A stretch of 64,000 bases of DNA, from NCBI GenBank assembly GCA_035544215.1, contig DATKHY010000007.1, positions 744,001-808,000 of the forward strand, given 5' to 3'. The position numbers and the translations under genes were made by a program. The DNA is from Candidatus Binatia bacterium (lineage in GTDB: Bacteria > Vulcanimicrobiota > Vulcanimicrobiia > Vulcanimicrobiales > Vulcanimicrobiaceae). The notes under the pieces were generated by a model. The model was not told the DNA's origin. It worked only from the letters and a program-made list of their open reading frames with translations, and searched no databases. Of the stretch, positions 1 to 64,000 are shown in pieces (position 1 is the stretch's first letter; every line of letters starts with the position of its first letter).

Positions 1-155
1 AGCCGGTCGAAGGCGAAGCGCACCGCGGACTCGGTCGCGAGGCGCAGCGAACCGACGCTCGACATCGCACAGCGCCGTCCGAGCTCCCTGACGAAGGCGC
101 GGTCGGCTGCGCCCGCCTCCTCGGCGCCGCCCGAGACTCGAACCTGCAACGTCAC
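1..155 (-). CDS. unknown protein, N-terminal part only
   Basis: Reading leftwards from a GTG that overlaps the pyrE stop as GTGA, the same junction style as pyrF/pyrE, the frame stays open for 51 codons to the window edge. The peptide starts VTLQVRVSGGAEEAGAADRA and is rich in Ala and Arg. I recognise no family. Its position as the last visible gene of the pyrimidine operon and its coupled start argue that it is translated, but the rest of the gene lies outside the window. Confidence 0.5.
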   Translation of the reverse strand, partial: MTLQVRVSGGAEEAGAADRAFVRELGRRCAMSSVGSLRLATESAVRFAFDR

Positions 156-724
156 GCGCGGCGCGACCCGGGATCGCTGATCGGCTCGCCCGCGACGCAA
201 AGCGGACACTCGTCCTGCGCGTACGACTTCAACGGCAGATCGAGCAACGCGTGCGTCGGGACGCCGAAATCGACGGCGGAGCGCAGCACCATCGCGCCGA
301 CGCCGACGACGTGCGCGCCGTGGTGCCGAACGACGCCGATGACTTCGCGTACGGAGAATCCGGTCGTGACGACGTCCTCGACGACCAGCGCTCGATCCGC
401 CGGCGACAGCGTGAAGCCGCGCCGCAACACCGGTGCGCCGTTCTCTTTCTCCACGAAGACGGCTTTGACGCCCAAATGCCGCGCAACCTCGTAGCCGAGG
501 AGGATTCCGCCGACGGCCGCACTGACGACGACCGTCGGCTGCAGCGCACGGAAGTGCTCGGCGATCGCGCGTCCGGCCGGCTCGAGCAGCAACGGATCCT
601 CGAGAATCCGAAACTTTTGAACGAAGCGATCGCTGTGGCGCCCGGAGCTCAAACGAAAATGCCCTTCGAGCAGCGCCCCTTGGCGCTTCAGCGCCGAGTG
701 CAGGTCGAGCTCGACACCGCTCAC
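152..724 (-). CDS. pyrE: orotate phosphoribosyltransferase
   Basis: PyrE joins orotate and PRPP to give OMP, the fifth step of UMP synthesis. The 190-residue protein has the family's usual length. The PRPP-binding motif VVEDVVTTG lies at residues 114-122, and the flexible-loop region FVEKENGAPVLRRGF precedes it. The start is a GTG overlapping the pyrF stop (GTGA), so translation is probably coupled. It is the fourth gene of the minus-strand operon pyrK-pyrD-pyrF-pyrE. The C-terminus carries a short extension with two cysteines (DECPLC) that could bind a metal; that is a guess. Confidence 0.95.
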   Translation of the reverse strand: MSGVELDLHSALKRQGALLEGHFRLSSGRHSDRFVQKFRILEDPLLLEPAGRAIAEHFRALQPTVVVSAAVGGILLGYEVARHLGVKAVFVEKENGAPVLRRGFTLSPADRALVVEDVVTTGFSVREVIGVVRHHGAHVVGVGAMVLRSAVDFGVPTHALLDLPLKSYAQDECPLCVAGEPISDPGSRRA

Positions 725-1431
725 GCCGGTACGGTCATTTCCTCGAGAATCGCCTTCACCGCCGCGACCGGATCCTCCGCGTCCACGACCGGCCGGCCCA
801 CGACGAGGTAATCCGAACCGGCCGCGACGGCCTGTGCCGGCGTCGTCACGCGCTTCTGATCGCCATGCGCGCTGCCGGCCGGGCGAATTCCGGGCGTCAG
901 CGTGAGGAAGTCGTCACCGAAGAAGCGCTTGAGGTCGCGCACCTCGTGCGCACTGCAGACGACACCCGAGCAGCCCGCGTCGCGCGCGAGCGCGGCCAAC
1001 CGGATCGCGTTCTCGCCGGGACCGCCCTGCAGCCCGAGCTCGTTCAGGTCTTCGGGAGCGATGCTCGTGAGCAGCGTCACCGCCATCACGTGGGGCGGGT
1101 TCACACCGAGCTCCGCCGCACGTTCGCCGGCCGCGTCGACCGCCGCGCGCATCATGTCGAGTCCTCCCAACGCATGGACGTTGACGAGGCGCACGTTCGG
1201 GCGCACGAGATGCACCATCGCGGCGGCCACGGTGCGCGGAATATCGTGCAGCTTCGCGTCGACGAACACGCGCACGTCGCGAGCCTCGCAGTACGACAGG
1301 ATTCGTTCCGGATATCCGGAGAGCGCCTCCAAGCCGACTTTGACGATGACGTCCAGATCGTAGAGCCGGTCCACGAGCCGCTCGGCCTGCTCGGCGCTGG
1401 GCACGTCGAGAGCGACGATCAGCTGGGCCAT
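721..1431 (-). CDS. pyrF: orotidine 5'-phosphate decarboxylase
   Basis: PyrF removes CO2 from OMP to make UMP, the last step of the pathway. The 236-residue TIM-barrel protein carries the catalytic signature FVDAKLHDIP (Asp58, Lys60, Asp63) and the phosphate-binding end LTPGIRPAG. The ATG giving MAQLIVALDV was chosen because it aligns with family N-termini and lies 4 nt after the pyrD stop; the longer open frame upstream overlaps pyrD and is not credible. Its stop overlaps the pyrE GTG. Confidence 0.96.
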   Translation of the reverse strand: MAQLIVALDVPSAEQAERLVDRLYDLDVIVKVGLEALSGYPERILSYCEARDVRVFVDAKLHDIPRTVAAAMVHLVRPNVRLVNVHALGGLDMMRAAVDAAGERAAELGVNPPHVMAVTLLTSIAPEDLNELGLQGGPGENAIRLAALARDAGCSGVVCSAHEVRDLKRFFGDDFLTLTPGIRPAGSAHGDQKRVTTPAQAVAAGSDYLVVGRPVVDAEDPVAAVKAILEEMTVPA

Positions 1432-1435
1432 CGCA

Positions 1436-2395
1436 TCATCCCTCGTCTCCTTCGTATTGCTCGGGCGTCGCGAGGGCGACGTTGGCCTTCCCCACGATCG
1501 CGTCGAGCGACGCCAGATCGCGCGCAGCCAGATACGCCTGCAGCTCGTCCGAGATCCGCTCCGGAATGCGCGGATCGGTGAAGTTTGCCGTCCCAATTGA
1601 GATCGCGGTCGCCCCCGCGAGGAAAAACTCGAGCGCGTCGCTCAGATTCTCGATGCCTCCCTGTCCGACGATCGGGATCTTCACCGCCTGTGCGACCTCG
1701 TAGACCGCGAGTACCGCGATCGGACGGATCGCAGGACCCGAGAGACCGCCCGTGATGTTTCCCAATCGCGGGCGCCACGTCTCGACGTCGATCGCCATCC
1801 CGCGAACCGTATTGATGACCGCCAGCGCGTCGGCCCCGGCGGCCTCCGCCTCGCGAGCAACCGCCGTGATGTCCGTAACGTTGGGCGAAAGTTTGACGAT
1901 CAGCGTTTTGTCCGTGGTCGCGCGCGCGGCCCGCACGACCTTCGACGTGAGACCCGCGTCGCAGCCGAACGTCTCGCCCTCACTCGCGACGTTGGGGCAG
2001 GACACGTTGAGCTCGATCCCCGCGATCTCTTCGCGCGCGGCGAGACGCTCGCACAGATACGGGTAGTCGTCCACGGAGAAGCCGGCGACGCTGCCCACGA
2101 GCTTGCAGCGCCGTCCCGCGTATTTGTGGAGCTCGTGCGCGAGATACCAGTCGATGCCGGGATTCTGCAGGCCGATGGCGTTGAGCATGCCGGCCGGCGT
2201 ATGAACGAGCCGCGGCGTCGCGTTGCCCAGACGCGGTAGCCGCGTGACGCTCTTGAGGACGATGGCGCCGATCTTCGACAGGTCCACGAAGGGCGCGTAC
2301 TCCTCGCCGGATCCATAGCAGCCGCTGCCCATCAGCGTCGGATAGTCGAGCTCGAGCTTACCGAGTCTGACGGCGACGTTCGGCACGGTCACCAT
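1436..2395 (-). CDS. pyrD: dihydroorotate dehydrogenase, class 1B catalytic subunit
   Basis: PyrD oxidises dihydroorotate to orotate with FMN. The 319-residue sequence has the FMN-site motif GLQNPGI, the active-site segment NVSCPNV with the catalytic cysteine at 133, and GQGGIENLSDALEFFLAGA near the C-terminus. The neighbouring pyrK marks it as the NAD-linked, two-subunit class 1B form (PyrDB), since class 1A and class 2 enzymes need no PyrK. The ATG start lies inside the pyrK 3' end (7-nt overlap). A longer open frame upstream simply runs through pyrK in another frame. Confidence 0.95.
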   Translation of the reverse strand: MVTVPNVAVRLGKLELDYPTLMGSGCYGSGEEYAPFVDLSKIGAIVLKSVTRLPRLGNATPRLVHTPAGMLNAIGLQNPGIDWYLAHELHKYAGRRCKLVGSVAGFSVDDYPYLCERLAAREEIAGIELNVSCPNVASEGETFGCDAGLTSKVVRAARATTDKTLIVKLSPNVTDITAVAREAEAAGADALAVINTVRGMAIDVETWRPRLGNITGGLSGPAIRPIAVLAVYEVAQAVKIPIVGQGGIENLSDALEFFLAGATAISIGTANFTDPRIPERISDELQAYLAARDLASLDAIVGKANVALATPEQYEGDEG

Positions 2396-3213
2396 CGCAG
2401 CTCGTCCGCCCAGAAAACCGGGCCCTCCTTGCAAATTCGCGCGTAGACGACGTCGCTGCCGCCGAGTTCCGCGGGCGGGAAGCCCGGCGCCTGAGCGCTT
2501 CGCGCGATCAGGGGTACGACGCACCCCCAGCAGCCTCCGACGCCGCATCCGAACGTCTCTTCCAGCGCGAGCTGCGCGCGAACGCCGAATCGCTCGGCGA
2601 CGCGCGCGACGCCGCGCAACATCGGCGAAGGGCCGCAGGCAAGAATCAACTCGGGCTTGCGCGAGCTCTCCAGCGCGTCGGTGACGAATCCGCGCCGGCC
2701 CAGAGTGCCGTCGTCGGTGGTCAAAATCAACTCGCAGCCCGCATCCTCGAAGCGTTGCGCGTCGACGAGCAACTCCCTGGTTCGTGCGCCGTAGAAGAGC
2801 CGAACGCGGGCTCCTTTGACGATGAAAGCGTGCGCGCACAACAGCACCGACGCGATGCCGACGCCTCCGGCCACGATCGCAACGTCGCGCACGTCGCCGG
2901 AACAATCGAAGCCGTTGCCGAGCGGGCCGAGCACGTCGAGACGGTCGCCTTCGCGCAACTCGCTCAACTCGCGCGTGCGCTTGCCTGTTACAAAGAACAG
3001 AATGCTCGCGAGCTTGCCTTCCGCTTCGTAGATGGCGAGCGCCGTCGCGGCCGCCTGCGCCGCGGGCGGAATCGCCATGAGGTATTGACCCGGGCGGGTC
3101 GCGCTCGCAAGCTCCGGCGCCTCGAGCGTCACCACGACGACGCCCGGCGCGAGAACGCGACGTCCGATCACCGTGGTCGCGTGCACGCGGGCATGGAGGT
3201 CAGCCGTCGCCAT
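2389..3213 (-). CDS. pyrK: dihydroorotate dehydrogenase electron-transfer subunit
   Basis: PyrK passes electrons from PyrD to NAD through FAD and a 2Fe-2S cluster. The 274-residue protein has an FAD-binding beta barrel (RPGQYLMAI), an NAD domain (GGVGIASVLL, ACGPSPML) and four cluster cysteines at about 223, 228, 231 and 261 (CGVGGCWGC, then C). A GTG two codons upstream could also serve. I prefer the ATG because the bases before it, TAGGCT-GTGAAG-ATG, match the layout of the cytochrome b gene start at 18,044 and look like a leaderless transcript. It is the first gene of the operon. Confidence 0.93.
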   Translation of the reverse strand: MATADLHARVHATTVIGRRVLAPGVVVVTLEAPELASATRPGQYLMAIPPAAQAAATALAIYEAEGKLASILFFVTGKRTRELSELREGDRLDVLGPLGNGFDCSGDVRDVAIVAGGVGIASVLLCAHAFIVKGARVRLFYGARTRELLVDAQRFEDAGCELILTTDDGTLGRRGFVTDALESSRKPELILACGPSPMLRGVARVAERFGVRAQLALEETFGCGVGGCWGCVVPLIARSAQAPGFPPAELGGSDVVYARICKEGPVFWADELRW

Positions 3214-3271
3214 CTTCACAGCCTATTTTCTGCAAATTCTTAGAAAAATCTCCGGAAACCGGTGCACGCCC

Positions 3272-3300
3272 TTGCTCCCTGAGCCGTTATACTGTATAGA
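3272..3300 (+). promoter_or_regulatory. candidate sigma70-type promoter for the 46-residue gene
   Basis: TTGCTC at 3272-3277 and TATAGA at 3295-3300 are separated by 17 nt, 36 nt before the small gene's ATG. The -10 box is good and the -35 box partial. An overlapping TATACT at 3288-3293 is an alternative -10. Confidence 0.4.
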
Positions 3301-3336
3301 GAGCGTAAATAATAGAAGGAAAGGAGGGGTCCGCAG

Positions 3337-3477
3337 ATGGCAGGTCTTATCGTCTTCAAATCGCTAGCCGACGCACTCAGAGCGGGCTATCAGGTTTACG
3401 ATCGGACTGCGGACGGTTATCTGGTCAGGACTCGCACGGCCGCCGGCTGGGCGATGGCCTTGGTGTCCTGCAAGTAG
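3337..3477 (+). CDS. 46-residue protein of unknown function
   Basis: ATG preceded by a strong Shine-Dalgarno run (AAAGGAGGGG, about 6 nt before the start) opens a 46-codon frame ending in TAG. The peptide starts MAGLIVFKSLADALRAGYQV and ends with Cys-Lys; it is a mix of aliphatic and basic residues with no clear membrane helix. A candidate promoter lies upstream and a perfect 15-bp hairpin follows 25 nt after the stop, so it looks like a complete monocistronic unit between the divergent pyr operon and a convergent membrane-protein gene. No family recognised. Confidence 0.6.
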   Translation: MAGLIVFKSLADALRAGYQVYDRTADGYLVRTRTAAGWAMALVSCK

Positions 3478-3502
3478 CATCGTCTTCGTCTTTATTACAA
3501 GG

Positions 3503-3536
3503 TTAACGCCGCCGGTCATTCGACCGGCGGCGTTAA
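3503..3536. terminator. perfect 15-bp hairpin between convergent genes
   Basis: TTAACGCCGCCGGTC, a 4-nt ATTC loop, then its exact reverse complement. It sits between the ends of two convergent genes, which suits a bidirectional terminator, although only short A/T runs flank the stem. Confidence 0.7.
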
Positions 3537-3557
3537 ATCTTATCGGGTTGCTGAATG

Positions 3558-4148
3558 TCAGCGATAGTCCGGCGGAGTCGCCGGCTTCTCGATCTCCGGC
3601 GTGGCTCCGGGCCGCCACCCGCCGTAAGTCGGCCCCGGCGGCATCCCACTATTCGGTGGGGGAGCCGAGGCGCTTGCGCCGGTGTCAGCCGGACCGAATT
3701 GCTGGCGCACCGTTTGCGGGCCGAACGTCGCCCCGCTCAACACGGCTCCGACGATCTGCGCGATGCCCACGAACATCGGAATCAACCCGCCGAGCAGCCA
3801 CGGACCGTAGGCGTAGTGCCCGTCGCTGCGGTAGCCGATGAAGCCGAGACCAATCAGCAGCGCTAAGCCGATAAAGGCGACCTGGATGCCTCGACGGAGC
3901 TGGTGCTGCGCGTAGAAGTCCTGCTCGAAGTAATGATTCGGCATCGCACCGGGCTGCGACGCATTGGGCGTCCAGCCATACTTCATGGCCTTGCGCATCT
4001 CGCGCGCATTCGGCGGCGGAACGATTCCGTGGCGCAGCATCTCCATTCGCTCTTGGTGTCCGAGCACGCGGGATATGATCCAGGCAGCTACCGGTGCGCC
4101 GAAGATAAAGAATATCGCGGCCAGGGGGATGAGATCGCTATAGTCCAT
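3558..4148 (-). CDS. small membrane protein with proline-rich tail
   Basis: A 196-residue protein with one N-terminal transmembrane helix (IPLAAIFFIFGAPVAAWII), a cytosolic segment HQERMEMLRHGIVPPP resembling the DUF6249-type membrane proteins often encoded beside ECF sigma factors, two more hydrophobic helices around residues 90-140, and a Pro/Gly-rich C-terminus. Its ATG shares one base with the stop of the upstream DUF4097 gene (TGATG), so the two are probably translated together. The family assignment is tentative. Function unknown; the context suggests a role in the envelope-related regulon around the sigma factor. Confidence 0.7.
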   Translation of the reverse strand: MDYSDLIPLAAIFFIFGAPVAAWIISRVLGHQERMEMLRHGIVPPPNAREMRKAMKYGWTPNASQPGAMPNHYFEQDFYAQHQLRRGIQVAFIGLALLIGLGFIGYRSDGHYAYGPWLLGGLIPMFVGIAQIVGAVLSGATFGPQTVRQQFGPADTGASASAPPPNSGMPPGPTYGGWRPGATPEIEKPATPPDYR

Positions 4149-5077
4149 CACTGTAGGTTTGCTCCGTTGGTATAAATGTGTATCGATCCGTCGGACGTGC
4201 CGACCGTCATTTTCGCGGTCCCGGCACCCAGACGGATCGTGCGCTGGGCGGAATCGTTGCCCTCTTGCGACACGCCGTCGACGACGATGCTTCCGTCGCC
4301 GGTCGAGGCGTCGATGTTGACATCGGCACTGGGCGGCAGGTGAATCCTGATCGAGCCGTCGTCGGTGTGCATCGTCGCGGAGGGGCTCGCACCCACCAAA
4401 TTCAGTCCCTCGGCCGTGATGCGGCCGTCGTGGGTCGTCGCGGCGAGCGACCCGACCGCGACATTCTGCAGCGAAAGATGACCGTCGTCCGAATCCATCG
4501 CGAGGCGATCGCCGCGCACGTTCGCGGCCTCGACGTAGCCGTCGCTGCTGTGGGCGTCGACGCTGCCCTGCAGATCGGCCAGCGTGACGTGGCCGTCCTG
4601 CGAGCGCACGCTCACGCCGCCCGTCACGCCGCTGACGTCGGCACCCGAGCAGCGCGCGATCTCGAGGCGCGCGCCCGAGGGGACCTCAACTTCAATCCGC
4701 TCGTTGCTATAGCCGAAGATGTCGATGGACACATGCCCTGTCGACGGGCGCTCGATGTGTACGCCGTCGCTCGTGCGAGTGACGCGCAGCTGCGGATACG
4801 ATCCGCTCGAAAATACGGCGCCACGCAGCTCCGTGAGGTCTCGCACGTGGACGAGTCCGTCGTTCGAGATCGTAACGCCGACTCGCGACTGCGCATCGTC
4901 GATCACGATGTGCGGCGTAGCGCCGGCCGCGACCGGCGCCTGCGCCACGGGCGTGAAGTCGACGTGATGCATGCCTGACGAGAACGTCGTGCCGCCGCCG
5001 CCGACCGCGTATACGGCCACACCGACGATGAGCACTTCGGCGGCGATCAGCATCGCCACGATCGAGGCGCGCGACAC
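4148..5077 (-). CDS. DUF4097-family beta-strand repeat protein
   Basis: The protein has one N-terminal transmembrane helix (AMLIAAEVLIVGVAVYAVGG) followed by a domain of short repeating beta strands with SSDGYVEA-, SDDGHLSL- and THDGRITA-like units, typical of DUF4097/adhesin-like right-handed repeats of unknown function. The start is uncertain: a GTG sharing one base with the TAG stop of a short upstream gene (TAGTG) gives 309 residues. The open frame extends further upstream, but that part crosses the divergent promoter region and a dispersed repeat, so it is probably not coding. It lies between the small membrane protein gene and the divergent ECF sigma gene. Confidence 0.75.
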   Translation of the reverse strand: MSRASIVAMLIAAEVLIVGVAVYAVGGGGTTFSSGMHHVDFTPVAQAPVAAGATPHIVIDDAQSRVGVTISNDGLVHVRDLTELRGAVFSSGSYPQLRVTRTSDGVHIERPSTGHVSIDIFGYSNERIEVEVPSGARLEIARCSGADVSGVTGGVSVRSQDGHVTLADLQGSVDAHSSDGYVEAANVRGDRLAMDSDDGHLSLQNVAVGSLAATTHDGRITAEGLNLVGASPSATMHTDDGSIRIHLPPSADVNIDASTGDGSIVVDGVSQEGNDSAQRTIRLGAGTAKMTVGTSDGSIHIYTNGANLQ

Positions 5078-5214
5078 TAGAGCCGGGGCCCCCAACCCTC
5101 GAAGGTGGAGCGCAGAGACTGCGCGGAGTCCCACCTGTCGGTCGGCAGGGTCGGCGGAGCGCTCTCCGGCCGGCTGCCGCCGGGAAGGGTCTGTTTGGGA
5201 AGAATGGTTGTCAT
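5077..5214 (-). CDS. 45-residue leader-like protein coupled to the DUF4097 gene
   Basis: ATG with an upstream GGAGG (12 nt away) opens 45 codons, MTTILPKQT... ending GWGPRL, whose TAG stop overlaps the GTG start proposed for the DUF4097 gene by one base. No hydrophobic segment or known family. The coupling explains how that GTG could be used without its own ribosome site. It may be a small sigma/anti-sigma partner or only a translational leader. Confidence 0.4.
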   Translation of the reverse strand: MTTILPKQTLPGGSRPESAPPTLPTDRWDSAQSLRSTFEGWGPRL

Positions 5215-5350
5215 CGCTGGGTCGATCCTCCGTAAGATTTCCTGCCCTAGTTACGCCGCGGCGAGCAGCATGTTTCGAGACGGAGGGCCGAGGCGGCCGC
5301 GAAACAATCCGCGCGCGCCGCGCGTACGAAAGGCGTGTCGGCAGCCTCGG

Positions 5351-5383
5351 CCCTTCGACTCGCTCCGCTCGCTCAGGACAGGC
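5351..5383. repeat. dispersed cctgagcg...cgagtcgaagg repeat
   Basis: The minus strand contains CCTGAGCGAGCGGAGCGAG followed by TCGAAGGG, a short palindromic repeat type widely scattered in some uncultivated bacterial genomes. Related copies lie at 29,371 and, in coding DNA, at 34,334. Here it sits in the divergent region between the DUF4097 operon and the sigma factor. Confidence 0.6.
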
Positions 5384-5421
5384 TTCCGGAGCCCCTCCTT
5401 CGAGAGACTCCGCACAAACGG

Positions 5422-5973
5422 GTGAACGCGGAGCCAGAGGACGGCCACCTGGTCGCGATGACGCTTCGGGGCAACTCGGAGGCATTCGCGAAGCTCGTGG
5501 AGCGGTACGACCGCGCCGTCTACCACCTCGCCTACCGAACGCTGCACGACGTCGAGGAGGCGCGCGATGCGACGCAAGAGGCCTTTTTCAAAGCTTTTCG
5601 CAGCCTGCGAACGTTCAAGCCGGGCTCGAAGTTTTCCACGTGGATCTTCGCGATCGCCTATCACGCGTGTTGCGACCGGCTCAACCGGCGCAAGCGCTAT
5701 GCCAGCGATGAACTGCCCGAGCGGGCCGACTCCGCGCCCGGGCCGGAACAGCAGGTCATCGCCCTCGACCAAGCCACTCGGCTGCGCGCCGCGGTCGACG
5801 CGCTCCCCGAGAAGTACCGCACGGTCATCACTCTCTTTCATCTCCAGGGCAAACAGTACGAAGAGATCGCGAGCGTCCTCGGCCTGCCTATGGGTACGGT
5901 GAAGACGCACTTGTTTCGCGCGAAGGAGCAGCTACGCAGGCTTCTGGGCGAAATGGAGGTAACGGAAACATGA
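5422..5973 (+). CDS. ECF sigma factor (RpoE/SigW type)
   Basis: An alternative sigma factor of about 183 residues. Region 2 is seen in FAKLVERYDRAVYHLAYRTL and DATQEAFFKAFRSL, with the core-binding and -10 reading segment FSTWIFAIAYHACCDRLNRR; region 4 carries the helix-turn-helix KQYEEIASVLGLPMGTVKTH. The GTG giving VNAEPEDGHLV was preferred over an ATG 87 nt upstream because the extra N-terminus is encoded by the dispersed repeat. The stop overlaps the next gene's ATG (ATGA), the usual sigma/anti-sigma arrangement. Confidence 0.92.
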   Translation: MNAEPEDGHLVAMTLRGNSEAFAKLVERYDRAVYHLAYRTLHDVEEARDATQEAFFKAFRSLRTFKPGSKFSTWIFAIAYHACCDRLNRRKRYASDELPERADSAPGPEQQVIALDQATRLRAAVDALPEKYRTVITLFHLQGKQYEEIASVLGLPMGTVKTHLFRAKEQLRRLLGEMEVTET

Positions 5974-6353
5974 ATATGAACGACAGCGACGCCCTCGAAC
6001 GGGCGATCTTCGCGCTCCCCCTGGAGGAGCCGCCGGCCGGGTTGCGGTCCTCGATCTTGCTGGCGACGGCCTACCGCCCTCGCCCGGCCTTCTCGGTCGT
6101 GGAGCTCGCGATACTGGGTGCGCTCGGGGCGATCGGCGTATGGCTGTTCGTTCTGCTGGCCCTGGGCGGCGGGATGCTCTTCGTCCAGACCCTCCAAACC
6201 ATCGGCGAAGTCCTTTCGCGGGCGCTGTCCAACACCGCGACGCTGGCGTGGCTGGCGGCGGGCGGAGCGACGGCGCTCTGGCTCTCACTTTTCACCGGAT
6301 CCCAACCCCTCGTCGCAGCCCCGCACAGGTCCGAGCGGAGGGCCAGCCGATAA
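5970..6353 (+). CDS. small membrane protein, putative anti-sigma factor
   Basis: A 127-residue protein with an acidic N-terminal segment (DALERAIFALPLEEPPAGL), then two hydrophobic stretches (ELAILGALGAIGVWLFVLLA, and a second at about residues 85-105) and a basic tail. It overlaps the sigma gene stop by 4 nt. Anti-sigma factors of this kind hold an ECF sigma at the membrane with a short cytosolic N-terminal domain. I see no zinc-binding HxxxCxxC motif, so it is not a classic ZAS protein. The role is inferred from position, size and topology. Confidence 0.65.
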   Translation: MNMNDSDALERAIFALPLEEPPAGLRSSILLATAYRPRPAFSVVELAILGALGAIGVWLFVLLALGGGMLFVQTLQTIGEVLSRALSNTATLAWLAAGGATALWLSLFTGSQPLVAAPHRSERRASR

Positions 6354-6362
6354 TCCTAATCC

Positions 6363-7055
6363 ATGGAGAAACGGCAAGCGCCGGAGCGGCGCCCATATAG
6401 GATCCTCGTCGTCGAGGACGATGCGGCGATCAGCCGCGTGTTGCAGCTCGAGCTCGAGCACGAACGATACGAAGTAGACGTCGCGCGCGACGGGCTATCC
6501 GGTCTCGAGAAGGCACTCAAGGAACCCGACCTCGTCATTCTCGATCTGATGCTGCCCCGCATGGACGGCATCGAGGTCTGCAAGCGCATTCGCGCCAAGA
6601 GCCGTGTGCCGATCATCATGCTTACCGCACGCGACCGCGTGCCCGATCGGGTCGCCGGCCTCGACGTCGGCGCCGACGACTACATCACCAAGCCGTTCTC
6701 CACCGAAGAGCTGCTAGCGCGCATCCGTGCCCGCCTGCGCGAACGCACGCCGCAGGGCAACGTGATCGAATACCGTGACGTCGTGATGGACCGCGACCGG
6801 CACGAGGTGCACCGCGGCGGAAAACCCATCTCCCTCACCGCCAAGGAGTACGCGCTGCTTGAGTACCTGCTCTTGCACCGCAACAAGGTCCACACCCGCG
6901 ACGAGCTCTTCAACGGGGTCTGGGGCAGCGATTTTCTCGGCGACTCCAACCTCATCGACGTGTACATCCGGTACCTGCGCGGGAAGATCGACGACGGCTT
7001 CGACGACAAGCTCATAACGACCGTACGAGGCGTCGGCTACACCATAAAGGATTAG
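6363..7055 (+). CDS. OmpR-family response regulator
   Basis: A 230-residue two-component regulator. The receiver domain has the acidic pair VVEDDAA, the phosphoacceptor Asp61 in VILDLMLP, and the conserved lysine in YITKPFS. The C-terminal winged helix has the OmpR/PhoB signature (SLTAKEYALLEYLLLHRNKV, then NLIDVYIRYLRGKID and TVRGVGYTI). It starts 10 nt after the putative anti-sigma gene and is followed 7 nt later by its histidine kinase, so all may share one transcript. Confidence 0.95.
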   Translation: MEKRQAPERRPYRILVVEDDAAISRVLQLELEHERYEVDVARDGLSGLEKALKEPDLVILDLMLPRMDGIEVCKRIRAKSRVPIIMLTARDRVPDRVAGLDVGADDYITKPFSTEELLARIRARLRERTPQGNVIEYRDVVMDRDRHEVHRGGKPISLTAKEYALLEYLLLHRNKVHTRDELFNGVWGSDFLGDSNLIDVYIRYLRGKIDDGFDDKLITTVRGVGYTIKD

Positions 7056-7062
7056 GCCTCGT

Positions 7063-8496
7063 TTGTCCCTGAAGTGGAAAATAGCCCTCGGATATTCCGC
7101 GCTGTTGATCGTCGCGATGACCGTCATGAGCGGCATCATCGTGTGGCGGTTTCAGCAGATCCTGTACGATCAGGCGGCGACGAGCGTCAACGCGACCATG
7201 AAGGCGATCGTGGCGTTCGCACAGCAGTCTGCGACGCCGTTTTCGCTCGAAGATTCGTCGGTCGGCACGCTGCAGTTTCTCTTTGACAGCAGCAATCTCG
7301 CTACGTGGAACTCGGCCAACAGCTACGTGCAGGTGGACTCGAGCAACGGGTATCCTCTCGCGAAGACGGCGAACCTCGGCTCGCTGACGGTACCAGCGAA
7401 TCCGAAGCTCTCGGCGTCGCACGACGTCGCGTTTCGGCAGGTAACGCTCGGCGGCCGGTCGTTCTTGGTCGAGGATCGTTATCTGCGCGCGGGGGCGAGC
7501 GCGGCCATCATCCACGTCGCCGAACCGCTCGACACGCTGCAGCGCACGTTCGCGCGAGCTCGTGAGGCCATCGCGATCGTGCTGGGCGCGGCGGCAGCGG
7601 CCGTCGTCGTGCTCTCGATCGTCTTCGCGTCGCAGGCGACGACGCCGATCAACAAGCTGTCGCGCGAGATGCGCGAGATCAGCTCCGATCGCCTCAGAAT
7701 CGCGGCCGGAAAGGGAGCCCTCGACGGGCGCCGGCGCAGCGGCCGCGACGAAGTCGGCCGCCTGGCCCAGAGCTTCAGCGACCTGTTGGCGCGCCTGGGC
7801 GAGGCGTTCGCGCGCGAGCGCCAATTCATCTCAGACGCGTCCCACGAGCTCAAGACGCCCCTAACGTCGATCAACGCCAACGCGCAGATGCTGCTGCGCT
7901 GGGGCGATCGAGACCAGGCGGTCCGCCGCGAGAGCCTAGAGACGATCGTCCGTGAGAGCGCCGACCTCGCCGCGATGGTCAACGGCATGCTGACGCTCGC
8001 CAAGGCCGACCGCGGGGACGAAATCCCGAAGGAACCGCTCTCGCTCGCGCAGATAGCGAGCGAGGTCTCGCAGAACGCGGGGCCGCGCGCCGCGGAGAAA
8101 GAGATCGCGCTGCACTTCAGCCACGCGGCGACGCCGATCGTTTACGGCGACCCCAACCTGCTGCGCCAGCTCGTCGGAAACCTCGTCGACAACGCCATCA
8201 AGTTCAGCGAGCGCGGCAGCGTCGAGGTTAGCGTCGGAGAGAACGGGGCGTCCGCCTGGGTCGACGTGACCGACACGGGGCCGGGCATCCCGGAATCCGA
8301 GCTCTCGAACATCTTCGAGCGGTTCTATCGAGCGGACAAGGCGCGCTCGCGCGAGGTCCCGGGCACGGGGCTGGGTTTAGCGATCGTCCGCTCGATTGCT
8401 CGAGTCCACGGTGGCGAGGCGACGGTCAGCAACGTCCCCGGCGGCGGCGCGCGTTTCCGCGTTCTCTTACCGCGTATCCAGGCTCCGTTCACCTAG
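7063..8496 (+). CDS. sensor histidine kinase
   Basis: A 477-residue membrane kinase. Transmembrane helix 1 lies at about residues 7-28, an extracytoplasmic sensor of about 135 residues follows, then helix 2 (AIAIVLGAAAAAVVVLSIVF), a HAMP linker, the HisKA H-box with His261 (FISDASHELKTPLTSI) and the ATPase boxes NLVDNAIKFSERG, DTGPGIPESEL and GTGLGLAIV. The start is a TTG 7 nt after the response regulator stop; no better start lies nearby. The cognate partner is the gene before it. Confidence 0.93.
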   Translation: MSLKWKIALGYSALLIVAMTVMSGIIVWRFQQILYDQAATSVNATMKAIVAFAQQSATPFSLEDSSVGTLQFLFDSSNLATWNSANSYVQVDSSNGYPLAKTANLGSLTVPANPKLSASHDVAFRQVTLGGRSFLVEDRYLRAGASAAIIHVAEPLDTLQRTFARAREAIAIVLGAAAAAVVVLSIVFASQATTPINKLSREMREISSDRLRIAAGKGALDGRRRSGRDEVGRLAQSFSDLLARLGEAFARERQFISDASHELKTPLTSINANAQMLLRWGDRDQAVRRESLETIVRESADLAAMVNGMLTLAKADRGDEIPKEPLSLAQIASEVSQNAGPRAAEKEIALHFSHAATPIVYGDPNLLRQLVGNLVDNAIKFSERGSVEVSVGENGASAWVDVTDTGPGIPESELSNIFERFYRADKARSREVPGTGLGLAIVRSIARVHGGEATVSNVPGGGARFRVLLPRIQAPFT

Positions 8497-8501
8497 CTTT
8501 C

Positions 8502-9605
8502 ATGTTGGGTGCTGCGCACTCCCGATACAATCGTTTCGTGCCCAAAAACTTCGGCCGGGGGGCGATCGCGATGCTCCTCGCCTGGCTGTGTTGGTTGGTT
8601 CTCGCGGCGCCGGTGCGCGCCGACGAGCAGTACGACGTTGGGCCGTCGCCGGTGCTCAACGTGCGGCTGAACCGCGGTAACCTGACGGTGCAGACGTGGG
8701 ATCGGCCGCAGGTGCAAATTCAGTCGGACCAGCCGCTGGTCGTGCAGCATCTGCCGCCCTCACAGGTCGAGGAGCCCAAGCAGGTCCAGATCTCATCCGA
8801 ACAGATCCAGACCGAGCACGGTCCGGTGACGCTCCCGGCCGAGACGTTCGTGCTTCCCGACATTCCCGGCACGCAGCACGACGCGATCGTTGCACGCGGC
8901 GCCGGCAACGTGACCATCACGATCCCGCGCAACACCGGAATGGTGATCGCTCACGTCCGTGCGGGTCATCTGACGCTGAACGGCTACCACGGCATCTTCG
9001 TCGCGCATACGCGCGCGGCGGGCATCGATCTCAACGACGTCGGCGGCACTGCCTTCGTCGAATCGCTGCGCGGCAAGGTCGTCGCGACCAACTCGTCGTT
9101 CGACCGGCTGCGCATGCGCACCGCGACCGGCAACATGTTTTTTCAGGGATGCACGTCGCATCAGATCCAGGCCACCAGCACGTACGGCTCGATCGTCTAC
9201 GACAACGGGCACTTTCAGCCCGGGCTCGCGCGCTTCGAGTCCGAGCACGGAAACGTCGCCCTAGGCGTGCGCGGCGGCGCGCAGATCGGCGCGCACAGCG
9301 GTTCGGGTCACGTCGTGTCGAGCTTCCACTCCGAGGCGCACGTCCAAGGCAACCCGACGACGAAACAGGCCACCGTCGAGGGCGGCGGACCCGTCGTCAC
9401 CGCCACGTCGCGCAACGGCTCCGTGTACCTCTACAGCGGATCGATGAACGAGCACCCGCACGTGCGCGAGCAGCTCAGCGGGAGCACGCGGCTTCCGACG
9501 ACGCGCGCTCCGAGCGCGGCCGCGCCGCCGCCGCACGAGCAGCCGTTCCAGCGCTTCAACCGGCTGCGGCAGCCGCCGCGACCTCCGTTTCTAAATCAAC
9601 CGTAA
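8502..9605 (+). CDS. secreted DUF4097-like repeat protein
   Basis: A 367-residue protein with a signal peptide (AIAMLLAWLCWLVLAAPVRA) and a central region of short beta-strand repeats (NVTITIPRNTGMVIAHV, GKVVATNSSFDRLRM, GSVYLYSG) of the DUF4097 type, ending in a Pro/Arg-rich tail. It begins 5 nt after the kinase stop and looks co-transcribed with the two-component pair. An alternative GTG start lies 37 nt downstream. A second DUF4097-type gene flanks the other side of this regulatory block. The last 50 nt overlap the convergent gene downstream. Confidence 0.75.
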   Translation: MLGAAHSRYNRFVPKNFGRGAIAMLLAWLCWLVLAAPVRADEQYDVGPSPVLNVRLNRGNLTVQTWDRPQVQIQSDQPLVVQHLPPSQVEEPKQVQISSEQIQTEHGPVTLPAETFVLPDIPGTQHDAIVARGAGNVTITIPRNTGMVIAHVRAGHLTLNGYHGIFVAHTRAAGIDLNDVGGTAFVESLRGKVVATNSSFDRLRMRTATGNMFFQGCTSHQIQATSTYGSIVYDNGHFQPGLARFESEHGNVALGVRGGAQIGAHSGSGHVVSSFHSEAHVQGNPTTKQATVEGGGPVVTATSRNGSVYLYSGSMNEHPHVREQLSGSTRLPTTRAPSAAAPPPHEQPFQRFNRLRQPPRPPFLNQP

Positions 9606-10359
9606 GCCCGTCGTAGGCGGCGATCGCGCGCAGGCCTTGCTCGTCCTCGAGCCGCCGTGCGAGCTTTGGGGGATCCGCCTCGAGCATCTTCGTGCCGAAG
9701 TGCTGAAAGATCGCAACCTTCGGACGCACTTCGGCCACGACGTCGCGTGCGTGCGGCCAGGTCAGATGGTCGACGTTCATCTCGTCGCGATAGCGCAGGA
9801 CGTTCACGATTAACACGTCGGGGCGCCGGCTCGCGTAGTCGGCGGCGAGACCGTCGAAATATCGTCCGCACGGCAGGTACGAGACGCGTAAGCCGTCGTG
9901 GACGAAGTGCAGGCCGTGGGTCCGCACGGCGTGGACGTGACGCATCGACGTATACAGCTCCACGCCGCCGATGCGATAGGGTCCGCTGCTCGGCTCGAGA
10001 TACTCGATTCGCTCCACGAAGCGGCGCGCGTAGGGCAGGACGACGGGCTCTTCCTCGAAGGCGTCGGCCGGCGCGAGGACCGCGCCGCGACGGCGGAAGC
10101 CTCCGGAGGTCATCGCCTCGATGAGCACGTTGACGTCGCTCGAGTGGTCGAGATGCTTGTGCGAGAGCACAATTGCCTCGAGCTCGCGTGGATTGCAGGG
10201 CGGAACGTGGCCGAGTGCCCGCACGAGCGCGCCAGGACCGGGGTCGACGTGTATCTGCGTCTCGCCAAAGCGCATCCACATCCCGCCGGACGCGCGCAGT
10301 TGACGCGCGACGACGAAACGCGCGCCGCCGCTTCCGAGGAAGAGGATCGAGCTAGGCAA
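9556..10359 (-). CDS. MBL-fold metallo-hydrolase
   Basis: A 267-residue metallo-beta-lactamase-fold enzyme. The metal motif HxHxDH is seen as LSHKHLDHSS, with later ligands in MRHVHAVRTHG and the terminal IFQHFGTKM. N-terminal ILFLGSGGARFVVARQLRASG and HVDPGPGAL match the group of MBL enzymes related to tRNase Z, but the substrate is not evident. The start is a TTG that overlaps the DUF1501 stop by 8 nt, and the 3' end overlaps the convergent DUF4097-like gene by 50 nt. Confidence 0.85.
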   Translation of the reverse strand: MPSSILFLGSGGARFVVARQLRASGGMWMRFGETQIHVDPGPGALVRALGHVPPCNPRELEAIVLSHKHLDHSSDVNVLIEAMTSGGFRRRGAVLAPADAFEEEPVVLPYARRFVERIEYLEPSSGPYRIGGVELYTSMRHVHAVRTHGLHFVHDGLRVSYLPCGRYFDGLAADYASRRPDVLIVNVLRYRDEMNVDHLTWPHARDVVAEVRPKVAIFQHFGTKMLEADPPKLARRLEDEQGLRAIAAYDGLTVDLETEVAAAAAAG

Positions 10360-11572
10360 GCACGGGCAGCTTCGCGAATGCGCCGCCCAGCACCGTCGTC
10401 GACGGACGGCCGAGCCACCGCTCCAGCACCGTCGCGTACACGCTGCGAAAGTCGATCGTGTAGCGCAGGTTGCCCATGTTTGTGGAGCTGAGGTCGGGCA
10501 GCGTCCCGTAAAGGCCGCCCTTGACGCCGCCGCCGATCAAGAACAGCGGGGAGGCTTCGCCGTGGTCGGTGCCGCGGCTGCCGTTCTCCTCGATGCGCCG
10601 GCCGAATTCGCTAAACGTCAACGTCAAGACGCGGCGTTCGTTGCCATGCGCGGCGAGATCTTCGTAGAACGCACCGATCGCGTCGGAAAACTGCGCCAAC
10701 AGCCGGTTCTGGATCGCGACCTGGTTGACGTGCGTGTCGAACGAGCCGTGCTCGACGTAGATGGCCTTGGTTCCCAGGTTGCTGCCGACGATCTGCGCCG
10801 CGAGCGCCAGGCTGCGTCCCAGCGGCGTGGCCGGATACGAGGCCTTCGCCGTGTACCCGGCGACGAGCCTCGGCAGCTCCTCCGAGCTGCGCTGTGCGTT
10901 GCCCTCGATCTCCATGACGTGCGCGAGATAGGGCGACTCGAACGGCAGGTGCTTGTCGCGCGCCTCGGTCCAGAACGCCTTGCTGGCCACGGTGTTGCGA
11001 TCGGCGGCGAGCGTATACTGCGCAAGCGCCGGTATCGCCGGAATGTCCGTGTGATCGGAAACGAGCAGCTCGGGCAGCACCTGCGAGACGGCGACGCCCT
11101 TGAAGAGATTGTCGCGCGAGAGCGCCGCCTCGTCGAAGTAACGCCCAAGCCAGCCGGTGTGCTCGTAGCGTTCGGGCGCAGCGGTCTGCCAGATCTCGGT
11201 CGAGCGAAAATGCGAGTGGTCCGCGTTGGGATAGCCCACGCCCTGGACGATCGCCACCATGCCCTTGTCGTAGAGGGCCTTCAGCGAACGCATGCCGGGA
11301 TTCAACCCCACGTTCGCATCGATCGCCAACACGTCGTTGCGCGCGATCGCCAACGCCGGACGGACGCGGTAATAGTGCGCGTCGCCGTGCGGCACGACGC
11401 AGTTCAACCCGTCGTTACCGCCGGCCAAGTTGACGATCACGAGACAGCGATCCTGACTTCCCGGCAGACCCGGCAGCGGCGCCTGCGCGAGCGCCTTCGC
11501 GAAGACGTGTTCGGGGTTGGCGACGATCGCCAATCCGGAAGCCGTTGCCAGCAAAAAGTTTCGGCGTTTCAT
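10352..11572 (-). CDS. DUF1501 family protein
   Basis: A 406-residue exported protein. The N-terminus MKRRNFLLATASGLAIVANP resembles a twin-arginine or Sec signal, and the body has the DUF1501 marks (VNLAGGNDGLNCVVP, HSHFRSTEIWQ, TFSEFGRR, GTDHGEASPLFL). DUF1501 proteins are sulfatase-like and nearly always paired with DUF1800; their substrate is unknown. Its ATG shares a base with the DUF1800 stop (TAATG), showing coupling. Confidence 0.92.
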   Translation of the reverse strand: MKRRNFLLATASGLAIVANPEHVFAKALAQAPLPGLPGSQDRCLVIVNLAGGNDGLNCVVPHGDAHYYRVRPALAIARNDVLAIDANVGLNPGMRSLKALYDKGMVAIVQGVGYPNADHSHFRSTEIWQTAAPERYEHTGWLGRYFDEAALSRDNLFKGVAVSQVLPELLVSDHTDIPAIPALAQYTLAADRNTVASKAFWTEARDKHLPFESPYLAHVMEIEGNAQRSSEELPRLVAGYTAKASYPATPLGRSLALAAQIVGSNLGTKAIYVEHGSFDTHVNQVAIQNRLLAQFSDAIGAFYEDLAAHGNERRVLTLTFSEFGRRIEENGSRGTDHGEASPLFLIGGGVKGGLYGTLPDLSSTNMGNLRYTIDFRSVYATVLERWLGRPSTTVLGGAFAKLPVLA

Positions 11573-13020
11573 TAGTTCAGCTGATAGGCCGGCGTGGCCA
11601 TCGCGAGATATGCCGCACCGGCGACGCGTTGACCGTAGTTCTCCGCGGAGAGCGACGGCAACGCCGCGCTTCCCGCTCCACCCAAGTAGCTTTCGAACTC
11701 GAACAGCGACGCGGGCGCTACGTCGCCCTGCAGAAGCGTGTCCGCAAGGTCGCGCGACGCGCTCGACGGCTGGAGCGGCAGGCCGTGCAGCCACGACGAG
11801 TCCGCCAGCGTCTGCGAGCCGAGCAGACGGACCAGGAAATTCTGGCGCGCGAGCATCGTGCCGCTCGTGAGCCAGTTCTGGCCGCCGGGCCAGCCCGCCA
11901 CGTTCGGCGGAAAGAACAGCCGCTGGCCCATCTGCTGGAGCGCCGGCAGAGCCGTGGCGTCGACCGTCTTCAGGCCGAGCGCCTTGTACGTGCCGACGAC
12001 GAATTCGACCGGACTCTTTACGAGCGCGCGGTAGGCACGCGCGCTGTAGAACACGTTGCTGCTCAGGATAGCGCCCACGACGGGCGCGAGCTCGAAGTCG
12101 TGATTGCGCAGCAGCGCTGCGACGGAATCGACGAGCTGCGGCTCCGGGTTGTTGTAGACGAACCAGCTGAGCAGGCTCGCGGCGAAGAACCGCGCGCACT
12201 GAGGCTGCGCGAAGATGATGTCGACGATATCATCGCCGCCGAAGTTTCCGGTGCGGCCCAGAAACGTCTTGCTTCCCGAGTCGTGCAGGCTCGAGTCGAA
12301 ACTGACGGTATCCGTGCGGTTGACGACGCGCCAGCCGGTCCAGGCGCGGGCCGATTCGCGGACGTCGTTTTCCGTGTAGCGATCGACGCCCAGCGTGAAC
12401 AACTCCATCAGCTCGCGCGCGTAGTTCTCGTTCGGATGCGCCGCGACGTTCTGGTTGCCGTTGAGGTAGATCAGCATCGCCGCGTCCTTGGACACGTTTT
12501 TTGTCAGGTCACGCAGATTGCCGAGTGCGTACTTGCGGAAAAGCGCGTTCTGGTTGTAGGTGATCCACGGGAAGAGCGGCGTGCCGCGCGACGTGAAGTG
12601 ACCGTGGAAATACAGCGTCATCTTCTCCTGCAGTGGAGACGCCGTCAGCATCCGGTTCAGCCACCAGACTTGCAGCGCGACGATCGCCTCCTGACCCGCG
12701 CGGCGGCGCTCGCGGCGGATCATCGCTCGATCCATCGACCCGCTCATCGCGTAAGGCTGCGACGCGTCGTCGAGCTCGGACGGCGGTGTTATCGAGGCGG
12801 CGGACGGCACGTCGACCAGCGCCGCCGCGGCCTCAGGCGCGCGCATCGCGGCGAAGCGCCCGATATCGTCGGGCGAGCCGCCGAAGCCGGCGCGGCGCAG
12901 CAAATGCGCGGCCGCGCGCGTTCCGAGCGTTCCGTTGTGCGGCTGCAGCGCGGTAGTGAAATCGGGGTGACCCTGCGGGCGCAGGATGCCACCGACGTCG
13001 ATTTGAGCCTGGGCGGCCAT
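11572..13020 (-). CDS. DUF1800 family protein
   Basis: A 482-residue protein with family features: AAHLLRRAGFGGSP near residues 35-50, HFTSRGTPLFPW, NENYARELMELFTLG, and VAGWPGGQNWLTSGTM. No clear signal peptide is visible at this start. DUF1800 and DUF1501 proteins form a widespread pair of unknown biochemical role. It leads a three-gene minus-strand unit (DUF1800, DUF1501, MBL hydrolase) divergent from mccB. Confidence 0.92.
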   Translation of the reverse strand: MAAQAQIDVGGILRPQGHPDFTTALQPHNGTLGTRAAAHLLRRAGFGGSPDDIGRFAAMRAPEAAAALVDVPSAASITPPSELDDASQPYAMSGSMDRAMIRRERRRAGQEAIVALQVWWLNRMLTASPLQEKMTLYFHGHFTSRGTPLFPWITYNQNALFRKYALGNLRDLTKNVSKDAAMLIYLNGNQNVAAHPNENYARELMELFTLGVDRYTENDVRESARAWTGWRVVNRTDTVSFDSSLHDSGSKTFLGRTGNFGGDDIVDIIFAQPQCARFFAASLLSWFVYNNPEPQLVDSVAALLRNHDFELAPVVGAILSSNVFYSARAYRALVKSPVEFVVGTYKALGLKTVDATALPALQQMGQRLFFPPNVAGWPGGQNWLTSGTMLARQNFLVRLLGSQTLADSSWLHGLPLQPSSASRDLADTLLQGDVAPASLFEFESYLGGAGSAALPSLSAENYGQRVAGAAYLAMATPAYQLN

Positions 13021-13114
13021 CGTTGCTGTCTACGCGCCGGCCCCCGGTGCGCCCTCGCACTTTCGTGCGGGTCTAACCGGGCTCTAAGCGCGGGGCGCCG
13101 AATGGCCAGCGGCG

Positions 13115-14698
13115 ATGGCCGTTTTGGAGTCGCGACTCGACAGAAATTCCGAGCAATTTCGCACCAACGCGCAGCGTATGGGGCGCCTCGTCGCCGAGCT
13201 GCGCGAGCGGCTGATCGGCGTGCGCTCCGGCGGCGGCCGGGAGGCGGTGGAGAAGCATCGCAGCCGCAACAAGCTCACGGCGCGCGAACGGGTCGAGCGC
13301 TTGATCGATCCGGGCTCCGACTTCCTGGAGCTCTCGCCGCTGGCGGCGTTCGACATGTACCGCAACGACTCGCCTTCCGCCGGGATCGTCACGGGAATCG
13401 GCATCGTGGAGACGCAGCACTGCGCGGTCGTCGCGAACGACGCGACGGTGAAGGGCGGCACGTACTACCCGATGACGGTGAAGAAACACCTTCGCGCGCA
13501 AGAGATCGCCGAGCAAAATCACCTGCCATGCATCTATCTCGTCGATTCGGGCGGCGCGTTCTTGCCGCTGCAGGCCGACGTCTTTCCGGACCGCGACCAC
13601 TTTGGGCGCATCTTTTACAATCAGGCGCGCATGTCGAGCAAGCGGATCGCGCAGGTCGCCGCAGTCATGGGCTCGTGCACGGCAGGCGGCGCGTACGTCC
13701 CGGCGATGAGCGATGAAACCGTGATCGTCAAGGGGCGTGGCACGATCTTTCTCGGTGGCCCGCCGCTCGTCAAGGCGGCAACCGGCGAAGAGGTGACGGC
13801 CGAAGAGCTCGGCGGCGCAGACGTTCACACGCGGATATCGGGCGTCGCGGACCACTTCGCCAACGACGACGATCAGGCACTCGCGATGATTCGCGAGATC
13901 GTGCGCAACCTTCACGTCGAACTTCCGCGCCAGTGGGATCGGACGGAGCCGCAGCAGCCCAAATGCGACCCGCGCGACATCTACGGCATCATTCCGGCGG
14001 ACAGCCGCACGGGATACGACGTGCGCGAGATCGTGGCGCGCCTCGTCGATGCTTCCGAGTTCCACGAGTTCAAAGCGCGCTACGGCACGACCCTGGTCTG
14101 CGGCTTCGCGCGCATAGAGGGGCACCCGATCGGAATCCTCGCCAACAACGGCATCCTGTTCAGCGAGAGCGCGCTCAAGGGCACGCATTTCATCGAGCTC
14201 TGCGTGCAGCGCGGCACGCCGCTGCTCTTCCTGCAGAACATCACGGGATTCATGGTGGGCAAGGAGTATGAAAACCGCGGCATCGCCAAGGACGGGGCGA
14301 AGCTCGTGATGGCCGTCGCGTGCGCGGAGGTGCCGAAGTTCACGGTCGTGATCGGTGGCAGCTTCGGTGCCGGCAACTACGGGATGTGCGGCCGAGCCTA
14401 CGCGCCGCGTCAGCTCTGGATGTGGCCCAACGCGCGGATCAGCGTGATGGGCGGCCCGCAGGCGGCCAGCGTGCTATCGACCGTCCGGGGCGAGATGACG
14501 CCTGAAGAGAAAGCCGCCTTCGAGGCTCCGATTCTCGAGAAGTACGAGCACGAGGGCAGCCCGTACTACTCGACGGCGCGGCTCTGGGACGACGGCATCG
14601 TCGATCCGCTCGACACGCGCCGCGTCATCGCCATCGGTCTGGACGCAGCCGCGCACGCGCCGCAACCGCGCACGCAGTTCGGCGTCTTCCGGATGTAG
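13115..14698 (+). CDS. mccB: acyl-CoA carboxylase carboxyltransferase subunit, likely methylcrotonyl-CoA carboxylase beta
   Basis: A 527-residue carboxyltransferase. Family marks include [16 protein letters not shown], the acyl-CoA loop with [32 protein letters not shown] and [16 protein letters not shown]. The FLPLQ and NQARMSS segments favour methylcrotonyl-CoA carboxylase (leucine breakdown) over propionyl-CoA or acetyl-CoA carboxylase. The biotin subunit, an enoyl-CoA hydratase and an HMG-CoA lyase lie 3.4 kb on, on the same strand, which supports this. A minus-strand block separates them. Confidence 0.9.
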
Positions 14699-14713
14699 TT
14701 CAGCGCCGGCACG

Positions 14714-15421
14714 TTATGCCGGCGGCAAGTGTCCGACGTAGAGCTTGAAATAATCCGGCGACTCGATCCATTGGCCGCTCCGATAGCGCAGCACAGCGCT
14801 CGCGGTGGCCTTCGTCGGGCAGCACAGCGCCGCCTTGGGACCGTAGTATGGGCCGCGCAGGACAATGGAATCCTCGTCCGGCGCGATCGTCGCCGTCAGC
14901 TCGCATGGATTCGCGATAGAAACGGCCGGAATGACGCTCGCGCCCGAGCCTTCGGCGAACACCGCGACGGTCGCGGAACCGCAATCCGCCGCCATCTCGT
15001 GCGACTGCACGATGAGCTGCTGCGCACCCTCTCGCGTGAGCGAACCGGCTCCGACGATGCGCAGCTCCTGCGCTGGAAACCACGTGTCCGTCCCGCTGCC
15101 CTTGACGACGCGCGCGAGCGGACCGCCGTTGGTCGGGGACTGGTAGCGCAGGCGGTACGCTTGTTGCCGCGAGCCGTAGAACGACAGGTACCACTGATAG
15201 AACTGCCGTCCGTTCGACGAGCCCAGATGCTGCTTACTCGCGACGGCGCGCCACTGCAAGTCGGGCGCGACGCCGTTGAAATGCACGAAGACGCTTTGCA
15301 CGATCGTTCCCGGCGGCTTCGGCACCATCGGACCTTTCGCTGAGGTTTGCGCCGAAGCCGAGACGCCGCAAACGAGCACCGCTGCGATCGTCGCAACGAT
15401 TGGGCGACGTGATTCGACCAT
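14714..15421 (-). CDS. secreted protein of unknown function
   Basis: A 235-residue protein with a signal peptide (VATIAAVLVCGVSASAQ) and a mature part with a few cysteines (ADCGSA, NPCEL, ALCCPTK) that could form disulfides. I recognise no domain. It is the last gene of the minus-strand block placed between mccB and the hydratase, 16 nt after the upstream esterase gene. Confidence 0.75.
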   Translation of the reverse strand: MVESRRPIVATIAAVLVCGVSASAQTSAKGPMVPKPPGTIVQSVFVHFNGVAPDLQWRAVASKQHLGSSNGRQFYQWYLSFYGSRQQAYRLRYQSPTNGGPLARVVKGSGTDTWFPAQELRIVGAGSLTREGAQQLIVQSHEMAADCGSATVAVFAEGSGASVIPAVSIANPCELTATIAPDEDSIVLRGPYYGPKAALCCPTKATASAVLRYRSGQWIESPDYFKLYVGHLPPA

Positions 15422-15437
15422 GCGGCGCTCGTTCGAG

Positions 15438-16469
15438 CTAGGGCTTGAAATTGCTTGTCGGTATCATCGCCGGCAGCGTGATGTTGCCCAGAGCCTGAGC
15501 CGGCGGTGCCCGCACCACCGCGTGCAGCATGTCGCTCCACGCCAGCGTGAGGATCGGCAGCAGGGTCACGAGCCGATGGATTCCGCCGGGCTGCGAATAG
15601 AACGAAACGTCCATCCCGGCCGACTGCAGAAACGCAGCAGTCGCAATGGGATACTGCGTGGGGATGCTGTCGTCGGCGCTGCCGGTGAGCACGTAGAACG
15701 GCGTCCTGCGCATCAGCGTGACGACGCGCTGCGAATCGGACCCCAACAGAGCGCCCGCGATGCACATGACGGCCGACCAGTCCTGCGGATGAACCGGCGC
15801 AACCTCGAAGACCGAAAAGCCGCCCATCGAGTACCCCGCGAGATACCGCTTGCGCGGATCGATCGCGAAGGCGTACGTCGCGGCAATCAGAGCGTCGTAC
15901 ACGTCGGCCGCGGACCCGCGGAAGTTGTAGTAGCCGTGACCCCAGGGCGCAACGACGATCGCTCCGCTGCGCTCGGCGAGGTCGGCGACGTAGCGCGGCG
16001 CGAGCAGCTGCGTCTCAGACTGCGGCCGGCCGTGCAACAGCACGATCAGCGGAGCGGGATGCGCCGGCGAATAGCTCGTCGGAACGTAGACCGCGACCGG
16101 CTGCATCGTCCCGTCCTGCGACGAGCGAACGACGGTCTCGCCGAGTCCGCGGATCGCGCTCATGGAATCGTAGCTCTCATGGAGCAGCTGCGTCGCGAGG
16201 CTGAGATCGAGGCCGGCTACGCGCGCGAGCGTCCGCGACCACTCCGCCGCCGAGTAACCTTGCGGAACGCTGGGATCGTCGAGCAGATCGGCGTCCTCGA
16301 TGAGGCGCTCGTAGTAGTCGTAGGTGGTGTCGCGGCCGGCGACCGGTGCGATCTTGGCGATGTTCGCTCGATACGCGGCCGCCGTAGCACGCAAAGAGGC
16401 GCGCAGGTCGACCGCGGAACTCCCCAGTAGGAGAGCTAGAGCAGCGGTGACCAGCGCGCCCCTGGTCAT
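15438..16469 (-). CDS. secreted alpha/beta-hydrolase esterase
   Basis: A 343-residue serine hydrolase with an N-terminal signal (ALVTAALALLLGSSAVDL). The nucleophile elbow is GYSMGGF, the oxyanion region LIVLLHGRPQSE, a later acid GSADDSIP and a histidine GGIHRL, giving a full Ser-Asp-His set. It resembles PHB-depolymerase/ferulate-esterase-like enzymes. The ATG giving MTRGALV was chosen for the signal peptide; the longer frame upstream runs over the next gene. Confidence 0.82.
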   Translation of the reverse strand: MTRGALVTAALALLLGSSAVDLRASLRATAAAYRANIAKIAPVAGRDTTYDYYERLIEDADLLDDPSVPQGYSAAEWSRTLARVAGLDLSLATQLLHESYDSMSAIRGLGETVVRSSQDGTMQPVAVYVPTSYSPAHPAPLIVLLHGRPQSETQLLAPRYVADLAERSGAIVVAPWGHGYYNFRGSAADVYDALIAATYAFAIDPRKRYLAGYSMGGFSVFEVAPVHPQDWSAVMCIAGALLGSDSQRVVTLMRRTPFYVLTGSADDSIPTQYPIATAAFLQSAGMDVSFYSQPGGIHRLVTLLPILTLAWSDMLHAVVRAPPAQALGNITLPAMIPTSNFKP

Positions 16470-16515
16470 GACAGTAGCGTAACGCGCCAGGCCGCGAGGC
16501 CGTGACGCGGGCAGG

Positions 16516-17259
16516 TCAGATGCCCGCGTACCACTCGTAGCCTTGGTCCTCCCAGTAGCCGCCCCGACCGCCGGCGATCCGCGCGAAGCTCCCGACGACC
16601 TCGATGCGCGCGATCCATTTCGCGCTCTTGTAGCCGAGCTGCGTCGGTACGCGCAGCCGTACGGGGGCTCCGTGATCCGCATCCAGCGGGGCGTCGTTGA
16701 GGCGCAGAGCAAGCAGCGCCTGCGGATGGCGCGCCTGGTGCATGTCGAGGCTCTCGTAGTAGAGGTTGCCGGCACCGTCGTTGTCCATGCAGCGAAAGAC
16801 GGCGAACCGTGCGTCGGCAAGCGGGCCCACGGCGTCGAGCACGTCGACGAGGCGAACGCCGCTCCACTTCCCAATCGCGCTCCACCCTTCGACGCAATCG
16901 TGCCGCGTAATCTGCGTCTGCTGCGGCATGCGCGCGAGCCGCGCGAGCGTGAACGTCTGGGGGCGTGCTACCGCACCGTCGACGACGAGACGATACGACG
17001 CGAACGCACCGGCCAGCAGACTCGCGTAGCGCGCGTCCGAGGGCGTCGCAAACCCGTTCACGCGAAAGGCGCGGTCGACGTCGCGCTCCGAGTACTCACG
17101 CGCGAGGCCGCGCGTGCCGATCAGGCCGTGGTTCAGGCCCTCGACCGAGGCGAGGCCCCGCATGAACGCGCTATTCTGGCTGAGACCCGAGCTGAGGGGA
17201 CCGCATCCGGCGAACGCTGAGATCGTCGAGGCGATGAAGAGCCGCCGCTTCATTGTCAT
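16516..17259 (-). CDS. molybdopterin-dependent oxidoreductase (sulfite-oxidase fold)
   Basis: A 247-residue protein of the sulfite oxidase/MsrP type. The molybdenum-ligating cysteine is probably Cys122 in RHDCVEGWSAIGKWSGV; GAPVRLRVPTQLGYKSAKWI is the matching C-terminal motif. The N-terminus (KRRLFIASTISAFAGCG) looks like an export signal with a possible lipobox. The ATG overlaps the stop of the cytochrome b gene (ATGA), implying an electron pair: cytochrome b membrane anchor plus periplasmic molybdoenzyme. Substrate unknown. Confidence 0.9.
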   Translation of the reverse strand: MTMKRRLFIASTISAFAGCGPLSSGLSQNSAFMRGLASVEGLNHGLIGTRGLAREYSERDVDRAFRVNGFATPSDARYASLLAGAFASYRLVVDGAVARPQTFTLARLARMPQQTQITRHDCVEGWSAIGKWSGVRLVDVLDAVGPLADARFAVFRCMDNDGAGNLYYESLDMHQARHPQALLALRLNDAPLDADHGAPVRLRVPTQLGYKSAKWIARIEVVGSFARIAGGRGGYWEDQGYEWYAGI

Positions 17260-18044
17260 TGCGGTTGGTACCAGCCGGTGATCATCGAACGCATCTGGTT
17301 GACGACGCCCTGCGTAGCCACCTGGAACGTGTGGATAACGAAGAATCCGAGCAAGAGCAGCATGGCCACGAAGTGCCACAGCCGCGCGAACTGCCGCCCG
17401 CCGAACACGACCGTCAGCGGATTCGCGATGGCGTCGATGCCGGGCGAGAGTGCGAGGCCGGTGACGACGACCAGCGGCGCGATCACGAACAGCACGGCGG
17501 TGTAGGCCGCCTTCTGCAGAGGATTGTAGACGCCGTGCGGCGGCGGCGTCTTGCGCAGCTTGAGATAGTACGCCTGCATCGGCCACAGCTTCGGCAGGTC
17601 GCTCGGGCGCAAGATCATCTCGCGCAGGTTGCCCTTGATCGCGGCCGAGATCAGCCACGCGAGCCAGCAGAGCGCCGCGACCCACGCGAAAAAGAGGTGC
17701 CAGCGGCGGCCGCCCGCGAGGTCCTGGTAGCCCGGAATCGTGAGCGTCGCGGAGAACGCGTGCGCGCCACGTGACCCCATTCCGTCGTTCGTCCATCCGA
17801 GCCACCCGGTGGTGACGAACGCCCGCCCGAAGATCGTCGTCGTGCCGACGCCGTCCGCCGGCGACCCGATGGCGAGCACGCGCCGCTGTGGATCGCTCTT
17901 ATCTGAGGCGTCCAAATTCGGCGACGCGTTGAAGATCTGCAGCCCACTCCCGACGAGTATAAAAAACGCCAGCACCCACGCCCAGTGGCTAGCGCGCGTC
18001 AGAAACGCGTAGCGATAGATCGCGGGGCGGCGGGCGTCCTTCAT
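17256..18044 (-). CDS. cytochrome b561-type membrane subunit
   Basis: A di-haem cytochrome b protein of about 262 residues with four or five hydrophobic helices. Candidate haem histidines are in RASHWAW (helix 1), RRWHLFFAW, FARLWHFVAM and FFVIHTFQVA. The family includes formate dehydrogenase gamma and thiosulfate reductase cytochrome b subunits. It precedes and overlaps the molybdoenzyme gene and likely passes electrons between it and the quinone pool. ATG was chosen because TATACT lies 6 nt upstream, suggesting a leaderless mRNA; an in-frame GTG two codons earlier is the alternative. Confidence 0.88.
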   Translation of the reverse strand: MKDARRPAIYRYAFLTRASHWAWVLAFFILVGSGLQIFNASPNLDASDKSDPQRRVLAIGSPADGVGTTTIFGRAFVTTGWLGWTNDGMGSRGAHAFSATLTIPGYQDLAGGRRWHLFFAWVAALCWLAWLISAAIKGNLREMILRPSDLPKLWPMQAYYLKLRKTPPPHGVYNPLQKAAYTAVLFVIAPLVVVTGLALSPGIDAIANPLTVVFGGRQFARLWHFVAMLLLLGFFVIHTFQVATQGVVNQMRSMITGWYQPQ

Positions 18045-18103
18045 CTTCACAGTATAACGCGGGCGAGGCCCGTTCGGATGAGGCCGCGAACCCTCCAGGC
18101 CGC

Positions 18104-18883
18104 ATGGCCGAGATCAAGCTCGATCTTACCGACGGAATCGCCCGCGTAACGCTCGCCCGGCCGGAAGTGCGCAACGCCTTCAACGCCGAGCTGATCGCGC
18201 AACTCCATGACGTCTTCACGGGCATCACGGCGGCGGATAACATCCGTGCCGTCGTGCTCGCCGGCGAGGGCCCGGTCTTTTGCGGCGGGGCCGACATCAA
18301 CTGGATGCGCGCGTCGCTCGATCTGGAGTATGAGGCGAACGTCGGCGACGCCGAGCGGATGAGCGACATGTTTCGCGCGATCGACAACTGCCCCAAGCCC
18401 GTCGTGGCCCGCGTCCACGGCGCCGCGCTTGGCGGGGGCGCGGGTCTGGCGGCGGTCTGCGACATCGCGATCGCGGCAGAGGACGCGATCTTCGGATTCA
18501 CCGAGGTGAAGCTGGGCATCATCCCCGCCGTGATCTCGCCGTTCGTGCTCGCCAAGATCGGCGCGTCGCACGCGCGCGCGCTGTTTCTCACCGGAGAGCG
18601 CTTCGACTCGCGCCGCGCGCAGGCGATCGCCCTCGTTCACGAGGTCGTGCCCGCCGACGCGCTCGACGCTGCCGTCGATCGTTGCCTGGCGGAGTTGCGG
18701 ACTGCGGGCCCTTCGGCCGTCGCCGCCGCCAAGCTGCTCGTGCACCGCGTGCTCGACAACGGTTACGACGACTCGCGCGCGATCACGACGCGCGCGATCG
18801 CGCAGCAGCGCGTCAGCCCCGAGGGCCAGGAAGGGCTGCGCGCCTTCCTCGAGCGGCGCCGCGCCTCGTTCGCCGGTGATTAA
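18104..18883 (+). CDS. enoyl-CoA hydratase, likely methylglutaconyl-CoA hydratase
   Basis: A 259-residue crotonase. Family marks are RNAFNAELI, the oxyanion-hole motifs GEGPVFCGGADINWM and VHGAALGGGAGL, the catalytic-glutamate region GFTEVKLGIIPAVISPFV and TGERFDSRRAQAIALV. Being the first gene of a run with the biotin subunit of methylcrotonyl-CoA carboxylase and HMG-CoA lyase, it most likely hydrates 3-methylglutaconyl-CoA in leucine breakdown (LiuC role). The stop overlaps the mccA start by 8 nt. Confidence 0.88.
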   Translation: MAEIKLDLTDGIARVTLARPEVRNAFNAELIAQLHDVFTGITAADNIRAVVLAGEGPVFCGGADINWMRASLDLEYEANVGDAERMSDMFRAIDNCPKPVVARVHGAALGGGAGLAAVCDIAIAAEDAIFGFTEVKLGIIPAVISPFVLAKIGASHARALFLTGERFDSRRAQAIALVHEVVPADALDAAVDRCLAELRTAGPSAVAAAKLLVHRVLDNGYDDSRAITTRAIAQQRVSPEGQEGLRAFLERRRASFAGD

Positions 18884-20813
18884 GCGGCTACTGATCGCCA
18901 ATCGCGGCGAGATCGCCGTCCGCGTGGCGCGCGCGGCGCGCGAGATGGACGTCGTTCCGCTCGGCATCTACTCGCAGGCCGACGTTAACGCGTACCACTT
19001 GCAGTTCATGGACGAGGCGCAATGCGTCGGGCCGGCAACCGCTGCGGAGTCATACCTCGACGCAGAGGCGATCGTAGGTGCGGCGCTCGCAATGAAGGCG
19101 GATGCGCTGCATCCGGGATATGGATTCCTCTCCGAGCGCGCGGCCTTCGCGCGAGCCGTCCGCGATGCGGGCATCCTCTTCGTCGGTCCGACGCCCGAGG
19201 CGATGGCCGCGATGGGCAGCAAGATCGAGGCCAAGCGCCGCGTGCGCGAGTTCGGCGTGCCGACTGTTCCCGGCTACGACGGCGACGACCAGTCGGCTGC
19301 GGGGCTGCGCGAACAGGCCGAGCGAATTGGCTTTCCTCTCCTGATCAAGGCCAGCGCCGGAGGCGGCGGCCGCGGGATGCGGATCGTCGAATCCGCCGCG
19401 CGGTTCACGGAGGCGCTGGAAGCCGCGAAGCGCGAGGCGCTCGCCGCATTCGGCGACGACACGGTGCTGCTCGAGCGCTATCTGCGCAGCCCGCGGCACA
19501 TCGAGTTCCAGATTCTCGCGGACGCGCACGGCACGACGCTCCATCTCGGCGAGCGCGAGTGCTCGATTCAGCGGCGCCATCAAAAGGTCGTCGAGGAGGC
19601 GCCATCGGTGGCGCTCACGCCGGCGCTGCGGGCAGAGATGGGCGCTGCGGCCGTTCGCGCCGCCGAATCGGTCGGCTACGTGAACGCCGGCACGTGCGAG
19701 TTCATGCTCGATGCCGACGGAGCGTACTACTTTCTCGAGATGAACGCACGGCTGCAAGTGGAGCATCCGGTGACGGAGATCGTGTACGGAATCGACCTCG
19801 TGCACTGGCAGCTGCGCATCGCGAGCGGCGAGCGGTTGACGCTCGCGCAGCCCGACGTGCGCCCGCGCGGCTGGGCGATCGAGGCGCGCCTATACGCGGA
19901 GGATCCGGCGAACGATCTGCTGCCTTCCACGGGCACGATCGAGCGCTGGTCGCCGCCGGAAGGCCCGGGCGTGCGCGTGGACGCGGGCGTGACCGCGGGC
20001 AGCGAGGTGACGCACTACTACGATCCGATGCTCGCCAAACTTATCGCCTACGGCGACGATCGCGCCGCGGCGATCGCGCGACTGGAGCGCGCGCTAGAGG
20101 AGAGCTCCGTCGACGGCGTCGCGACGAATTTGCCGCTGCTGCTGTGGATCGCACGTGACGCCGCGTTCCACGCCGGCGAAACCACGACGCGATTCCTCGA
20201 CGAGCGCTTAGACGAATCGATCTTCTCGCCTAGGGCCGCGCCCGACGCTGCGGTGCTTCTCTGCGCCGGCGCGCTGCTGATCGACGGCCGCGCGCCATGG
20301 CGCGTGGCGGACGCCGGGATACCAATTCGTCTGGAACACGCCGGCGGTGCGGTCGAGCTGGCAGCTGACGCTACGGACCGGCCGGGCGTGTGGCGCATCT
20401 CGGGCGACCGCAGCGGGGAGCTGCAGGCCGCACGTCACGGAGCCGCCGTGCAGGCGCGCTTCAACGGCGACGCCATCGCGGGCGCCGTGACGTACGCCGG
20501 CGACGCCTTTACCGTGCATCTCGACGGACGCGCCTGGCCGTTTACGTTTGCGCCCCCGCCCTCGTCGGACGGCGAAGGCGGCGGGCATGCGGCGGTCGCG
20601 GGAGCGCACGTCGCCGCGCCGATGCCGGGCAAGATCGTCAAGGTCGCCGTGCGCGAGGGCGACAACGTCGACGAGCACGCGCTGCTCGTCGTGCTCGAGG
20701 CGATGAAAATGGAGCACCGCATCGAAGCGCCGGCCGCCGCGGTTGTGAAGTCCGTAATGGTCGAGGAGGGCCAAATCGTCTCCGCCGGCACGCCGCTACT
20801 GCAACTATCGTGA
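18876..20813 (+). CDS. mccA: methylcrotonyl-CoA carboxylase biotin-containing alpha subunit
   Basis: A 645-residue fused biotin carboxylase and biotin carrier. The ATP-grasp domain shows LIANRGEIAVRVARAAREM, KASAGGGGRGMRIV and FLEMNARLQVEHPVTE; the carrier at the C-terminus has the biotinyl-lysine motif EAMKMEH with Lys611. Length and domain order match MccA/LiuD. The start is GTG, overlapping the hydratase stop; the stop overlaps the HMG-CoA lyase GTG (GTGA). It should pair with the carboxyltransferase encoded at 13,115. Confidence 0.93.
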   Translation: MIKRLLIANRGEIAVRVARAAREMDVVPLGIYSQADVNAYHLQFMDEAQCVGPATAAESYLDAEAIVGAALAMKADALHPGYGFLSERAAFARAVRDAGILFVGPTPEAMAAMGSKIEAKRRVREFGVPTVPGYDGDDQSAAGLREQAERIGFPLLIKASAGGGGRGMRIVESAARFTEALEAAKREALAAFGDDTVLLERYLRSPRHIEFQILADAHGTTLHLGERECSIQRRHQKVVEEAPSVALTPALRAEMGAAAVRAAESVGYVNAGTCEFMLDADGAYYFLEMNARLQVEHPVTEIVYGIDLVHWQLRIASGERLTLAQPDVRPRGWAIEARLYAEDPANDLLPSTGTIERWSPPEGPGVRVDAGVTAGSEVTHYYDPMLAKLIAYGDDRAAAIARLERALEESSVDGVATNLPLLLWIARDAAFHAGETTTRFLDERLDESIFSPRAAPDAAVLLCAGALLIDGRAPWRVADAGIPIRLEHAGGAVELAADATDRPGVWRISGDRSGELQAARHGAAVQARFNGDAIAGAVTYAGDAFTVHLDGRAWPFTFAPPPSSDGEGGGHAAVAGAHVAAPMPGKIVKVAVREGDNVDEHALLVVLEAMKMEHRIEAPAAAVVKSVMVEEGQIVSAGTPLLQLS

Positions 20814-21718
20814 CGCTACCAAAACGCGTCACCATCTTCGAGATGGGCGCGCGCGACGGGCTGCAAAACGAGAGCGCGCGCATCTCGACCGGCGACAAGG
20901 TGCGCTACATCGATCTGCTCTCGCAGACCGGGCTGCGCTGGATCGAGGCCACGTCGTTCGTCAGCCCAAAGGCGATTCCGCAGCTCGCCGACGCGGCGGA
21001 GGTGTTCTCGCGAATCCACAAGGCGCCGGGTGTGCGCTATCCGGTGCTCGTTCCCAACGTCAAGGGCTACGAGCGCGCCCGCGCCGTGGGCGCCGATGCG
21101 ATCGCGGTCTTCACGGCGGCCTCGGAAAACTTCACGAAGCGCAACATCAACATGACGATCGACGATTCGCTGGAGGCATTTCGCGACGTGGTTCGGGTGG
21201 CGAAGCAGAGCAGCGTGTGGGTGCGCGGTTACGTCTCGACGGCGTTCGGCTCGCCGTTCGGCGACGCGGTCACGCCGCAAATGGTGCTCGACGTGAGCGT
21301 GAAGCTGATGGAACTCGGCTGCGACGAGCTCTCGATCGGCGACACGATCGGCGTCGGCGTGCCCAGCCAGGTGGAAACACTCGTCCCGCTGCTCGCGACG
21401 CGCATCCCGCTCGACCGCATCGCGTTGCACTTCCACGACACGCGCGGCACTGCGCTCGCCAACGTCTACGCCGGGCTGCAGCAAGGCGTAGCTAAATTCG
21501 ATTCCTCTTCAGGTGGCCTCGGCGGTTGTCCGTACGCTCCCGGCGCGACCGGCAACGTCGGCACCGAAGACGTGCTCTACCTCCTCCATCAGATGGGCAT
21601 CGAGACCGGCGTCGATATTGCGAAGGTGCGCGACGCGTCGCGCTTCATCGCCGGCGTCATCGATCACGCGCTGACGAGCAAAGCCTACCAAGCAATGGAA
21701 GCAGCGATCACCACTTAG
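20810..21718 (+). CDS. hydroxymethylglutaryl-CoA lyase
   Basis: A 302-residue TIM-barrel lyase that splits HMG-CoA into acetoacetate and acetyl-CoA, the end of leucine breakdown (often named mvaB or liuE). Signature segments are MGARDGLQNE at the start, HFHDTRGTALAN, and GGLGGCPYAPGATGNVGTED with the active-site cysteine. The GTG start overlaps the mccA stop by 4 nt. The 3' end overlaps the convergent phosphatase gene by 11 nt. Confidence 0.95.
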   Translation: MTLPKRVTIFEMGARDGLQNESARISTGDKVRYIDLLSQTGLRWIEATSFVSPKAIPQLADAAEVFSRIHKAPGVRYPVLVPNVKGYERARAVGADAIAVFTAASENFTKRNINMTIDDSLEAFRDVVRVAKQSSVWVRGYVSTAFGSPFGDAVTPQMVLDVSVKLMELGCDELSIGDTIGVGVPSQVETLVPLLATRIPLDRIALHFHDTRGTALANVYAGLQQGVAKFDSSSGGLGGCPYAPGATGNVGTEDVLYLLHQMGIETGVDIAKVRDASRFIAGVIDHALTSKAYQAMEAAITT

Positions 21719-22961
21719 ATACGAAACGCGGGTCGATCGAGGATTTGACCACGCTGGTGAACTTCGCGAACGGACAATCGAGGCTCGGGCAGCCGGGAAC
21801 GTAGACGGGCACGCGCACCGGATTCTCACCCTGACCCGCGCGCATCGCATCGAGCGTCTGCGCGACGAAGTAGGTGCGCACGTATGCGGTGCCGTTCGAC
21901 GGGCGATGCAGCTCGAAGACGAGCGCGCTGCCGGGCGGCGTGTCGTTGAGCTGGTCGCCCTCGATCAGCCACGACAGCCGCAGCAGGGCGGAGAACTCCG
22001 CGAGCTGCGTGTCGTGTCCCGAGAAAAAGACGAACCGCGCGCCGGGCGGCACGCGGGTGCCGGCCACGGCGTGGCCCGTCGCTCCTTCTTCGAGCGTCTG
22101 CAGGATGTGCGCCATGATGTTCGACGAGTGCGCGCGCGCGGCGTAGCTGTTGTGCTCGAGGCGCTTGCCCAGGATGTGCAACTGGAGCAGCTCGAGGAGT
22201 TTGGCGTGATCCACGCGCCCCCATCCGACGTCAGGGTGACCGTCGGTGTATTCGAGCAAGAGATTCTCGCCGACGTCGGCGGCCATGTCGAGCCCGCCCG
22301 AAAGGCCTGCCAGTCCGCCGTCGCCGTCGTTGGCGACGGTGGTCGGTACGTCGGTCATGCGCTTGCACGTCGCCGGCGCGGCGCAGCCCAGCACGTCTTC
22401 CATAGTCGCGAACGCGGAACCATAGGCCGTGAGCAAGCCGCCAAAGTTTCCGCCAACCGATCCGAGGATAGAATCCTTCGACTCCGCCTTGTTCACGACG
22501 CCCACGCCGGGCAGCGGATCGAACAGCGGGTCGGGATCGCCCAGAGCGTGGCCGACCGCGATAGCGCAGTGCGGCGCGAGCCCTTGGGCGATGGCGTCGC
22601 CGGTTGCCTTAGTGCGTTGATCGACGTCGGCCCACACGAACACCGAGCCGCTGCGCGGGCAGCCGCTCGCGGCGGCTCCGAGCATCCCACCGTAGACGCG
22701 GCGATAATACGCGCCGAACTGGCGCATCAACAGTGCGCCGCGCTCGGTCAGGTTCCCGGGCTGACCGCTCCACGCGGGCCAGGGCTGACGCGCATACGGG
22801 TTGAGCTCGGCGGGATGCGTGGGCGAGCGAACGCCGTGGCGGCTGACCACCACGACCATCCCGAGGTCGGAGGACGACGGCGCGGCCGCCGAGCGAACCG
22901 GCGCGAGACCGCAGACTACGATAGCGGCAACAAAAAACGCGATGAGACGCAATGCATTCAT
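21708..22961 (-). CDS. histidine acid phosphatase / phytase-like enzyme
   Basis: A 417-residue exported phosphatase with a signal peptide (LIAFFVAAIVVCGLAPVRS). The catalytic motif RHGVRSPTHP carries the phosphorylated His42, and the acid HD pair is in FFSGHDTQLAEF. These define histidine phosphatase branch 2 (AppA, glucose-1-phosphatase). Paired cysteines point to a periplasmic or secreted enzyme. Substrate, such as phytate or sugar phosphate, cannot be told from sequence alone. Confidence 0.9.
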   Translation of the reverse strand: MNALRLIAFFVAAIVVCGLAPVRSAAAPSSSDLGMVVVVSRHGVRSPTHPAELNPYARQPWPAWSGQPGNLTERGALLMRQFGAYYRRVYGGMLGAAASGCPRSGSVFVWADVDQRTKATGDAIAQGLAPHCAIAVGHALGDPDPLFDPLPGVGVVNKAESKDSILGSVGGNFGGLLTAYGSAFATMEDVLGCAAPATCKRMTDVPTTVANDGDGGLAGLSGGLDMAADVGENLLLEYTDGHPDVGWGRVDHAKLLELLQLHILGKRLEHNSYAARAHSSNIMAHILQTLEEGATGHAVAGTRVPPGARFVFFSGHDTQLAEFSALLRLSWLIEGDQLNDTPPGSALVFELHRPSNGTAYVRTYFVAQTLDAMRAGQGENPVRVPVYVPGCPSLDCPFAKFTSVVKSSIDPRFVSKW

Positions 22962-23015
22962 GCCGCGATCATACTCGCTCCAAATGAAGCCAGCATTAAC
23001 CGTGGTGATGTCTTC

Positions 23016-23423
23016 TTAACGCAGAGCGAGTGGAATGACGAAACGCGTCGCGGTGTGCGAATCGCTGTACGCGCTGATCTTGTTGTCGACGAGGCCCGCG
23101 GCGATGCCGGTCGAGCGCACCTCGGCGTCGGTCGGACACGCGCTGCGCCCCTTCGGATGGAAGACCCAGAGCGCGCCGTCGGCCTTGAGGTGCACCACGG
23201 CGCGGGGAATGCGCGCGAGGTCGCGCGGGGCGTCGATGCGCAAGAAGATCAGGTCGTAGCGCGTGCGCAACGCCTGCGAGGCCGCCTTGGCCAAGCGCGC
23301 GTTCAGGCTGCTCGTGAAGGAAGGCTCGTGGCGCCCAACGAGCGCGACGTGAGCCTCGGCCACGACGCCCAGCTTGTCGAAGAGCGATCGCCCGGAGTAG
23401 TCGCGCTCCGTCCGAACGTTCAT
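23016..23423 (-). CDS. DUF3052-like protein
   Basis: A 135-residue cytosolic protein resembling DUF3052 (RSLFDKLGVVAEAHVALVG, DLIFLRIDAPRDLARIP, ALWVFHPKG, AGLVDNKISAYSDSHTATRFVIPL). Function unknown. Its ATG overlaps the glycosyltransferase stop by 4 nt (ATGA), so it is the last gene of the minus-strand operon that runs from the amidohydrolase through the phosphoesterase and glycosyltransferase. Confidence 0.85.
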   Translation of the reverse strand: MNVRTERDYSGRSLFDKLGVVAEAHVALVGRHEPSFTSSLNARLAKAASQALRTRYDLIFLRIDAPRDLARIPRAVVHLKADGALWVFHPKGRSACPTDAEVRSTGIAAGLVDNKISAYSDSHTATRFVIPLALR

Positions 23424-24562
23424 AAAAATTCGAGGTTCTCAGGTCTAGGCGGGATCTCCGTGTACGCCATCGGGCGATCCCACCAGTCGTGCCGGCGCAT
23501 CTCGAGAAGCGATTCGCCGGGCGGCGGCGGCAGGCGCAGCTCGAGTGCCTTCGCGTATGCCGGGAGATAGCGGTCGATCATCCGATCGAGGCTGAACTCG
23601 CGCTCTACGTGCGCGCGGCAGGCGCGACGATCAAGCGAGGCCAAGCGCGGAACCTTCTCCACCGCGTCCGCGACGCCGTCGCACAAGAAACCGGTGACGC
23701 CGTCCACGACGATCTCGGGCATCGATCCCATGCGCGCCGCGAGCACGGGCGTTCCGCAGGCCATCGCCTCGATCGTCGTGAGCCCGAATCGCTCCGGGCG
23801 CGTGGTCATGTGAACGAGCGCGAGCGCGTTGCTCAGCAGCTCGTTGCGGCCTTCGCGCTCGACCGCGCCGAGGAATTGCACGCGATCGCCGTCGATGTGC
23901 GGCGCCACCTGCTCCCGGAAGTACGCCTCGTCATGCGGGATGGCCGCCATCTTCAGCCGGACGCCGGCGCGCCTGGCGATCTCGATCGCGAGATGCGTGC
24001 CCTTCTCGGGGTGGAAGCGCCCGAGAAACGCGAGATAGTCACCGGGCCGGTCGCGATAAGTGAACTGCGCGGGATCGACGCCGTTGTAGGTCGTGGCCAG
24101 ATACTCGAGCCCGGGGTCGCGGTCGGCGTTCGAAATCGAGCAGAAAAAACTTCTCTCCGCCCCCGCGTAGTATGCCGCCAATATCTGCGGCGAGGAGAAA
24201 CCGTGGATCGTCGTGACCAGCGGTGGAGCGTCCGAACTCAGCGCGTATGTCAGCGGTTTCCAGTCGAGGTGATTGTGAATGAGATCGAACTCGCCGGCGC
24301 GCCGAAACAGCTCCGCAATGTGCAGCGCCGTGAAGACTTCCCCGTTGAGCGCTGGGTCCTCGTTCAGCCCGACGGGGACGACCGCGACGAGCCGGCCGTC
24401 GAAGTGCGAGTTCCCTGTCGCGAAGAGCGTGACGTCGAGGCCGCGCTTGCGCATGCCGTCCGCGACGTTGAACGCGACCTGCTCCCAGGGTCCGTAGCCC
24501 GGCGGCGGCGCGGGCCACGAAATCGCCGCCAGAACGGCGAGCCGCTTTCCCTGCAGGTCCAC
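23420..24562 (-). CDS. glycosyltransferase family 4
   Basis: A 380-residue GT-B enzyme. The N-terminal half has PPPGYGPWEQVAFNVADGM and LIHNHLDW; the C-terminal donor half has AFLGRFHPEKGTHLAIEIAR and the EX7E-type motif ERFGLTTIEAMACGTPVLAA. This layout is typical of retaining GT4 sugar transferases with nucleotide-sugar donors. The start is GTG, 2 nt after the phosphoesterase stop. Acceptor unknown. Confidence 0.9.
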   Translation of the reverse strand: MDLQGKRLAVLAAISWPAPPPGYGPWEQVAFNVADGMRKRGLDVTLFATGNSHFDGRLVAVVPVGLNEDPALNGEVFTALHIAELFRRAGEFDLIHNHLDWKPLTYALSSDAPPLVTTIHGFSSPQILAAYYAGAERSFFCSISNADRDPGLEYLATTYNGVDPAQFTYRDRPGDYLAFLGRFHPEKGTHLAIEIARRAGVRLKMAAIPHDEAYFREQVAPHIDGDRVQFLGAVEREGRNELLSNALALVHMTTRPERFGLTTIEAMACGTPVLAARMGSMPEIVVDGVTGFLCDGVADAVEKVPRLASLDRRACRAHVEREFSLDRMIDRYLPAYAKALELRLPPPPGESLLEMRRHDWWDRPMAYTEIPPRPENLEFL

Positions 24563-24564
24563 CG

Positions 24565-25866
24565 CTAGCGATCGTCGTCGACCGGGTGATCGTTGCTCTC
24601 GGCTGCCGCGAGGTCGAAGCGCGTGCGGTGAATCATCCGCTGCATCGACATCTCGGAATACGACGGCACCGGCGACGTGCGCGCGAAGTCGAACATGTCG
24701 TGCAGATCGTCGTCGGTTGCGTCGCGCTGCCCGAGCGTGCCGAGGTTGAAGGTCGTCTCGATGAACTTCACGATCGAGGTCGACTCGCGGCGCGTGTGCG
24801 ACACATACGGCAGCGCGCGCGGCCGGCTCGGATCGTAGCTCGAGCGCGCCCAGGCCGACATCACGATGATGGGAATCCTAAAGCCCCAGCTCGTGCCGTC
24901 CGGGCCGGGGGGCGGCGGGACGTGATCGTACCACCCGCCCGAGTCGTCCCACGTAAGGATCAGCGCGCTGTCCTTGTAATAGTTGCACGCCGTGTGCTGG
25001 CTCTGCACGATCGCGAGATAGATCGATCCGACCCAGCCCGGGCCGCCGCCGCTCAAGTTGCCGGCGTGATCGGAGTCGAGCCAGTTCGGCATTACGAACG
25101 ACACCTGCGGCAGGCGGCAGTTTTGGATGTCGCTGAGGATCGTGCCGGAGGGCGTGATCACGTTGCGCTCCCAATCCGGTCCGTAGCGGATCTTTCGAAA
25201 CGCGTCGTAAATGTTCACTGCGGGATCGCTGCTATCGTTGTACGCGCCCGTGTAGTATCTCCAGCTGACGTGCGCTGCATCCAGCAGATCGCCGATCGTG
25301 GGCTGATCGAAGCACGGAAACACGCCAGGCCGAATCATCGCCTCGCCGAGCCCGAAGAGCGGAACGGTCGTGCCGGCTTTCGCATCGCAGCCCCAGATCG
25401 AGTCGTTGGGATTGCCCGCGATGCGCGGCTCCCCAGTCGCGAGCGCGTAATGGCTCGGAAACGTCGGGATCAGACGGGTAGCGAAGTTTTCGTCCGCCAG
25501 GGCGTAGCGCGCCGCGAGCATGTGATAGAGCGTCGTCTCGGAGTCCGGCAGATAGGCATACGGAAAATCGGGCGGAGCCTTCGGAAATCCGAGGACCGTC
25601 GTCACGAAGTCGCTCGCGAAGCCGTCCATCTTGCCGCGATCCCACTCGCCGACGAGCGACACGTGATTGTGCCGCGGGTCGGCGGGGTACTCGAACGGCA
25701 CCGGTCGCAGCCGAATGGGTTTGCCGTCGACCGTCGCCACCTGCGACGTGTTCGCGCCGGGGTAAGGCCCGCCGTTCGCGATGATCGACGAGGCGAAGAG
25801 GTTGTCGAACGTGCGGTTCTCCTGAACCAGCACGATGACGTGCGCGATCGGCGTCGCCGGTAGCAT
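24565..25866 (-). CDS. phosphoesterase family protein (phospholipase C/acid phosphatase type)
   Basis: A 433-residue enzyme of the AcpA/phospholipase C superfamily. The N-terminal metal and nucleophile region is IAHVIVLVQENRTFDNLFA, followed by PADPRHNHVSL, and the C-terminal metal site is ILTWDDSGGWYDHVPPPP with PIIVMSAWARSSYD. The start at MLPATPIAHV gives no clear signal peptide, although relatives are exported. It lies 2 nt after the amidohydrolase stop. Substrate not predictable. Confidence 0.88.
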   Translation of the reverse strand: MLPATPIAHVIVLVQENRTFDNLFASSIIANGGPYPGANTSQVATVDGKPIRLRPVPFEYPADPRHNHVSLVGEWDRGKMDGFASDFVTTVLGFPKAPPDFPYAYLPDSETTLYHMLAARYALADENFATRLIPTFPSHYALATGEPRIAGNPNDSIWGCDAKAGTTVPLFGLGEAMIRPGVFPCFDQPTIGDLLDAAHVSWRYYTGAYNDSSDPAVNIYDAFRKIRYGPDWERNVITPSGTILSDIQNCRLPQVSFVMPNWLDSDHAGNLSGGGPGWVGSIYLAIVQSQHTACNYYKDSALILTWDDSGGWYDHVPPPPGPDGTSWGFRIPIIVMSAWARSSYDPSRPRALPYVSHTRRESTSIVKFIETTFNLGTLGQRDATDDDLHDMFDFARTSPVPSYSEMSMQRMIHRTRFDLAAAESNDHPVDDDR

Positions 25867-25868
25867 CG

Positions 25869-27017
25869 CTACTGAATCAGGCCGGCTTTGAGGACGAGCT
25901 GGGGGTCGCGCAGCGCGCGCACGTCCTCGCCGGCGTCGCCGCGCAGCAGCAGCGCGTCGGCCGGCTCGCCGATCGCGAGCAGCCCGCGGTGCAGGCCGAC
26001 GAGCTCGGCCGCGACGTTGGTCGCCGCGTGCAGCGCCTGCTGCGGCGTCATCCCGAGCAGCGCCCACATCAGCTCGACCTCCTGCGCGTAATTCTCGTGG
26101 TAGTTGTACGGCGTTCCGGCGTCGGAACCGCCGGCGATGAGCACGCCGCTTTCGTAGGCGTGGCGGATATTCTTCAGCATCACCTCGTTCAACCCGCGCG
26201 CCTTCTCGACGATGTAGCGCGGCTGGTGTCCATCCTCGAGGTGGGCCATGATGCACGTCGGCGCACTCAGCGTGGGAACGAGATAGACGCCGCGCTCCTT
26301 AAAGAGCGCGATGCACTCGTCGTCGAGCATGGTGCCGTGCTCGATCGAATCGATGCCGGCGCGCAGCGCGTTCTTGATGCCCTGCGTCCCGATCGCATGG
26401 GCCGCCACGCGCAGCCCGTGCCGATGCGCCTCTTCGATCGCCGCGGAGAGCTCGTCGGGGGCGAGCTGCGCGTTGCCTGGAACCGCGCCCTTCGTTAGCA
26501 CGCCGCCGGTCGCGATCAGCTTGATGCAATCCGCGCCGCCCCACATCTGCTCGCGCACCGCTTTGCGCGCCTCCCACGGCGAATCGACCGCGCGTCCGAT
26601 CGGCCATCCGTGCCCGCCGGTCATGCACAGCACCGCGCCGGCCGCGCGCATGCGCGGTCCCGGAATGCGTCCCTCCTCGATGGCTTCATGCACGTCGGGC
26701 GCGATGCGGTTGGAGCTGCCGACGTCGCGTATCGTCGTGACGCCGGCCTTGATCGACTTGCATGCGTTCTCGACGGCGCGCAGCAGCCGCTGGTTGGGCG
26801 TCGTCGTCTGGATCATGCCCATCATGTCCGGCTCGCCGCTGCCTTCTAGATGGGCGTGCGCGTTGACCAGACCCGGGGTGACGCAGGTGGCCTCGAGCTC
26901 GCACGGCCCCTGCGCCGCGCGAATTTCCTTGACGCGGCCGTCCTCGACGATCACGTCCACATTGCGCTTGGGCGGCTCCAGAGTGCCGTCATATAGGACA
27001 CCGGCTCGGACGATCAT
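25869..27017 (-). CDS. amidohydrolase family protein
   Basis: A 382-residue metal-dependent hydrolase of the imidazolonepropionase-like group. Metal ligands are visible: HxH in VNAHAHLEG, a lysine in CIKLIATGGV, histidines in VAAHAIG and SIEHGTML, and aspartate in AGGSDAGTPYNYHE. Similar proteins act on Xaa-Pro dipeptides or N-acyl compounds, but the substrate cannot be set here. It is the first gene of a close minus-strand run. Confidence 0.9.
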   Translation of the reverse strand: MIVRAGVLYDGTLEPPKRNVDVIVEDGRVKEIRAAQGPCELEATCVTPGLVNAHAHLEGSGEPDMMGMIQTTTPNQRLLRAVENACKSIKAGVTTIRDVGSSNRIAPDVHEAIEEGRIPGPRMRAAGAVLCMTGGHGWPIGRAVDSPWEARKAVREQMWGGADCIKLIATGGVLTKGAVPGNAQLAPDELSAAIEEAHRHGLRVAAHAIGTQGIKNALRAGIDSIEHGTMLDDECIALFKERGVYLVPTLSAPTCIMAHLEDGHQPRYIVEKARGLNEVMLKNIRHAYESGVLIAGGSDAGTPYNYHENYAQEVELMWALLGMTPQQALHAATNVAAELVGLHRGLLAIGEPADALLLRGDAGEDVRALRDPQLVLKAGLIQ

Positions 27018-27064
27018 CGGGGGCGACTATTCGAACGCGGGCCAGACGCTCCTAGGGGCACGTC

Positions 27065-27697
27065 CTAGCGAATCTTCAGATTCGTGAGCCCGGCGACGCC
27101 GTTGACGATGAGCTGCACCGCGATCGCGGCGATGATGATCCCGAAGATTCTGCCGACGGCGTCCACGCCGGTCTTGCCGAGCCACGCCGTGATCTTCTGC
27201 GCTCCGCGCATGGCCAGATATGTGATCCCGACGACGACGAGCGCAATGATCACGAAGACGCCGCTGTGGAGCTGATGCCCCGGACCCGGCTTCACGAGCG
27301 CGACGGCGAGAGTCAGCGAGCCCGGGCCGGTAATGATCGGAATCGCCAGCGGAAACACCGAGGGATCGGTGACGGGTTTCGCGGAGTCGGCGGTCTGAGT
27401 GTCGGTCTTCTCGGCGTAGACCATGTCGAATCCGACTTTGAGCAACAGCAAGCCGCCGGCGATCTTGAAGGCGCCGAGCTCCACGCCAACCGCGCTGAGT
27501 AGCGCCTCGCCCGCGAAGGCGAAGCCGATCAATATGATGGCGGCGACGGTCGAGGCGCGCCGCGCGATCTGCGCCTGCTCGCGCGGAGAGCGCCCCTCGG
27601 TGAGGGTGGCGAACGCCGCCGCCGCCTCGATCGGATTGAGCATCGCCATCAGGGTGACGAAGACGTAGAACGCCTCGCCCAGCTGTCCGGTTAGCAT
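27065..27697 (-). CDS. MarC family integral membrane protein
   Basis: A 210-residue protein with six hydrophobic helices. The family marks are LMAMLNPIEAAAAFATLTEG, FPLAIPIITGPGSLTLAVAL, and FGIIIAAIAVQLIVNGVAGL. MarC proteins are widespread inner-membrane proteins whose transport role is unsettled. The ATG overlaps the purK 3' end by 7 nt. Confidence 0.93.
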   Translation of the reverse strand: MLTGQLGEAFYVFVTLMAMLNPIEAAAAFATLTEGRSPREQAQIARRASTVAAIILIGFAFAGEALLSAVGVELGAFKIAGGLLLLKVGFDMVYAEKTDTQTADSAKPVTDPSVFPLAIPIITGPGSLTLAVALVKPGPGHQLHSGVFVIIALVVVGITYLAMRGAQKITAWLGKTGVDAVGRIFGIIIAAIAVQLIVNGVAGLTNLKIR

Positions 27698-28833
27698 GGC
27701 GTCCAGTGGAGCTTGGCGTGCGCCGCTTTGGCGCGAGCGATTGCAGCATCGTCGACGGGACCGTCGACGAGCATCGTGAAGTGGCCCATCTTGCGGCGCG
27801 CGACGGCGTGCCGTTTGCCGTAGAGGTGCAGAACGATGGACGGGTCGCGCAGCAGGTCGGGGATGCCGGCAAGATGATCGCCGTTGCCGTCCCCCAACAC
27901 GTTGCGCATGACGGCGTTGGCGAGCAGACGCGGCGGCGACGGCGGCAGATCGCAGATCGCGCGAACGTGCTGCTCGTACTGCGAGCAGGGCGTGACGTCA
28001 ATCGTGTAGTGGCCGCTGTTGTGAGGCCGCGGCGCGATCTCGTTGACGAGCAGCTCGCCGCTCGTCGACAGAAAGAACTCGAGGCAGTACGTGCCGACGA
28101 TGCCGAGTCCGCGCCCGACGATCGCGGCCGCTTCCTCGGCTCGTTTGGCGACCCGCGCATCGACTCGAGCCGGCGCGACGGTCATCGTAAGGATGCCGCG
28201 ATCGTGCGTGTTCTCCGCGACCGGATAACTGACGATCTCGTCGTGAGCGTTGCGCGTCGCGATGACGCTCAGTTCGCACTCGAGCGGAACCGCGCGCTCG
28301 AAGATCAGCTCCGCTCCGCCCGCGGCCGCGAGCGCCGCCTCGGCTTCCTCCGGCGACGCCGCCGGCCACTGCCCCTTACCGTCGTATCCGCCCTGCGCGG
28401 TTTTGAGGATTGCCGGAAATCCGACGCGCTCGGCGGCGGCTTGCAGGTCTGCGGCAGTTAAGACGGGCGCAAACGGCGTCGTGTCCAGACCGGCATCGCG
28501 GACGAACCGCTTCTCGCGCAGCCGATTCTGTGTGACGTGCAACACGCCGCTACTCGGCGTGACGCGATGCGAAAGCGCCTCGAGGTGACGCACGGACGCG
28601 ATGTCGATGTTTTCGAACTCGTAGGTGATCACATCGCTGCGCCGCCCGAGCTCCTCGATCGCATCGAGATCGCCGTAGGCGGCGACGATCTGTTCGTCGG
28701 AGACTTGGCCGGAGGGCGAATGCTCCTGCGGATCGAGCGTGATCACGTGATAGCCCATCCGCTTCGCGTCGAGCGTGAACATGCGGCCCAGCTGGCCGCC
28801 GCCGATCACGCCGATAGTCTCGATGCGCTTCAA
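27691..28833 (-). CDS. purK: N5-carboxyaminoimidazole ribonucleotide synthase
   Basis: PurK is an ATP-grasp enzyme making N5-CAIR from AIR, bicarbonate and ATP in purine synthesis. The 380-residue sequence has [20 protein letters not shown] at the N-terminus, [18 protein letters not shown], and [17 protein letters not shown] with the metal-binding acidic residues. Its ATG overlaps the purE stop (ATGA), the usual purE-purK order. Confidence 0.96.
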
Positions 28834-29321
28834 TCGAGCTTGCTGGAGGCCGCCGCGTCGTGCATGCGCACCGCGTACGCCGCGAGGCGCTCCGCGACGC
28901 CGGCGTCGTCGAGCGCGACGATCCTCGCGGCGAAGAGCGCGGCGTTGACCGCGCCGCCGATGGCCATCGTCGCGACGGGTACGCCGGGCGGCATCTGCAC
29001 GATCGAAAGCAGCGAGTCGAGCCCGCCCATCCGCGCCGATTGCACGGGGACGCCGATGACCGGAATCAGCGTCTTCGCGGCGGTCATGCCGGGCAGGTGG
29101 GCCGCTCCGCCGGCACCCGCGATGATCGCGCGCAGCCCGCGCTTTGCCGCCGACTCCGCGTACTCGAACATCTCGTCGGGCATCCGATGCGCGGACACAA
29201 CGCGAACCTCACACGGAATCTCGAGCTCGTCGAGCGTGTCGCGCGCGCTCGACATCGTCTCCCAATCCGAACGGCTACCCATGATGATCCCAACGATCGG
29301 TGCTTTGCCCGCTTGCGCCAT
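28830..29321 (-). CDS. purE: N5-CAIR mutase
   Basis: PurE converts N5-CAIR to CAIR, the step after PurK. The 163-residue protein has [26 protein letters not shown] and [11 protein letters not shown], the standard substrate-binding loops. The ATG giving [11 protein letters not shown] was chosen because a GAAGGCGG ribosome site lies just upstream and the length matches the family; an ATG 36 nt further upstream is possible. Confidence 0.95.
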
Positions 29322-29370
29322 CGCAAACCGCCTTCGCGCCGATGTCAACGTTGTCATTTTTCCTTTTTTG

Positions 29371-29412
29371 TCATCCTGAGCGGAGCCCCGTAGGGGCGGA
29401 GTCGAAGGACGA
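29371..29412. repeat. dispersed cctgagcggagc...gagtcgaagg repeat
   Basis: TCATCCTGAGCGGAG, a small palindrome CCCCGTAGGGG, then GGAGTCGAAGGACGA, placed directly before the glycoside hydrolase start. It is of the same type as the repeats at 5351 and 34,334. Confidence 0.6.
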
Positions 29413-29416
29413 ACGC

Positions 29417-30589
29417 ATGTCGCGGTTTCTTCTCGGCATCAACTACTGGCCGCGCCGCAGCGCGATGTACATGTGGCAGCGCTTCGACATCGACGAGATC
29501 GGCGAAGACATGGTCCGCATCCAGGAGCTCGGCTTGGACGTGGTGCGTTTCTTTCTCATGTGGGAAACGTTTGCGCCGGAGGCCAACGCGGTGGATGCCG
29601 ACGCATTGAAGCGCTTCGACGCCGTGATGGAATGCATCGCCGCTGCCGGCCTGAAGGCGATGCCGACGCTCTTCTGCGGCCACATGAGCGGAGTCAACTG
29701 GCTGCCGGCCTGGACGCTCGAGCGCGAGACGACACGCGGGCGATTCCGCACGATCGCGAACGGCGTGGTCGTGGATCGGTCGATCGGCGACTTCTACGCG
29801 AACCCCGAGCTGCTGCGCGCGCAGGTGCTGTTCGCGCGGCGCGTCGGGGAGCGCGTGCGCGAGCATCCGGCGCTGTTCGCGTGGGACCTCGGCAACGAGT
29901 TCTCCAACCTCCGCGTGCCGGCCAGCGCTCAGGACGCGGCGCAGTGGAGCGCGCGGCTGAGCGACGCGCTGCTGGAGGCCTCGGGAGCCGGCTCGACGGG
30001 CGGAATGCACGGCGAGGACCTGGAGCAAGACCGCAACCTGCGACCGTCGAGCATCGCGGCGCCGTGGCCGTTTGCGACGATGCACGGCTACTCCGTGTAC
30101 AGCAAGTTCGCGCGCGACCGCCTCGACGCCAAGGTCGTGCCTTTCCTATGCCGGCTGCAGCAGTCGTTTTCCGGCAAGAGCGTGCTCTTCAGCGAGTTCG
30201 GCAATCCGGAGTGCCCGCCGGGCAGTTCGCGTGTGAACGGTTTCGCATGCCTGAGCGAGGACGAGATGGCTTTGTACGCGCGAGCCGTTTTCGAGCGACT
30301 CCACTCCTCCGGCGCACTCGGAGCGTTTTGGTGGTGCTGGGCCGACTACGATCCGGCGCTGGCGAACCTTCCCCCGTTCGATCAGGCACCGCACGAGCTG
30401 CGCTTCGGCGTCGTGCGCAGCGACGGCACGCCGAAGCCTGTCGCTTCCGTGCTCGCGAAATTCGCGCGCGAGAGACGCGACGTCGTCGAGCCGCTCCCTC
30501 CGCCGATCGCGGACGAGAGCGAGCATTACGCCGGTCTCCCGCAGAGCATCGAACGCGAATACCAGGATTACTGCGAAACGCATGTCTGA
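29417..30589 (+). CDS. glycoside hydrolase, GH5/mannanase-like
   Basis: A 390-residue TIM-barrel glycosidase of clan A type. [20 protein letters not shown] opens with the substrate-side strand; [13 protein letters not shown] gives the acid/base glutamate and [11 protein letters not shown] the nucleophile glutamate. [15 protein letters not shown] follows the last strands. No signal peptide is seen, so it may act inside the cell on imported oligosaccharides. The ATG follows directly after a dispersed repeat. It overlaps the next gene by 8 nt. Confidence 0.85.
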
Positions 30590-31649
30590 CGGCGCTCGCA
30601 CGCTGATCGTGACCGGCGCGAGCTCCGGCATCGGTCACGCGCTCGCGCTCCTGGCTGCCCGGGAGCGCTATCGCGTCGTGGCGGTCGCGCGCCGCGCGGG
30701 GCGCCTCGACGAACTCGCGCAATCCATCCGCAACGGCGGCGGCAGCTGCGTGACGCTCGCCGGCGACGTCACGGCGCGCGACATGCCGGCGCGCATCGTC
30801 GACGCGGCGCTGCGCGCATTCGGACGCATCGACGTCGTAGTGAACAACGCCGGCGGCGGCACTTACGGCCCATTGATCGAGGAGAGCGACGCCCAGATCG
30901 ACGCGCAGTTACAGCTCAACTTCGCGGCCCCGCTCCGCCTGGCTCGCGCGGCGCTGACGTCGCTGGAGGCGACGCGCGGCCAGCTCGTGTTCGTCGGATC
31001 CGGGAGCGCGCGAATCCCGCTGCCCAACTACGGCGCGTACGCGCCGGCGAAGGCCGCGCTTCGCGCCGCCGCGATTCAGCTGCGTCGCGAGCTGCGCCCG
31101 CGCGGAATTGCCGTGACCTACGTCGACCCCGGTCTGGTAGCAACGGAGTTTCACTCGAGCATCGGCATCGAGCGGGCGCAACAAGTCCCGCCCATTACTC
31201 CACAACGGGTCGCCCGCGCGATCTTGCGCGGCATCGATCGCCGCGCGGCGGTCGTGCACGCCGTGCCGTGGCAGTCCGCCGGCACCGTGCTCGGCGAGTC
31301 GCTGGGCACGCTCGCCGATCCGATCATCGTCGGCACCTTCACGCCCAAGCGCACTGAAGTACCACATCGTCAACCTGAGCCACAAAAGAGCCATCCAACG
31401 TCACTTGAAGCGGCGCTCGAGCCCGTAGCGCGGCGAATGGAGCGCGTAAAACTGCCGCAGAACTTTCTGCGCGAGGCGCTCGTGCCGGGAGCGCGCCTCG
31501 AGCTCAACGTGCTGGCGATGCGGTGGGCGGGAATGCCGAATAAGAACGAGCGGGCCGCGCTGCGCGAGGCGCTCGACGCGCTCGACGCGGCGGGCTATCT
31601 ACAACGTGTGGACGACGAGACCTGGACGGTCGTGCGCGCGGCCGACTGA
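30582..31649 (+). CDS. SDR family oxidoreductase with C-terminal extension
   Basis: A 355-residue protein. Residues 1-250 form a classic short-chain dehydrogenase with TGASSGIG, NNAGGGTYG and the YAPAK active site. About 100 more residues follow a polar linker (PHRQPEPQKSHPT), and the last 40 (NKNERAALREALDALDAAGY, then a basic WTVVRA end) resemble a winged helix. Most SDRs are about 250 residues, so this is a fusion or extension of unknown use. It is coupled to the glycoside hydrolase by an 8-nt overlap. Confidence 0.85.
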   Translation: MSDGARTLIVTGASSGIGHALALLAARERYRVVAVARRAGRLDELAQSIRNGGGSCVTLAGDVTARDMPARIVDAALRAFGRIDVVVNNAGGGTYGPLIEESDAQIDAQLQLNFAAPLRLARAALTSLEATRGQLVFVGSGSARIPLPNYGAYAPAKAALRAAAIQLRRELRPRGIAVTYVDPGLVATEFHSSIGIERAQQVPPITPQRVARAILRGIDRRAAVVHAVPWQSAGTVLGESLGTLADPIIVGTFTPKRTEVPHRQPEPQKSHPTSLEAALEPVARRMERVKLPQNFLREALVPGARLELNVLAMRWAGMPNKNERAALREALDALDAAGYLQRVDDETWTVVRAAD

Positions 31650-31675
31650 ACGGTTTACGAGACGCAGGTAGGGAC

Positions 31676-31903
31676 TCAGTTTGAATCAGGCGGTCGAGGG
31701 CGTTTGCTAGACTTAGCGAGCCCGTACCCGGTCGCGAGGGCGATGCCCGCTACGATAAGAAATTGCGCTAGCCGCAGAAGGTGATAATAGCTCTCATGCC
31801 ACCTTACGCGACTGTATATTTCCCACGGGATAAGCACAGATACGGCGACGGTTACGGTGATCCAAAGGAGCGTACGGCTCGGAGAGTAAGCGCGGGGGCT
31901 CAA
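31676..31903 (-). CDS. small two-helix membrane protein
   Basis: A 75-residue frame whose TTG start overlaps the ABC permease stop (TTGA). Two hydrophobic helices are seen (TLLWITVTVAVSVLIPWEIY and FLIVAGIALATGYGL) separated by a charged His-containing loop (RVRWHESYYHLL), with a basic tail. The coupling to a metal-transport operon and the clear helices make it plausible, though no family is recognised. Confidence 0.5.
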   Translation of the reverse strand: MSPRAYSPSRTLLWITVTVAVSVLIPWEIYSRVRWHESYYHLLRLAQFLIVAGIALATGYGLAKSSKRPRPPDSN

Positions 31904-32745
31904 ACTGAGTCACCGCCCGATACGCGGACCGCGGCGTGGCGCAGATACTTCGCGACGATCGCGGCGAAGAACAGCAGCGTCGCGAGCAGCACGATCGTTG
32001 CGCCGCTGGAAGCGCGGACGTAGTACGAGAGATAAAGGCCCCCGACCGTGCTGACCGCACCGAACAGCGCAGCGAGCGCCATCATCGGCGCGAACCGCGA
32101 CGTGAGCTGGTACGCCGCCGCCGGCGGCGTGACGAGCAACGCGGCGACGAGCACGATGCCGACGGCCTGCAGTGAGACGACGATCGTGAGCGCCAGCATC
32201 ACGAGCAGCGCGTACTCATAAGCCGGCGACTGTATGCCGCTGGCCTGCGCCACGACCGGATCGAACGTCGTGTAGAGCAAGCCGCGGAAGAGCACGACGA
32301 CCGCCGCGGCCACGACGATGCTCAGCACGAGAATCAGCCAGAGGTCCTGCGGCTGGACCGCGAGGATGTCGCCGAACAGGAAGCTCTGCAGATCCACCGC
32401 GTAGCTGCGCTGCTGGCTCATCAGGTAGACGCCGAGGGCGAACATCCCGGTGAAGAGCACTCCGATCGTCGTGTCGAGCGAGATGCGGCCGCGGCGATGC
32501 ACGAACCCGATGCCCACCGCCGTTAGCACGGCAACGATGCCGGCGCCGAGATAGAAGTTCGCGCCGCGCAGATATGCGATGACGATGCCGGCGAACGAGG
32601 CGTGTGCGATCCCGTCGCCGATGAACGACAGCTTGCGCAGGATCACGTACGTGCCCATCGTCGAGCAGAGCAGACCCACGGCGAGCGCCGCGACGAAGGC
32701 GCGCTCCATGAAGGCGTAGTGGAACGGCTCCGTGAGGACCGTCAC
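31900..32745 (-). CDS. metal ABC transporter permease (ZnuB/MntB type)
   Basis: A 281-residue ABC-3 permease with about eight hydrophobic helices. Marks include RALLV-type opening (FMERAFVAALAVGLLCSTMG), LRKLSFIGDGIAHASFAGIV, and VGIVLVAALLVTPPAAAYQL. The family imports zinc or manganese. The start is GTG overlapping the ATPase gene stop (GTGA). A longer open frame upstream just crosses the ATPase gene in a different frame. Confidence 0.93.
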   Translation of the reverse strand: MTVLTEPFHYAFMERAFVAALAVGLLCSTMGTYVILRKLSFIGDGIAHASFAGIVIAYLRGANFYLGAGIVAVLTAVGIGFVHRRGRISLDTTIGVLFTGMFALGVYLMSQQRSYAVDLQSFLFGDILAVQPQDLWLILVLSIVVAAAVVVLFRGLLYTTFDPVVAQASGIQSPAYEYALLVMLALTIVVSLQAVGIVLVAALLVTPPAAAYQLTSRFAPMMALAALFGAVSTVGGLYLSYYVRASSGATIVLLATLLFFAAIVAKYLRHAAVRVSGGDSV

Positions 32746-33539
32746 GCCTTGATCTCCGGGTGAGCGGCGTGCGCGGCGTGCGGCTCGTGGTCGTGACGCA
32801 GGTGGCCGTGCGTGTGCGTGTGCTCGCGGATCGCGCTGTACGCGCCCGACGCGACGACTTCCCTCGGCGTGCCGAGCGCGAGGACGCGCCGGTCCAGCAC
32901 GAGCAGGCGATCGAACCACTCGTCGACGTTGTCGAGATCGTGCGTCGCGGTCAGCACCGTCAGGCCCGCGGCGGAGAGCCGGCGCACGATGTGGCGCAGC
33001 GCCTCTTCCGTCGCCGCATCGACGCCCGTCGTCGGCTCGTCGAGCAGCAACAGCTGCGGCTCCTGCGCGATCGCGCGCGCAACGAAGGCGCGCTGCTGCT
33101 GGCCGCCGGAGAGATGCGCGATCGGCCGCGCGGCGAGCGGCGTCATGGCGACGACTTCGATGGCGCGGCGCACGGCCTCCCGATCGTGCGCGCCGAAGCG
33201 CTGCCAGAAGCGCAGCCGTGCGAACCGGCCCATCGCGACGACGTCCCACACGGTGGCCGGGAACGACCAGTCGACGGACTCCACCTGGGGAACGTAGGCG
33301 ATGGTTCCGGGACGCAGGCTGCGCGGCGCTGCGCCGAGTACGCGCAGCTCCCCGCTCGCCGGCAGCAACAGGCCCGCGATGGTCTTGAGCAGCGTCGACT
33401 TTCCGGAGCCGTTCGGGCCCACGATGCCGAGCGACTCTCCGTAGTGAACGGTGAACGTCGCGCCGACCAGGGCAGTGAAGTCCTCGTAGCGCACCGCCAA
33501 ATGCCGCGCCACGACAGCATCTCCCTTGTCACGCGTCAC
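32742..33539 (-). CDS. metal ABC transporter ATP-binding protein
   Basis: A 265-residue ABC ATPase of the zinc/manganese group: Walker A GPNGSGKST, signature LSGGQQQR, Walker B LLLLDEPTTGVD and switch histidine TATHD. The last 25 residues are rich in histidine (HTHTHGH, HAAHAAH), which may buffer or sense the transported metal. The GTG start overlaps the stop of the substrate-binding protein gene. Confidence 0.95.
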   Translation of the reverse strand: MTRDKGDAVVARHLAVRYEDFTALVGATFTVHYGESLGIVGPNGSGKSTLLKTIAGLLLPASGELRVLGAAPRSLRPGTIAYVPQVESVDWSFPATVWDVVAMGRFARLRFWQRFGAHDREAVRRAIEVVAMTPLAARPIAHLSGGQQQRAFVARAIAQEPQLLLLDEPTTGVDAATEEALRHIVRRLSAAGLTVLTATHDLDNVDEWFDRLLVLDRRVLALGTPREVVASGAYSAIREHTHTHGHLRHDHEPHAAHAAHPEIKA

Positions 33540-34420
33540 TTCAGCGTCTTCACGATCACGCCGGTGTCGTAGTTCAGCATCGCGATGTAGTTGGCGACGC
33601 GCGGATTCGTACCGATGGAATCGTCGTAGAGGTCCTCGACCACGCGGATGCCCGCGCCCTGCGCGATGGAGTAGAGGATCTTCGGGCTATACTCGGGCTC
33701 GCTGAAGACGCCGTGCACGTGATGCGCCTTGGCGAGGTCGATCAGCTGCGCGATCTGCTGAGGATTCGGCTCCTGCCCAGGATTGCGCTCGACGAAGCCG
33801 AGCGTCGTGATGCCGAACCGGTCGTTGTAGTACTGCCACGCGTTGTGGAACACGATCATGTAGCGATGCGAGGGCGGAATCGTGTCGATCTGCCGCTGGA
33901 TGCTTTTCGCAAGTGCGGCGAGGCGCAGGTTATAGCTCGCCGCGTTGCGCCGAAACGCGTCGGCATGCGCGGGATCGGCCGCCGCGAGCGCGTCGCGAAT
34001 CTTCAAGACGTAGCCCTGGGCCAGCACTGGGTCCATCCAAAGATGGGGGTTGAGGTTTTTGACCGGCAGGCCATCGGCGCCCACGACGACGCGCAGATCC
34101 TTAGATCCCGCGTCGCGCAACAGCCGGTCGAGCCAGGTTTCGAGCCCCGCCCCGTTCTCGACGAGCACCTCGGCGTCCGCAACGGCCGCGACGTCCTGCG
34201 GCGCGGGTTGAAACGTCTCGGGCGACGCGCCGACCGGAACGATGTTCTTGACGGTCACGTACTGCCCGCCGACGCCTTCCACGAACGAATTGAGCGTTGA
34301 GATCGTCGTCGCCACGGCGATCTTACCGCTGCTGTCACCCTGAGCCTGTCGAACGGTGGATTGGGCCCCATGCGAGCACGCCGTTAACGCGAAAAGGATG
34401 GCGATAGTAGCGCGCGTCAT
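33536..34420 (-). CDS. metal ABC transporter substrate-binding lipoprotein (ZnuA/TroA type)
   Basis: A 294-residue cluster A-I binding protein. The signal peptide ends in a lipobox (LFALTACS). Metal ligands of the family are visible: His in LNPHLWMDP, His in IVFHNAWQYY, Glu in VFSEPEYS and a final Asp in EDLYDDS. Just after the lipidated cysteine, residues STVRQAQGDSSG are encoded by a copy of the dispersed repeat. The ATG overlaps the Fur-family gene stop. No long His-rich loop is present, so zinc versus manganese is open. Confidence 0.93.
   Translation of the reverse strand: MTRATIAILFALTACSHGAQSTVRQAQGDSSGKIAVATTISTLNSFVEGVGGQYVTVKNIVPVGASPETFQPAPQDVAAVADAEVLVENGAGLETWLDRLLRDAGSKDLRVVVGADGLPVKNLNPHLWMDPVLAQGYVLKIRDALAAADPAHADAFRRNAASYNLRLAALAKSIQRQIDTIPPSHRYMIVFHNAWQYYNDRFGITTLGFVERNPGQEPNPQQIAQLIDLAKAHHVHGVFSEPEYSPKILYSIAQGAGIRVVEDLYDDSIGTNPRVANYIAMLNYDTGVIVKTLK
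34334..34357. repeat. dispersed repeat inside the binding-protein gene
   Basis: TCACCCTGAGCCTGTCGAAC matches the cctgagc...tcgaa repeat type seen at 5351 and 29,371 but lies in frame within the metal-binding lipoprotein gene, encoding residues just after the lipidated cysteine. Confidence 0.55.
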
Positions 34421-34809
34421 CGGCACGAGCGGCACCTTCCGAAGAACTCCAGCGCGTGGCCGTTGAGCTCGAAGCCGTGCAGCGCGCGCAGCGACTGCGC
34501 GAACTGCTCCATCGCGGAGCAGCTGACGTCTTCGACGCGCCCGCACTCGCCGCAAATTGCGTGATGGTGATGCTGGGCCGGCTCGCAGAGCATGTAGGTT
34601 ACCTCTCCCTCCGCGTCGGCGCGGGCCGTCACCTCACCCTTGCTGCTCAGACGGTCCAGCGTTCGATAGACCGTCGACAGCGACACGCGCGCACCGGCGC
34701 GCTTGATCGCGCGATGGATCTCCGCGGCCGAGAGAAACCGCTGGTCGCGCGATAGAATCGACGCGATCCACTCTCGCGGCCGCGTCACGTAATCGGCCCG
34801 TAATCCCAC
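34417..34809 (-). CDS. Fur-family metalloregulator
   Basis: A 130-residue Fur/Zur/Mur repressor. The winged helix is in FLSAAEIHRAIKRAGARVSL with STVYRTLDRLSSKGE; the metal region has AQHHHHAICGECGRVEDV, and a second CxxC lies at the end (FFGRCRSCR), the structural-zinc pattern of the family. The GTG at MGLRADY is a likely start; another GTG lies six codons on. It is the first gene of the metal-import operon, so it probably senses that metal and represses the operon. Zinc is the most likely guess. Confidence 0.9.
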   Translation of the reverse strand: MGLRADYVTRPREWIASILSRDQRFLSAAEIHRAIKRAGARVSLSTVYRTLDRLSSKGEVTARADAEGEVTYMLCEPAQHHHHAICGECGRVEDVSCSAMEQFAQSLRALHGFELNGHALEFFGRCRSCR

Positions 34810-34816
34810 GCCGGAG

Positions 34817-35491
34817 TTATTTGCGAACTGTTCGCAATTCTCCCGGCGGAGTCGAAGGGGAGGGGTGCGGCGACGGGCTCGGCGTCGGGCAGGTGGCGAT
34901 TGCGGACTTGGCCTTGTCCCGCACCTGACCCGCCCAGTACGCGGACGTGTCGGCCCATGACGGCAGCGTGAGTCCGACTGCGGCCGCGCGCGTTTGAACC
35001 TTTGGAACCACGTCCGCGAAGGAAGCCGGGACGGCTCCCCCGTCGGCGTTGACGACGTTTGCCAGCGCCAACCAGGCGTCGGCAAGCATCATCGTGGGCA
35101 GCGCGGTGGCGGCGGCAGGGCAGGAGGCGTTGAGCTTGGCGGCTACGTCGGACTGGAGCGCGAGCGCCCAGGCCGAGTACGCGGCGATTTGCGCGAGCAG
35201 CGGCGCGCGCTGCAAATCGCTCGCGCACATGCTCTCGAGGACGTCGCGCTCCTCGTTGAGCGTCGAGATCACCTCGACGAGTGCGCCGTAACGCTGCAGC
35301 TGCTTGGCGGATCCACTTCCCGGGCCGTGCCGATCGTAGTCGCGAATGCGCGACGACGCATCATCAATCGTCTGGCCATTGCAGCGGTCCGACGCCAGTA
35401 GGATCGGCGGCCCAGCACGCGCGGGACCCGCGACACCTAGCAGCACGATGGCCGCCAGCAAAAGGTGCACACCATGCCGGGGGTTCCTCAT
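34817..35491 (-). CDS. secreted protein of unknown function
   Basis: A 224-residue protein with a signal peptide (GVHLLLAAIVLLGVAGPARA), a helical body with several cysteines, and a C-terminal Pro-Ser run (PTPSPSPHPSPSTPP) like a cell-wall or surface linker. The ATG giving MRNPRHG was preferred to one 42 nt upstream. It ends 7 nt before the Fur-family start, and its last codons overlap a palindrome that may be the Fur operator. No family recognised. Confidence 0.75.
   Translation of the reverse strand: MRNPRHGVHLLLAAIVLLGVAGPARAGPPILLASDRCNGQTIDDASSRIRDYDRHGPGSGSAKQLQRYGALVEVISTLNEERDVLESMCASDLQRAPLLAQIAAYSAWALALQSDVAAKLNASCPAAATALPTMMLADAWLALANVVNADGGAVPASFADVVPKVQTRAAAVGLTLPSWADTSAYWAGQVRDKAKSAIATCPTPSPSPHPSPSTPPGELRTVRK
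34821..34837. promoter_or_regulatory. 17-bp palindrome, candidate Fur/Zur operator
   Basis: TTGCGAAC-T-GTTCGCAA, perfect 8-bp arms around one base, ending 12 nt before the Fur-family start. Its place suggests autoregulation of the metal-import operon, although it also encodes the last residues of the gene upstream. Confidence 0.5.
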
Positions 35492-35496
35492 TCGCT

Positions 35497-35526
35497 TTGA
35501 CAGGTGCCCATGCGGGCACGTACAAT
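35497..35526 (+). promoter_or_regulatory. sigma70-type promoter of the tRNA-Ala gene
   Basis: TTGACA (35,497-35,502) and TACAAT (35,521-35,526) separated by 18 nt, with the tRNA starting 30 nt after the -10 box. This is the closest match to consensus that I see in the window. Confidence 0.75.
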
Positions 35527-35555
35527 CCTCCACGGTCGCCGAATCGGCGCCTCGT

Positions 35556-35631
35556 GGGGATGTAGCTCAGCTGGTAGAGCACTTGCTTCGCATGTAAGGG
35601 GTCGGGGGTTCGAGTCCCCCCATCTCCACCA
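35556..35631 (+). tRNA. tRNA-Ala(CGC)
   Basis: A full cloverleaf of 76 nt with encoded CCA. The acceptor stem GGGGATG pairs with CATCTCC and includes the G3-U70 pair that alanyl-tRNA synthetase reads. The anticodon stem CTTGC/GTAAG encloses loop TTCGCAT, anticodon CGC at 35,589-35,591. The T arm is GGGGG-TTCGAGT-CCCCC. The 45 nt from the first base of the anticodon loop to CCA recur in whole or part at least six times in the next 28 kb, which marks this gene as the attachment site for integrating elements. Confidence 0.95.
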
Positions 35632-35634
35632 ATG

Positions 35635-35669
35635 AAGACGCCCGCTTCCTTTAGGGTTTCGGCGTTTTT
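35635..35669 (+). terminator. terminator after tRNA-Ala
   Basis: AAGACGCC pairs with GGCGTTTT (one G-U) around an 18-nt loop and runs into a T tract. Closely similar hairpins follow the tRNA fragments at 40,901, 43,590 and 46,894. Confidence 0.7.
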
Positions 35670-35981
35670 GTTTTCGCGCAAGACGAGGCAAAGCGCGGCG
35701 CTTGCGGAAGTCGATCTCGCGTAACCGCGTTCCGGGAGCCTTCGATTCTCGCATCTTCACCAGCGAAGATGCTTGATTGTGTAAGGAATTTCTGGCATTT
35801 TTGCGCGGTATTTTGAAGCTGTTCGCCGCACCGACCCCAATCGTACGACAATTGGGTTCGAGCGCCGCGAAGATCCGGTCGGCGGGTTGGGCGCCCCGCC
35901 TGGCCGTATGGTCGAACGGGGTGGCCGTAACGATCGAACATCATACGGGTGTCCGAAAATCCAAATTCTCGTTTACAGGGA
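35670..35981. other. gene-free stretch with a decayed tRNA 3' end
   Basis: No credible gene. At about 35,735-35,762 a sequence with a T-loop (TTCGATTC) and a CATCTTCACCA end resembles a worn copy of the tRNA-Ala 3' end, followed by another region like the tRNA terminator. A CGTACGACAATT motif at 35,843-35,854 recalls the 11-bp repeats beside later attachment copies. Confidence 0.4.
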
Positions 35982-36653
35982 CTAAAATGCCGGACGCAGG
36001 GAGCGCGACGATGACCCCCTCGGATGCCGCAGCGGCATTCTTAGTGATTCGATGTGGTCTAACATCGCGTCGATGGCGGACTCCAGCGGTTTCGTGGTTC
36101 GCCGGATCTGCGTCAGCAGCAGTCCCCCTTGGACGGCGGCTAGCAGCGCGGTGGCGAGCCGGTCTGGATCGGCACCTTTGCGCAGTTCGCCCCGCGCGTG
36201 CATCGCACGCAAACCGCTTCTGATTCCGTCTTCCCAACGCGCGAACGCCCTGTTGAGGTCCATCCGGAATTCGGGCGCTATTTCCGCAATTTCACTTGAA
36301 AGGGATCCGAGCGGACAACCTCCTTCGCACCGCAGTCCTCGTTGAATTCGTACGAGGAGATCGCGCCACCGACGCAAGGCCTGCATGCTATCGGGCTTCT
36401 CGAGAAATTCGTCCTGCGCGCCCAATACTGCATCGGTCTGGTAGGCGATTACGGCGCGTACGAGCGCCATTTTGTCTTCGAAATAATGGTAGAGCTGCGA
36501 TGAGCTCACCCCGGCCGCGTTGCGGACCTCCTCGGTCGTCGTGCCGGCGACGCCTCGCTCCGCAATGAGCTCCGCCGCCACGGCGATGATGCGGTCTCGC
36601 GTGGCGACCCCCTTGCGCGTCAATTCCCGACCGTTGCCCGACCTAACACTCAT
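35982..36653 (-). CDS. TetR/AcrR-family transcriptional regulator
   Basis: A 223-residue repressor. The N-terminal helix-turn-helix is in RDRIIAVAAELIAERGVAGT and TEEVRNAAGVSSSQLYHYF; the ligand domain follows with a TetR_C-like FLEKPDSMQALRRWRD and a CEGGCPLG segment near residue 112. It is divergent from an SDR gene with a paired palindromic operator between them, so it probably represses that gene and the cupin and DoxX genes behind it. Its ligand is unknown. Confidence 0.9.
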   Translation of the reverse strand: MSVRSGNGRELTRKGVATRDRIIAVAAELIAERGVAGTTTEEVRNAAGVSSSQLYHYFEDKMALVRAVIAYQTDAVLGAQDEFLEKPDSMQALRRWRDLLVRIQRGLRCEGGCPLGSLSSEIAEIAPEFRMDLNRAFARWEDGIRSGLRAMHARGELRKGADPDRLATALLAAVQGGLLLTQIRRTTKPLESAIDAMLDHIESLRMPLRHPRGSSSRSLRPAF

Positions 36654-36673
36654 AGTGGCCAGCATACCACGTT

Positions 36674-36725
36674 TTGGAGTTGATAATCCAATTTGGCGGA
36701 GTTAGGATTGGATTAAACACTCCAA
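36674..36725. promoter_or_regulatory. double TetR operator between divergent genes
   Basis: Two copies of TTGGA-N8-TCCAA (36,674-36,691 and 36,708-36,725) lie 34 bp apart centre to centre, and the whole 52 bp is itself a dyad: TTGGAGT and TAATCCAAT on the left are mirrored exactly on the right. It fills the gap between the TetR start and the SDR ribosome site. Confidence 0.75.
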
Positions 36726-36745
36726 TCTAGCAGGAAAAAAAGAGA

Positions 36746-37501
36746 ATGGATACGACCTATCGAGACTTCGTTGGCAAAACCGCCCTCGTCACTGGGGCGA
36801 CCAGCGGCATCGGGAAGGCGACTGCGGTGGAATTGGCTCGTCGTGGAGCCCGCGTACTGGTCTCCGGGCGTGACGTAGCGCGCGGTGAAGCGGTCGTTTC
36901 CGCAATCAGGGCCGGCAGCGGGAAAGCTGACTTTCTGAAGGCTGACCTGGACGATCCCGAATCGACGCTAAACCTGGCGCGACGCGCCCTGGATATTGCC
37001 GGACACGTCGATATCCTCGTGAATAATGCCGGCGTTTTCCCGTTCGGGCCCACGGCCGAAACGAGCCTCGACACGTTTCACGATGTCTATGCGACTAATG
37101 TGAGGGCGCCGTTCATCCTCGTCGCCGAGTTGGCGCCTAGAATGGCGCAACGGGGTAAGGGTGCGATTGTCAACGTTAGCAGTATGGCCGGCGACTTCGG
37201 CATGGCCGGGATGGCGCTCTACGGCTCGACCAAGGCGGCGATCAACTTACTCACAAAAGCGTGGGCTGCCGAATTTGGCCCGAAGGGTGTACGCGTGAAC
37301 GCCGTGAGTCCGGGGCCAACGCGCACCGACGGAACGGCCGCCATGGGGGACGGCCTCTCGCAACTTGCCGCCATGGCGCCGGCGGGCCATCCGGCGACAC
37401 CCGAAGAGATCGCCGACGCAATCGTCTATCTCGCTTCCGACGGCGCAAGCTTCGTACATGGCGCCGTTCTGCCGGTAGACGGCGGCCGAACCGCCGTGTA
37501 A
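36746..37501 (+). CDS. SDR family oxidoreductase
   Basis: A 251-residue short-chain dehydrogenase with TGATSGIGKATAVELARRGA, the NNAGVFPFG motif, Ser in VNVSSMAG, the active-site YGSTK and the C-terminal VLPVDGGRTAV. The NADP-type arginine pattern (SGRD) follows strand 2. The ATG has an AGGAAAA ribosome site. It sits under the paired TetR operator and leads a plus-strand unit with a cupin and a DoxX protein. Substrate unknown; such sets are common in responses to reactive carbonyls or drugs. Confidence 0.93.
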   Translation: MDTTYRDFVGKTALVTGATSGIGKATAVELARRGARVLVSGRDVARGEAVVSAIRAGSGKADFLKADLDDPESTLNLARRALDIAGHVDILVNNAGVFPFGPTAETSLDTFHDVYATNVRAPFILVAELAPRMAQRGKGAIVNVSSMAGDFGMAGMALYGSTKAAINLLTKAWAAEFGPKGVRVNAVSPGPTRTDGTAAMGDGLSQLAAMAPAGHPATPEEIADAIVYLASDGASFVHGAVLPVDGGRTAV

Positions 37502-37580
37502 GAGCAAAGTTGCAGCAGATGGACGCGAGACCCTAATACGCGAGCGGTTTATCCGCGAGATTCTAAACAGGAGGCTTCTT

Positions 37581-38051
37581 ATGAATATCAGAGCATTGAC
37601 GACGATGACAACGCAATCTTTCGCGCAAGATCTAGGCACGGGCGCGACTCCGGCGGCTAGCGCACAGGGCGGAGCGACCCAAGGTACCTTTACAACGAGC
37701 GACGCTATTCGGTGGAAGCCCGTCGATCCCAAGAACCACCCTGGACTGATGATGTTCGTGGTGTGGGGGAATCCAAATGAGGGCGCCTCGTTGATCCTGC
37801 AAAAGTATCCCGCGGGCATGGACTCGGGCTGGCACTGGCACACCGCGGCGTATGACGGCATCGTGATCAAGGGCAAATTCACGCATACTTTCGAGGGAGC
37901 AGCACCGCAGACAGGCGGGCCGGGAGCCGCGTGGTCGCAACCTGCGAGACAGATCCATCATGACAAGTGCGAAGAGGGCGGCGACTGCATCATCGCCGTG
38001 TACTTCCACGACAAGCTCGACTTCAACCCGGTGCCTATGAAGGCGCAATAA
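37581..38051 (+). CDS. cupin-domain protein (DUF4437-like)
   Basis: A 156-residue single-domain cupin. The metal motif is visible as DSGWHWHTAAYDGIVIKGKF, and the second motif ends HHDKCEEGGDCIIAVYFHDK. A strong ribosome site (AGGAGG) precedes the ATG. The N-terminus (MNIRALTTMTTQSFAQD) is too short and polar to be a sure signal peptide. It lies 79 nt after the SDR gene and 40 nt before the DoxX gene, probably in the TetR-controlled unit. Confidence 0.85.
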   Translation: MNIRALTTMTTQSFAQDLGTGATPAASAQGGATQGTFTTSDAIRWKPVDPKNHPGLMMFVVWGNPNEGASLILQKYPAGMDSGWHWHTAAYDGIVIKGKFTHTFEGAAPQTGGPGAAWSQPARQIHHDKCEEGGDCIIAVYFHDKLDFNPVPMKAQ

Positions 38052-38091
38052 AGAACGGATACGCCAGTAACCCAGTGTACGAGGAGGACTT

Positions 38092-38424
38092 ATGATTATC
38101 AACTTGCTTGCGACTTGGATTCCAGCGCTATTGATCGCGTTTTTGGGCGTACTGAAGCTCACCGGCAATCCGAGGGTTGCCCAGGAGATGTCGAACGTCG
38201 GAGTCGGACGTTATCTTCGACTGCTCGGTGTTATGGAAATTGCATTCGCGGCGATGTTTGTCGTGCCAGCCACGATGAAACTCGGGTTTATTCTCGCGTC
38301 CTGCTACTTCGCTGGTGCGATCGCGACCGAGCTGTCGCACAATGTTTTGAAAGTCAATCCTTTTGTCCCGATCGTACTGCTCTGGATCGGCGCTTTCATT
38401 CGGGACCCTCGGATTTTCTTCTGA
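38092..38424 (+). CDS. DoxX-like membrane protein
   Basis: A 110-residue protein with four hydrophobic helices, starting MIINLLATWIPALLIAFLGV and containing GVMEIAFAAMFVVPATMKLG and an ELSHNVLKV segment, as in DoxX/DUF4281-type four-helix proteins. Its start has a GAGGAGG ribosome site. It ends the plus-strand cargo unit SDR-cupin-DoxX. Relatives are linked to redox or membrane stress, but function is not settled. Confidence 0.85.
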   Translation: MIINLLATWIPALLIAFLGVLKLTGNPRVAQEMSNVGVGRYLRLLGVMEIAFAAMFVVPATMKLGFILASCYFAGAIATELSHNVLKVNPFVPIVLLWIGAFIRDPRIFF

Positions 38425-38745
38425 TACGCCGTTGAGCGCCGCCCTGCGCAGTAATTCGCCACGGTCACGGACATTGGGAGTGCGCCCTGGATGGCACTCG
38501 TTCCGATTCACGAAGGACAATATCGACCAGTTCAGCTTTTAAGTCGGGAACGGTGAGAACGGATTTCAGCGAACCTACCTGTGACGTAATAGGCGCGACG
38601 ATAATGCTTGGAATCGCTGGTTTACTAGCGCCAACGGGAATCGAACCCGTTATTGAGACTGAAGATTGATGCAATCTATACGGGAATTCGGCCGAGTTCG
38701 GGCCTTTTCCTATTTTACCGCTTTCATTCGGCTGATGCGTGTCGC
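38425..38745. other. gene-free stretch with a tRNA-end-like remnant
   Basis: No credible gene. On the minus strand at 38,625-38,651, AACGGG-TTCGATT-CCCGTT followed by GGCGCTAGT has the form of a T arm and acceptor 3' strand of a tRNA different from tRNA-Ala. The anticodon part cannot be folded, so at most it is a fragment, perhaps another attachment scar. Confidence 0.35.
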
Positions 38746-40230
38746 TTACGGCTGCGGTACGATCGCGGGTGGACCAACGAAGGTTGCCGGTGACTTGAGG
38801 CCCTCGGAGACGGCCGGAGTCGGCGCGTAATTGCGCAAAATGAGGTAGAAGGGGCCTTCCGGCGCGGGAAGCCAATTCGACGCCTTATCGGGGCCGGGAT
38901 TGTCGTGCTGTACATAGAGCGTGAACGAGCCGTCGCGGTTCTTCTTGAGGTCGTCGCTGCTGCCAAGCGAATAGCGCTCGATAGGGTTCGCACTGGTATA
39001 GCCCGAGTCCGCATCGTACATCGATACCGACCAGAACCCCGGTGGGATCGATTTGAGGTACGACATGTCGCCTGCGAAGTTCAACGTGTACTTCTTCGCT
39101 CCCGAGAGCGGGTGGCCGTTACTATCCGCAACACCGCTGTAGTACACCGCTTCGTCGACGGTGTTCGCCGTTAGGCCGAACTGGGCGATAATCGCCCGCG
39201 CCACGTAATCGGCCCCGGCGTTGCCCACTTTGGGGTTCGGAAGTACCCAACCGTTCTTCGTCCCGGCGATGGCGCCCACGCTCCCCATCAGCCCCGCGAT
39301 TTCGCTCGCAGCCTTCTTCATCGGCTGCAGCACGAGGGGATTTGCGCGCTCCGTCGTCCAGGGCTTGCCCAGCTCTAACCCGAGATACGCGTAGCGCGGA
39401 AGCACGGCCTCGATCTGGGCCTGCGGTGGCGGGTTCTCGTTCATCGCGGCCGAGCACAGCGCCCAAAACTGCAACGGATCTTTGAACTGCATCTTACTCG
39501 ACGCAACCGTCGGGTCGAGCTCCGGTACCGCGTAGTTGTACGAGGCCGACTCGGACTGCGTGCGGCCCGCGTACTCGGCGAGGCTCGTTATCGTGATCCG
39601 GTCCAGCACGCTCTTCGCCGCGGCTAGGTCTGCGCGGTCCTTGACGAAGACGCGTGGCTGCAGCTCGATCCATCGCGTCGGTGCATCGATGCGGCTCACT
39701 CCTGCCGGAAGCGAGCCCTGCCAGCCCGGCCCGACAAGGGCGAAGGTTCCCCCGCCATAGCCCGTGGCGCGTCCTCCGGCGTACGCAAAGTCGTTGGTCC
39801 ACATGTCGACCATCTCGACCATGTAGTATCGCCCGCCAGAGTTCGGTACCCTCAGGATCGCTGGTTCACGGCCTAAGTCGACGAAACCGAACCCGTACAA
39901 CACATTCACATTGGGAGAAACGTACCCGGTCTGCCGCGCTACTGCCGGCGTCGCGATGTCGGCGAAACGCCAGATTTCACCGGGCTTCGACTCTGCGTTC
40001 GGCGCGAATGCGATGGAATAGCGCAAGTTATACATGGCGACGATCGGTAAGCAGTACGTTGCCGCCTCTATCGAGAGCGCGCCGGCCCAAGACGCGACCG
40101 CTTCAGATTGCGCGGACGACAGCCCGGTGTGGTCGTCTGCCGCTGCGCTCAGCCTCGTGCAGACGACGGTGATGAGGAACGCGATCGCGCACGCGAAGCG
40201 GTTCTTAGCGCAGCTTTTTTTGCACGTCAT
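38746..40230 (-). CDS. DUF1254/DUF1214 domain protein
   Basis: A 494-residue exported protein with a signal peptide (FACAIAFLITVVCTRLSAAA). The DUF1254 half covers about residues 70-200 (LYGFGFVDLGREPAILRVPN, YYMVEMVDMWTNDF, FALVGPGWQG), and the DUF1214 half the C-terminus (YTLNFAGDMSYLKSIPPGFW, SMYDADSGYT, FTLYVQHDNPG, NWLPAPEGPFYLILRNYAP). These paired domains are common in soil bacteria; function unknown. It stands alone on the minus strand of the first cargo segment. Confidence 0.92.
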   Translation of the reverse strand: MTCKKSCAKNRFACAIAFLITVVCTRLSAAADDHTGLSSAQSEAVASWAGALSIEAATYCLPIVAMYNLRYSIAFAPNAESKPGEIWRFADIATPAVARQTGYVSPNVNVLYGFGFVDLGREPAILRVPNSGGRYYMVEMVDMWTNDFAYAGGRATGYGGGTFALVGPGWQGSLPAGVSRIDAPTRWIELQPRVFVKDRADLAAAKSVLDRITITSLAEYAGRTQSESASYNYAVPELDPTVASSKMQFKDPLQFWALCSAAMNENPPPQAQIEAVLPRYAYLGLELGKPWTTERANPLVLQPMKKAASEIAGLMGSVGAIAGTKNGWVLPNPKVGNAGADYVARAIIAQFGLTANTVDEAVYYSGVADSNGHPLSGAKKYTLNFAGDMSYLKSIPPGFWSVSMYDADSGYTSANPIERYSLGSSDDLKKNRDGSFTLYVQHDNPGPDKASNWLPAPEGPFYLILRNYAPTPAVSEGLKSPATFVGPPAIVPQP

Positions 40231-40516
40231 TCTATCTCACCTGAGGGGCCGTCGGTTGGAACGTCACATAGTCGATGCCTAGGGAGCCCAGGAAAGGAGA
40301 CGGGAGCATAAGCTTGCATACTCTCCCGGCGACAGCTTCTCCCGGCGCTCCGGGACGTTGGCGCGCGGCCCCCGATTCGAGACGCTGCAGGTTCGTTTCC
40401 CCCGGGATTTACTTTAAAACGTGAAATGCATCCGTTCGACCCCAGGTAGGGTGAAATACGTTCAAATCGCGAGACAACGCCTTCTTAGTCCCTTCGAATC
40501 CCGGCGAGTTTTGAGA
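40231..40516. other. gene-free stretch upstream of the DUF1254 gene
   Basis: Holds the likely promoter region of the DUF1254 gene and low-complexity sequence. I see no gene. It leads into the inverted-repeat element at 40,517. Confidence 0.4.
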
Positions 40517-40679
40517 AATCCGTTAGATTCTGGGTCCGGCGTCAAGAGCGCTGTGACGTCGCCCACACCCGATGTCGGGATCAAAGGGCCGCTCGGACTT
40601 GAGGACACCGTAAGCCAAAACCAGGAGGCAGCGCATCACTGCAGCGACGATTGACGCCGGACACAGAATCTAACGGATT
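40517..40679. repeat. 163-bp element with 29-bp terminal inverted repeats (MITE-like)
   Basis: The left end starts AATCCGTTAGATTCTGGGTC and continues to GTCAA at 40,545. The right end at 40,651-40,679 is its reverse complement with one mismatch in 29. No gene fits inside and no clear target-site duplication is seen. It may be a miniature transposable element or a large hairpin. Confidence 0.65.
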
Positions 40680-40750
40680 CCGAGGTCATGGCTAGCGCCG
40701 AGCGTGTCCAAACACGCCAAGACCCCGTGCGCATGCCAATCGGACGCGCC

Positions 40751-40809
40751 TGACGACCATTTGACGACCATTCTCGCGGAAAAGCGTGGAAATTCGCGGA
40801 AACTTCTGG
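40751..40809 (+). repeat. left arm of attachment copy B: 11-bp iterons plus GGAAA motif
   Basis: Two head-to-tail TGACGACCATT units (40,751-40,772) are followed by GGAAATTCGCGGAAACTTCT at 40,788. The latter 22-bp motif recurs with 20 matches at 61,275, again about 112 nt before a tRNA fragment. Confidence 0.6.
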
Positions 40810-40898
40810 AAACCCGGAATGCCGACAAACCTTGATGGTTATGAGACTTTGCGCCTTTTGCGGCCCTTTTTCGTGGAAGCGTCTTTTGCCCCAGAATC

Positions 40899-41097
40899 AC
40901 TTCGCATGTAAGGGGTCGGGGGTTCGAGTCCCCCCATCTCCACCAACCAAAACGCCTTACTCTGTAAGGGATTTTGGCGTTTTTGTTTCCGCGCAAGACA
41001 AATCAGGGCGCGCATACGGAACTTAGTCTTGCAGTGGCGCGTTCCAGCGGCCGAGGCTACGGATCAATCTGACTCCTTGCACGATGTGTAAGGGGTC
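40899..41097 (+). repeat. 199-bp direct repeat, copy 1
   Basis: From the tRNA fragment through the terminator to a second, weaker tRNA-like segment (TTGCACGATGTGTAAGG), this stretch matches 43,588-43,785 with one deleted base and one substitution. The two copies bound a 2.7-kb unit. Confidence 0.85.
40901..40945 (+). repeat. attachment copy B: tRNA-Ala 3' half, 45 nt exact
   Basis: Identical over 45 nt to tRNA-Ala from the anticodon loop (TTCGCATG) to CCA, while the bases to its left do not match the tRNA 5' half. It is followed by a perfect 8-bp AAAACGCC/GGCGTTTT terminator hairpin (40,949-40,983). Confidence 0.9.
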
Positions 41098-41261
41098 AGG
41101 TCCGAGTCTCTCCCATCTCCCCCGGGTTACGGCCGCGAATCGGCGAAGCCGGAGGCGCGGTGACGGGAGCCTGCGGTCGGCGCCATTAGTTAGCCAAACT
41201 AACGGTCCCGCCGTAACTAGCCCGATGCTTGTAGCGCCCTCGTGGGCTTGCTACCGCCTGA

Positions 41262-41500
41262 CTATTCCCAGTACATGGCCGTGGTGCTGTTGTAGTTCGG
41301 CCCGATGAGTATGTTGCCGGCAATCCAGAACTGGTAGGCGTAAAACGATCGTTTTAGGTTCAACTGGCCGCCGCTACTACGTGGGGGCTTGTAAATGTAG
41401 ATGATGCCGGTGCCCTTATCGCCAACGACGATGTGCTTTCCGTCCCATGCAACGCCGATCGGCTCACGTCGTACGCCTTGACCGTCCGTCTACTCTTCGC
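41262..41500 (-). pseudogene. C-terminal fragment of a secreted beta-propeller-like protein
   Basis: An open frame of about 80 codons ending in TAG reads REPIGVAWDGKHIVVGDKG, then GIIYIYKPP and a NSTTAMYWE end, with the pattern of a propeller or NHL-like surface protein. It has no start of its own, and its 5' side runs straight into the stop of the gene at 41,501. I take it as the remains of a larger gene cut off by an insertion. Confidence 0.55.
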
Positions 41501-42037
41501 CTATTTTGGCAAAACCTTACGGACCGTGCGTCCAAAGTTACTGTAATCGACTGTGCCCTCAGGGGTTACGAGACGATATGGGTAACCGTCGTTGCCGACG
41601 TAAAGTTCGAGCGTGCCGTGCGGCGTGGCGATTCGGTACATCTTTGCCGGCTTTCCGCTGGGAAGCGGCTTCCAACCGACGAGCGTGATCGCATCCGTGG
41701 CAAGCGCGCCATACGCCGGAGGAACGATATAGAGAATGCTCATCGTACCCGTGTAGCGTGTTTCTACGAACCCGTGTCCGTCATTATAATTGATGTATTG
41801 CTTACCGCCCGTAATGAGCGTGCTTGGACCGCCCTCCACTTTGCCGTAGGCGTAGCCTGGGGGCTCAACCAACCCGCTCTCCTTGCCCATTTTGTTCACA
41901 GAGACAAAATCCCATGAACCAGCAGCATTGGCTTTCTTGATGGCGGCGAGAACATCGTCCTTGGGGCTCGCGCTGACCGCTGCGGCAAATGCAGCGAAGA
42001 CTACGACAGTGGCAGCAAGTGTCGCAAGAATCCGCAT
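41501..42037 (-). CDS. secreted protein of unknown function
   Basis: A 178-residue protein with a signal peptide (ILATLAATVVVFAAFAAAVSA). The mature part has alternating strands (TYTGTMSILYIV-like, KMYRIATPHGTLELYVGNDG, YPYRLVTPEGTVDYSNFG), reminiscent of LolA-type lipoprotein carriers, but I cannot assign it. A GAGGTG ribosome site precedes the ATG. It is cargo of the 2.7-kb unit between attachment copies B and C. Confidence 0.7.
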   Translation of the reverse strand: MRILATLAATVVVFAAFAAAVSASPKDDVLAAIKKANAAGSWDFVSVNKMGKESGLVEPPGYAYGKVEGGPSTLITGGKQYINYNDGHGFVETRYTGTMSILYIVPPAYGALATDAITLVGWKPLPSGKPAKMYRIATPHGTLELYVGNDGYPYRLVTPEGTVDYSNFGRTVRKVLPK

Positions 42038-42262
42038 GGGGACACCTCACTTTTCCAGCGAAACTTCCCACTTATCGCGGCAAGCGCATCGATCCTTCGA
42101 TGCTGCGTGAAACGCCGCGGTCGGGGCAACGAGCGCTTTGTTGGGCCGCGCCTCGACCGCGAAGGGACGGCCATCATCTACAGCGTTACTAAGCCCTATT
42201 TATTGGGGCACTCAGGAGCAATCGACAATCGGGGGTCGTGTCCTATTTCCGCGAGGCTCTGA

Positions 42263-42409
42263 GTACCTAGCCCCGCATGGACCTACGCCTGCGGCATCGA
42301 CCGGAGCCAGCCCTACAGCGACGAGGCACCGCCGATCGGCAGCGTGGCCGCGGAGCGGTTGGCGGAGGTGGCTTTCGAGACCGCGGCGTGGGTGCTACGA
42401 TGGAACTGA
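42263..42409 (+). pseudogene. C-terminal gene fragment
   Basis: A GC-rich run of about 48 codons between two stops reads WTYACGIDRSQPYSDEAPP, then ERLAEVAFETAAWVLRWN and TGA. It looks protein-like, unlike its surroundings, but has no start and I cannot name the family. Confidence 0.35.
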
Positions 42410-42516
42410 TTGCGAACTCATAAAAGTCGATCAAAGCCGCAAGAAAAGGATTCCAGCGGCTGGCGCATCGCCAAATTGGAATGGAAGTAGTCACTTCTTC
42501 CGCGACAAAGGACACC

Positions 42517-43050
42517 ATGCAGAACATCTCCACACTACTATTGCTGTTGCTTATAGCTCAAGCTTCGGCGACGAGTATTAGCGCGACTTTGAGCGCGCCA
42601 AAGCCAACCGTATTCCAAGCAAACGAGGGGGACCGCTGGTTGTTGCTTGGCAACAAACCCCTGATTTTTAAAGTAGACCCGGTCAGCACGGGATCCAATA
42701 CACTGATCGTGGGCACCGAAGTCATGCCGCCTGGAAACAAGATCCCAACGCACAAGCATCTGCACGAGGACGAAGTTCTATTCATTCATGAGGGTATGGT
42801 CCGTGTTACGCTCGCTGGGCGACGATACGAAGCAGGAACGGGCGCGACTGTGTTCATTCCACGTGGAAACTGGATAGGAATCGAGAACGCATCGGACAAA
42901 ACGGCAACGATCGTATTCATTTTTAACAAACCAGCCTTTGAGCGCTGTCTACGCGCAATCTCGTCACGGCCCGGTCAGACATTCACGATGCCTGCTCCTG
43001 CGAAAATGGCGAGCATCCGCGCCCACTGCGACGAAGTGATGAGGGACTGA
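42517..43050 (+). CDS. secreted cupin-domain protein
   Basis: A 177-residue protein with a signal peptide (STLLLLLLIAQASATSI) and a cupin_2 domain: PPGNKIPTHKHLHEDEVLFI is the first metal motif (His, His, Glu), EGMVRVTLAGRRYEAGTGAT and FIPRGNWIGIEN complete it. The ATG giving MQNIST was preferred because of the signal peptide and an AAAGGA ribosome site. Two cysteines lie in the C-terminal helix. It is the second gene of the unit between copies B and C. Confidence 0.85.
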   Translation: MQNISTLLLLLLIAQASATSISATLSAPKPTVFQANEGDRWLLLGNKPLIFKVDPVSTGSNTLIVGTEVMPPGNKIPTHKHLHEDEVLFIHEGMVRVTLAGRRYEAGTGATVFIPRGNWIGIENASDKTATIVFIFNKPAFERCLRAISSRPGQTFTMPAPAKMASIRAHCDEVMRD

Positions 43051-43441
43051 AGTTCGCGAACGAAATCTGTCGCTGTTGTGCTAAAGCTACCCGTCGTATC
43101 TTTGGCGACGATTCACGCAGCCCAGCGCGTAGCGGCGACCGCGGCATTTGCCACTTAGCTGGAACTGAGCCGCGCCGAACGCTAGCCAAGCACTGCAGCG
43201 TTCATGCAGCAAGGGGGCAACGGCAATGATGAGTCGAAGCTTTGGCTACGCTCTTAGCACCTGCTCCAGCACGGCATTACGCCGAAGCCCAGAACAGTAC
43301 GCGACTGCTGCGAGCCTACCACGCCCGGGCCCAGCTGAGCGGTGGTCACCGACCTCGCAGGACGGCATGGGGCCTGCCGATGGTTTTCGGATCGCATAGC
43401 GGCCGCCTCGCGCTGCCAGACTAAGCTGGCGCCCGACACCG
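43051..43441. other. gene-free stretch before attachment copy C
   Basis: Only short frames without family resemblance or ribosome sites. Nothing that I can support as a gene. Confidence 0.4.
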
Positions 43442-43480
43442 TACGACAATCTTACGACAATTCGCGCGGAAACTGGCGGA
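43442..43480 (+). repeat. left arm of attachment copy C: 11-bp iterons
   Basis: TACGACAATCT and TACGACAATTC stand head to tail (43,442-43,463), then GCGCGGAAACTGGCGG. The layout matches the left arm of copy B. Confidence 0.6.
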
Positions 43481-43587
43481 AAGCGCGAACGCTGGTGAAC
43501 GAAAAATCGGCCACAAAAGCGTGACATAGCAACGAAATCGGGCTATTTCTTTGGTTTCGTACGCACTTGAGGCTTCGAGCGTCGTTT

Positions 43588-43785
43588 ACTTCGCATGTAA
43601 GGGGTCGGGGGTTCGAGTCCCCCATCTCCACCAACCAAAACGCCTTACTCTGTAAGGGATTTTGGCGTTTTTGTTTCCGCGCAAGACAAATCGGGGCGCG
43701 CATACGGAACTTAGTCTTGCAGTGGCGCGTTCCAGCGGCCGAGGCTACGGATCAATCTGACTCCTTGCACGATGTGTAAGGGGTC
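43588..43785 (+). repeat. 199-bp direct repeat, copy 2, with attachment copy C
   Basis: Contains the tRNA-Ala 3' half at 43,590-43,633 (one C lost from the T-arm run), the same perfect terminator hairpin and the second tRNA-like segment. Nearly identical to 40,899-41,097. Confidence 0.85.
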
Positions 43786-43803
43786 GGGGTTCGAGTCCCC
43801 CAA
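43768..43803 (+). repeat. second tRNA-like 3' segment after copy C
   Basis: CTTGCACGATGTGTAAGGGG followed by a good T arm (GGGG-TTCGAGT-CCCC). It keeps an anticodon-stem shape but lacks U33 and an acceptor match, so it is a relic rather than a tRNA. Similar segments follow copies B and D. Confidence 0.5.
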
Positions 43804-43848
43804 CCACTAGATAACGCCCCGCTTTCACAAGCTTTCTCGGATCGGTGC

Positions 43849-43899
43849 GTGATTTTCTGAAACCGCCGGCTTCGTTTCGACGACCATTTGACGACCAAT
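43849..43899 (+). repeat. right-arm sequence with two 11-bp iterons
   Basis: TGATTTTCTGAAACCGCCGG, then CGACGACCATT and TGACGACCAAT head to tail. A closely similar block follows attachment copy E at 56,749-56,798, at the same distance from the tRNA-derived segment. Confidence 0.6.
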
Positions 43900-44236
43900 C
43901 TGCACGGTCTCGAAAACGCGATCCATCGTCTCGGCTCTCAGTCAACGGCGCATGCGCAAGTACAAGATATGTGACAGTAGATCTGCTTTGAGGGGGTTGG
44001 CGAGCGCAAAACCGCCCCCTCTGCTGGGCCGGCAATGCGGCGATGATCTGCGCGCCGCGATCCAAACCGCGAGACTGCGAGCCGCTGCGAGGTACAGTTC
44101 TCGTAGTGCGAGGCGCTGTGCGCTTTGCGATCAGCGCGGTGCTGCGCAGCTGCGAGGCCTCTAATTGTGCTAAGCGCCCAGCACGATGCGCGCGTGATGC
44201 GGCGCGGTGCAGGTCGGCTGTGGGGTAGAGGCGCGG
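43900..44236. other. gene-free stretch downstream of the arylsulfatase
   Basis: Short frames only; repetitive GCGAGG-rich sequence near 44,060-44,160. No gene supported. Confidence 0.4.
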
Positions 44237-46573
44237 TCACCGCGCAGAGGCTTTGGCTCCATCCTTGTCAGTAATGTATTGGACGTGAACGGTATCAATC
44301 GATCCATTGAACTTAAACGGGGCTTTTCCCCGATAGTCGAGTGAAACTGGCGATCCCAACGCGATTCCGATGTCAAGGCAGTCGTTTGCGGTGAATGCTA
44401 GTGGGGCGCTGATTGGTACGCGACCCTGTGCAACGGTCGTCCCGTTGACCCTCAACGTTACATCGAGCGGGCCCGCAGGTCGAAGTTCCGCGTACTTTGT
44501 GTCAACTTCGATCCGGATTTTTCCGGGCGGGAGCTTCTCCGATGCGCGTACCTTGGTGCGTTGGATGATGAATAAGTTGTATTCGTAGCATAGGATGCCG
44601 TCGTCGATATACAGCGTGAGGCCTCCTGAGTTCGCGCCCAGCTTGTACAAAACACCGTTTGCATTAGCCGGAATCGTGGCGTCAATTGTGACGACGTTCG
44701 GCTTGTTTCCGAGTGCTGGAGCGCAGAATTCCGGAACGCGAACCGTATCTCCAGAAAAAGTCCATTCCGTGTAGGGCGGCGCGATGCGCAGTTCCGGATG
44801 CAAAAGAGGTACGTAAAGGCCGCCCCCGATCGGCAAAGCTTTGTTTTTTGTCGCTTCGACGATAAATATCTCCTTGAGCTGCTCGACTTTTTTGGGCATT
44901 TTCTGGGCAAGATCGTTAGCCTGGCTCCAGTCCTCGTCAAGATTATACAGTTCCCAAACGTCGTTATCCGGCGTCCACTTTTCGATACCCGGTGGCGTGC
45001 CTGGGACCCATGGGGCGCGTGGTCCGAACGCGCTTGCCATCCAGCCATCGTGGTAGATGGCGCGGCTTCCCATGATCTCGAAATATTGGGTGACAAGGCG
45101 CCCCTTTGCATTTCGATCGTCGAAGGTGTACGCAAAGCTTACGCCATCGATGGGATCCTGCTCAACGCCATTGACTTCGAAGGGTGGTGTGATTTCGAGG
45201 ATCTCGTAGATGGTCGGTACGACATCGTTACAATGGTGGAACTGCGTCCGCGGCGCGGCATCGGGTTTGATCTTCGCCGGCCACCGTATAGCCATCGGAT
45301 TGCGTGTCCCCCCGAAGTGCGAAGCGAGGAGCTTTGTTCCTTTGTATGGAGTACTTCCCGCCCATGCCCAGCCAGCGTGGTACATATTGTCCGCCAACGG
45401 CGTCCCAAGCGCGTCCAGCCCACCAACGTCTTTGAGAGCTGCTATGTGCTGCTCCACGGTCGTCGGGATGGCGTTCTGTGCGAGTAGCTCGCTGACCGTT
45501 CCGTTTTGGCCTTCGGCTGAAGAACCATTGTCACCCCAAATGTAAAAGATCAGCGTGTTATCGCCGTAGCCGAGCCGTTCGATCTCATCTACCACACGGC
45601 CAGCCTGGACGTCGACGTGCTCGGCATATCCGGCGGCAACCTCCATGAGTCGTCGTTGAAACGGCTTTTCGTTTTCCGGGATGCTCTCCCACGACGCCAT
45701 TGTTGGATCGCGCGGCGTGAGCTGGGCGCTCTGTGGAATCCAGCCTTTTTCCTTGGCGCGTGCAAAAGCGCGTTCGCGATACGCGTCCCAGCCGTCGTCG
45801 AATTTGCCCTTATATTTGTCGGTCCATTCCTTGAATATGTGGTGCGGACCGTGGATAGCGCCACTCGCCCAGTACATGAAGAACGGTCGATCGGGGCTCA
45901 GTGCGCGGTGCGTATTTAGCCACCTGATTGCCTCGTCGGCCAGGTCCTCGCTCAGGTGGTAGCCCTGCTCGGGAGTTTTCGGCGGACCGACAACCGTTGT
46001 GTTTCGCGCGAGGTTCGGTTCGTACTGCGACGCCTCTCCGGCGATAAAGCCGTAGAAGTGTTCGAATCCTCTTTCGGTTGGCCAGTCCCCGAAGGGTCCG
46101 GCAGCTGTCGTTTCGTCGGCAGGCGTGTTGTGCCACTTTCCGAAAGCGGCCGTGCAGTACCCATAGTCTTTCAACACCTCCGCAACGAGAGCGCTGCTCT
46201 TAGGAATGCGACCTGAATAACCATCCCAGTCGTTCGCGAGTTCGGCAATTTGACCGTTGCCAACTCGGTGATGATTGCGCCCGGTCAGTATCGATGCTCG
46301 CGTCGGCGAACACATTGCGGTCGTATGGAAGCGATTGTACGTGATACCCTGGGCGACGATTCGATCCATCGTCTTAGTTGTAACGTCACCACCAAACGTT
46401 GAGGGAAGTGCAGGTCCGGCATCGTCGATTAAGATAATGAGAATGTTTGGCGCATCATCGGGCAGGAGCTTGGGCGAAGGTTTCGGGTTGTATATCGATT
46501 CTTGTATCGTAGGACCGGCGATGCTCCCAGAGGGCGCAGGGCGAGCCGGTAGCGACTCGAGCGATCGCGTCAT
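44237..46573 (-). CDS. arylsulfatase
   Basis: A 778-residue sulfatase. The formylglycine signature CSPTRASILTGRNHH gives the catalytic Cys88; metal ligands appear in ILIILIDDAG near residue 50 and in IYWGDNGSS-like FYIWGDNGSSAEG. Other marks are TAAFGKWHN and FMYWASGAIHGPHH. The C-terminal 180 residues form a beta-rich domain. No signal peptide is seen, so it may work in the cytosol. Activation needs a formylglycine-generating enzyme, not encoded in this window. It is the only gene between copies C and D. Confidence 0.93.
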   Translation of the reverse strand: MTRSLESLPARPAPSGSIAGPTIQESIYNPKPSPKLLPDDAPNILIILIDDAGPALPSTFGGDVTTKTMDRIVAQGITYNRFHTTAMCSPTRASILTGRNHHRVGNGQIAELANDWDGYSGRIPKSSALVAEVLKDYGYCTAAFGKWHNTPADETTAAGPFGDWPTERGFEHFYGFIAGEASQYEPNLARNTTVVGPPKTPEQGYHLSEDLADEAIRWLNTHRALSPDRPFFMYWASGAIHGPHHIFKEWTDKYKGKFDDGWDAYRERAFARAKEKGWIPQSAQLTPRDPTMASWESIPENEKPFQRRLMEVAAGYAEHVDVQAGRVVDEIERLGYGDNTLIFYIWGDNGSSAEGQNGTVSELLAQNAIPTTVEQHIAALKDVGGLDALGTPLADNMYHAGWAWAGSTPYKGTKLLASHFGGTRNPMAIRWPAKIKPDAAPRTQFHHCNDVVPTIYEILEITPPFEVNGVEQDPIDGVSFAYTFDDRNAKGRLVTQYFEIMGSRAIYHDGWMASAFGPRAPWVPGTPPGIEKWTPDNDVWELYNLDEDWSQANDLAQKMPKKVEQLKEIFIVEATKNKALPIGGGLYVPLLHPELRIAPPYTEWTFSGDTVRVPEFCAPALGNKPNVVTIDATIPANANGVLYKLGANSGGLTLYIDDGILCYEYNLFIIQRTKVRASEKLPPGKIRIEVDTKYAELRPAGPLDVTLRVNGTTVAQGRVPISAPLAFTANDCLDIGIALGSPVSLDYRGKAPFKFNGSIDTVHVQYITDKDGAKASAR

Positions 46574-46784
46574 TGTTCCATGCTCCTTTGGGGTAAGCCC
46601 ATATTGATCTCTGAAGCCGGGTAAGGTCCGCGAGGAAGGGGCAGCTTAGCAGTGAGCGATGACTAGACCTGCTTCCTTAAGGCAATTATAAGGTTGCCCG
46701 ACGGCGCACGCCCTTTTGCAAGTCTTCTTCGCTCAAACTCCGTGTGAATACGCTCTATCCTCGCGACTAAGCGAAAGGTCTTCT
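46574..46784. promoter_or_regulatory. upstream region of the arylsulfatase gene
   Basis: Holds the arylsulfatase ribosome site (AAAGGAG on the minus strand, just upstream of the ATG). No gene and no clear promoter consensus seen. Confidence 0.3.
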
Positions 46785-46857
46785 ATGGAGAGCATTGTTG
46801 ACGCTGTTCTCGTGCGGAGGAAAATGGGGAGAAGGCGGCTGAACTGGCCGGAAATGC
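46785..46857 (+). repeat. left arm of attachment copy D
   Basis: Starts ATGGAG and contains GGGGAGAAGGCGGCTGAACT. It resembles the block at 56,555-56,625, with ATGGAG 109 and 110 nt and GCGG exactly 59 nt before the tRNA fragment in the two cases. Confidence 0.6.
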
Positions 46858-46893
46858 TGATACAGCAAGGGCCGGGCCAATCGATCTCCCTGC

Positions 46894-46938
46894 TTCGCAT
46901 GTAAGGGGTCGGGGGTTCGAGTCCGCCCATCTCCACCA
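46894..46938 (+). repeat. attachment copy D: tRNA-Ala 3' half, one mismatch
   Basis: 45 nt matching tRNA-Ala from the anticodon loop to CCA except one C-to-G change in the T arm; the match extends three bases (TGC) into the anticodon stem. The sequence after it closely resembles that after the intact tRNA, including the terminator. Confidence 0.9.
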
Positions 46939-47429
46939 TTGAAAACGCGCGATTCCTTTAGGGATTTCGGCGTTTTTCTTTTTTGCTGCAAGACCAAGGG
47001 GAACACGCATAGGGAGGTTGGTGCTGGAGTAGCCGCATTCCAGCAGCGGAGGTCAAAGATTAATCCGACTCCTTGCACAACGTGTAAGGGGCCGGCGTTC
47101 GAGCCCTGCCGGGAAGGCGATGCACGCCGCAACGCGTTAAGTGCAGTGATCTGAGCTGCTGCGCTTGCGAGGCAACGGCGAGCTAAGCCGCCGCTGTGTG
47201 AGGCGCTCGAAATCTGCAATCCGATCTGAGCGTTTTTGCCGCAGCGACCTCTAGAGCGCGAATGCCGGAGGGAGGGGCTGTCAGCCCTTTAGCGCGGACG
47301 GACAGAACCTGGGTCGCACGAAAAGGCGCGCTTGATTCAGTCTCAGCTGACTTTCGAGCAAGTGCTACGAAGCTTTCCTTTGACATCGTAGTACTGACCC
47401 AACGGTCTTGTATGACTGGTTCGAATACG
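46939..47429. other. gene-free stretch with a worn tRNA-like segment
   Basis: At 47,078-47,112 TGCACAACGTGTAAGGGG and a damaged T arm parallel the second segments after copies B and C. The rest holds no supported gene. Confidence 0.4.
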
Positions 47430-47837
47430 TCAGTTCACCCGGAAGGAGGGGTTCCCGTTGGTATCATGTGTTGGGAAAGCCGGCGTCCAGGTTGAATTTG
47501 TGGGATCCAGCGACCTTGTTTGCGAGACCTGGGTTCCTCCGGAATCGTCGAGCTCGACAACGTAGTAGATTTTGTAGCTGTGACTCCACCTGAGATACGC
47601 CGCGTTTGGATTGTCTCCGGTCTCTCTTGTTACGAAATAGTTTCCAACTTGCGTAGTGGTCTGGATGTCCGGCTTCTTACTTGCCGGGACGTCGACGCAT
47701 TTCCAAGTTCCCAAGAACACGTGAAGCTTCGCCTGTTGCTGCTGGTCAAATCTTGTGTAGCCAGGCGATGTCGACACCTGAGCTGACGCTAAGAGAGGGC
47801 TGACGACGAGAATGATAAGGGAAGCGATGATGCGCGT
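47430..47837 (-). CDS. small secreted protein, non-standard or lost start
   Basis: The frame encodes a signal-peptide-like RIIASLIILVVSPLLASAQ and a mature part with KLHVFLGTWKCVDVPAS, GNYFVTRETGDN and YKIYYVVELDDSG, which looks like a real lipocalin-like small exported protein. A strong GGAGG lies 8 nt before an ACG codon where ATG would be expected, and no in-frame ATG, GTG or TTG is close. Either ACG is used or the gene has lost its start. About 135 residues. Confidence 0.45.
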   Translation of the reverse strand, partial: TRIIASLIILVVSPLLASAQVSTSPGYTRFDQQQQAKLHVFLGTWKCVDVPASKKPDIQTTTQVGNYFVTRETGDNPNAAYLRWSHSYKIYYVVELDDSGGTQVSQTRSLDPTNSTWTPAFPTHDTNGNPSFRVN

Positions 47838-47948
47838 GTACAGTACCTCCGTCGGGATAGAAGTAAAGGCGCGGACCGCCTGGGTCGGCGGGTGTGGCAG
47901 CGCCGCACCGCCGAGGATGCCTCCCGAAGCGCACCACAAATCGGCGCC

Positions 47949-49280
47949 TCAGCGCGTCACCTTGAAGACCGTTCCGTAATCATTGCGGGCACTGTTCCCC
48001 TCGGTCGTGCCGTAGAGTGCGCCTGTCTTGTCGATGATCAGCCCGGCCGACGGGAATGCGCCGTCGTTAGTGCCGAGGAATGAGTAGAGGACCCTCTCGG
48101 TGTAGCCCGACCCCGTGCGCATCAACTTGAAAACGGTGCCGCAACCTGGACCCGAGCATGTGCCCGTGCCGCCGTTCACGGTCGTGCCGTAGAACGCGCC
48201 TTTCTTGCCGGCGATCACATCGGCCGCAGGGTATGCGCCATCGTTACCGCCGAGGAAACGATAGAGGACGCTTTCCGTATAGCCCGAGCCCTCCGGCGTC
48301 AACTTGTACACGGTACCACAACTGATCGAGCACCCGAAGGTGCCGCCCTCGGAGGTCGTGCCGTACAGCGCGCCTCTGTCGACGAGCAGGCCCGAATATG
48401 GAAATGCGCCGTCCTTACCACCTGCGAAGCTGTAAAGCGTGCTCTCAGCGTAACCTTTCCCCGCGGGCGTCAGCTTGAACACCGTACCGAAACCGTACTT
48501 ACCGCCTACACGGGTCGTACTATAGAGCGCGCCCTTCTTGTCGGCGATTAGACCGGCTTCCGGATCTCCGCCGTCGCTGTAGTGGAACCTGTAGAGAACG
48601 CTTTCAGTGTAGCCCGAGCCCGCCGGCGTCAGCTTGAAGACAGTTCCGCAACTGGTCGGATAGCATGAGCTCGTACCGCCCTCCTCGGTCGTGCCGTACA
48701 GCGTGCCCCCCATCCCGGCGAGCAGGCGCGCAATCGGTCTCGCGCCATCGCTACCACCAAGGAACGCATAAAGGATGCTCTCGGTGTAGCGCTTCCCCGC
48801 GGGTGACAGTTTGAAGACAATGCCAGCGTCGCTCGAACCGCCGAGTTGCGTCGTGCCATAGAGTGCGCCCCTATTGTCGGCGATAAGCCCGGCAAACGGT
48901 TCTTGGCCATCACTGCCACCCAGAAAACTGTAAACGACGCGTTCAGTGTAGCCCGAGCCAGCGGGCTTCAGTTTGAAGACGGTGCCGGCGCTGCTCGTGC
49001 CGCCCCGTATGGTAGTGCCGTACAGCGCGCCCTCCCGGTCGGCGAGCAGGCCCGCATACGGATATGCTCCGTCACTTCCGTCCTTGAAGCGGTGGAGTAC
49101 TCTCTCCGATGCAGGCGCGAGCGGCAACGCCTGCACTGGAGGACGCAGTGGATAGTGCGCAACGGTATTTAGTAAACTGCCGCGTATCGTCGACTCCGGG
49201 GTTAGGTTTGCGCCGCAACCGGCAAATGTCAGGATAAGAAGCGAACAGACCGCGTAACGATACTTCGGGACGACCGTCAT
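47949..49280 (-). CDS. GloVer-type tandem-repeat lipoprotein
   Basis: A 443-residue exported protein with lipobox FAGC and seven repeats of about 50 residues, each with a DGAYPYAGLLADREGALYG core followed by GTVFKLTP and YTERVLYSFLGG-like strands, as in choice-anchor GloVer-repeat proteins. They probably form a beta-propeller on the cell surface. Function unknown. The upstream HAF gene stop overlaps its ATG (ATGA), so the two are co-translated. Confidence 0.9.
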   Translation of the reverse strand: MTVVPKYRYAVCSLLILTFAGCGANLTPESTIRGSLLNTVAHYPLRPPVQALPLAPASERVLHRFKDGSDGAYPYAGLLADREGALYGTTIRGGTSSAGTVFKLKPAGSGYTERVVYSFLGGSDGQEPFAGLIADNRGALYGTTQLGGSSDAGIVFKLSPAGKRYTESILYAFLGGSDGARPIARLLAGMGGTLYGTTEEGGTSSCYPTSCGTVFKLTPAGSGYTESVLYRFHYSDGGDPEAGLIADKKGALYSTTRVGGKYGFGTVFKLTPAGKGYAESTLYSFAGGKDGAFPYSGLLVDRGALYGTTSEGGTFGCSISCGTVYKLTPEGSGYTESVLYRFLGGNDGAYPAADVIAGKKGAFYGTTVNGGTGTCSGPGCGTVFKLMRTGSGYTERVLYSFLGTNDGAFPSAGLIIDKTGALYGTTEGNSARNDYGTVFKVTR

Positions 49281-50524
49281 CGGCGCGCTCCATTCTTCGG
49301 CGCACTTTGCGTGCAGGCTGGTAGCGCGCCGCCGCTCGGGCCGCACGGAGTCGCCAAGAACGGGACGAGCGATCCGGTTGTACGATCGATGGCGGTGCCG
49401 ACGATTTCGCCGCGCTCATTGATCGAGTTCGCAGCGATGAGATACAGCGACGAGCCGGCGCGGACCAGCATGTTGAGATCGGTCATCACACCATTTTGCC
49501 AGATGGCCGCCTGGCACTTGTCAGTATTATTAAGCCAGGCAGCAAGGTTCTTGCACGATTGAATCGCCATCTGCCCCGCATCGTTGATGGAGCCGCCGAA
49601 GCTCAGGTGATCTCCCGGGAGCGTACCGAGGTCGGTCATTGTGCCGCTCTGCCACAGGAAGGCATGCGCGGTCTTGTTGCCACGCAACGCCGAAGTGCCG
49701 CCTACCTGATCGTGATTGTTGATCCCGCCAGCCGAGATGAAGATAGTGCCGCCCAGGCTGCCGAGGTTGATCGGCTTGCCATGCCGCCACATAAGCGCGT
49801 GATACTCCAGAAGTAGGTCGATACCTGACGTACCGCACGCGCCCGAGTAACCGACAGCCTCGCCACGAGCGTTCATGTCAAAGGCGACGGAAACCGAATC
49901 GCCATGCAGCGGAGGAAGCCGGCGAATCTTCCCCGTGTCCGGCTCCCAGGTAAATGCTTCATATCCGAGCACTTGCGGTGGAGCGCAGGTCGGGTCATGA
50001 ACGGTGGTCTCCGCAAACGCGAGCACGAGGCCATTGTTTTTGATACCGTTGACGTCGTTGTTGTTACCTCCCAGGGTGGGAATCAGCGCCCTCTTCCCGT
50101 GACGCCAAATGAACGAGAGGCACGTTTGATGCGTACCGAACCCACAAAAATCTTCACCGAGCGGATCCGGCTTCCCCGTGTCAGATCCGCCAACCGTAAC
50201 GTCTCCCTGGTCGTTCATGCCGCCGACGCTTGAGTTGGGACCTCCAAGCGTGCCGAGATCCTTCATGACGCCGTTTCTCCAAAGAAACGGGTGGAAGCTC
50301 TTGTCGCCGGGGAGGTTCGAAGTGCCGTCCACCCAGCCTCGATTGTTGTTCGTGACCACCAGACAGCACGAGGTCCCGCCGAGAGAACCGAGGTTCGCTA
50401 CGACGTAAAACGGCGTCTGGACCGGCGCCGGCTGCCCGAGCTGCGTCTGCGATCCGCAGCCTGCGAGCAACGTAACGAACGTGCAAGTGGCTAAAGCATG
50501 GCGAGAAAAGTCTTGAATCTTCAT
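49277..50524 (-). CDS. HAF-repeat lipoprotein 1
   Basis: A 415-residue protein with lipobox LLAGCGS and HAF repeats: HPFLWRNGVMKDLGTLGGPN, AHAFLWQSGTMTDLGTLPGD, ALMWRHGKPINLGSLGG and GGINNHDQVGG-type strands. HAF proteins are predicted beta-propellers at the cell surface; their ligands are unknown. Several cysteine pairs (SCCLVV, GFGTHQTC) may form disulfides. It is 25-40% similar by eye to HAF protein 2 encoded upstream and coupled to the GloVer gene downstream. Confidence 0.9.
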   Translation of the reverse strand: MKIQDFSRHALATCTFVTLLAGCGSQTQLGQPAPVQTPFYVVANLGSLGGTSCCLVVTNNNRGWVDGTSNLPGDKSFHPFLWRNGVMKDLGTLGGPNSSVGGMNDQGDVTVGGSDTGKPDPLGEDFCGFGTHQTCLSFIWRHGKRALIPTLGGNNNDVNGIKNNGLVLAFAETTVHDPTCAPPQVLGYEAFTWEPDTGKIRRLPPLHGDSVSVAFDMNARGEAVGYSGACGTSGIDLLLEYHALMWRHGKPINLGSLGGTIFISAGGINNHDQVGGTSALRGNKTAHAFLWQSGTMTDLGTLPGDHLSFGGSINDAGQMAIQSCKNLAAWLNNTDKCQAAIWQNGVMTDLNMLVRAGSSLYLIAANSINERGEIVGTAIDRTTGSLVPFLATPCGPSGGALPACTQSAPKNGARR

Positions 50525-50596
50525 TTTGGCTCGCTCCTTAAGGCACGAACGCAGAACGCGCTCATAACAGCCGACGCGCGGTCAAATCGAGAGAGA

Positions 50597-50629
50597 TCAC
50601 GAACAGCGGCTTAGAGTAAAATCGTTCAT
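50597..50629 (-). pseudogene. decayed start of a third lipoprotein gene
   Basis: After a good ribosome site, ATG opens only MNDFTLSRCS and a stop. This matches the first residues of HAF protein 2 (MNCSNLSRWALS) and of the PQQ protein (MKNLSLIRCALS). It is followed by the sequence CTCGATTTGACCGC also found upstream of HAF protein 2, so it looks like a duplicated gene head now used as leader for HAF protein 1. Confidence 0.45.
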
Positions 50630-50690
50630 CTGCTTTCCTCCTTTTTGCGGTAGGCCTCGGCTGTGGCAACGATGAGCGTCGTCACTGTTT

Positions 50691-51881
50691 TCAACAATTC
50701 TTCGTGCCGTTCGCGATTGTTTTTGGAGACGCGATGAACGGACGGAACTTGCGAGTCTTCCGATCGAAGGCAAATCCGACGATGGTGCCGTGATCGTTGA
50801 TGTCGTTGGCAAAGTATAGATGAAGCGACGTCGGCGAACATACTAAATCGTTGAGGTTAAGCATTGCCCCGTTTTGCCACAAAAAGCCGCGGCAGTGCTG
50901 GAAGCTGCTGCCAAAGGAAACGCATGAGCCGCCCACGATCTGGCCTCGGTTGTTCAAGCCGAAGGCCAGGCTGGAATGATCGCCAGCAACGGTCCCGAGG
51001 TCCTGCATACCCTTCTGCTTTGTCCAGAGAAACGCGTGCGTCGTATTGTTATGCGGCACGCCCGACTGTCCGACGACGTCGCCGTTGGCGTTAATCGCCC
51101 ACGGGAAATTGTTGACGTGACCGCCGAGGTTACCCAGGTCGGTCACCGTTCCGTCGTGCCAGAGAACCGCGTGACGCGGGGGGTCCGAACATAATCCTGA
51201 CACACCGGCAACTTGCCCGCGGTCGTTGATCCCCGCGGCTCCGCTGACCGTATCACCGGCCAGCGGCGCAAGCTTCCGAATCTCGCCTGGCTTCGGGCCC
51301 CAAACCACGGCTTCGAAACGGAGGACGTGGTAACCAAAGCAGCTGTCGTGTGTCGTTGTTTCTGCGTACCCAACGACTTGACCGCGATTGTTGACGCCTA
51401 GGGCCTCTGCGTTGTTCCCTCCAAGGGTCGGTAGCGCGTGCATCGCGCCGTTCTGCCAGAGGAAGCCGAGACAGGTCAAGCCGGTGCCGAAGGAACAAAA
51501 ATCTTCTTTGAACGGATCGGACTTCGACGTCTCGGCCACACCGGCGATGAGGCCGCGGTTATCATTGACCGGCCATTGCTCGGAACTATTCGGTCCACCG
51601 AGCGTGCCGAGATCAGTATGGTTACCGTTCCGCCACAGGGCGGCGCGCGACACGCAACATCCACGCAGACCGTTCGTGGAGCCGACGATCCAATCGCGAT
51701 TGCTGACTCCTTCGGCGACGCCGCCGCCGAGCGGCGTGGTTAAAGCCTCGACGCTATAGCGAATCGACGTGCCTGACGGCGGGATGGTTGTAACTCCCGA
51801 CTGCGACCCACCGCAGCCCGAAAGCGCGAAAGCCGCTCCACAAACGCTTAGTGCCCAGCGGCTTAGATTCGAACAGTTCAT
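50691..51881 (-). CDS. HAF-repeat lipoprotein 2
   Basis: A 396-residue paralogue of HAF protein 1 with lipobox ALSGCGG. Repeats include AALWRNGNHTDLGTLGGPNS, GFLWQNGAMHALPTLGGNNA, HAVLWHDGTVTDLGNLGG and HAFLWTKQKGMQDLGTVAGD. The ATG giving MNCSNLSRW has an AAGGAG ribosome site; the longer frame upstream is rejected. Matching insertions (SFGTGLTCLGF here, GFGTHQTCLSF there) show that the two HAF genes arose by duplication. Confidence 0.9.
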   Translation of the reverse strand: MNCSNLSRWALSVCGAAFALSGCGGSQSGVTTIPPSGTSIRYSVEALTTPLGGGVAEGVSNRDWIVGSTNGLRGCCVSRAALWRNGNHTDLGTLGGPNSSEQWPVNDNRGLIAGVAETSKSDPFKEDFCSFGTGLTCLGFLWQNGAMHALPTLGGNNAEALGVNNRGQVVGYAETTTHDSCFGYHVLRFEAVVWGPKPGEIRKLAPLAGDTVSGAAGINDRGQVAGVSGLCSDPPRHAVLWHDGTVTDLGNLGGHVNNFPWAINANGDVVGQSGVPHNNTTHAFLWTKQKGMQDLGTVAGDHSSLAFGLNNRGQIVGGSCVSFGSSFQHCRGFLWQNGAMLNLNDLVCSPTSLHLYFANDINDHGTIVGFAFDRKTRKFRPFIASPKTIANGTKNC

Positions 51882-51943
51882 CTGCTTTGCTCCTTCGCGG
51901 ATGCATCCCACCGCGCGCTGATGTGCGGTCAAATCGAGAGTCA

Positions 51944-53254
51944 TCACAGGCCGAACGCCTTCACGCTGCCGTTATCGTAACCGAGCCCAAAGCTGGCGTA
52001 GACTACTCCGTTCGCCACCGCCGGCGACGAACACACGCAGCCGTATCCGTAGGTCTCGGCCGTGTAGGACCACAGCTGGGCTCCGGTGGCAGCGTCGAGG
52101 GCGTACAAGTCTGCCGCGCCACAGTGACGCCCGCATGAGTGAGAGGAGCCGACGTAGAGCACGCCGTTGGCCACCGCCGGGGACGAGTTCCCGTCGCTGG
52201 CGCCATAGAATGACCACAGGTTGGCCCCGGTCGCGGCGGTGAGGGCGTATACGTTGCCGTCGTAGGAACTGACGTAGACCACTCCCTTGGCCACCGCTAG
52301 CGACGAGTACACGGGTCCCGCAGGATAGGACCACAGTTTGGCTCCCGTGGCGGCGTTGAGCGCGTAAACGTTCTTGTCGGCAGAGCCGATGTAGACCACA
52401 CCGTTTGCCACCGCTGGCGGCGATTCCACGTAGCTGCCCGTGGTGTAGGACCACAGCTTCGCCCCGGTGGCGGCGTTGAGGGCGTACTCGTTGTTGTCGT
52501 CGGAGCTGACGTAGACCACACCGTTCGCCACTGCCACGCCGTACACACCGCCGCCCGTGGCGTAGGACCACCGCTTGTTCCCTGTGCCGGCGCTCAGGGC
52601 GTATGCCTTGTCGTCGTAAGAGCCGACGTAGACTACCCCGCCGGCCACCGCCGGCGAAGAGTACACGTAGCTGCCAGTCGTGTAGGACCATCGCTTGGCT
52701 CCCGTGGCAGCATTGAGGGCGTAGACGTTATGGTCGGCGGAGCCGATGTAGACCACCCCGTTTGCCACCGCCGGCGACGATTCCACGTAGCTGCCTGTGG
52801 TGTAAGACCAGAGCTTGGCGCCCGTGGCAGCGTTGAGGGCGTACACGTTGCCGTCGTCGGCGCCGACGTAAACCACACCCTCGGCCATCGCTGGCGACGA
52901 ATTCCCGAACCCTAAGCCGGCTGGCTGGTAAGACCACAGCGTGTTCAGCCGGTGCGCGTTGCGGTGCGATAGGATGCGCTCGCGAGGGTTGAACCGGCCA
53001 CCGGAAGGGATAAAGCCGAACTCCAACCACTTCACCGAACGCGATGCTGCGCCGTAGTCGGCACGCGGGAAAGCGTTAACGGATCCCGCGCGCGCTGGCG
53101 ACTGCGCCAGTCTGGGTGTCAGTTGCTCCAAGCGCGTGGACGGAGTGCCGGCGTTCGATTGCGGCAAGGTGCTGTTAGTCTGGCTGCAACCTGCAAGCAG
53201 CCTGGCCGCAACGCAAACACTTAGCGCACAGCGGATTAGACTCAAATTCTTCAT
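51944..53254 (-). CDS. PQQ-like beta-propeller repeat lipoprotein
   Basis: A 436-residue protein with lipobox LLAGCSQ and about eight repeats of roughly 40 residues built on NVYALNAATGAKLWSYTTGS and SSPAVANGVVYIGSADHN. This is the PQQ_2/BamB-type propeller without enzyme domains. Repeats are very alike, suggesting recent expansion. A small frame ends in its ATG (ATGA). A broken copy of the same family lies at 58,832. Surface location and role are inferred. Confidence 0.92.
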   Translation of the reverse strand: MKNLSLIRCALSVCVAARLLAGCSQTNSTLPQSNAGTPSTRLEQLTPRLAQSPARAGSVNAFPRADYGAASRSVKWLEFGFIPSGGRFNPRERILSHRNAHRLNTLWSYQPAGLGFGNSSPAMAEGVVYVGADDGNVYALNAATGAKLWSYTTGSYVESSPAVANGVVYIGSADHNVYALNAATGAKRWSYTTGSYVYSSPAVAGGVVYVGSYDDKAYALSAGTGNKRWSYATGGGVYGVAVANGVVYVSSDDNNEYALNAATGAKLWSYTTGSYVESPPAVANGVVYIGSADKNVYALNAATGAKLWSYPAGPVYSSLAVAKGVVYVSSYDGNVYALTAATGANLWSFYGASDGNSSPAVANGVLYVGSSHSCGRHCGAADLYALDAATGAQLWSYTAETYGYGCVCSSPAVANGVVYASFGLGYDNGSVKAFGL

Positions 53255-53379
53255 CTGCCTTGCTCCTTTCGCAGATGGATCAGCGGCTCGGGCACCTTCT
53301 TAATGCGCCACAGCCGGCGGTTATGACGCACGACGCAAAGATCGCTATGAGTAACCACGTTCCCGATGATTTCATCCAT
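53251..53379 (-). CDS. 42-residue frame between ASCH and PQQ genes
   Basis: ATG overlaps the ASCH stop and the TGA overlaps the PQQ gene ATG, so the frame is coupled at both ends. The peptide MDEIIGNVVTHSDLCVVRHN... is basic with no known family. Its last codons contain the PQQ gene's ribosome site, a leader shared with other genes here, so the coupling may be chance. Confidence 0.3.
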   Translation of the reverse strand: MDEIIGNVVTHSDLCVVRHNRRLWRIKKVPEPLIHLRKEQGR

Positions 53380-53869
53380 TGACGCCTGGTTGCATCGGCC
53401 AGACCACGACAAAGTCGACGAAAACGACCTCCGTGCGGTCGTCCACGGCGAATCCTTGGCGTGTACCTTGCCGCTTGAAATATCGCAGGTTTGCAGTAAG
53501 CCACCAGGCAATGCTGCCGTCACCGCCGCCGTTCTTCTGAACGAAGCGTTCGTCGACGTCGCGGATTAGATTGACCTCGACGCGTGTGATGCAAATGACG
53601 CAGCGGGGGGTCGACTGGCCATCAACGAGGATCACGTGGTCCCCCGTTCGCGGCAGCGGTTCGTTCTGCGAGGCAAAATCACGCAGCAGGCCTGCACTGG
53701 CGCGTTTAGATCCATCCACAACCATTGCCGCCAGTTCATCGGCTAGGGCTGGACCATCCCCGAGAGTCCAAACGGCGTACACCGGCTGAATCCCCGGCGT
53801 CGCCCTAGCGTACTCCTCCCAAAAGAGTCGCAGGCTATCCAAATGCTCTGAAGTGGCAAGCGTTCTCAT
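53372..53869 (-). CDS. ASCH domain protein
   Basis: A 165-residue cytosolic protein of the ASCH (PUA-like) fold, thought to bind RNA or nucleotides. Marks are AVWTLGDGPALADELAAMVV, GSKRASAGLL, LPRTGDHVILVDGQSTPRCV and the C-terminal TEVVFVDFVVVWP. The ATG giving MRTLATSEH has a GGAGG ribosome site. It precedes the PQQ gene on the same strand; the link between them is unclear. Confidence 0.88.
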   Translation of the reverse strand: MRTLATSEHLDSLRLFWEEYARATPGIQPVYAVWTLGDGPALADELAAMVVDGSKRASAGLLRDFASQNEPLPRTGDHVILVDGQSTPRCVICITRVEVNLIRDVDERFVQKNGGGDGSIAWWLTANLRYFKRQGTRQGFAVDDRTEVVFVDFVVVWPMQPGVNG

Positions 53870-54030
53870 CAAGCCTCCGCCACACGGCAGCCGCAAACCT
53901 TGAAGCCAGTTTACTGAAACACCCAAGAAAAGAGTCCGTAAAATTACGACAAGCGGGTTGTTCCTGTTTAACGGGGCCGCCTAAGCGCCCGTGGAACTAA
54001 GATGGACGAGGTGCCGCACGGAGGGGTTTC

Positions 54031-56499
54031 ATGAACAACGCCTCGGTCACCGGTGTTCCGACGGCCTTCCGACTCACGAAGCGGGAGCGGCAGGTTCTCG
54101 AGCTGTTGGCCTACGGCTTGACCAACAAAGAAATCGCGACCCGGTTGGCCCTGACCGTTCGCACCGCCGAGACGTACATCGATCGTGTATTCGGAAAGCT
54201 CGGGGTATCATCGCGGGCCCGGGCAGTAATCGAGGCTCGCCGCGTTGGCCTGCTCACTGGGAGCTTCTCCGAAGCCGGACCGAACGTCGAAGTCTCGCCT
54301 AATAACCTAATCTCGCCACTTACACCCCTTATCGGGCGCGAGAAGGAACTCGTCCAAATCGAAACCGCACTTGAAAACCGCCGCCTTGTAACTGTCCATG
54401 GGACAGGCGGCGTGGGAAAGACGCGACTTGCGGTGCAGGTTGGCATCGATCTCCTTAGCCGCTACGCCGACGGAGTCTGGCTCTGCGATTTTTCCACCGT
54501 CGACGACCCGCAATTCGCTCGCGGAGTGGTTGCGAATGTTCTTGGTGTCCCGGAGTCGCAAAATCGCGCACTCTCCGAATCGATCTCAGCTGCATTGAAG
54601 AGCAAGCGCGCTCTCCTCATTTTCGACAACTGCGAGCATGCCGTCGCTGTCGTAGCGGAGCTTGCTGACGATATTCTTCACCACTGTCCGAACGTACGGA
54701 TCATGGCTACGTCGAGGCAGCCTCTAGGAATCATCGGAGAGTTCGTGCATCGGGTGCAATCGCTTTCGATTCCCGACAGTGCGACGCGTTTGGACGCGGA
54801 CGCAGCGATTCAACACTCCGCCATTGTGCTCTTCACGAACAGAGCACAAGCGATTCAAGAGCGTTTCACGCTCACTGACGATACGGCACCCGTCGTAGCG
54901 GAGATCTGCCGGCGCGTGGATGGTATCCCACTAGGAATCGAACTCGCCGCGGCTCGCGTGAATCACCTTTCAATCGAGGTGCTCGCCGAAAAGATCGGTC
55001 GTCATTTTGAGATCCTCAGCACGGGCGATCAAAATGTGCTTTCCCGTCAACGCACGATGCGCGCCGTGTTGGACTGGAGCTACGATCACTTATCGACTGC
55101 GGAGCAAAATTTCTTGCGACGCTTGGCGACGTTCGTTGGCGGCTTCACACTCGAGCTTGCGACCAGTATCTTCGACGGCGCGCTAGCGGAGGCTGACATC
55201 TTCGACCTACTAGCGGCCCTGATTGATAAGTCACTGGTGCAAACCGACTTTCGTGCGAGTGGTGTGCGGTATCGCCTCTTGGAAGCAACACGTCAGTACG
55301 CCAAAGAGCGGGCGAAAGAGGTGGGCGAGTTCGCAGAGTTTGCCAACGCTCACAGCCTGGCAATCGTCAAGCTCGCGGGGCGATTGGACGCAGATTGGTC
55401 GAACGGTATGCCGAGACGAGCTTGGCTTGCGCAGGCTAATGCTGAGTTGGGAAACCTTCAAGCGGCCTTGTCGTGGGCGTTCCAGGGCGGCGGGGAGGTT
55501 GCGGTGGGCCAACAAATCGTTGGATCACTCGAGCCTCTCTGGGTGGTGTCAGCAGAGGCGGAGGGGCGGCGATGGGTCAGGATTGCTTTGGATCGGGTTA
55601 CGCGGGAGACCTCGGGAAAGGTACGAGCGCCCCTGGAGCTCATTGCCTGTAACTTTGGCGCCATGGCTGGCGAGCCAATCATGGCGCTGGCAAAGTCAGC
55701 GCTCACACATTACAGCGGGCAAAGAGATATGCGTAACCTTGCCCGCGCTCAGTTTTTCCTGGGCGCTGATCTGCTCAGGTCGTGTAACTTCGTTGAGGGT
55801 GAGGCGCTCATCCGGCAAGCGTTAGAAGGAGCACGCACGTCAGGAATGCCTCCGCTTACGATTCTAGCCTTGCAGGGTCTTGCAAAGGCGCGAGTCCTCC
55901 AGGGGGATACGTCAACTGCGAAAGATCTGCTCAATGAAGCACAAGCGCTTTGCAAAGAGGGAAGGCCGGACACCGCAACAGCCATCTCGTTGACCCTCGC
56001 GGAAATGGAGTTTATAGAGGGATCCGTAGAAGCGGCTCTGCGTCGCGCGCTTGACGCAGCCGCATATTTTCGTGACGGGAACATCTCAACTCCGCTTGTT
56101 TACGCGCTTAATAATGCATCGGCATATCTCATTGCGCTTGGGCGGTTTGACGACGCCCGTACGTCGGCCCTCGAAGCGCTCGCCTTGAGTCGCGAACTGG
56201 GAAACGCCTCTCAGACGATCAATGCCATACAGCACTTAGTCGCAGTCGCTGCATTTCATCATGAGAATTCGTCGATTCCGTACGCGAACTACATTCAGCG
56301 GGTTGCGCGCCTCTTTGGATTTGTGGACGCGGGCGTCACGAACCGCGAATTTACGCGAGATTACACCGATCGACAAGAGTACGACAGAATCATAGAGGTC
56401 TTAGAAGGCAACCTCGGTCGCGAACAATTTGAGATGCTCCGCGCAGAGGGCCGGGCGTGGCGCGAAGTGGCCGCTCTCAGGGAGGCAGTCGCACTTTAG
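54031..56499 (+). CDS. LuxR-type HTH plus NB-ARC ATPase regulator
   Basis: An 822-residue regulator. The LuxR helix-turn-helix lies at the N-terminus (LTKRERQVLELLAYGLTNKE and TVRTAETYIDRVFGKLGVSS), followed by an NB-ARC-like ATPase with Walker A GTGGVGKT at 124-131 and LLIFDNCEHA, then a helical region resembling TPR repeats to the end. In most LuxR/LAL and AfsR-like proteins the LuxR domain is C-terminal, so the order is reversed. It is divergent from the ASCH-PQQ-HAF genes and could control them. Confidence 0.9.
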   Translation: MNNASVTGVPTAFRLTKRERQVLELLAYGLTNKEIATRLALTVRTAETYIDRVFGKLGVSSRARAVIEARRVGLLTGSFSEAGPNVEVSPNNLISPLTPLIGREKELVQIETALENRRLVTVHGTGGVGKTRLAVQVGIDLLSRYADGVWLCDFSTVDDPQFARGVVANVLGVPESQNRALSESISAALKSKRALLIFDNCEHAVAVVAELADDILHHCPNVRIMATSRQPLGIIGEFVHRVQSLSIPDSATRLDADAAIQHSAIVLFTNRAQAIQERFTLTDDTAPVVAEICRRVDGIPLGIELAAARVNHLSIEVLAEKIGRHFEILSTGDQNVLSRQRTMRAVLDWSYDHLSTAEQNFLRRLATFVGGFTLELATSIFDGALAEADIFDLLAALIDKSLVQTDFRASGVRYRLLEATRQYAKERAKEVGEFAEFANAHSLAIVKLAGRLDADWSNGMPRRAWLAQANAELGNLQAALSWAFQGGGEVAVGQQIVGSLEPLWVVSAEAEGRRWVRIALDRVTRETSGKVRAPLELIACNFGAMAGEPIMALAKSALTHYSGQRDMRNLARAQFFLGADLLRSCNFVEGEALIRQALEGARTSGMPPLTILALQGLAKARVLQGDTSTAKDLLNEAQALCKEGRPDTATAISLTLAEMEFIEGSVEAALRRALDAAAYFRDGNISTPLVYALNNASAYLIALGRFDDARTSALEALALSRELGNASQTINAIQHLVAVAAFHHENSSIPYANYIQRVARLFGFVDAGVTNREFTRDYTDRQEYDRIIEVLEGNLGREQFEMLRAEGRAWREVAALREAVAL

Positions 56500-56538
56500 A
56501 ACGCGGACGTCCTTTTCGCCCTAGACAGTCTTCGCGAT

Positions 56539-56611
56539 CAACCGAAGCTTTGCCATGGAGACGATCCTGCCCACGCTCCTTCGTGGGGAGAACAATGGGG
56601 AGAAAGCGGCT
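56539..56611 (+). pseudogene. possible integrase C-terminal remnant
   Basis: An open frame reads VFAINRSFAMETILPTLLRG then ENNGEKAA and stop, 53 nt before the tRNA fragment. Tyrosine integrases that use tRNA sites often end just before the site with GEK- or GVK-rich tails, so this may be the last part of a lost integrase. The same block before copy D is similar but differs in frame. Tentative. Confidence 0.25.
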
Positions 56612-56625
56612 TAACGGGCCGAAAA
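56555..56625 (+). repeat. left arm of attachment copy E
   Basis: ATGGAG at the start, GGGGAGAACAAT and GGGGAGAAAGCG head to tail, then GCGGCTTAACGGGCCGAAAA. Matches the copy D arm in sequence and in its 59-nt distance to the tRNA fragment. Confidence 0.6.
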
Positions 56626-56664
56626 CTCTAATATAACAAGCTTTTGCTGGACCGGATTTGTTGC

Positions 56665-56705
56665 TTCGCATGTAAGGGGTCGGGGTTAGACCCCCATCTC
56701 CACCA
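56665..56705 (+). repeat. attachment copy E: worn tRNA-Ala 3' half
   Basis: TTCGCATGTAAGGGGTCGGG is exact, then the T loop has lost bases (GGTTAGACC) before CCCATCTCCACCA. As in copy D, the match extends three bases into the anticodon stem (TGC). Confidence 0.85.
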
Positions 56706-56748
56706 AAAAGCGCGCCGATTTCATAAGTTTTTTTTTGCGATCCGCGTT

Positions 56749-56798
56749 TGATTTTCTGAAACCACCGGCTGCGCTTTGACGACCTTTAGACGACCAAG
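56749..56798 (+). repeat. right-arm sequence of copy E with two 11-bp iterons
   Basis: TGATTTTCTGAAACCACCGG, then TGACGACCTTT and AGACGACCAAG head to tail. Corresponds to 43,849-43,899. Confidence 0.6.
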
Positions 56799-56943
56799 CC
56801 TTTTCATGTCAGCGGGTGCACTCGGATTCAGTTGATTGGAACGGTATGCGAGGCCTCTTGCAACTGTGACGCCGCCGCTCGTTGCATAGCCGCCGACTAC
56901 CGGACATCGAGCAACTGAACTAACTAATCAAGAGAGCGTGGTT
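56799..56943. other. gene-free stretch downstream of copy E
   Basis: No gene or hairpin of note before the end of the DUF1345-like gene. Confidence 0.3.
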
Positions 56944-57666
56944 CTAGCTCCCTAGAATGTTGATCGCTCTAGCGCCTACCGCAACTACCGTTATTAGTGA
57001 GATGAAGCTCTCCGTCATCATCAGCATCTTTGCCCGAGGCGTGAGTGGGAGGACGTCGGTAGGGCTAAAGGCAGTCGCGGTGTTAAACGCAAGCGACAAG
57101 TAATCGGCGAAGATCGGCTTCCAATCGGCCGGAACACCTTCTGACGGATCTCCACGTGGAAACGAAAAGTCCGCTCTGCCAAACCAGCCCGTTGTCCGGC
57201 CCCAGGGGCCGCCGCGATCAAGTTGCCAATAAGCGAGCGCAAAAATGACAACGTTGCTCGACCAAATGCCGATGGAGGTAGTGAGGAGCGCAAGCCCGCT
57301 AATCCCCGAGTGGGCTTTGGCCATGTTCATAAGGAGCAGCGCCAGTAGCACTAACTCGACGCATGCCGCGAATGGTAGGACGATCAACGCGGCGTAACGC
57401 TCCACGCGCGCAAGGAGCGCATTTGCTGGAGCAAAGCCGGCGGCGAGCATAGTAATGGCAAGCGCCGTGCCGGCTAAGAATGGGACCCCTCTGGGCATTA
57501 TTTGTAGGCGTGCCGGAAGCAACGCCAAGATCGCGGGGAGCACGAGAAGGGCGACCGCGGGAAAGATGTGCGACTCGCGACGCGTTGTCGCCGCCATGCT
57601 GGGAAGATGCCTCACAGCGAACGCAAATTCCCGTGGCGTCTGGATTGCTGATGCCCAAGAGCCCAC
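56944..57666 (-). CDS. DUF1345-like integral membrane protein
   Basis: A 240-residue protein with about six hydrophobic helices. The C-terminal segment LSLAFNTATAFSPTDVLPLT, then AKMLMMTESFISLITVVAVG is typical of DUF1345 or related channel-like membrane proteins. The start is uncertain: ATG here or the ATG of MAATTRRESH 69 nt downstream. An upstream coupled frame (57,850 leftwards) runs into it in another frame, so the 5' region may be rearranged. Function unknown. Confidence 0.75.
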   Translation of the reverse strand: MGSWASAIQTPREFAFAVRHLPSMAATTRRESHIFPAVALLVLPAILALLPARLQIMPRGVPFLAGTALAITMLAAGFAPANALLARVERYAALIVLPFAACVELVLLALLLMNMAKAHSGISGLALLTTSIGIWSSNVVIFALAYWQLDRGGPWGRTTGWFGRADFSFPRGDPSEGVPADWKPIFADYLSLAFNTATAFSPTDVLPLTPRAKMLMMTESFISLITVVAVGARAINILGS

Positions 57667-57850
57667 CTTTTCTATGAAACCGGCCCGTCAGGGCAGGCGG
57701 AAACTGGAAACCTAAAAGTATCCAGGCGGGCGACCCTTTGGAGATGACGGGCACAAGAATAATCGCCACGCCCACCCACAGCCCCACGCCGAGCGTCGCG
57801 CCGGTCGTGGCAGCATCGAGCGACGAGCCAACGAAGGCCGCGCGTTTCAT
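57667..57850 (-). pseudogene. open segment upstream of the DUF1345-like gene
   Basis: ATG overlaps the stop of the upstream secreted-protein gene (ATGA) and begins MKRAAFVGSS with a hydrophobic helix (ATLGVGLWVGVAIILVPVIS). After about 60 codons the frame continues only as a shadow of the DUF1345-like gene. Either this is the true N-terminus of that gene, split by a frameshift, or a short separate membrane peptide. Confidence 0.4.
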
Positions 57851-58488
57851 AGTCGGATTATTCGTACCACGTCAGCATAGTTCACTAGGAAACCTGCGGG
57901 GTTCGCGCCCTGCGCGAATAAGGCGAAATCGGTGAAGCGAGGTGCATTATCCGCCGGAAGCACTTGCATGTTCAGGAGTGGCGAGTATCCTTTTTGCGCG
58001 TACGGGCGCTCGCCGTCGGGAGCGAACGTCGGCGTATTCAAAGCTCCGGCGATGCCGCCAACGCGCACGAATGGCGAATATCGATCCCCTACGCTGTGTG
58101 GATTGAAGGATTCCGGCGGGAAGCCGCCCGTACTCACTTCATACGACCGCTGCCGAGACAAATTATCACCGCCTTCGAACACATACCGGTCGCCCAGTTG
58201 GGCAGCTTGTCGTGCGCCGTTACCCGCGCTCGCCGGATCGGGCGAATAGACGGCGCCGACCTTGCTCGCTCCGCTTAGATCGGATGCATCGGTGATGATA
58301 TACCACAAGGGTTTTCTGTCAATCCAACCACCATATAAGGTCTGCGTCGTCGCGCGTGCACAGCGGTCGACCGAAGAGGCGCATCTCAGAAAAAGCGAAT
58401 CGTCTGCCCGCGCAGGACGAGCGAGCAGCGGAAGGACCAACCCGGAAGCAACCACGATGGCCGTGGCCTGAAAAAAAGAACGCTTCAT
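57847..58488 (-). CDS. secreted protein of unknown function
   Basis: A 213-residue protein with a signal peptide (FFQATAIVVASGLVLPLLAR). The mature part includes WYIITDASDLSGASKVGAVY, then GDRYVFEGGDN and LLNMQVLPADNAPRF, with two cysteines near its start. No domain recognised. Its stop is coupled (ATGA) to the start of the next open segment. The ATG lies next to a poly-A/T run that may form part of its ribosome site region. Confidence 0.75.
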   Translation of the reverse strand: MKRSFFQATAIVVASGLVLPLLARPARADDSLFLRCASSVDRCARATTQTLYGGWIDRKPLWYIITDASDLSGASKVGAVYSPDPASAGNGARQAAQLGDRYVFEGGDNLSRQRSYEVSTGGFPPESFNPHSVGDRYSPFVRVGGIAGALNTPTFAPDGERPYAQKGYSPLLNMQVLPADNAPRFTDFALFAQGANPAGFLVNYADVVRIIRL

Positions 58489-58831
58489 AGTGTCTTTGCC
58501 ATGCTTCCAGAATGCCACTGCGTCTGCAACTGGATGACTTGTACCGAGATTAAGATTTCTTCGATTGCACTTCTTTGAATGCGGCAATCCAGCGATTGCG
58601 CACAGCCCGACCTTTCGAAGGTTGCTGATTTTGCCGAGACCCACAGAACTGGATTTAGGATTTCTTATAGCGCGGCGGCATTTCAGCTGTATGATTGAGC
58701 CTGGTACCGGTGGGAGATCGACATCGTCTATCTCTCGCGTATCGCAGACATCGCGTTCCTAAGATTGCGCTGGCCAGCGTGAGGGGGAAGCGCCCAGGCC
58801 AGATCCAGCGGCACCGGTTAATGGAGGGGCA

Positions 58832-58892
58832 TCATAGCCCGAACGCGTACACGTTGCCGTCCCCGGAGCCGACGTAGACCACGCCGTTGGCG
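58832..58892 (-). pseudogene. PQQ-propeller gene fragment, last 20 codons
   Basis: Reads ANGVVYVGSGDGNVYAFGL and stop, the same motif and the same C-terminal ending as the intact PQQ protein at 51,944 (VKAFGL). Nothing upstream continues it, so only the end of a former gene remains. Confidence 0.75.
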
Positions 58893-58943
58893 CTTCCATC
58901 CCTCAGAAGTCGGCCGCTCGTCATCTTGCTCGCTTCGCGCGAT

Positions 58944-59570
58944 TTAGTGCCGCCAGGGGGTCGGGGTTACTTTCGGACTGGGCGGCGTCGCTTGCGGCCC
59001 GGGCTTCGCGCCCTTTTTAACAACGAGCACGTCGCGCATGCCTTCGCCATAGTGGAAGGCACAGCCGATCTCGTAGGTGCCGGCTTTCACCAGCGTGACG
59101 GTGACCGATTTGCCGGGGCTAATCGGGCCACTCGCATAACCGGCTTCGAGCTTGCCGTCGCCTTTTGCCGGTATCGAGAGCTTCGGGTTCGACGGGAAAA
59201 CGGCCGGCGGTCCGGGGATCACTTTAACCACGTTGAGCGTGTGCGTGATGCTCGAGGACAGGTTGTGAATCGTGATCTTCGTTCCGGGAGGGAACGCGAG
59301 CGACTGCGTGCGCACCGTTTGCGTGAATCCGCCCAACGTCGCCTTCCATACCGACGACTTAATGGATCCGACCCCTTCTCCGGGGAGTTCTTCGCCGATT
59401 GTGTCTTTAGGAACGGTGGCGGTCATTGCCAAGTCCGAGTCGACCGCGGGAAGAGAGTACGTGGTGCCATTCATTAGTGCGGTGTTGCCGGCGCCAACGC
59501 TACCCGCTCCGCACGCAGCGAGCGCGAGAGCGACAAACGTAACAGCCAGGGCACTGAGTTTCTTAGACAT
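58944..59570 (-). CDS. cupredoxin-like lipoprotein
   Basis: A 208-residue exported protein with lipobox ALAACGAG. The C-terminal domain has copper-ligand spacing of plastocyanin-like cupredoxins: His in SSSITHTLNVV and the cluster GCAFHYGEGM (Cys-x2-His-x4-Met). A Pro/Thr-rich tail follows. The ATG giving MSKKLSALA has a GGAGGAA ribosome site. A copper electron carrier is likely; the multicopper oxidase encoded nearby could be a partner, but that is inference. Confidence 0.85.
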   Translation of the reverse strand: MSKKLSALAVTFVALALAACGAGSVGAGNTALMNGTTYSLPAVDSDLAMTATVPKDTIGEELPGEGVGSIKSSVWKATLGGFTQTVRTQSLAFPPGTKITIHNLSSSITHTLNVVKVIPGPPAVFPSNPKLSIPAKGDGKLEAGYASGPISPGKSVTVTLVKAGTYEIGCAFHYGEGMRDVLVVKKGAKPGPQATPPSPKVTPTPWRH

Positions 59571-59726
59571 GATTCCTCCGACAGTGTGTGTTTTGCCGGA
59601 GTCTACCGATTCGATATGAATAAAGTGTAAAGCGCGAGCGCACCGACGGATTCTGATTATCCGGGGCCCGCAGAACTGCATTTAAGAAGCTTCTGGCCGC
59701 GACGGGCCCTGTTGCCTTCTCGCTTA

Positions 59727-60692
59727 CTAATACGGGGAGCAATCCTTGAGCGCGAACCTCGGTTCCGCGATCGATTTCGTAACGTACCGGCAAGACTCTT
59801 TTACCGTAAAAGTGCCGGATTCTCCCGAGCAACCGTTCACAGCCTTATACGACCCGGTCAAACTGTGGTTGCTGTACATTGCGGTTTCGGACATCGTGCA
59901 GGGAACGCCCGAAAGCGTCGCTCCCTCAGCGGTTCCCGTCAGCGTCGTCCCCTTTAAGAGGAACACGTTGGGATCTATAAACACCGTCGATCCATACTCC
60001 AAGAGCAACCGGCCCCCAACGGCATTATGGTATTGGAGCAACTCTGCGTTTGCCTTACCATTTCCAAAGAGACTGTCATCGACCGTTCCGGCGTACTCAC
60101 CGCTGAGGTTTGGTAATCTCGCGTTGTTTGAGATCAAAGACGGTGCTACCTCAGCGTGCGGAGCGAGGTTCGGCGGGGCACCGGCGCCGCACGATTTCGT
60201 GGCGTAACGACAATGCTCTCTCATCGTGTAAGTGCCGTTGTCTCCCGAGCAACCGCGCAATGCCTTATACGACCCGGTCAAACTGTGGCGGCTGAGCAAC
60301 GCGGTTTCGGACACGATACAGGTAACGAGCGAGAGATTCGCTGTCAATCCGAGTCCCGTCAGCGTCGTCCCCTTTGAGACGAACACGCTGGCGCCTCCCA
60401 GCGTCGTCGATCCGTAATCGAAGCTGAAGTTACCGCCGACGGCGTTGTGGTATTGGACAAGCTGTGCGTATACCCGACCGCTCTCATAGAACCCGTCCCA
60501 GAGACTGTCGTGGGCGGTTCCGGCCCACTGACCGCTGAGGCTCGGCATGCTTGCATCATTTGAGATGAAAGACGGCGCTACCTGATCTTGCGGAGCAAGG
60601 CTCGGTGAGGCACCTACGCCGCCGCATGCAGTCAGCGCCAGGCCGGCCAGCACGAACGTGAGCACAGTAATCAAAGCGTGTCGATTAGGCAT
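59727..60692 (-). CDS. lipoprotein with two tandem copies of one domain
   Basis: A 321-residue protein with lipobox ALTACGG. Residues about 37-170 and 180-315 are two copies of the same unit, visible as LAPQDQVAPSFISND against LAPHAEVAPSLISNN, QLVQYHNAVGGNFSFDYGST against ELLQYHNAVGGRLLLEYGST, and SLTGSYKALRGCSGDNGTYT against SLTGSYKAVNGCSGESGTFT. Each has paired cysteines. The ATG at MPNRHAL has a GAGGAA ribosome site. Family and role unknown. Confidence 0.8.
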   Translation of the reverse strand: MPNRHALITVLTFVLAGLALTACGGVGASPSLAPQDQVAPSFISNDASMPSLSGQWAGTAHDSLWDGFYESGRVYAQLVQYHNAVGGNFSFDYGSTTLGGASVFVSKGTTLTGLGLTANLSLVTCIVSETALLSRHSLTGSYKALRGCSGDNGTYTMREHCRYATKSCGAGAPPNLAPHAEVAPSLISNNARLPNLSGEYAGTVDDSLFGNGKANAELLQYHNAVGGRLLLEYGSTVFIDPNVFLLKGTTLTGTAEGATLSGVPCTMSETAMYSNHSLTGSYKAVNGCSGESGTFTVKESCRYVTKSIAEPRFALKDCSPY

Positions 60693-60881
60693 TAGATTGT
60701 TCCTCAAAGTTCACATAGGTTGATTAACTAGCCGTGTTGTATCCCTCCGCCGCCACCGCGATCGCAAGCCAGATCCACGGCACTGCGCATCCAGTGCTTA
60801 GAGTTAGCACAAAATCGTGAAGAATGTCTGAAATGCGCATTATGTTGCCGGTTATGGCACGAAACGCGGCACTGCGAACGG

Positions 60882-61200
60882 CTACCTATGATTGTCGGTG
60901 TTGCCCTTCTTCCACAACACTGCATCGCGGTATCGCCGGTAAGATCTGAAAAGCCGGCGATGTCGCCGCGGTTGTTGGTGGCGGACCCGGCATTGTTATA
61001 TGCGCCACCGAGCCTCGTAAGCTAGTCGGTAAGCCATGTTTCGGCCATAATACCGCGTGCGCCGCGAGCTGAAATGAGGGCCGTCCGCAGGTCGGGCCCG
61101 AGACGCCGACGACGTCACCGCGATCGTTGACCGCGATCGCCGCAGCGGTAACGTCGCCCGATAGGCTTGGCAGTTGGGTCACCTGACCGCTCTGCCGATC
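60882..61200 (-). pseudogene. HAF-repeat gene remnant
   Basis: Pieces in two or more frames match HAF proteins: RQSGQVTQLPSLSGD, AIAVNDRGDVVGVSGPTCG, AAHAVLWPKHG, then ATNNRGDIAGFS and RDAVLWKKGNTDNHR with a stop. Frameshifts separate them and no start is left. Confidence 0.75.
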
Positions 61201-61274
61201 TCACAACGTTGCACCGATATCAAAGACCTGCGGGGGAACGCAGCTGGGGGTCTTTCGTTCTTGCGGGCAAGTCC

Positions 61275-61296
61275 GGAAATTCTCGGAAACTCCTGG
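61275..61296 (+). repeat. left-arm motif of attachment copy F
   Basis: GGAAATTCTCGGAAACTCCT and GG match the copy B motif at 40,788 in 20 of 22 positions and lie 112 nt before the tRNA fragment (113 nt in copy B). Confidence 0.6.
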
Positions 61297-61386
61297 AGAT
61301 CGGGCGAAACCAATTACGCGGCCGTTACGAGCGTTTTCGCCGATTCCGCGTCTTTTTAGAAGACTCGCGTTTTTGCCTAGAGTTAT

Positions 61387-61430
61387 TTCGCATGTAAGGG
61401 GTCGGGGTTCGAGTCCCCCCATCTCCACCA
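61387..61430 (+). repeat. attachment copy F: tRNA-Ala 3' half
   Basis: 44 nt from the anticodon loop to CCA with one G missing from the T-arm run. The sequence after it (ACGCGCCGATTTCATTAGCT) resembles that after copy E. Confidence 0.9.
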
Positions 61431-61485
61431 AGGAACGCGCCGATTTCATTAGCTTTTTTGGAAGCGGCGTCTGTGCGTCGACCCG

Positions 61486-61584
61486 AGGGTATTCGTTGTA
61501 CGGTTTTGCGGTTTACGAAGATTCCCTGACGGCGCAGTGTCGCCCAGACCATCCGATAACCGAGATATGTATGCGAGGCTCTTG
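61486..61584 (-). mobile_element. IS3-family transposase fragment
   Basis: A short frame reads HTYLGYRMVWATLRRQGIFV then NRKTVQRI, the HTH_21 segment that opens the OrfB transposase of IS3-type elements (YGYRRV...LRRQG...VNRKRVQRL). Only this part remains, between copy F and the multicopper oxidase gene. Confidence 0.65.
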
Positions 61585-63315
61585 CTACATCATCAGGATA
61601 TTTTGCATCATGCCGGTATCTTCGTGCGGCAGAACGTGGCAATGAAAGACCGTTTTGCCGGTCCAGTGAACGAAGCGGACTCGTATCGTTAGACTGCCGT
61701 TGACGCCGTTTATCTTCGGCGGGATCCCGAACGTGTCCCAAATTTCGAGTGGTTTAACCGGCTTATCGTTAATGAGACGAAGCTGAAACGAGTTCTCGTG
61801 CAGATGGAACGGATGCAAGTCCTCTGTTTCGTTGACGATATGCCACTCCTCGCTCGTGCCGACTCGAGGCTGCGTCGGACACTCCATCTCCTGATAGAGC
61901 TTGCCGTTGATCGTGAAACCGAAACCGGTGAGCAAATCTTTCCGCGGACCTTGGCCGAAAGTGAAGGTGCGCCGGGCGACGATGTCTTTTTCCTCGATGA
62001 CCGGATACTCGCGGGTCGGCTTGGGCAGCTCGTTGGGAATGCCCATCTTTACGGAGCTTCCGCTTACATGGAATCGCGCGATGGCGAACTTCCCGCCCAT
62101 AGACGGGAAAACGTCGCGCGTTGCCAGTGAGGATAGAGTGTACGTTCCTTCGGTCTTCGGCGCTCTCACGAGCAGCTCGAACCGGTTCCCTTCCACCAAC
62201 AGCCCGATTGGCGCCGTAAAGAGGTTCTGGCGGGTGACCTCGGTCACGCCGCTTCCACTCATGTCGAACTGGAAGGCTGTGAGCGTATTGATGCCGTCGA
62301 GCCCAATCTCCCATGTCTCGAATCCCGGCAGCGCCATGAACAGCGGCGCACTGTTCATGCCGTTGAGGAACCGTAGGCGAAGGACCTCTCCGGGCCGGAC
62401 CTGGTACTCGGGCACCCCTAGCGGCGTGAACGTAGCGGGTGCGCCCTTTGGGTTGTGGACCCAGTACGCCGCCTCCCCGTTGACGGTCAACATCGTGAAC
62501 TCGGTCCCGAAATCGTATCCGCCCTGCGCGGGCGTCTTGTAGGCGCGGTACTCGCGCTCGTAGAGGTCGGGATGCGTCTTGCTGCGGTTTACGTTGAGCG
62601 TCTGGACGACGAGGAAGATCTCTCGCGCTGCGGCGATCTCCGGGACTTCGTCGATCGGCCCCCGGACCACGATCAGGCCGGCCATACCTCCGCTGACCTG
62701 CACATCGGTCGAGCCGTGATGGTGCGGATGGTACCAGTGCAGCCCGCTCGGATGGTCGGACGGTATCGGAAAATGATAGAGGAAGTCGTGGCCCGGCCGG
62801 ATCGCCAGCATCTCCGCGGTCGGGTCGCTCGTGCCGATCGGCGCGAAGATGTGCGGAACGGTTTGCAGACCGTGCACGTGGAGGTTCGTCGTGTTGAATC
62901 CGTGTGGGTTGTTCATGGGGTCGATGTGCCGCGACGGCTTCACGTCCGGCCGGATCGTCGCGTCCATGGCCTCCATGGAGTCCCGCACGTTGGGTAGCAA
63001 AACCTCACCTTCCGGCGGCCGCTCAGGCCCATTGGGCGGGAAGCGGTTAATTACGTGGACGCTCAACGTTTCGCCCGGACGCGTGTGGAGCATGGGCCCG
63101 ACCGTGCGACCGTTGAACGTGCGCGTTCGCAGGCGGTAGCCCTTCATATTCGTCGTCGCGTACTGCGTCGTGAGCTCGTAAACGCGACCCGACGGCGCCG
63201 GCGGAAGCGGGATCGGTGCGGGACCGCTCGAGCTGGAAGAGCACGAGTCGGTAACCAGGGCGCCCCCGACCACGCCAGCAGAAATGCCGGTAACGATAAA
63301 GTGGCGTCGATTCAT
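61585..63315 (-). CDS. multicopper oxidase
   Basis: A 576-residue exported oxidase with an RR-type signal (MNRRHFIVTGISAGVVGGAL). All four copper-binding motifs are present: NLHVHG, HWYHPHHHG, HPFHLHENSF and HCHVLPHEDTGM. These give the type 1 and trinuclear copper sites of a three-domain oxidase such as CueO or a bilirubin-oxidase/laccase-like enzyme. Ribosome site AGGAG precedes the ATG. A GCCCGC-TTATTA-GCGGGC hairpin lies just upstream. Sole cargo gene of its segment. Confidence 0.95.
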   Translation of the reverse strand: MNRRHFIVTGISAGVVGGALVTDSCSSSSSGPAPIPLPPAPSGRVYELTTQYATTNMKGYRLRTRTFNGRTVGPMLHTRPGETLSVHVINRFPPNGPERPPEGEVLLPNVRDSMEAMDATIRPDVKPSRHIDPMNNPHGFNTTNLHVHGLQTVPHIFAPIGTSDPTAEMLAIRPGHDFLYHFPIPSDHPSGLHWYHPHHHGSTDVQVSGGMAGLIVVRGPIDEVPEIAAAREIFLVVQTLNVNRSKTHPDLYEREYRAYKTPAQGGYDFGTEFTMLTVNGEAAYWVHNPKGAPATFTPLGVPEYQVRPGEVLRLRFLNGMNSAPLFMALPGFETWEIGLDGINTLTAFQFDMSGSGVTEVTRQNLFTAPIGLLVEGNRFELLVRAPKTEGTYTLSSLATRDVFPSMGGKFAIARFHVSGSSVKMGIPNELPKPTREYPVIEEKDIVARRTFTFGQGPRKDLLTGFGFTINGKLYQEMECPTQPRVGTSEEWHIVNETEDLHPFHLHENSFQLRLINDKPVKPLEIWDTFGIPPKINGVNGSLTIRVRFVHWTGKTVFHCHVLPHEDTGMMQNILMM

Positions 63316-63348
63316 TTGCGGCTTCTCCTGTTTTTAAGCAAGCCGAAG

Positions 63349-63366
63349 GCCCGCTTATTAGCGGGC
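63349..63366. promoter_or_regulatory. hairpin upstream of the multicopper oxidase
   Basis: GCCCGC-TTATTA-GCGGGC, 33 nt before the start codon. It could be an operator or a leader hairpin. Confidence 0.35.
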
Positions 63367-63448
63367 TAGCAAAACCTGCTACAAAAGTCCCGTCCCTCCT
63401 GCAAGCGGACGCCCCTTTGGTACAACAAACGCCTCCTCAAAAAGGGGG

Positions 63449-63560
63449 AGGAACGACGGTTCTTCCAGCTACGGTGTGGTCTTCGTGGTGAGCACGTCAG
63501 GCAAGGAGCATGTGCTCTATCGCTTCAAGGGTGGCAGAGACGGCGAGTTCCGCCCGAACG
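63449..63560 (+). pseudogene. GloVer-repeat gene fragment ending at a tRNA fragment
   Basis: The plus strand reads NDGSSSYGVVFVVSTSGKEH then VLYRFKGGRDGEF, the same repeat core as the GloVer protein encoded at 47,949. The match stops exactly where tRNA-Ala sequence begins, so a GloVer gene seems to have been cut by integration or deletion at this site. Confidence 0.65.
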
Positions 63561-63590
63561 GTCGGGGATTCGAGTCCCCCGTCTCCACCA
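63561..63590 (+). repeat. attachment copy G: partial tRNA-Ala 3' end
   Basis: GTCGGGGATTCGAGTCCCCC then GTCTCCACCA: T arm and acceptor end with two changes, lacking the anticodon part. A terminator-like CGCG...CGCGTTTTTG region and a TACGACAATCG iteron (63,665) follow. Confidence 0.7.
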
Positions 63591-63733
63591 TTGGAAGCGC
63601 GTGATTCTGTGAGGAATTCTCGCGTTTTTGTTTTGCGCGGCAGCGCGAAGAGAGCCGCTGCATTTACGACAATCGTACGGCGGGGCGATCGCGAGCGGAT
63701 CGGCGAGGCGAAAGACGAGCCAGACGTTCCACG
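63591..63733. other. gene-free stretch after copy G
   Basis: Contains the terminator-like run and one iteron noted above; no gene. Confidence 0.35.
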
Positions 63734-64000
63734 CTATTGTGATTGGATGGTCAAGTTGTCGACGTTGACTGCGTAGTTGCCGGCAGCGACGCGGCTGTTC
63801 GGATTCGCGCAAATGATGCCGAAGCTCGGCCCGTAGATGACGACCAGGCCGGACGGCCCGCACTGAACCTGTTGCAGACCGTAGTTAGAAAGCAAGGTCG
63901 CACCGGGGCTGCTGCTTTGGACGCGGTAGGACGTATATGTCTGGTTCGCATAGACGATGGAACCCATGACTGCCGCGGTCGCGGCTCCGACTGCGAACGG
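63734..64000 (-). CDS. secreted protein, partial at the window edge
   Basis: The frame is open from the window edge (FAVGAATAAVMGSIVYANQT) to a TAG stop. A signal-peptide-like start is followed by SYRVQSSSPGATLLSNYGLQ and FGIICANPNSRVAAGNYAVN, with two cysteines. An in-frame ATG lies within the visible part, but upstream residues look hydrophobic too, so the true start is probably outside. No family recognised. Confidence 0.55.
   Translation of the reverse strand, partial: PFAVGAATAAVMGSIVYANQTYTSYRVQSSSPGATLLSNYGLQQVQCGPSGLVVIYGPSFGIICANPNSRVAAGNYAVNVDNLTIQSQ

Follow-up and report, generated by a model that had tools for sequence, protein, structure and literature searches.

According to the available portions of the Islander report (PMC4383910), a genomic island is recognized by an intact tDNA with a displaced 3' fragment in the same orientation, a class of crossovers centred on the anticodon exists, and integrases that extend across attP are known. 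The same portions state that an integrase is required in each island and that four tandems of three or more were found in 2168 genomes. tRNA fragments from such insertions are widespread, as stated in the accessible part of PMC9897764. For CIMEs, the accessible part of PMC5704250 describes a course of integration, decay to a CIME, and then accretion of a newcomer.

The locus described here lies in a window that comprises the whole 64,000-nucleotide stretch of DNA analysed. It has the Islander geometry, with an intact tDNA and a downstream 3' fragment on the same strand, and its six units, A to F, have lengths within the Islander range of 2–200 kb: the repeat spacing of unit B is 2,688 bp, the other units measure 2.1–9.7 kb by core positions, and four of the six are 2–5 kb. 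The integrase within the island is lacking; the window holds no match to PF00589, only C-terminal integrase relics and tails detected by tblastn, and the Islander filter would therefore reject the array. Methods that demand an integrase would miss such arrays. Given the four tandems found under the stricter Islander rules, the present array is long with its six displaced cores, yet of a known kind. A limited search of the literature found no published report of this tRNA-Ala array.

Unit B resembles the elements described in the accessible parts of PMC5704250 and PMC8978831, which lack integration genes, lie between attachment sites and are stacked at the 3' end of one target gene. A CIME has lost its integration and transfer genes, and a scan of the two main products of unit B gave no integrase match. 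With regard to attL and attR, unit B has cores on both sides and a right-hand pair of sites, but no left-hand pair was found. With regard to descent from an ICE or IME, which may or may not apply, its right end resembles right ends in two related genomes (G005 and G001), and no conjugation genes were seen among the products scanned. The locus differs from a CIME in that six units are present and that unit B is without left-hand sites.

Integron cassette arrays are rows of small cargo units with recombination sites between them, on one side of a fixed gene. The present array likewise consists of small units split by recombination sites beside a fixed gene, but its sites are tRNA 3' ends with paired sites of the tyrosine-integrase type, its units are relics, and it contains no integrase match. 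We regard it as very probable that the locus is a tandem-accretion array of integrase-less, CIME-like islands at the 3' end of tRNA-Ala(CGC), in which a 199-bp repeat around unit B is a compound attachment-site scar.

The tRNA-Ala target and its displaced 3' ends

The window contains a single intact tRNA gene, a tRNA-Ala(CGC) identified by ARAGORN at 35,556–35,631 on the + strand, which is the proposed integration target with a regenerated attB. Within 28 kb downstream of it, a tRNA search recovered six displaced tRNA-Ala 3' ends that share its + strand and begin at 40,900, 43,586, 46,891, 56,661, 61,387, and 63,560. These cores, r1 to r6, bound the six units together with the tRNA. Core r1 (40,900–40,945) comprises tRNA positions 31–76 at 100%, and core r2 (43,586–43,633) has a 1-bp deletion in the T arm. 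Cores r3 (46,891–46,938), r4 (56,661–56,705), and r5 (61,387–61,430) follow, and r6 (63,560–63,590) is the last recognizable core, as the tRNA search detected no further core in the 38 kb beyond it. A 26-bp core, with up to three mismatches allowed, gave four matches in the window and none in 100 shuffles, and a chance origin of the core copies is excluded.

Behind four of the tRNA 3' ends lies a related segment that leads to a second, degraded core; one of the four second cores was recognized by the search (at 43,775), and the other three (at about 35,735, 41,080, and 47,079) were placed by eye. At the tRNA itself, the left-end and terminator segment m0 (35,632–35,761, + strand) folds into a hairpin and includes only the 3' part of a degraded second core, read by eye; it matches m1 to m3 at 84–90% over 103–113 columns, core included. 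Segment m1 (40,946–41,079, + strand) carries a hairpin with a T-run and the tail of a type I integrase frame, the latter detected by tblastn, and extends to its degraded second core at 41,080–41,121 (+ strand). Its near-identical twin by alignment, m2 (43,634–43,774, + strand), is followed by the second core at 43,775–43,812 (+ strand), which forms the left edge of unit C. Segment m3 with its second core (46,939–47,117, + strand) matches m1 and m2 at 78% over 199–214 columns, core included.

A search with tRNA-Ala gave ten matches in the genome beyond the tRNA itself; at the same threshold, the 3' 60 bases of tRNA-Glu, used as a control, gave one extra partial match, and tRNA-Ser(UGA) gave two of unchecked nature. 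Among the ten, C7:54567 matches the query from its very first base and is probably a further tRNA gene. In the genus, 28 of 34 partial tRNA-Ala matches begin at tRNA positions 28–33, that is, in the anticodon stem-loop. Crossover sublocations were reportedly described by Williams in 2002. Among the loci read, 10 of 14 intact tRNA-Ala copies, the window's included, are 100% identical over positions 1–76.

The repeat pair and the content of unit B

The preliminary description had reported near-identical 199-bp direct repeats around a unit of 2.7 kb. Global alignment of 40,899–41,097 (199 nt) with 43,588–43,785 (198 nt) indeed gives one substitution and one 1-bp gap, and a local alignment extends to 41,108/43,797 with 97.6% over 211 columns. 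The composition given there for the repeat, namely tRNA fragment, terminator and second tRNA-like segment, was also recovered. A perfect 46-bp copy of the tRNA-Ala(CGC) 3' half starts one base inside the left edge of the first repeat, the corresponding half in the second repeat bears the T-arm deletion of r2, and in the fold a hairpin and then a T-run follow 3' of the first core; the minimum-energy fold of m1 and m2 is an alternative hairpin to which the T-run is not adjacent. The right edge of the 199-bp identity falls inside the degraded second copy of the tRNA 3' half, which in the second repeat (43,775–43,801) matches tRNA positions 38–65 at 96%.

Two further copies were overlooked in that description, which understated the copy number: a third at 46,893–47,106 with 78% identity, and a fourth, incomplete one where the intact tRNA lies (35,583–35,697; 84–90%, core included). 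The repeat is thus one station of a longer array, in which the two repeats around unit B are the most alike pair.

We interpret the repeat, which corresponds to m, as a small segment between elements with a core at each side, that is, as a compound attachment-site scar made of a core, a type I terminator and integrase tail, about 110 bp of further sequence, and a degraded second core. Its left part has a counterpart, since m2 matches the left end of an intact type I element in G007 at 91% over 93 bp, core included. For the roughly 110 bp ahead of the second core, the sole outside match among the loci compared is in G014:C127 (80% over 112 bp), and this match may in turn be a further copy of the scar. 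Beyond it, the stretch at 43,775–43,898, composed of the second core of m2 and a type II left end, matches core r4 with the left end of unit E at 77% over 129 columns.

Unit B spans about 40,946–43,587, with a cargo region at 41,110–43,587 that has no integrase domain match. Both enclosed genes of the preliminary description, for a secreted protein and a cupin, are present as open reading frames. The first encodes a 178-aa protein (41,501–42,037, − strand) that appears to be secreted, as judged by reading from its signal-peptide-like start; it has no Pfam or NCBIfam match, and of 41 genomes only that of the window (G000) was found to carry it. The second encodes a 189-aa protein (42,481–43,050, + strand) with a Cupin_2 domain (PF07883, E 3e-14). 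PF00589 was not matched in unit B, and Pfam searches of these two main products gave cupin-type matches and nothing else.

Element ends and integrases in the array and its relatives

Arm sites are known for lambda-type integrases. By analogy, we regard as candidate arm sites, which an integrase may bind, the pairs of 8-bp sites spaced 11 bp apart that occur at the element ends as type I (ACGACAAT) and type II (GACGACCA). A third kind of paired site, TGGGGAGAA, has a different spacing and lies nearer the core. Intact elements of types I and II have their left pair +71 to +75 behind the core, and where a displaced core has a right pair, it stands at about −191 from that core.

The right end of unit A (40,751–40,899, + strand) is of type II, with sites at 40,752 and 40,763. 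At 83–92%, it matches the corresponding stretch ahead of Ala cores in G003 (two), G010, G014, and G016; the last 149 bp match one G003 copy, G010 and G016 in this range, and 230-bp matches reach 87% for the other G003 copy and 84% for G014. The right end of unit B (43,437–43,587, + strand) is of type I, with sites at 43,443 and 43,454 and zero mismatches. Its last 149–156 bp recur ahead of Ala cores, with 72–83% identity in five places of G005 and, over 137 bp, with 77% in one place of G001, and a 79% copy in G017:C79 stands where the contig ends at the point at which a core would start. With up to two mismatches allowed, no left pair follows either core r1 or the second core of unit B. Core r4 is preceded by a type III pair and followed by a type II pair with two mismatches. 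In units A and C, the left and right site types differ, which requires the assumption that neighbours have undergone deletions or exchanges.

Across the loci compared, right pairs with up to two mismatches were present at 16 of 37 fragment rows versus 0 of 14 intact tRNAs; for left pairs, the counts were 9 of 37 fragment rows and 4 of 14 intact tRNAs. These counts leave out L069, in which the tRNA is cut by a contig end, and L114, and they include the three second cores placed by eye. No right pair was found at 21 of the 37 fragment rows, although in four cases the contig ends at the fragment and leaves no sequence in which a pair could be seen, and the left pair was not found at 28. As a control, the 35 kb ahead of the array contain no paired site on either strand. 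The pattern of right sites plus core had 10 matches in 7 of 99 family genomes, compared with matches in 0 of 99 for the reversed pattern. The exact 41-bp repeat pattern had no match in genome_contigs, from which the window's own genome may be absent.

In 11 genomes, an intact tRNA-Ala locus was read and integrases were searched: a PF00589 integrase lies directly behind the tRNA and points at it in three (G007, G008, and G016), and is absent there in the other eight. Full-length integrases of 417–424 codons are found directly 3' of the intact tRNA-Ala in G007, G008, and L123. Those of G007 and G008 carry Phage_integrase and SAM-like N-terminal domains, and their frames read through the tRNA-Ala core. 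In L123 (Candidatus Eremiobacterota, palsa_1529), which like the other relatives named by record (L124 and L138) was drawn from the best 80 of 131 loci, the intact tRNA overlaps a 424-codon frame that is 71–72% identical to the G007 integrase. The full integrases found directly behind a core are located at an intact tRNA (G007, G008, G016, and L123) or at a contig edge (G014:C145 and L124). Behind displaced cores in G001, G003, G005, and G011, the integrases are partial or broken. This placement is compatible with insertion at the tRNA and subsequent decay.

Decayed integrases are also visible in the window. At the left end of unit A, the relic of a type I tyrosine integrase C terminus (35,719–35,962, − strand) was detected by tblastn with the G007 protein at 35,916–35,719 (E 2.5e-15, 58% over 67 columns), with a weaker segment from 35,962 (E 2.3e-10). 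A type II C-terminal relic at 43,822–43,935 (− strand), which includes a pair of left arm sites (43,879 and 43,890), was detected with the G008 protein (E 5.6e-8, 66% over 38 columns). In addition, tblastn gave type I tails at 40,997–40,899 (E 1e-11), 43,685–43,585 (E 1e-8), 47,008–46,889 (E 5e-9), and, after core r6, 63,679–63,560 (E 1.6e-4), and a type II tail after core r5 at 61,545–61,405 (E 9e-7), partly inside the core. Since integrase frame and tRNA overlap, the tails match partly within the core; the relics at 35,916–35,719 and 43,935–43,822, which lie outside the first cores, are the stronger evidence. For annotation, this calls for caution: open reading frames across these cores (…MGGLEPPTPYMRS…) translate the ends of tRNAs, and nothing but the C terminus of an integrase is real in them. 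The left pair, too, at +71 to +86 from the core, is part of the integrase frame, so that loss of the integrase end removes the left pair as well.

In a comparison set of one genome per species, 13 units had their bounding cores on the same contig: six in the window, three on two contigs of G005, and one each in G001, G003, G010, and G033. PF00589 was matched in 0 of these 13, with sub-threshold relics in units A and C. A fourteenth bounded unit, of about 4.5 kb in L138, contains about 80 residues of an integrase at 75–83%, among the best 80 of 131 loci. Neither an excised element nor an empty site was observed. In L074 and L075, whose contigs are incomplete, there was no conjugation or mobilization gene among ten products scanned.

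Origin and present mobility of unit B

These observations suggest the following course. Small integrative elements with tyrosine integrases would have entered the 3' end of tRNA-Ala(CGC) repeatedly, making it a hotspot. At each insertion, the incoming element would have restored the tRNA with the 3' half that it carries and displaced the older 3' half as a fragment. The integrases would then have decayed to relics or tails in all six units, leaving stranded remnants that may have lost mobility, and unit B is probably one such remnant with a genuine type I right end. That the scar is present twice may reflect two elements or composites with the same left-hand scar side by side; most simply, a composite of scar and unit B would have integrated beside one of scar and unit C. 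Successive integration, accretion and decay, and the order of these events, are what we infer from the arrangement of cores, sites and relics.

Candidatus Eremiobacterota have few cultured members. A repeat that looked isolated may offer a readable fossil record of repeated island insertion in relatives of this poorly known group. It also provides a precise attachment site and candidate arm sites for at least two kinds of integrase, which might serve in a laboratory test or as an integration tool.

The preliminary description had proposed that the young repeats could recombine to release a circle. Unit B would then still be an active circle-former, served by an integrase in trans from a passing or resident element, or by RecA across the repeats. 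The repeats, near-identical over their tRNA 3' ends and only one substitution and one gap apart in 199 bp, are in accord with this proposal, as are the nearly perfect cores r1 and r2 and the intact right pair, and RecA could in principle act on 199 bp. Judged by sequence, a circle could therefore form from unit B by homologous recombination, and the unit might be lost in this manner. What is not supported is that the repeats as such make a self-releasing unit, as they are attachment-site scars in a series of a tRNA and six displaced cores, and unit B has right-hand but no left-hand sites and no integrase match. Five integrases above the PF00589 cut-off are encoded in the whole genome. Four of them match the two tRNA-Ala-using kinds (types I and II) at 25–44% in the best segments, the 44% being that of a 41-residue segment, and the fifth, C7:533355, has no match to either at E 1e-5. 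The tRNA genes in the stretches around the resident integrases are Ser, Ser, and Gln/Glu, with none for the one on C3. With the left pair missing and resident integrases this distant or unmatched, integrase-driven release of unit B at present is unlikely. In viral_contigs, exact patterns of right sites plus core had no match, which says little for this host, and relatives of the type I integrase there are distant, at most 33% (39 loci), so that they argue neither for nor against a phage nature of the elements. Overall, we consider an active circle-former improbable, though the least so of the alternatives.

A slightly less probable reading concerns the role of m, which might be a portable docking module rather than a dead scar. 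It would consist of a left adaptor of about 180 bp, a core at each end and the tRNA terminator, with the second core as the place where different cargo units are exchanged; a site-specific swap of the cargo of units B and C would then explain why m1 and m2 cease to be identical inside that core, and the result would be a tRNA-anchored cassette array. If this were true, the array would partly resemble an integron, yet be built from integrase islands.

We also looked for a non-autonomous cassette system with an integrase acting in trans. Such a system needs integrase-free units with matching left and right pairs, and 0 of the 13 bounded units are of this kind; unit E comes nearest, with a left type II pair with two mismatches and a right end assigned to type II only by 72% similarity.

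It is also conceivable that the 199-bp segment is the native flank of tRNA-Ala, multiplied by ordinary tandem duplication, and that the units are the DNA between copies. Each of the four copies lies directly 3' of a tRNA-Ala 3' end, and the G014 homologue ends in a core. Against this, most cores in the window are preceded by right-end families common to cores of other species, and among 61 family genomes, a draw that did not contain G014, a 155-bp segment was matched over more than 44 bp in G000 only. Furthermore, the sequence downstream of the 14 intact tRNA-Ala loci is unlike any other read in seven and falls into one class with displaced cores in the other seven, so that no common native flank is seen. 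We judge this origin to be quite improbable. A composite transposon or IS pair, to which the cargo genes between direct repeats might point, can be dismissed almost entirely, as the 199-bp repeat is too short for a transposase gene, no transposase of a flanking IS was found among 20 array ORF products scanned, and the repeat edges lie within tRNA cores.

An array of integrase-less islands at the tRNA-Ala gene thus accounts best for the locus. The base composition changes at the same place: G+C falls from 0.65–0.70 to 0.56–0.62 at the tRNA and stays at 0.56–0.64 through the following 38 kb, past the array, so that the region of low G+C is longer than the recognizable array.

Further tRNA-Ala 3' ends in the same genome

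The genome to which the window belongs (G000) contains further tRNA-Ala 3' ends on contig C1, at C1:190201 and C1:238153 (loci L030:3871-4708 and L031:11821-12653), spaced about 48 kb apart. No tRNA gene was found around them in the two surrounding stretches. By alignment, both are enclosed in a repeat of 844 columns with 86% identity, and at the left of each lies a type III pair of candidate arm sites. Perhaps these 3' ends are the two termini of another island, or a part of the hotspot that has moved away.

Neighbors of intact integrases and probably undercounted arrays in relatives

In G007, the intact type I integrase has two neighbors (L074:4207-6616): an HTH_17 protein, which is a candidate for a directionality factor, and an ATPase of the AAA_15/DUF3696 type. 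ATPases of this kind are frequent in defence systems. In G008, a 374-amino acid protein matching Cas1 (PF01867, E 2.6e-26; L075:9703-10827) is located about 6 kb away from the intact type II integrase.

If assemblies break at multicopy cores, contig ends inside the tRNA-Ala gene or core are to be expected, and several contigs of relatives start or stop there (G003:C2, G003:C16, G010:C24, G014:C46, and G014:C145). Counts for arrays on the contigs of G003, G010, and G014 that are cut in this way are probably too low.

Small repeats in units A and B

Unit A contains, close to its right end, two inverted 29-bp copies (97%; window positions 40517-40545 and 40651-40679) that enclose 105 nt and resemble the termini of a small nonautonomous transposon. 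Positions 42223-42409 of unit B, judged by sequence similarity, are possibly a dispersed short repeat: similar pieces of 71-185 bp (72-86%) occur in G014, G005, and G010 as well as on contigs C4 and C9 of G000.
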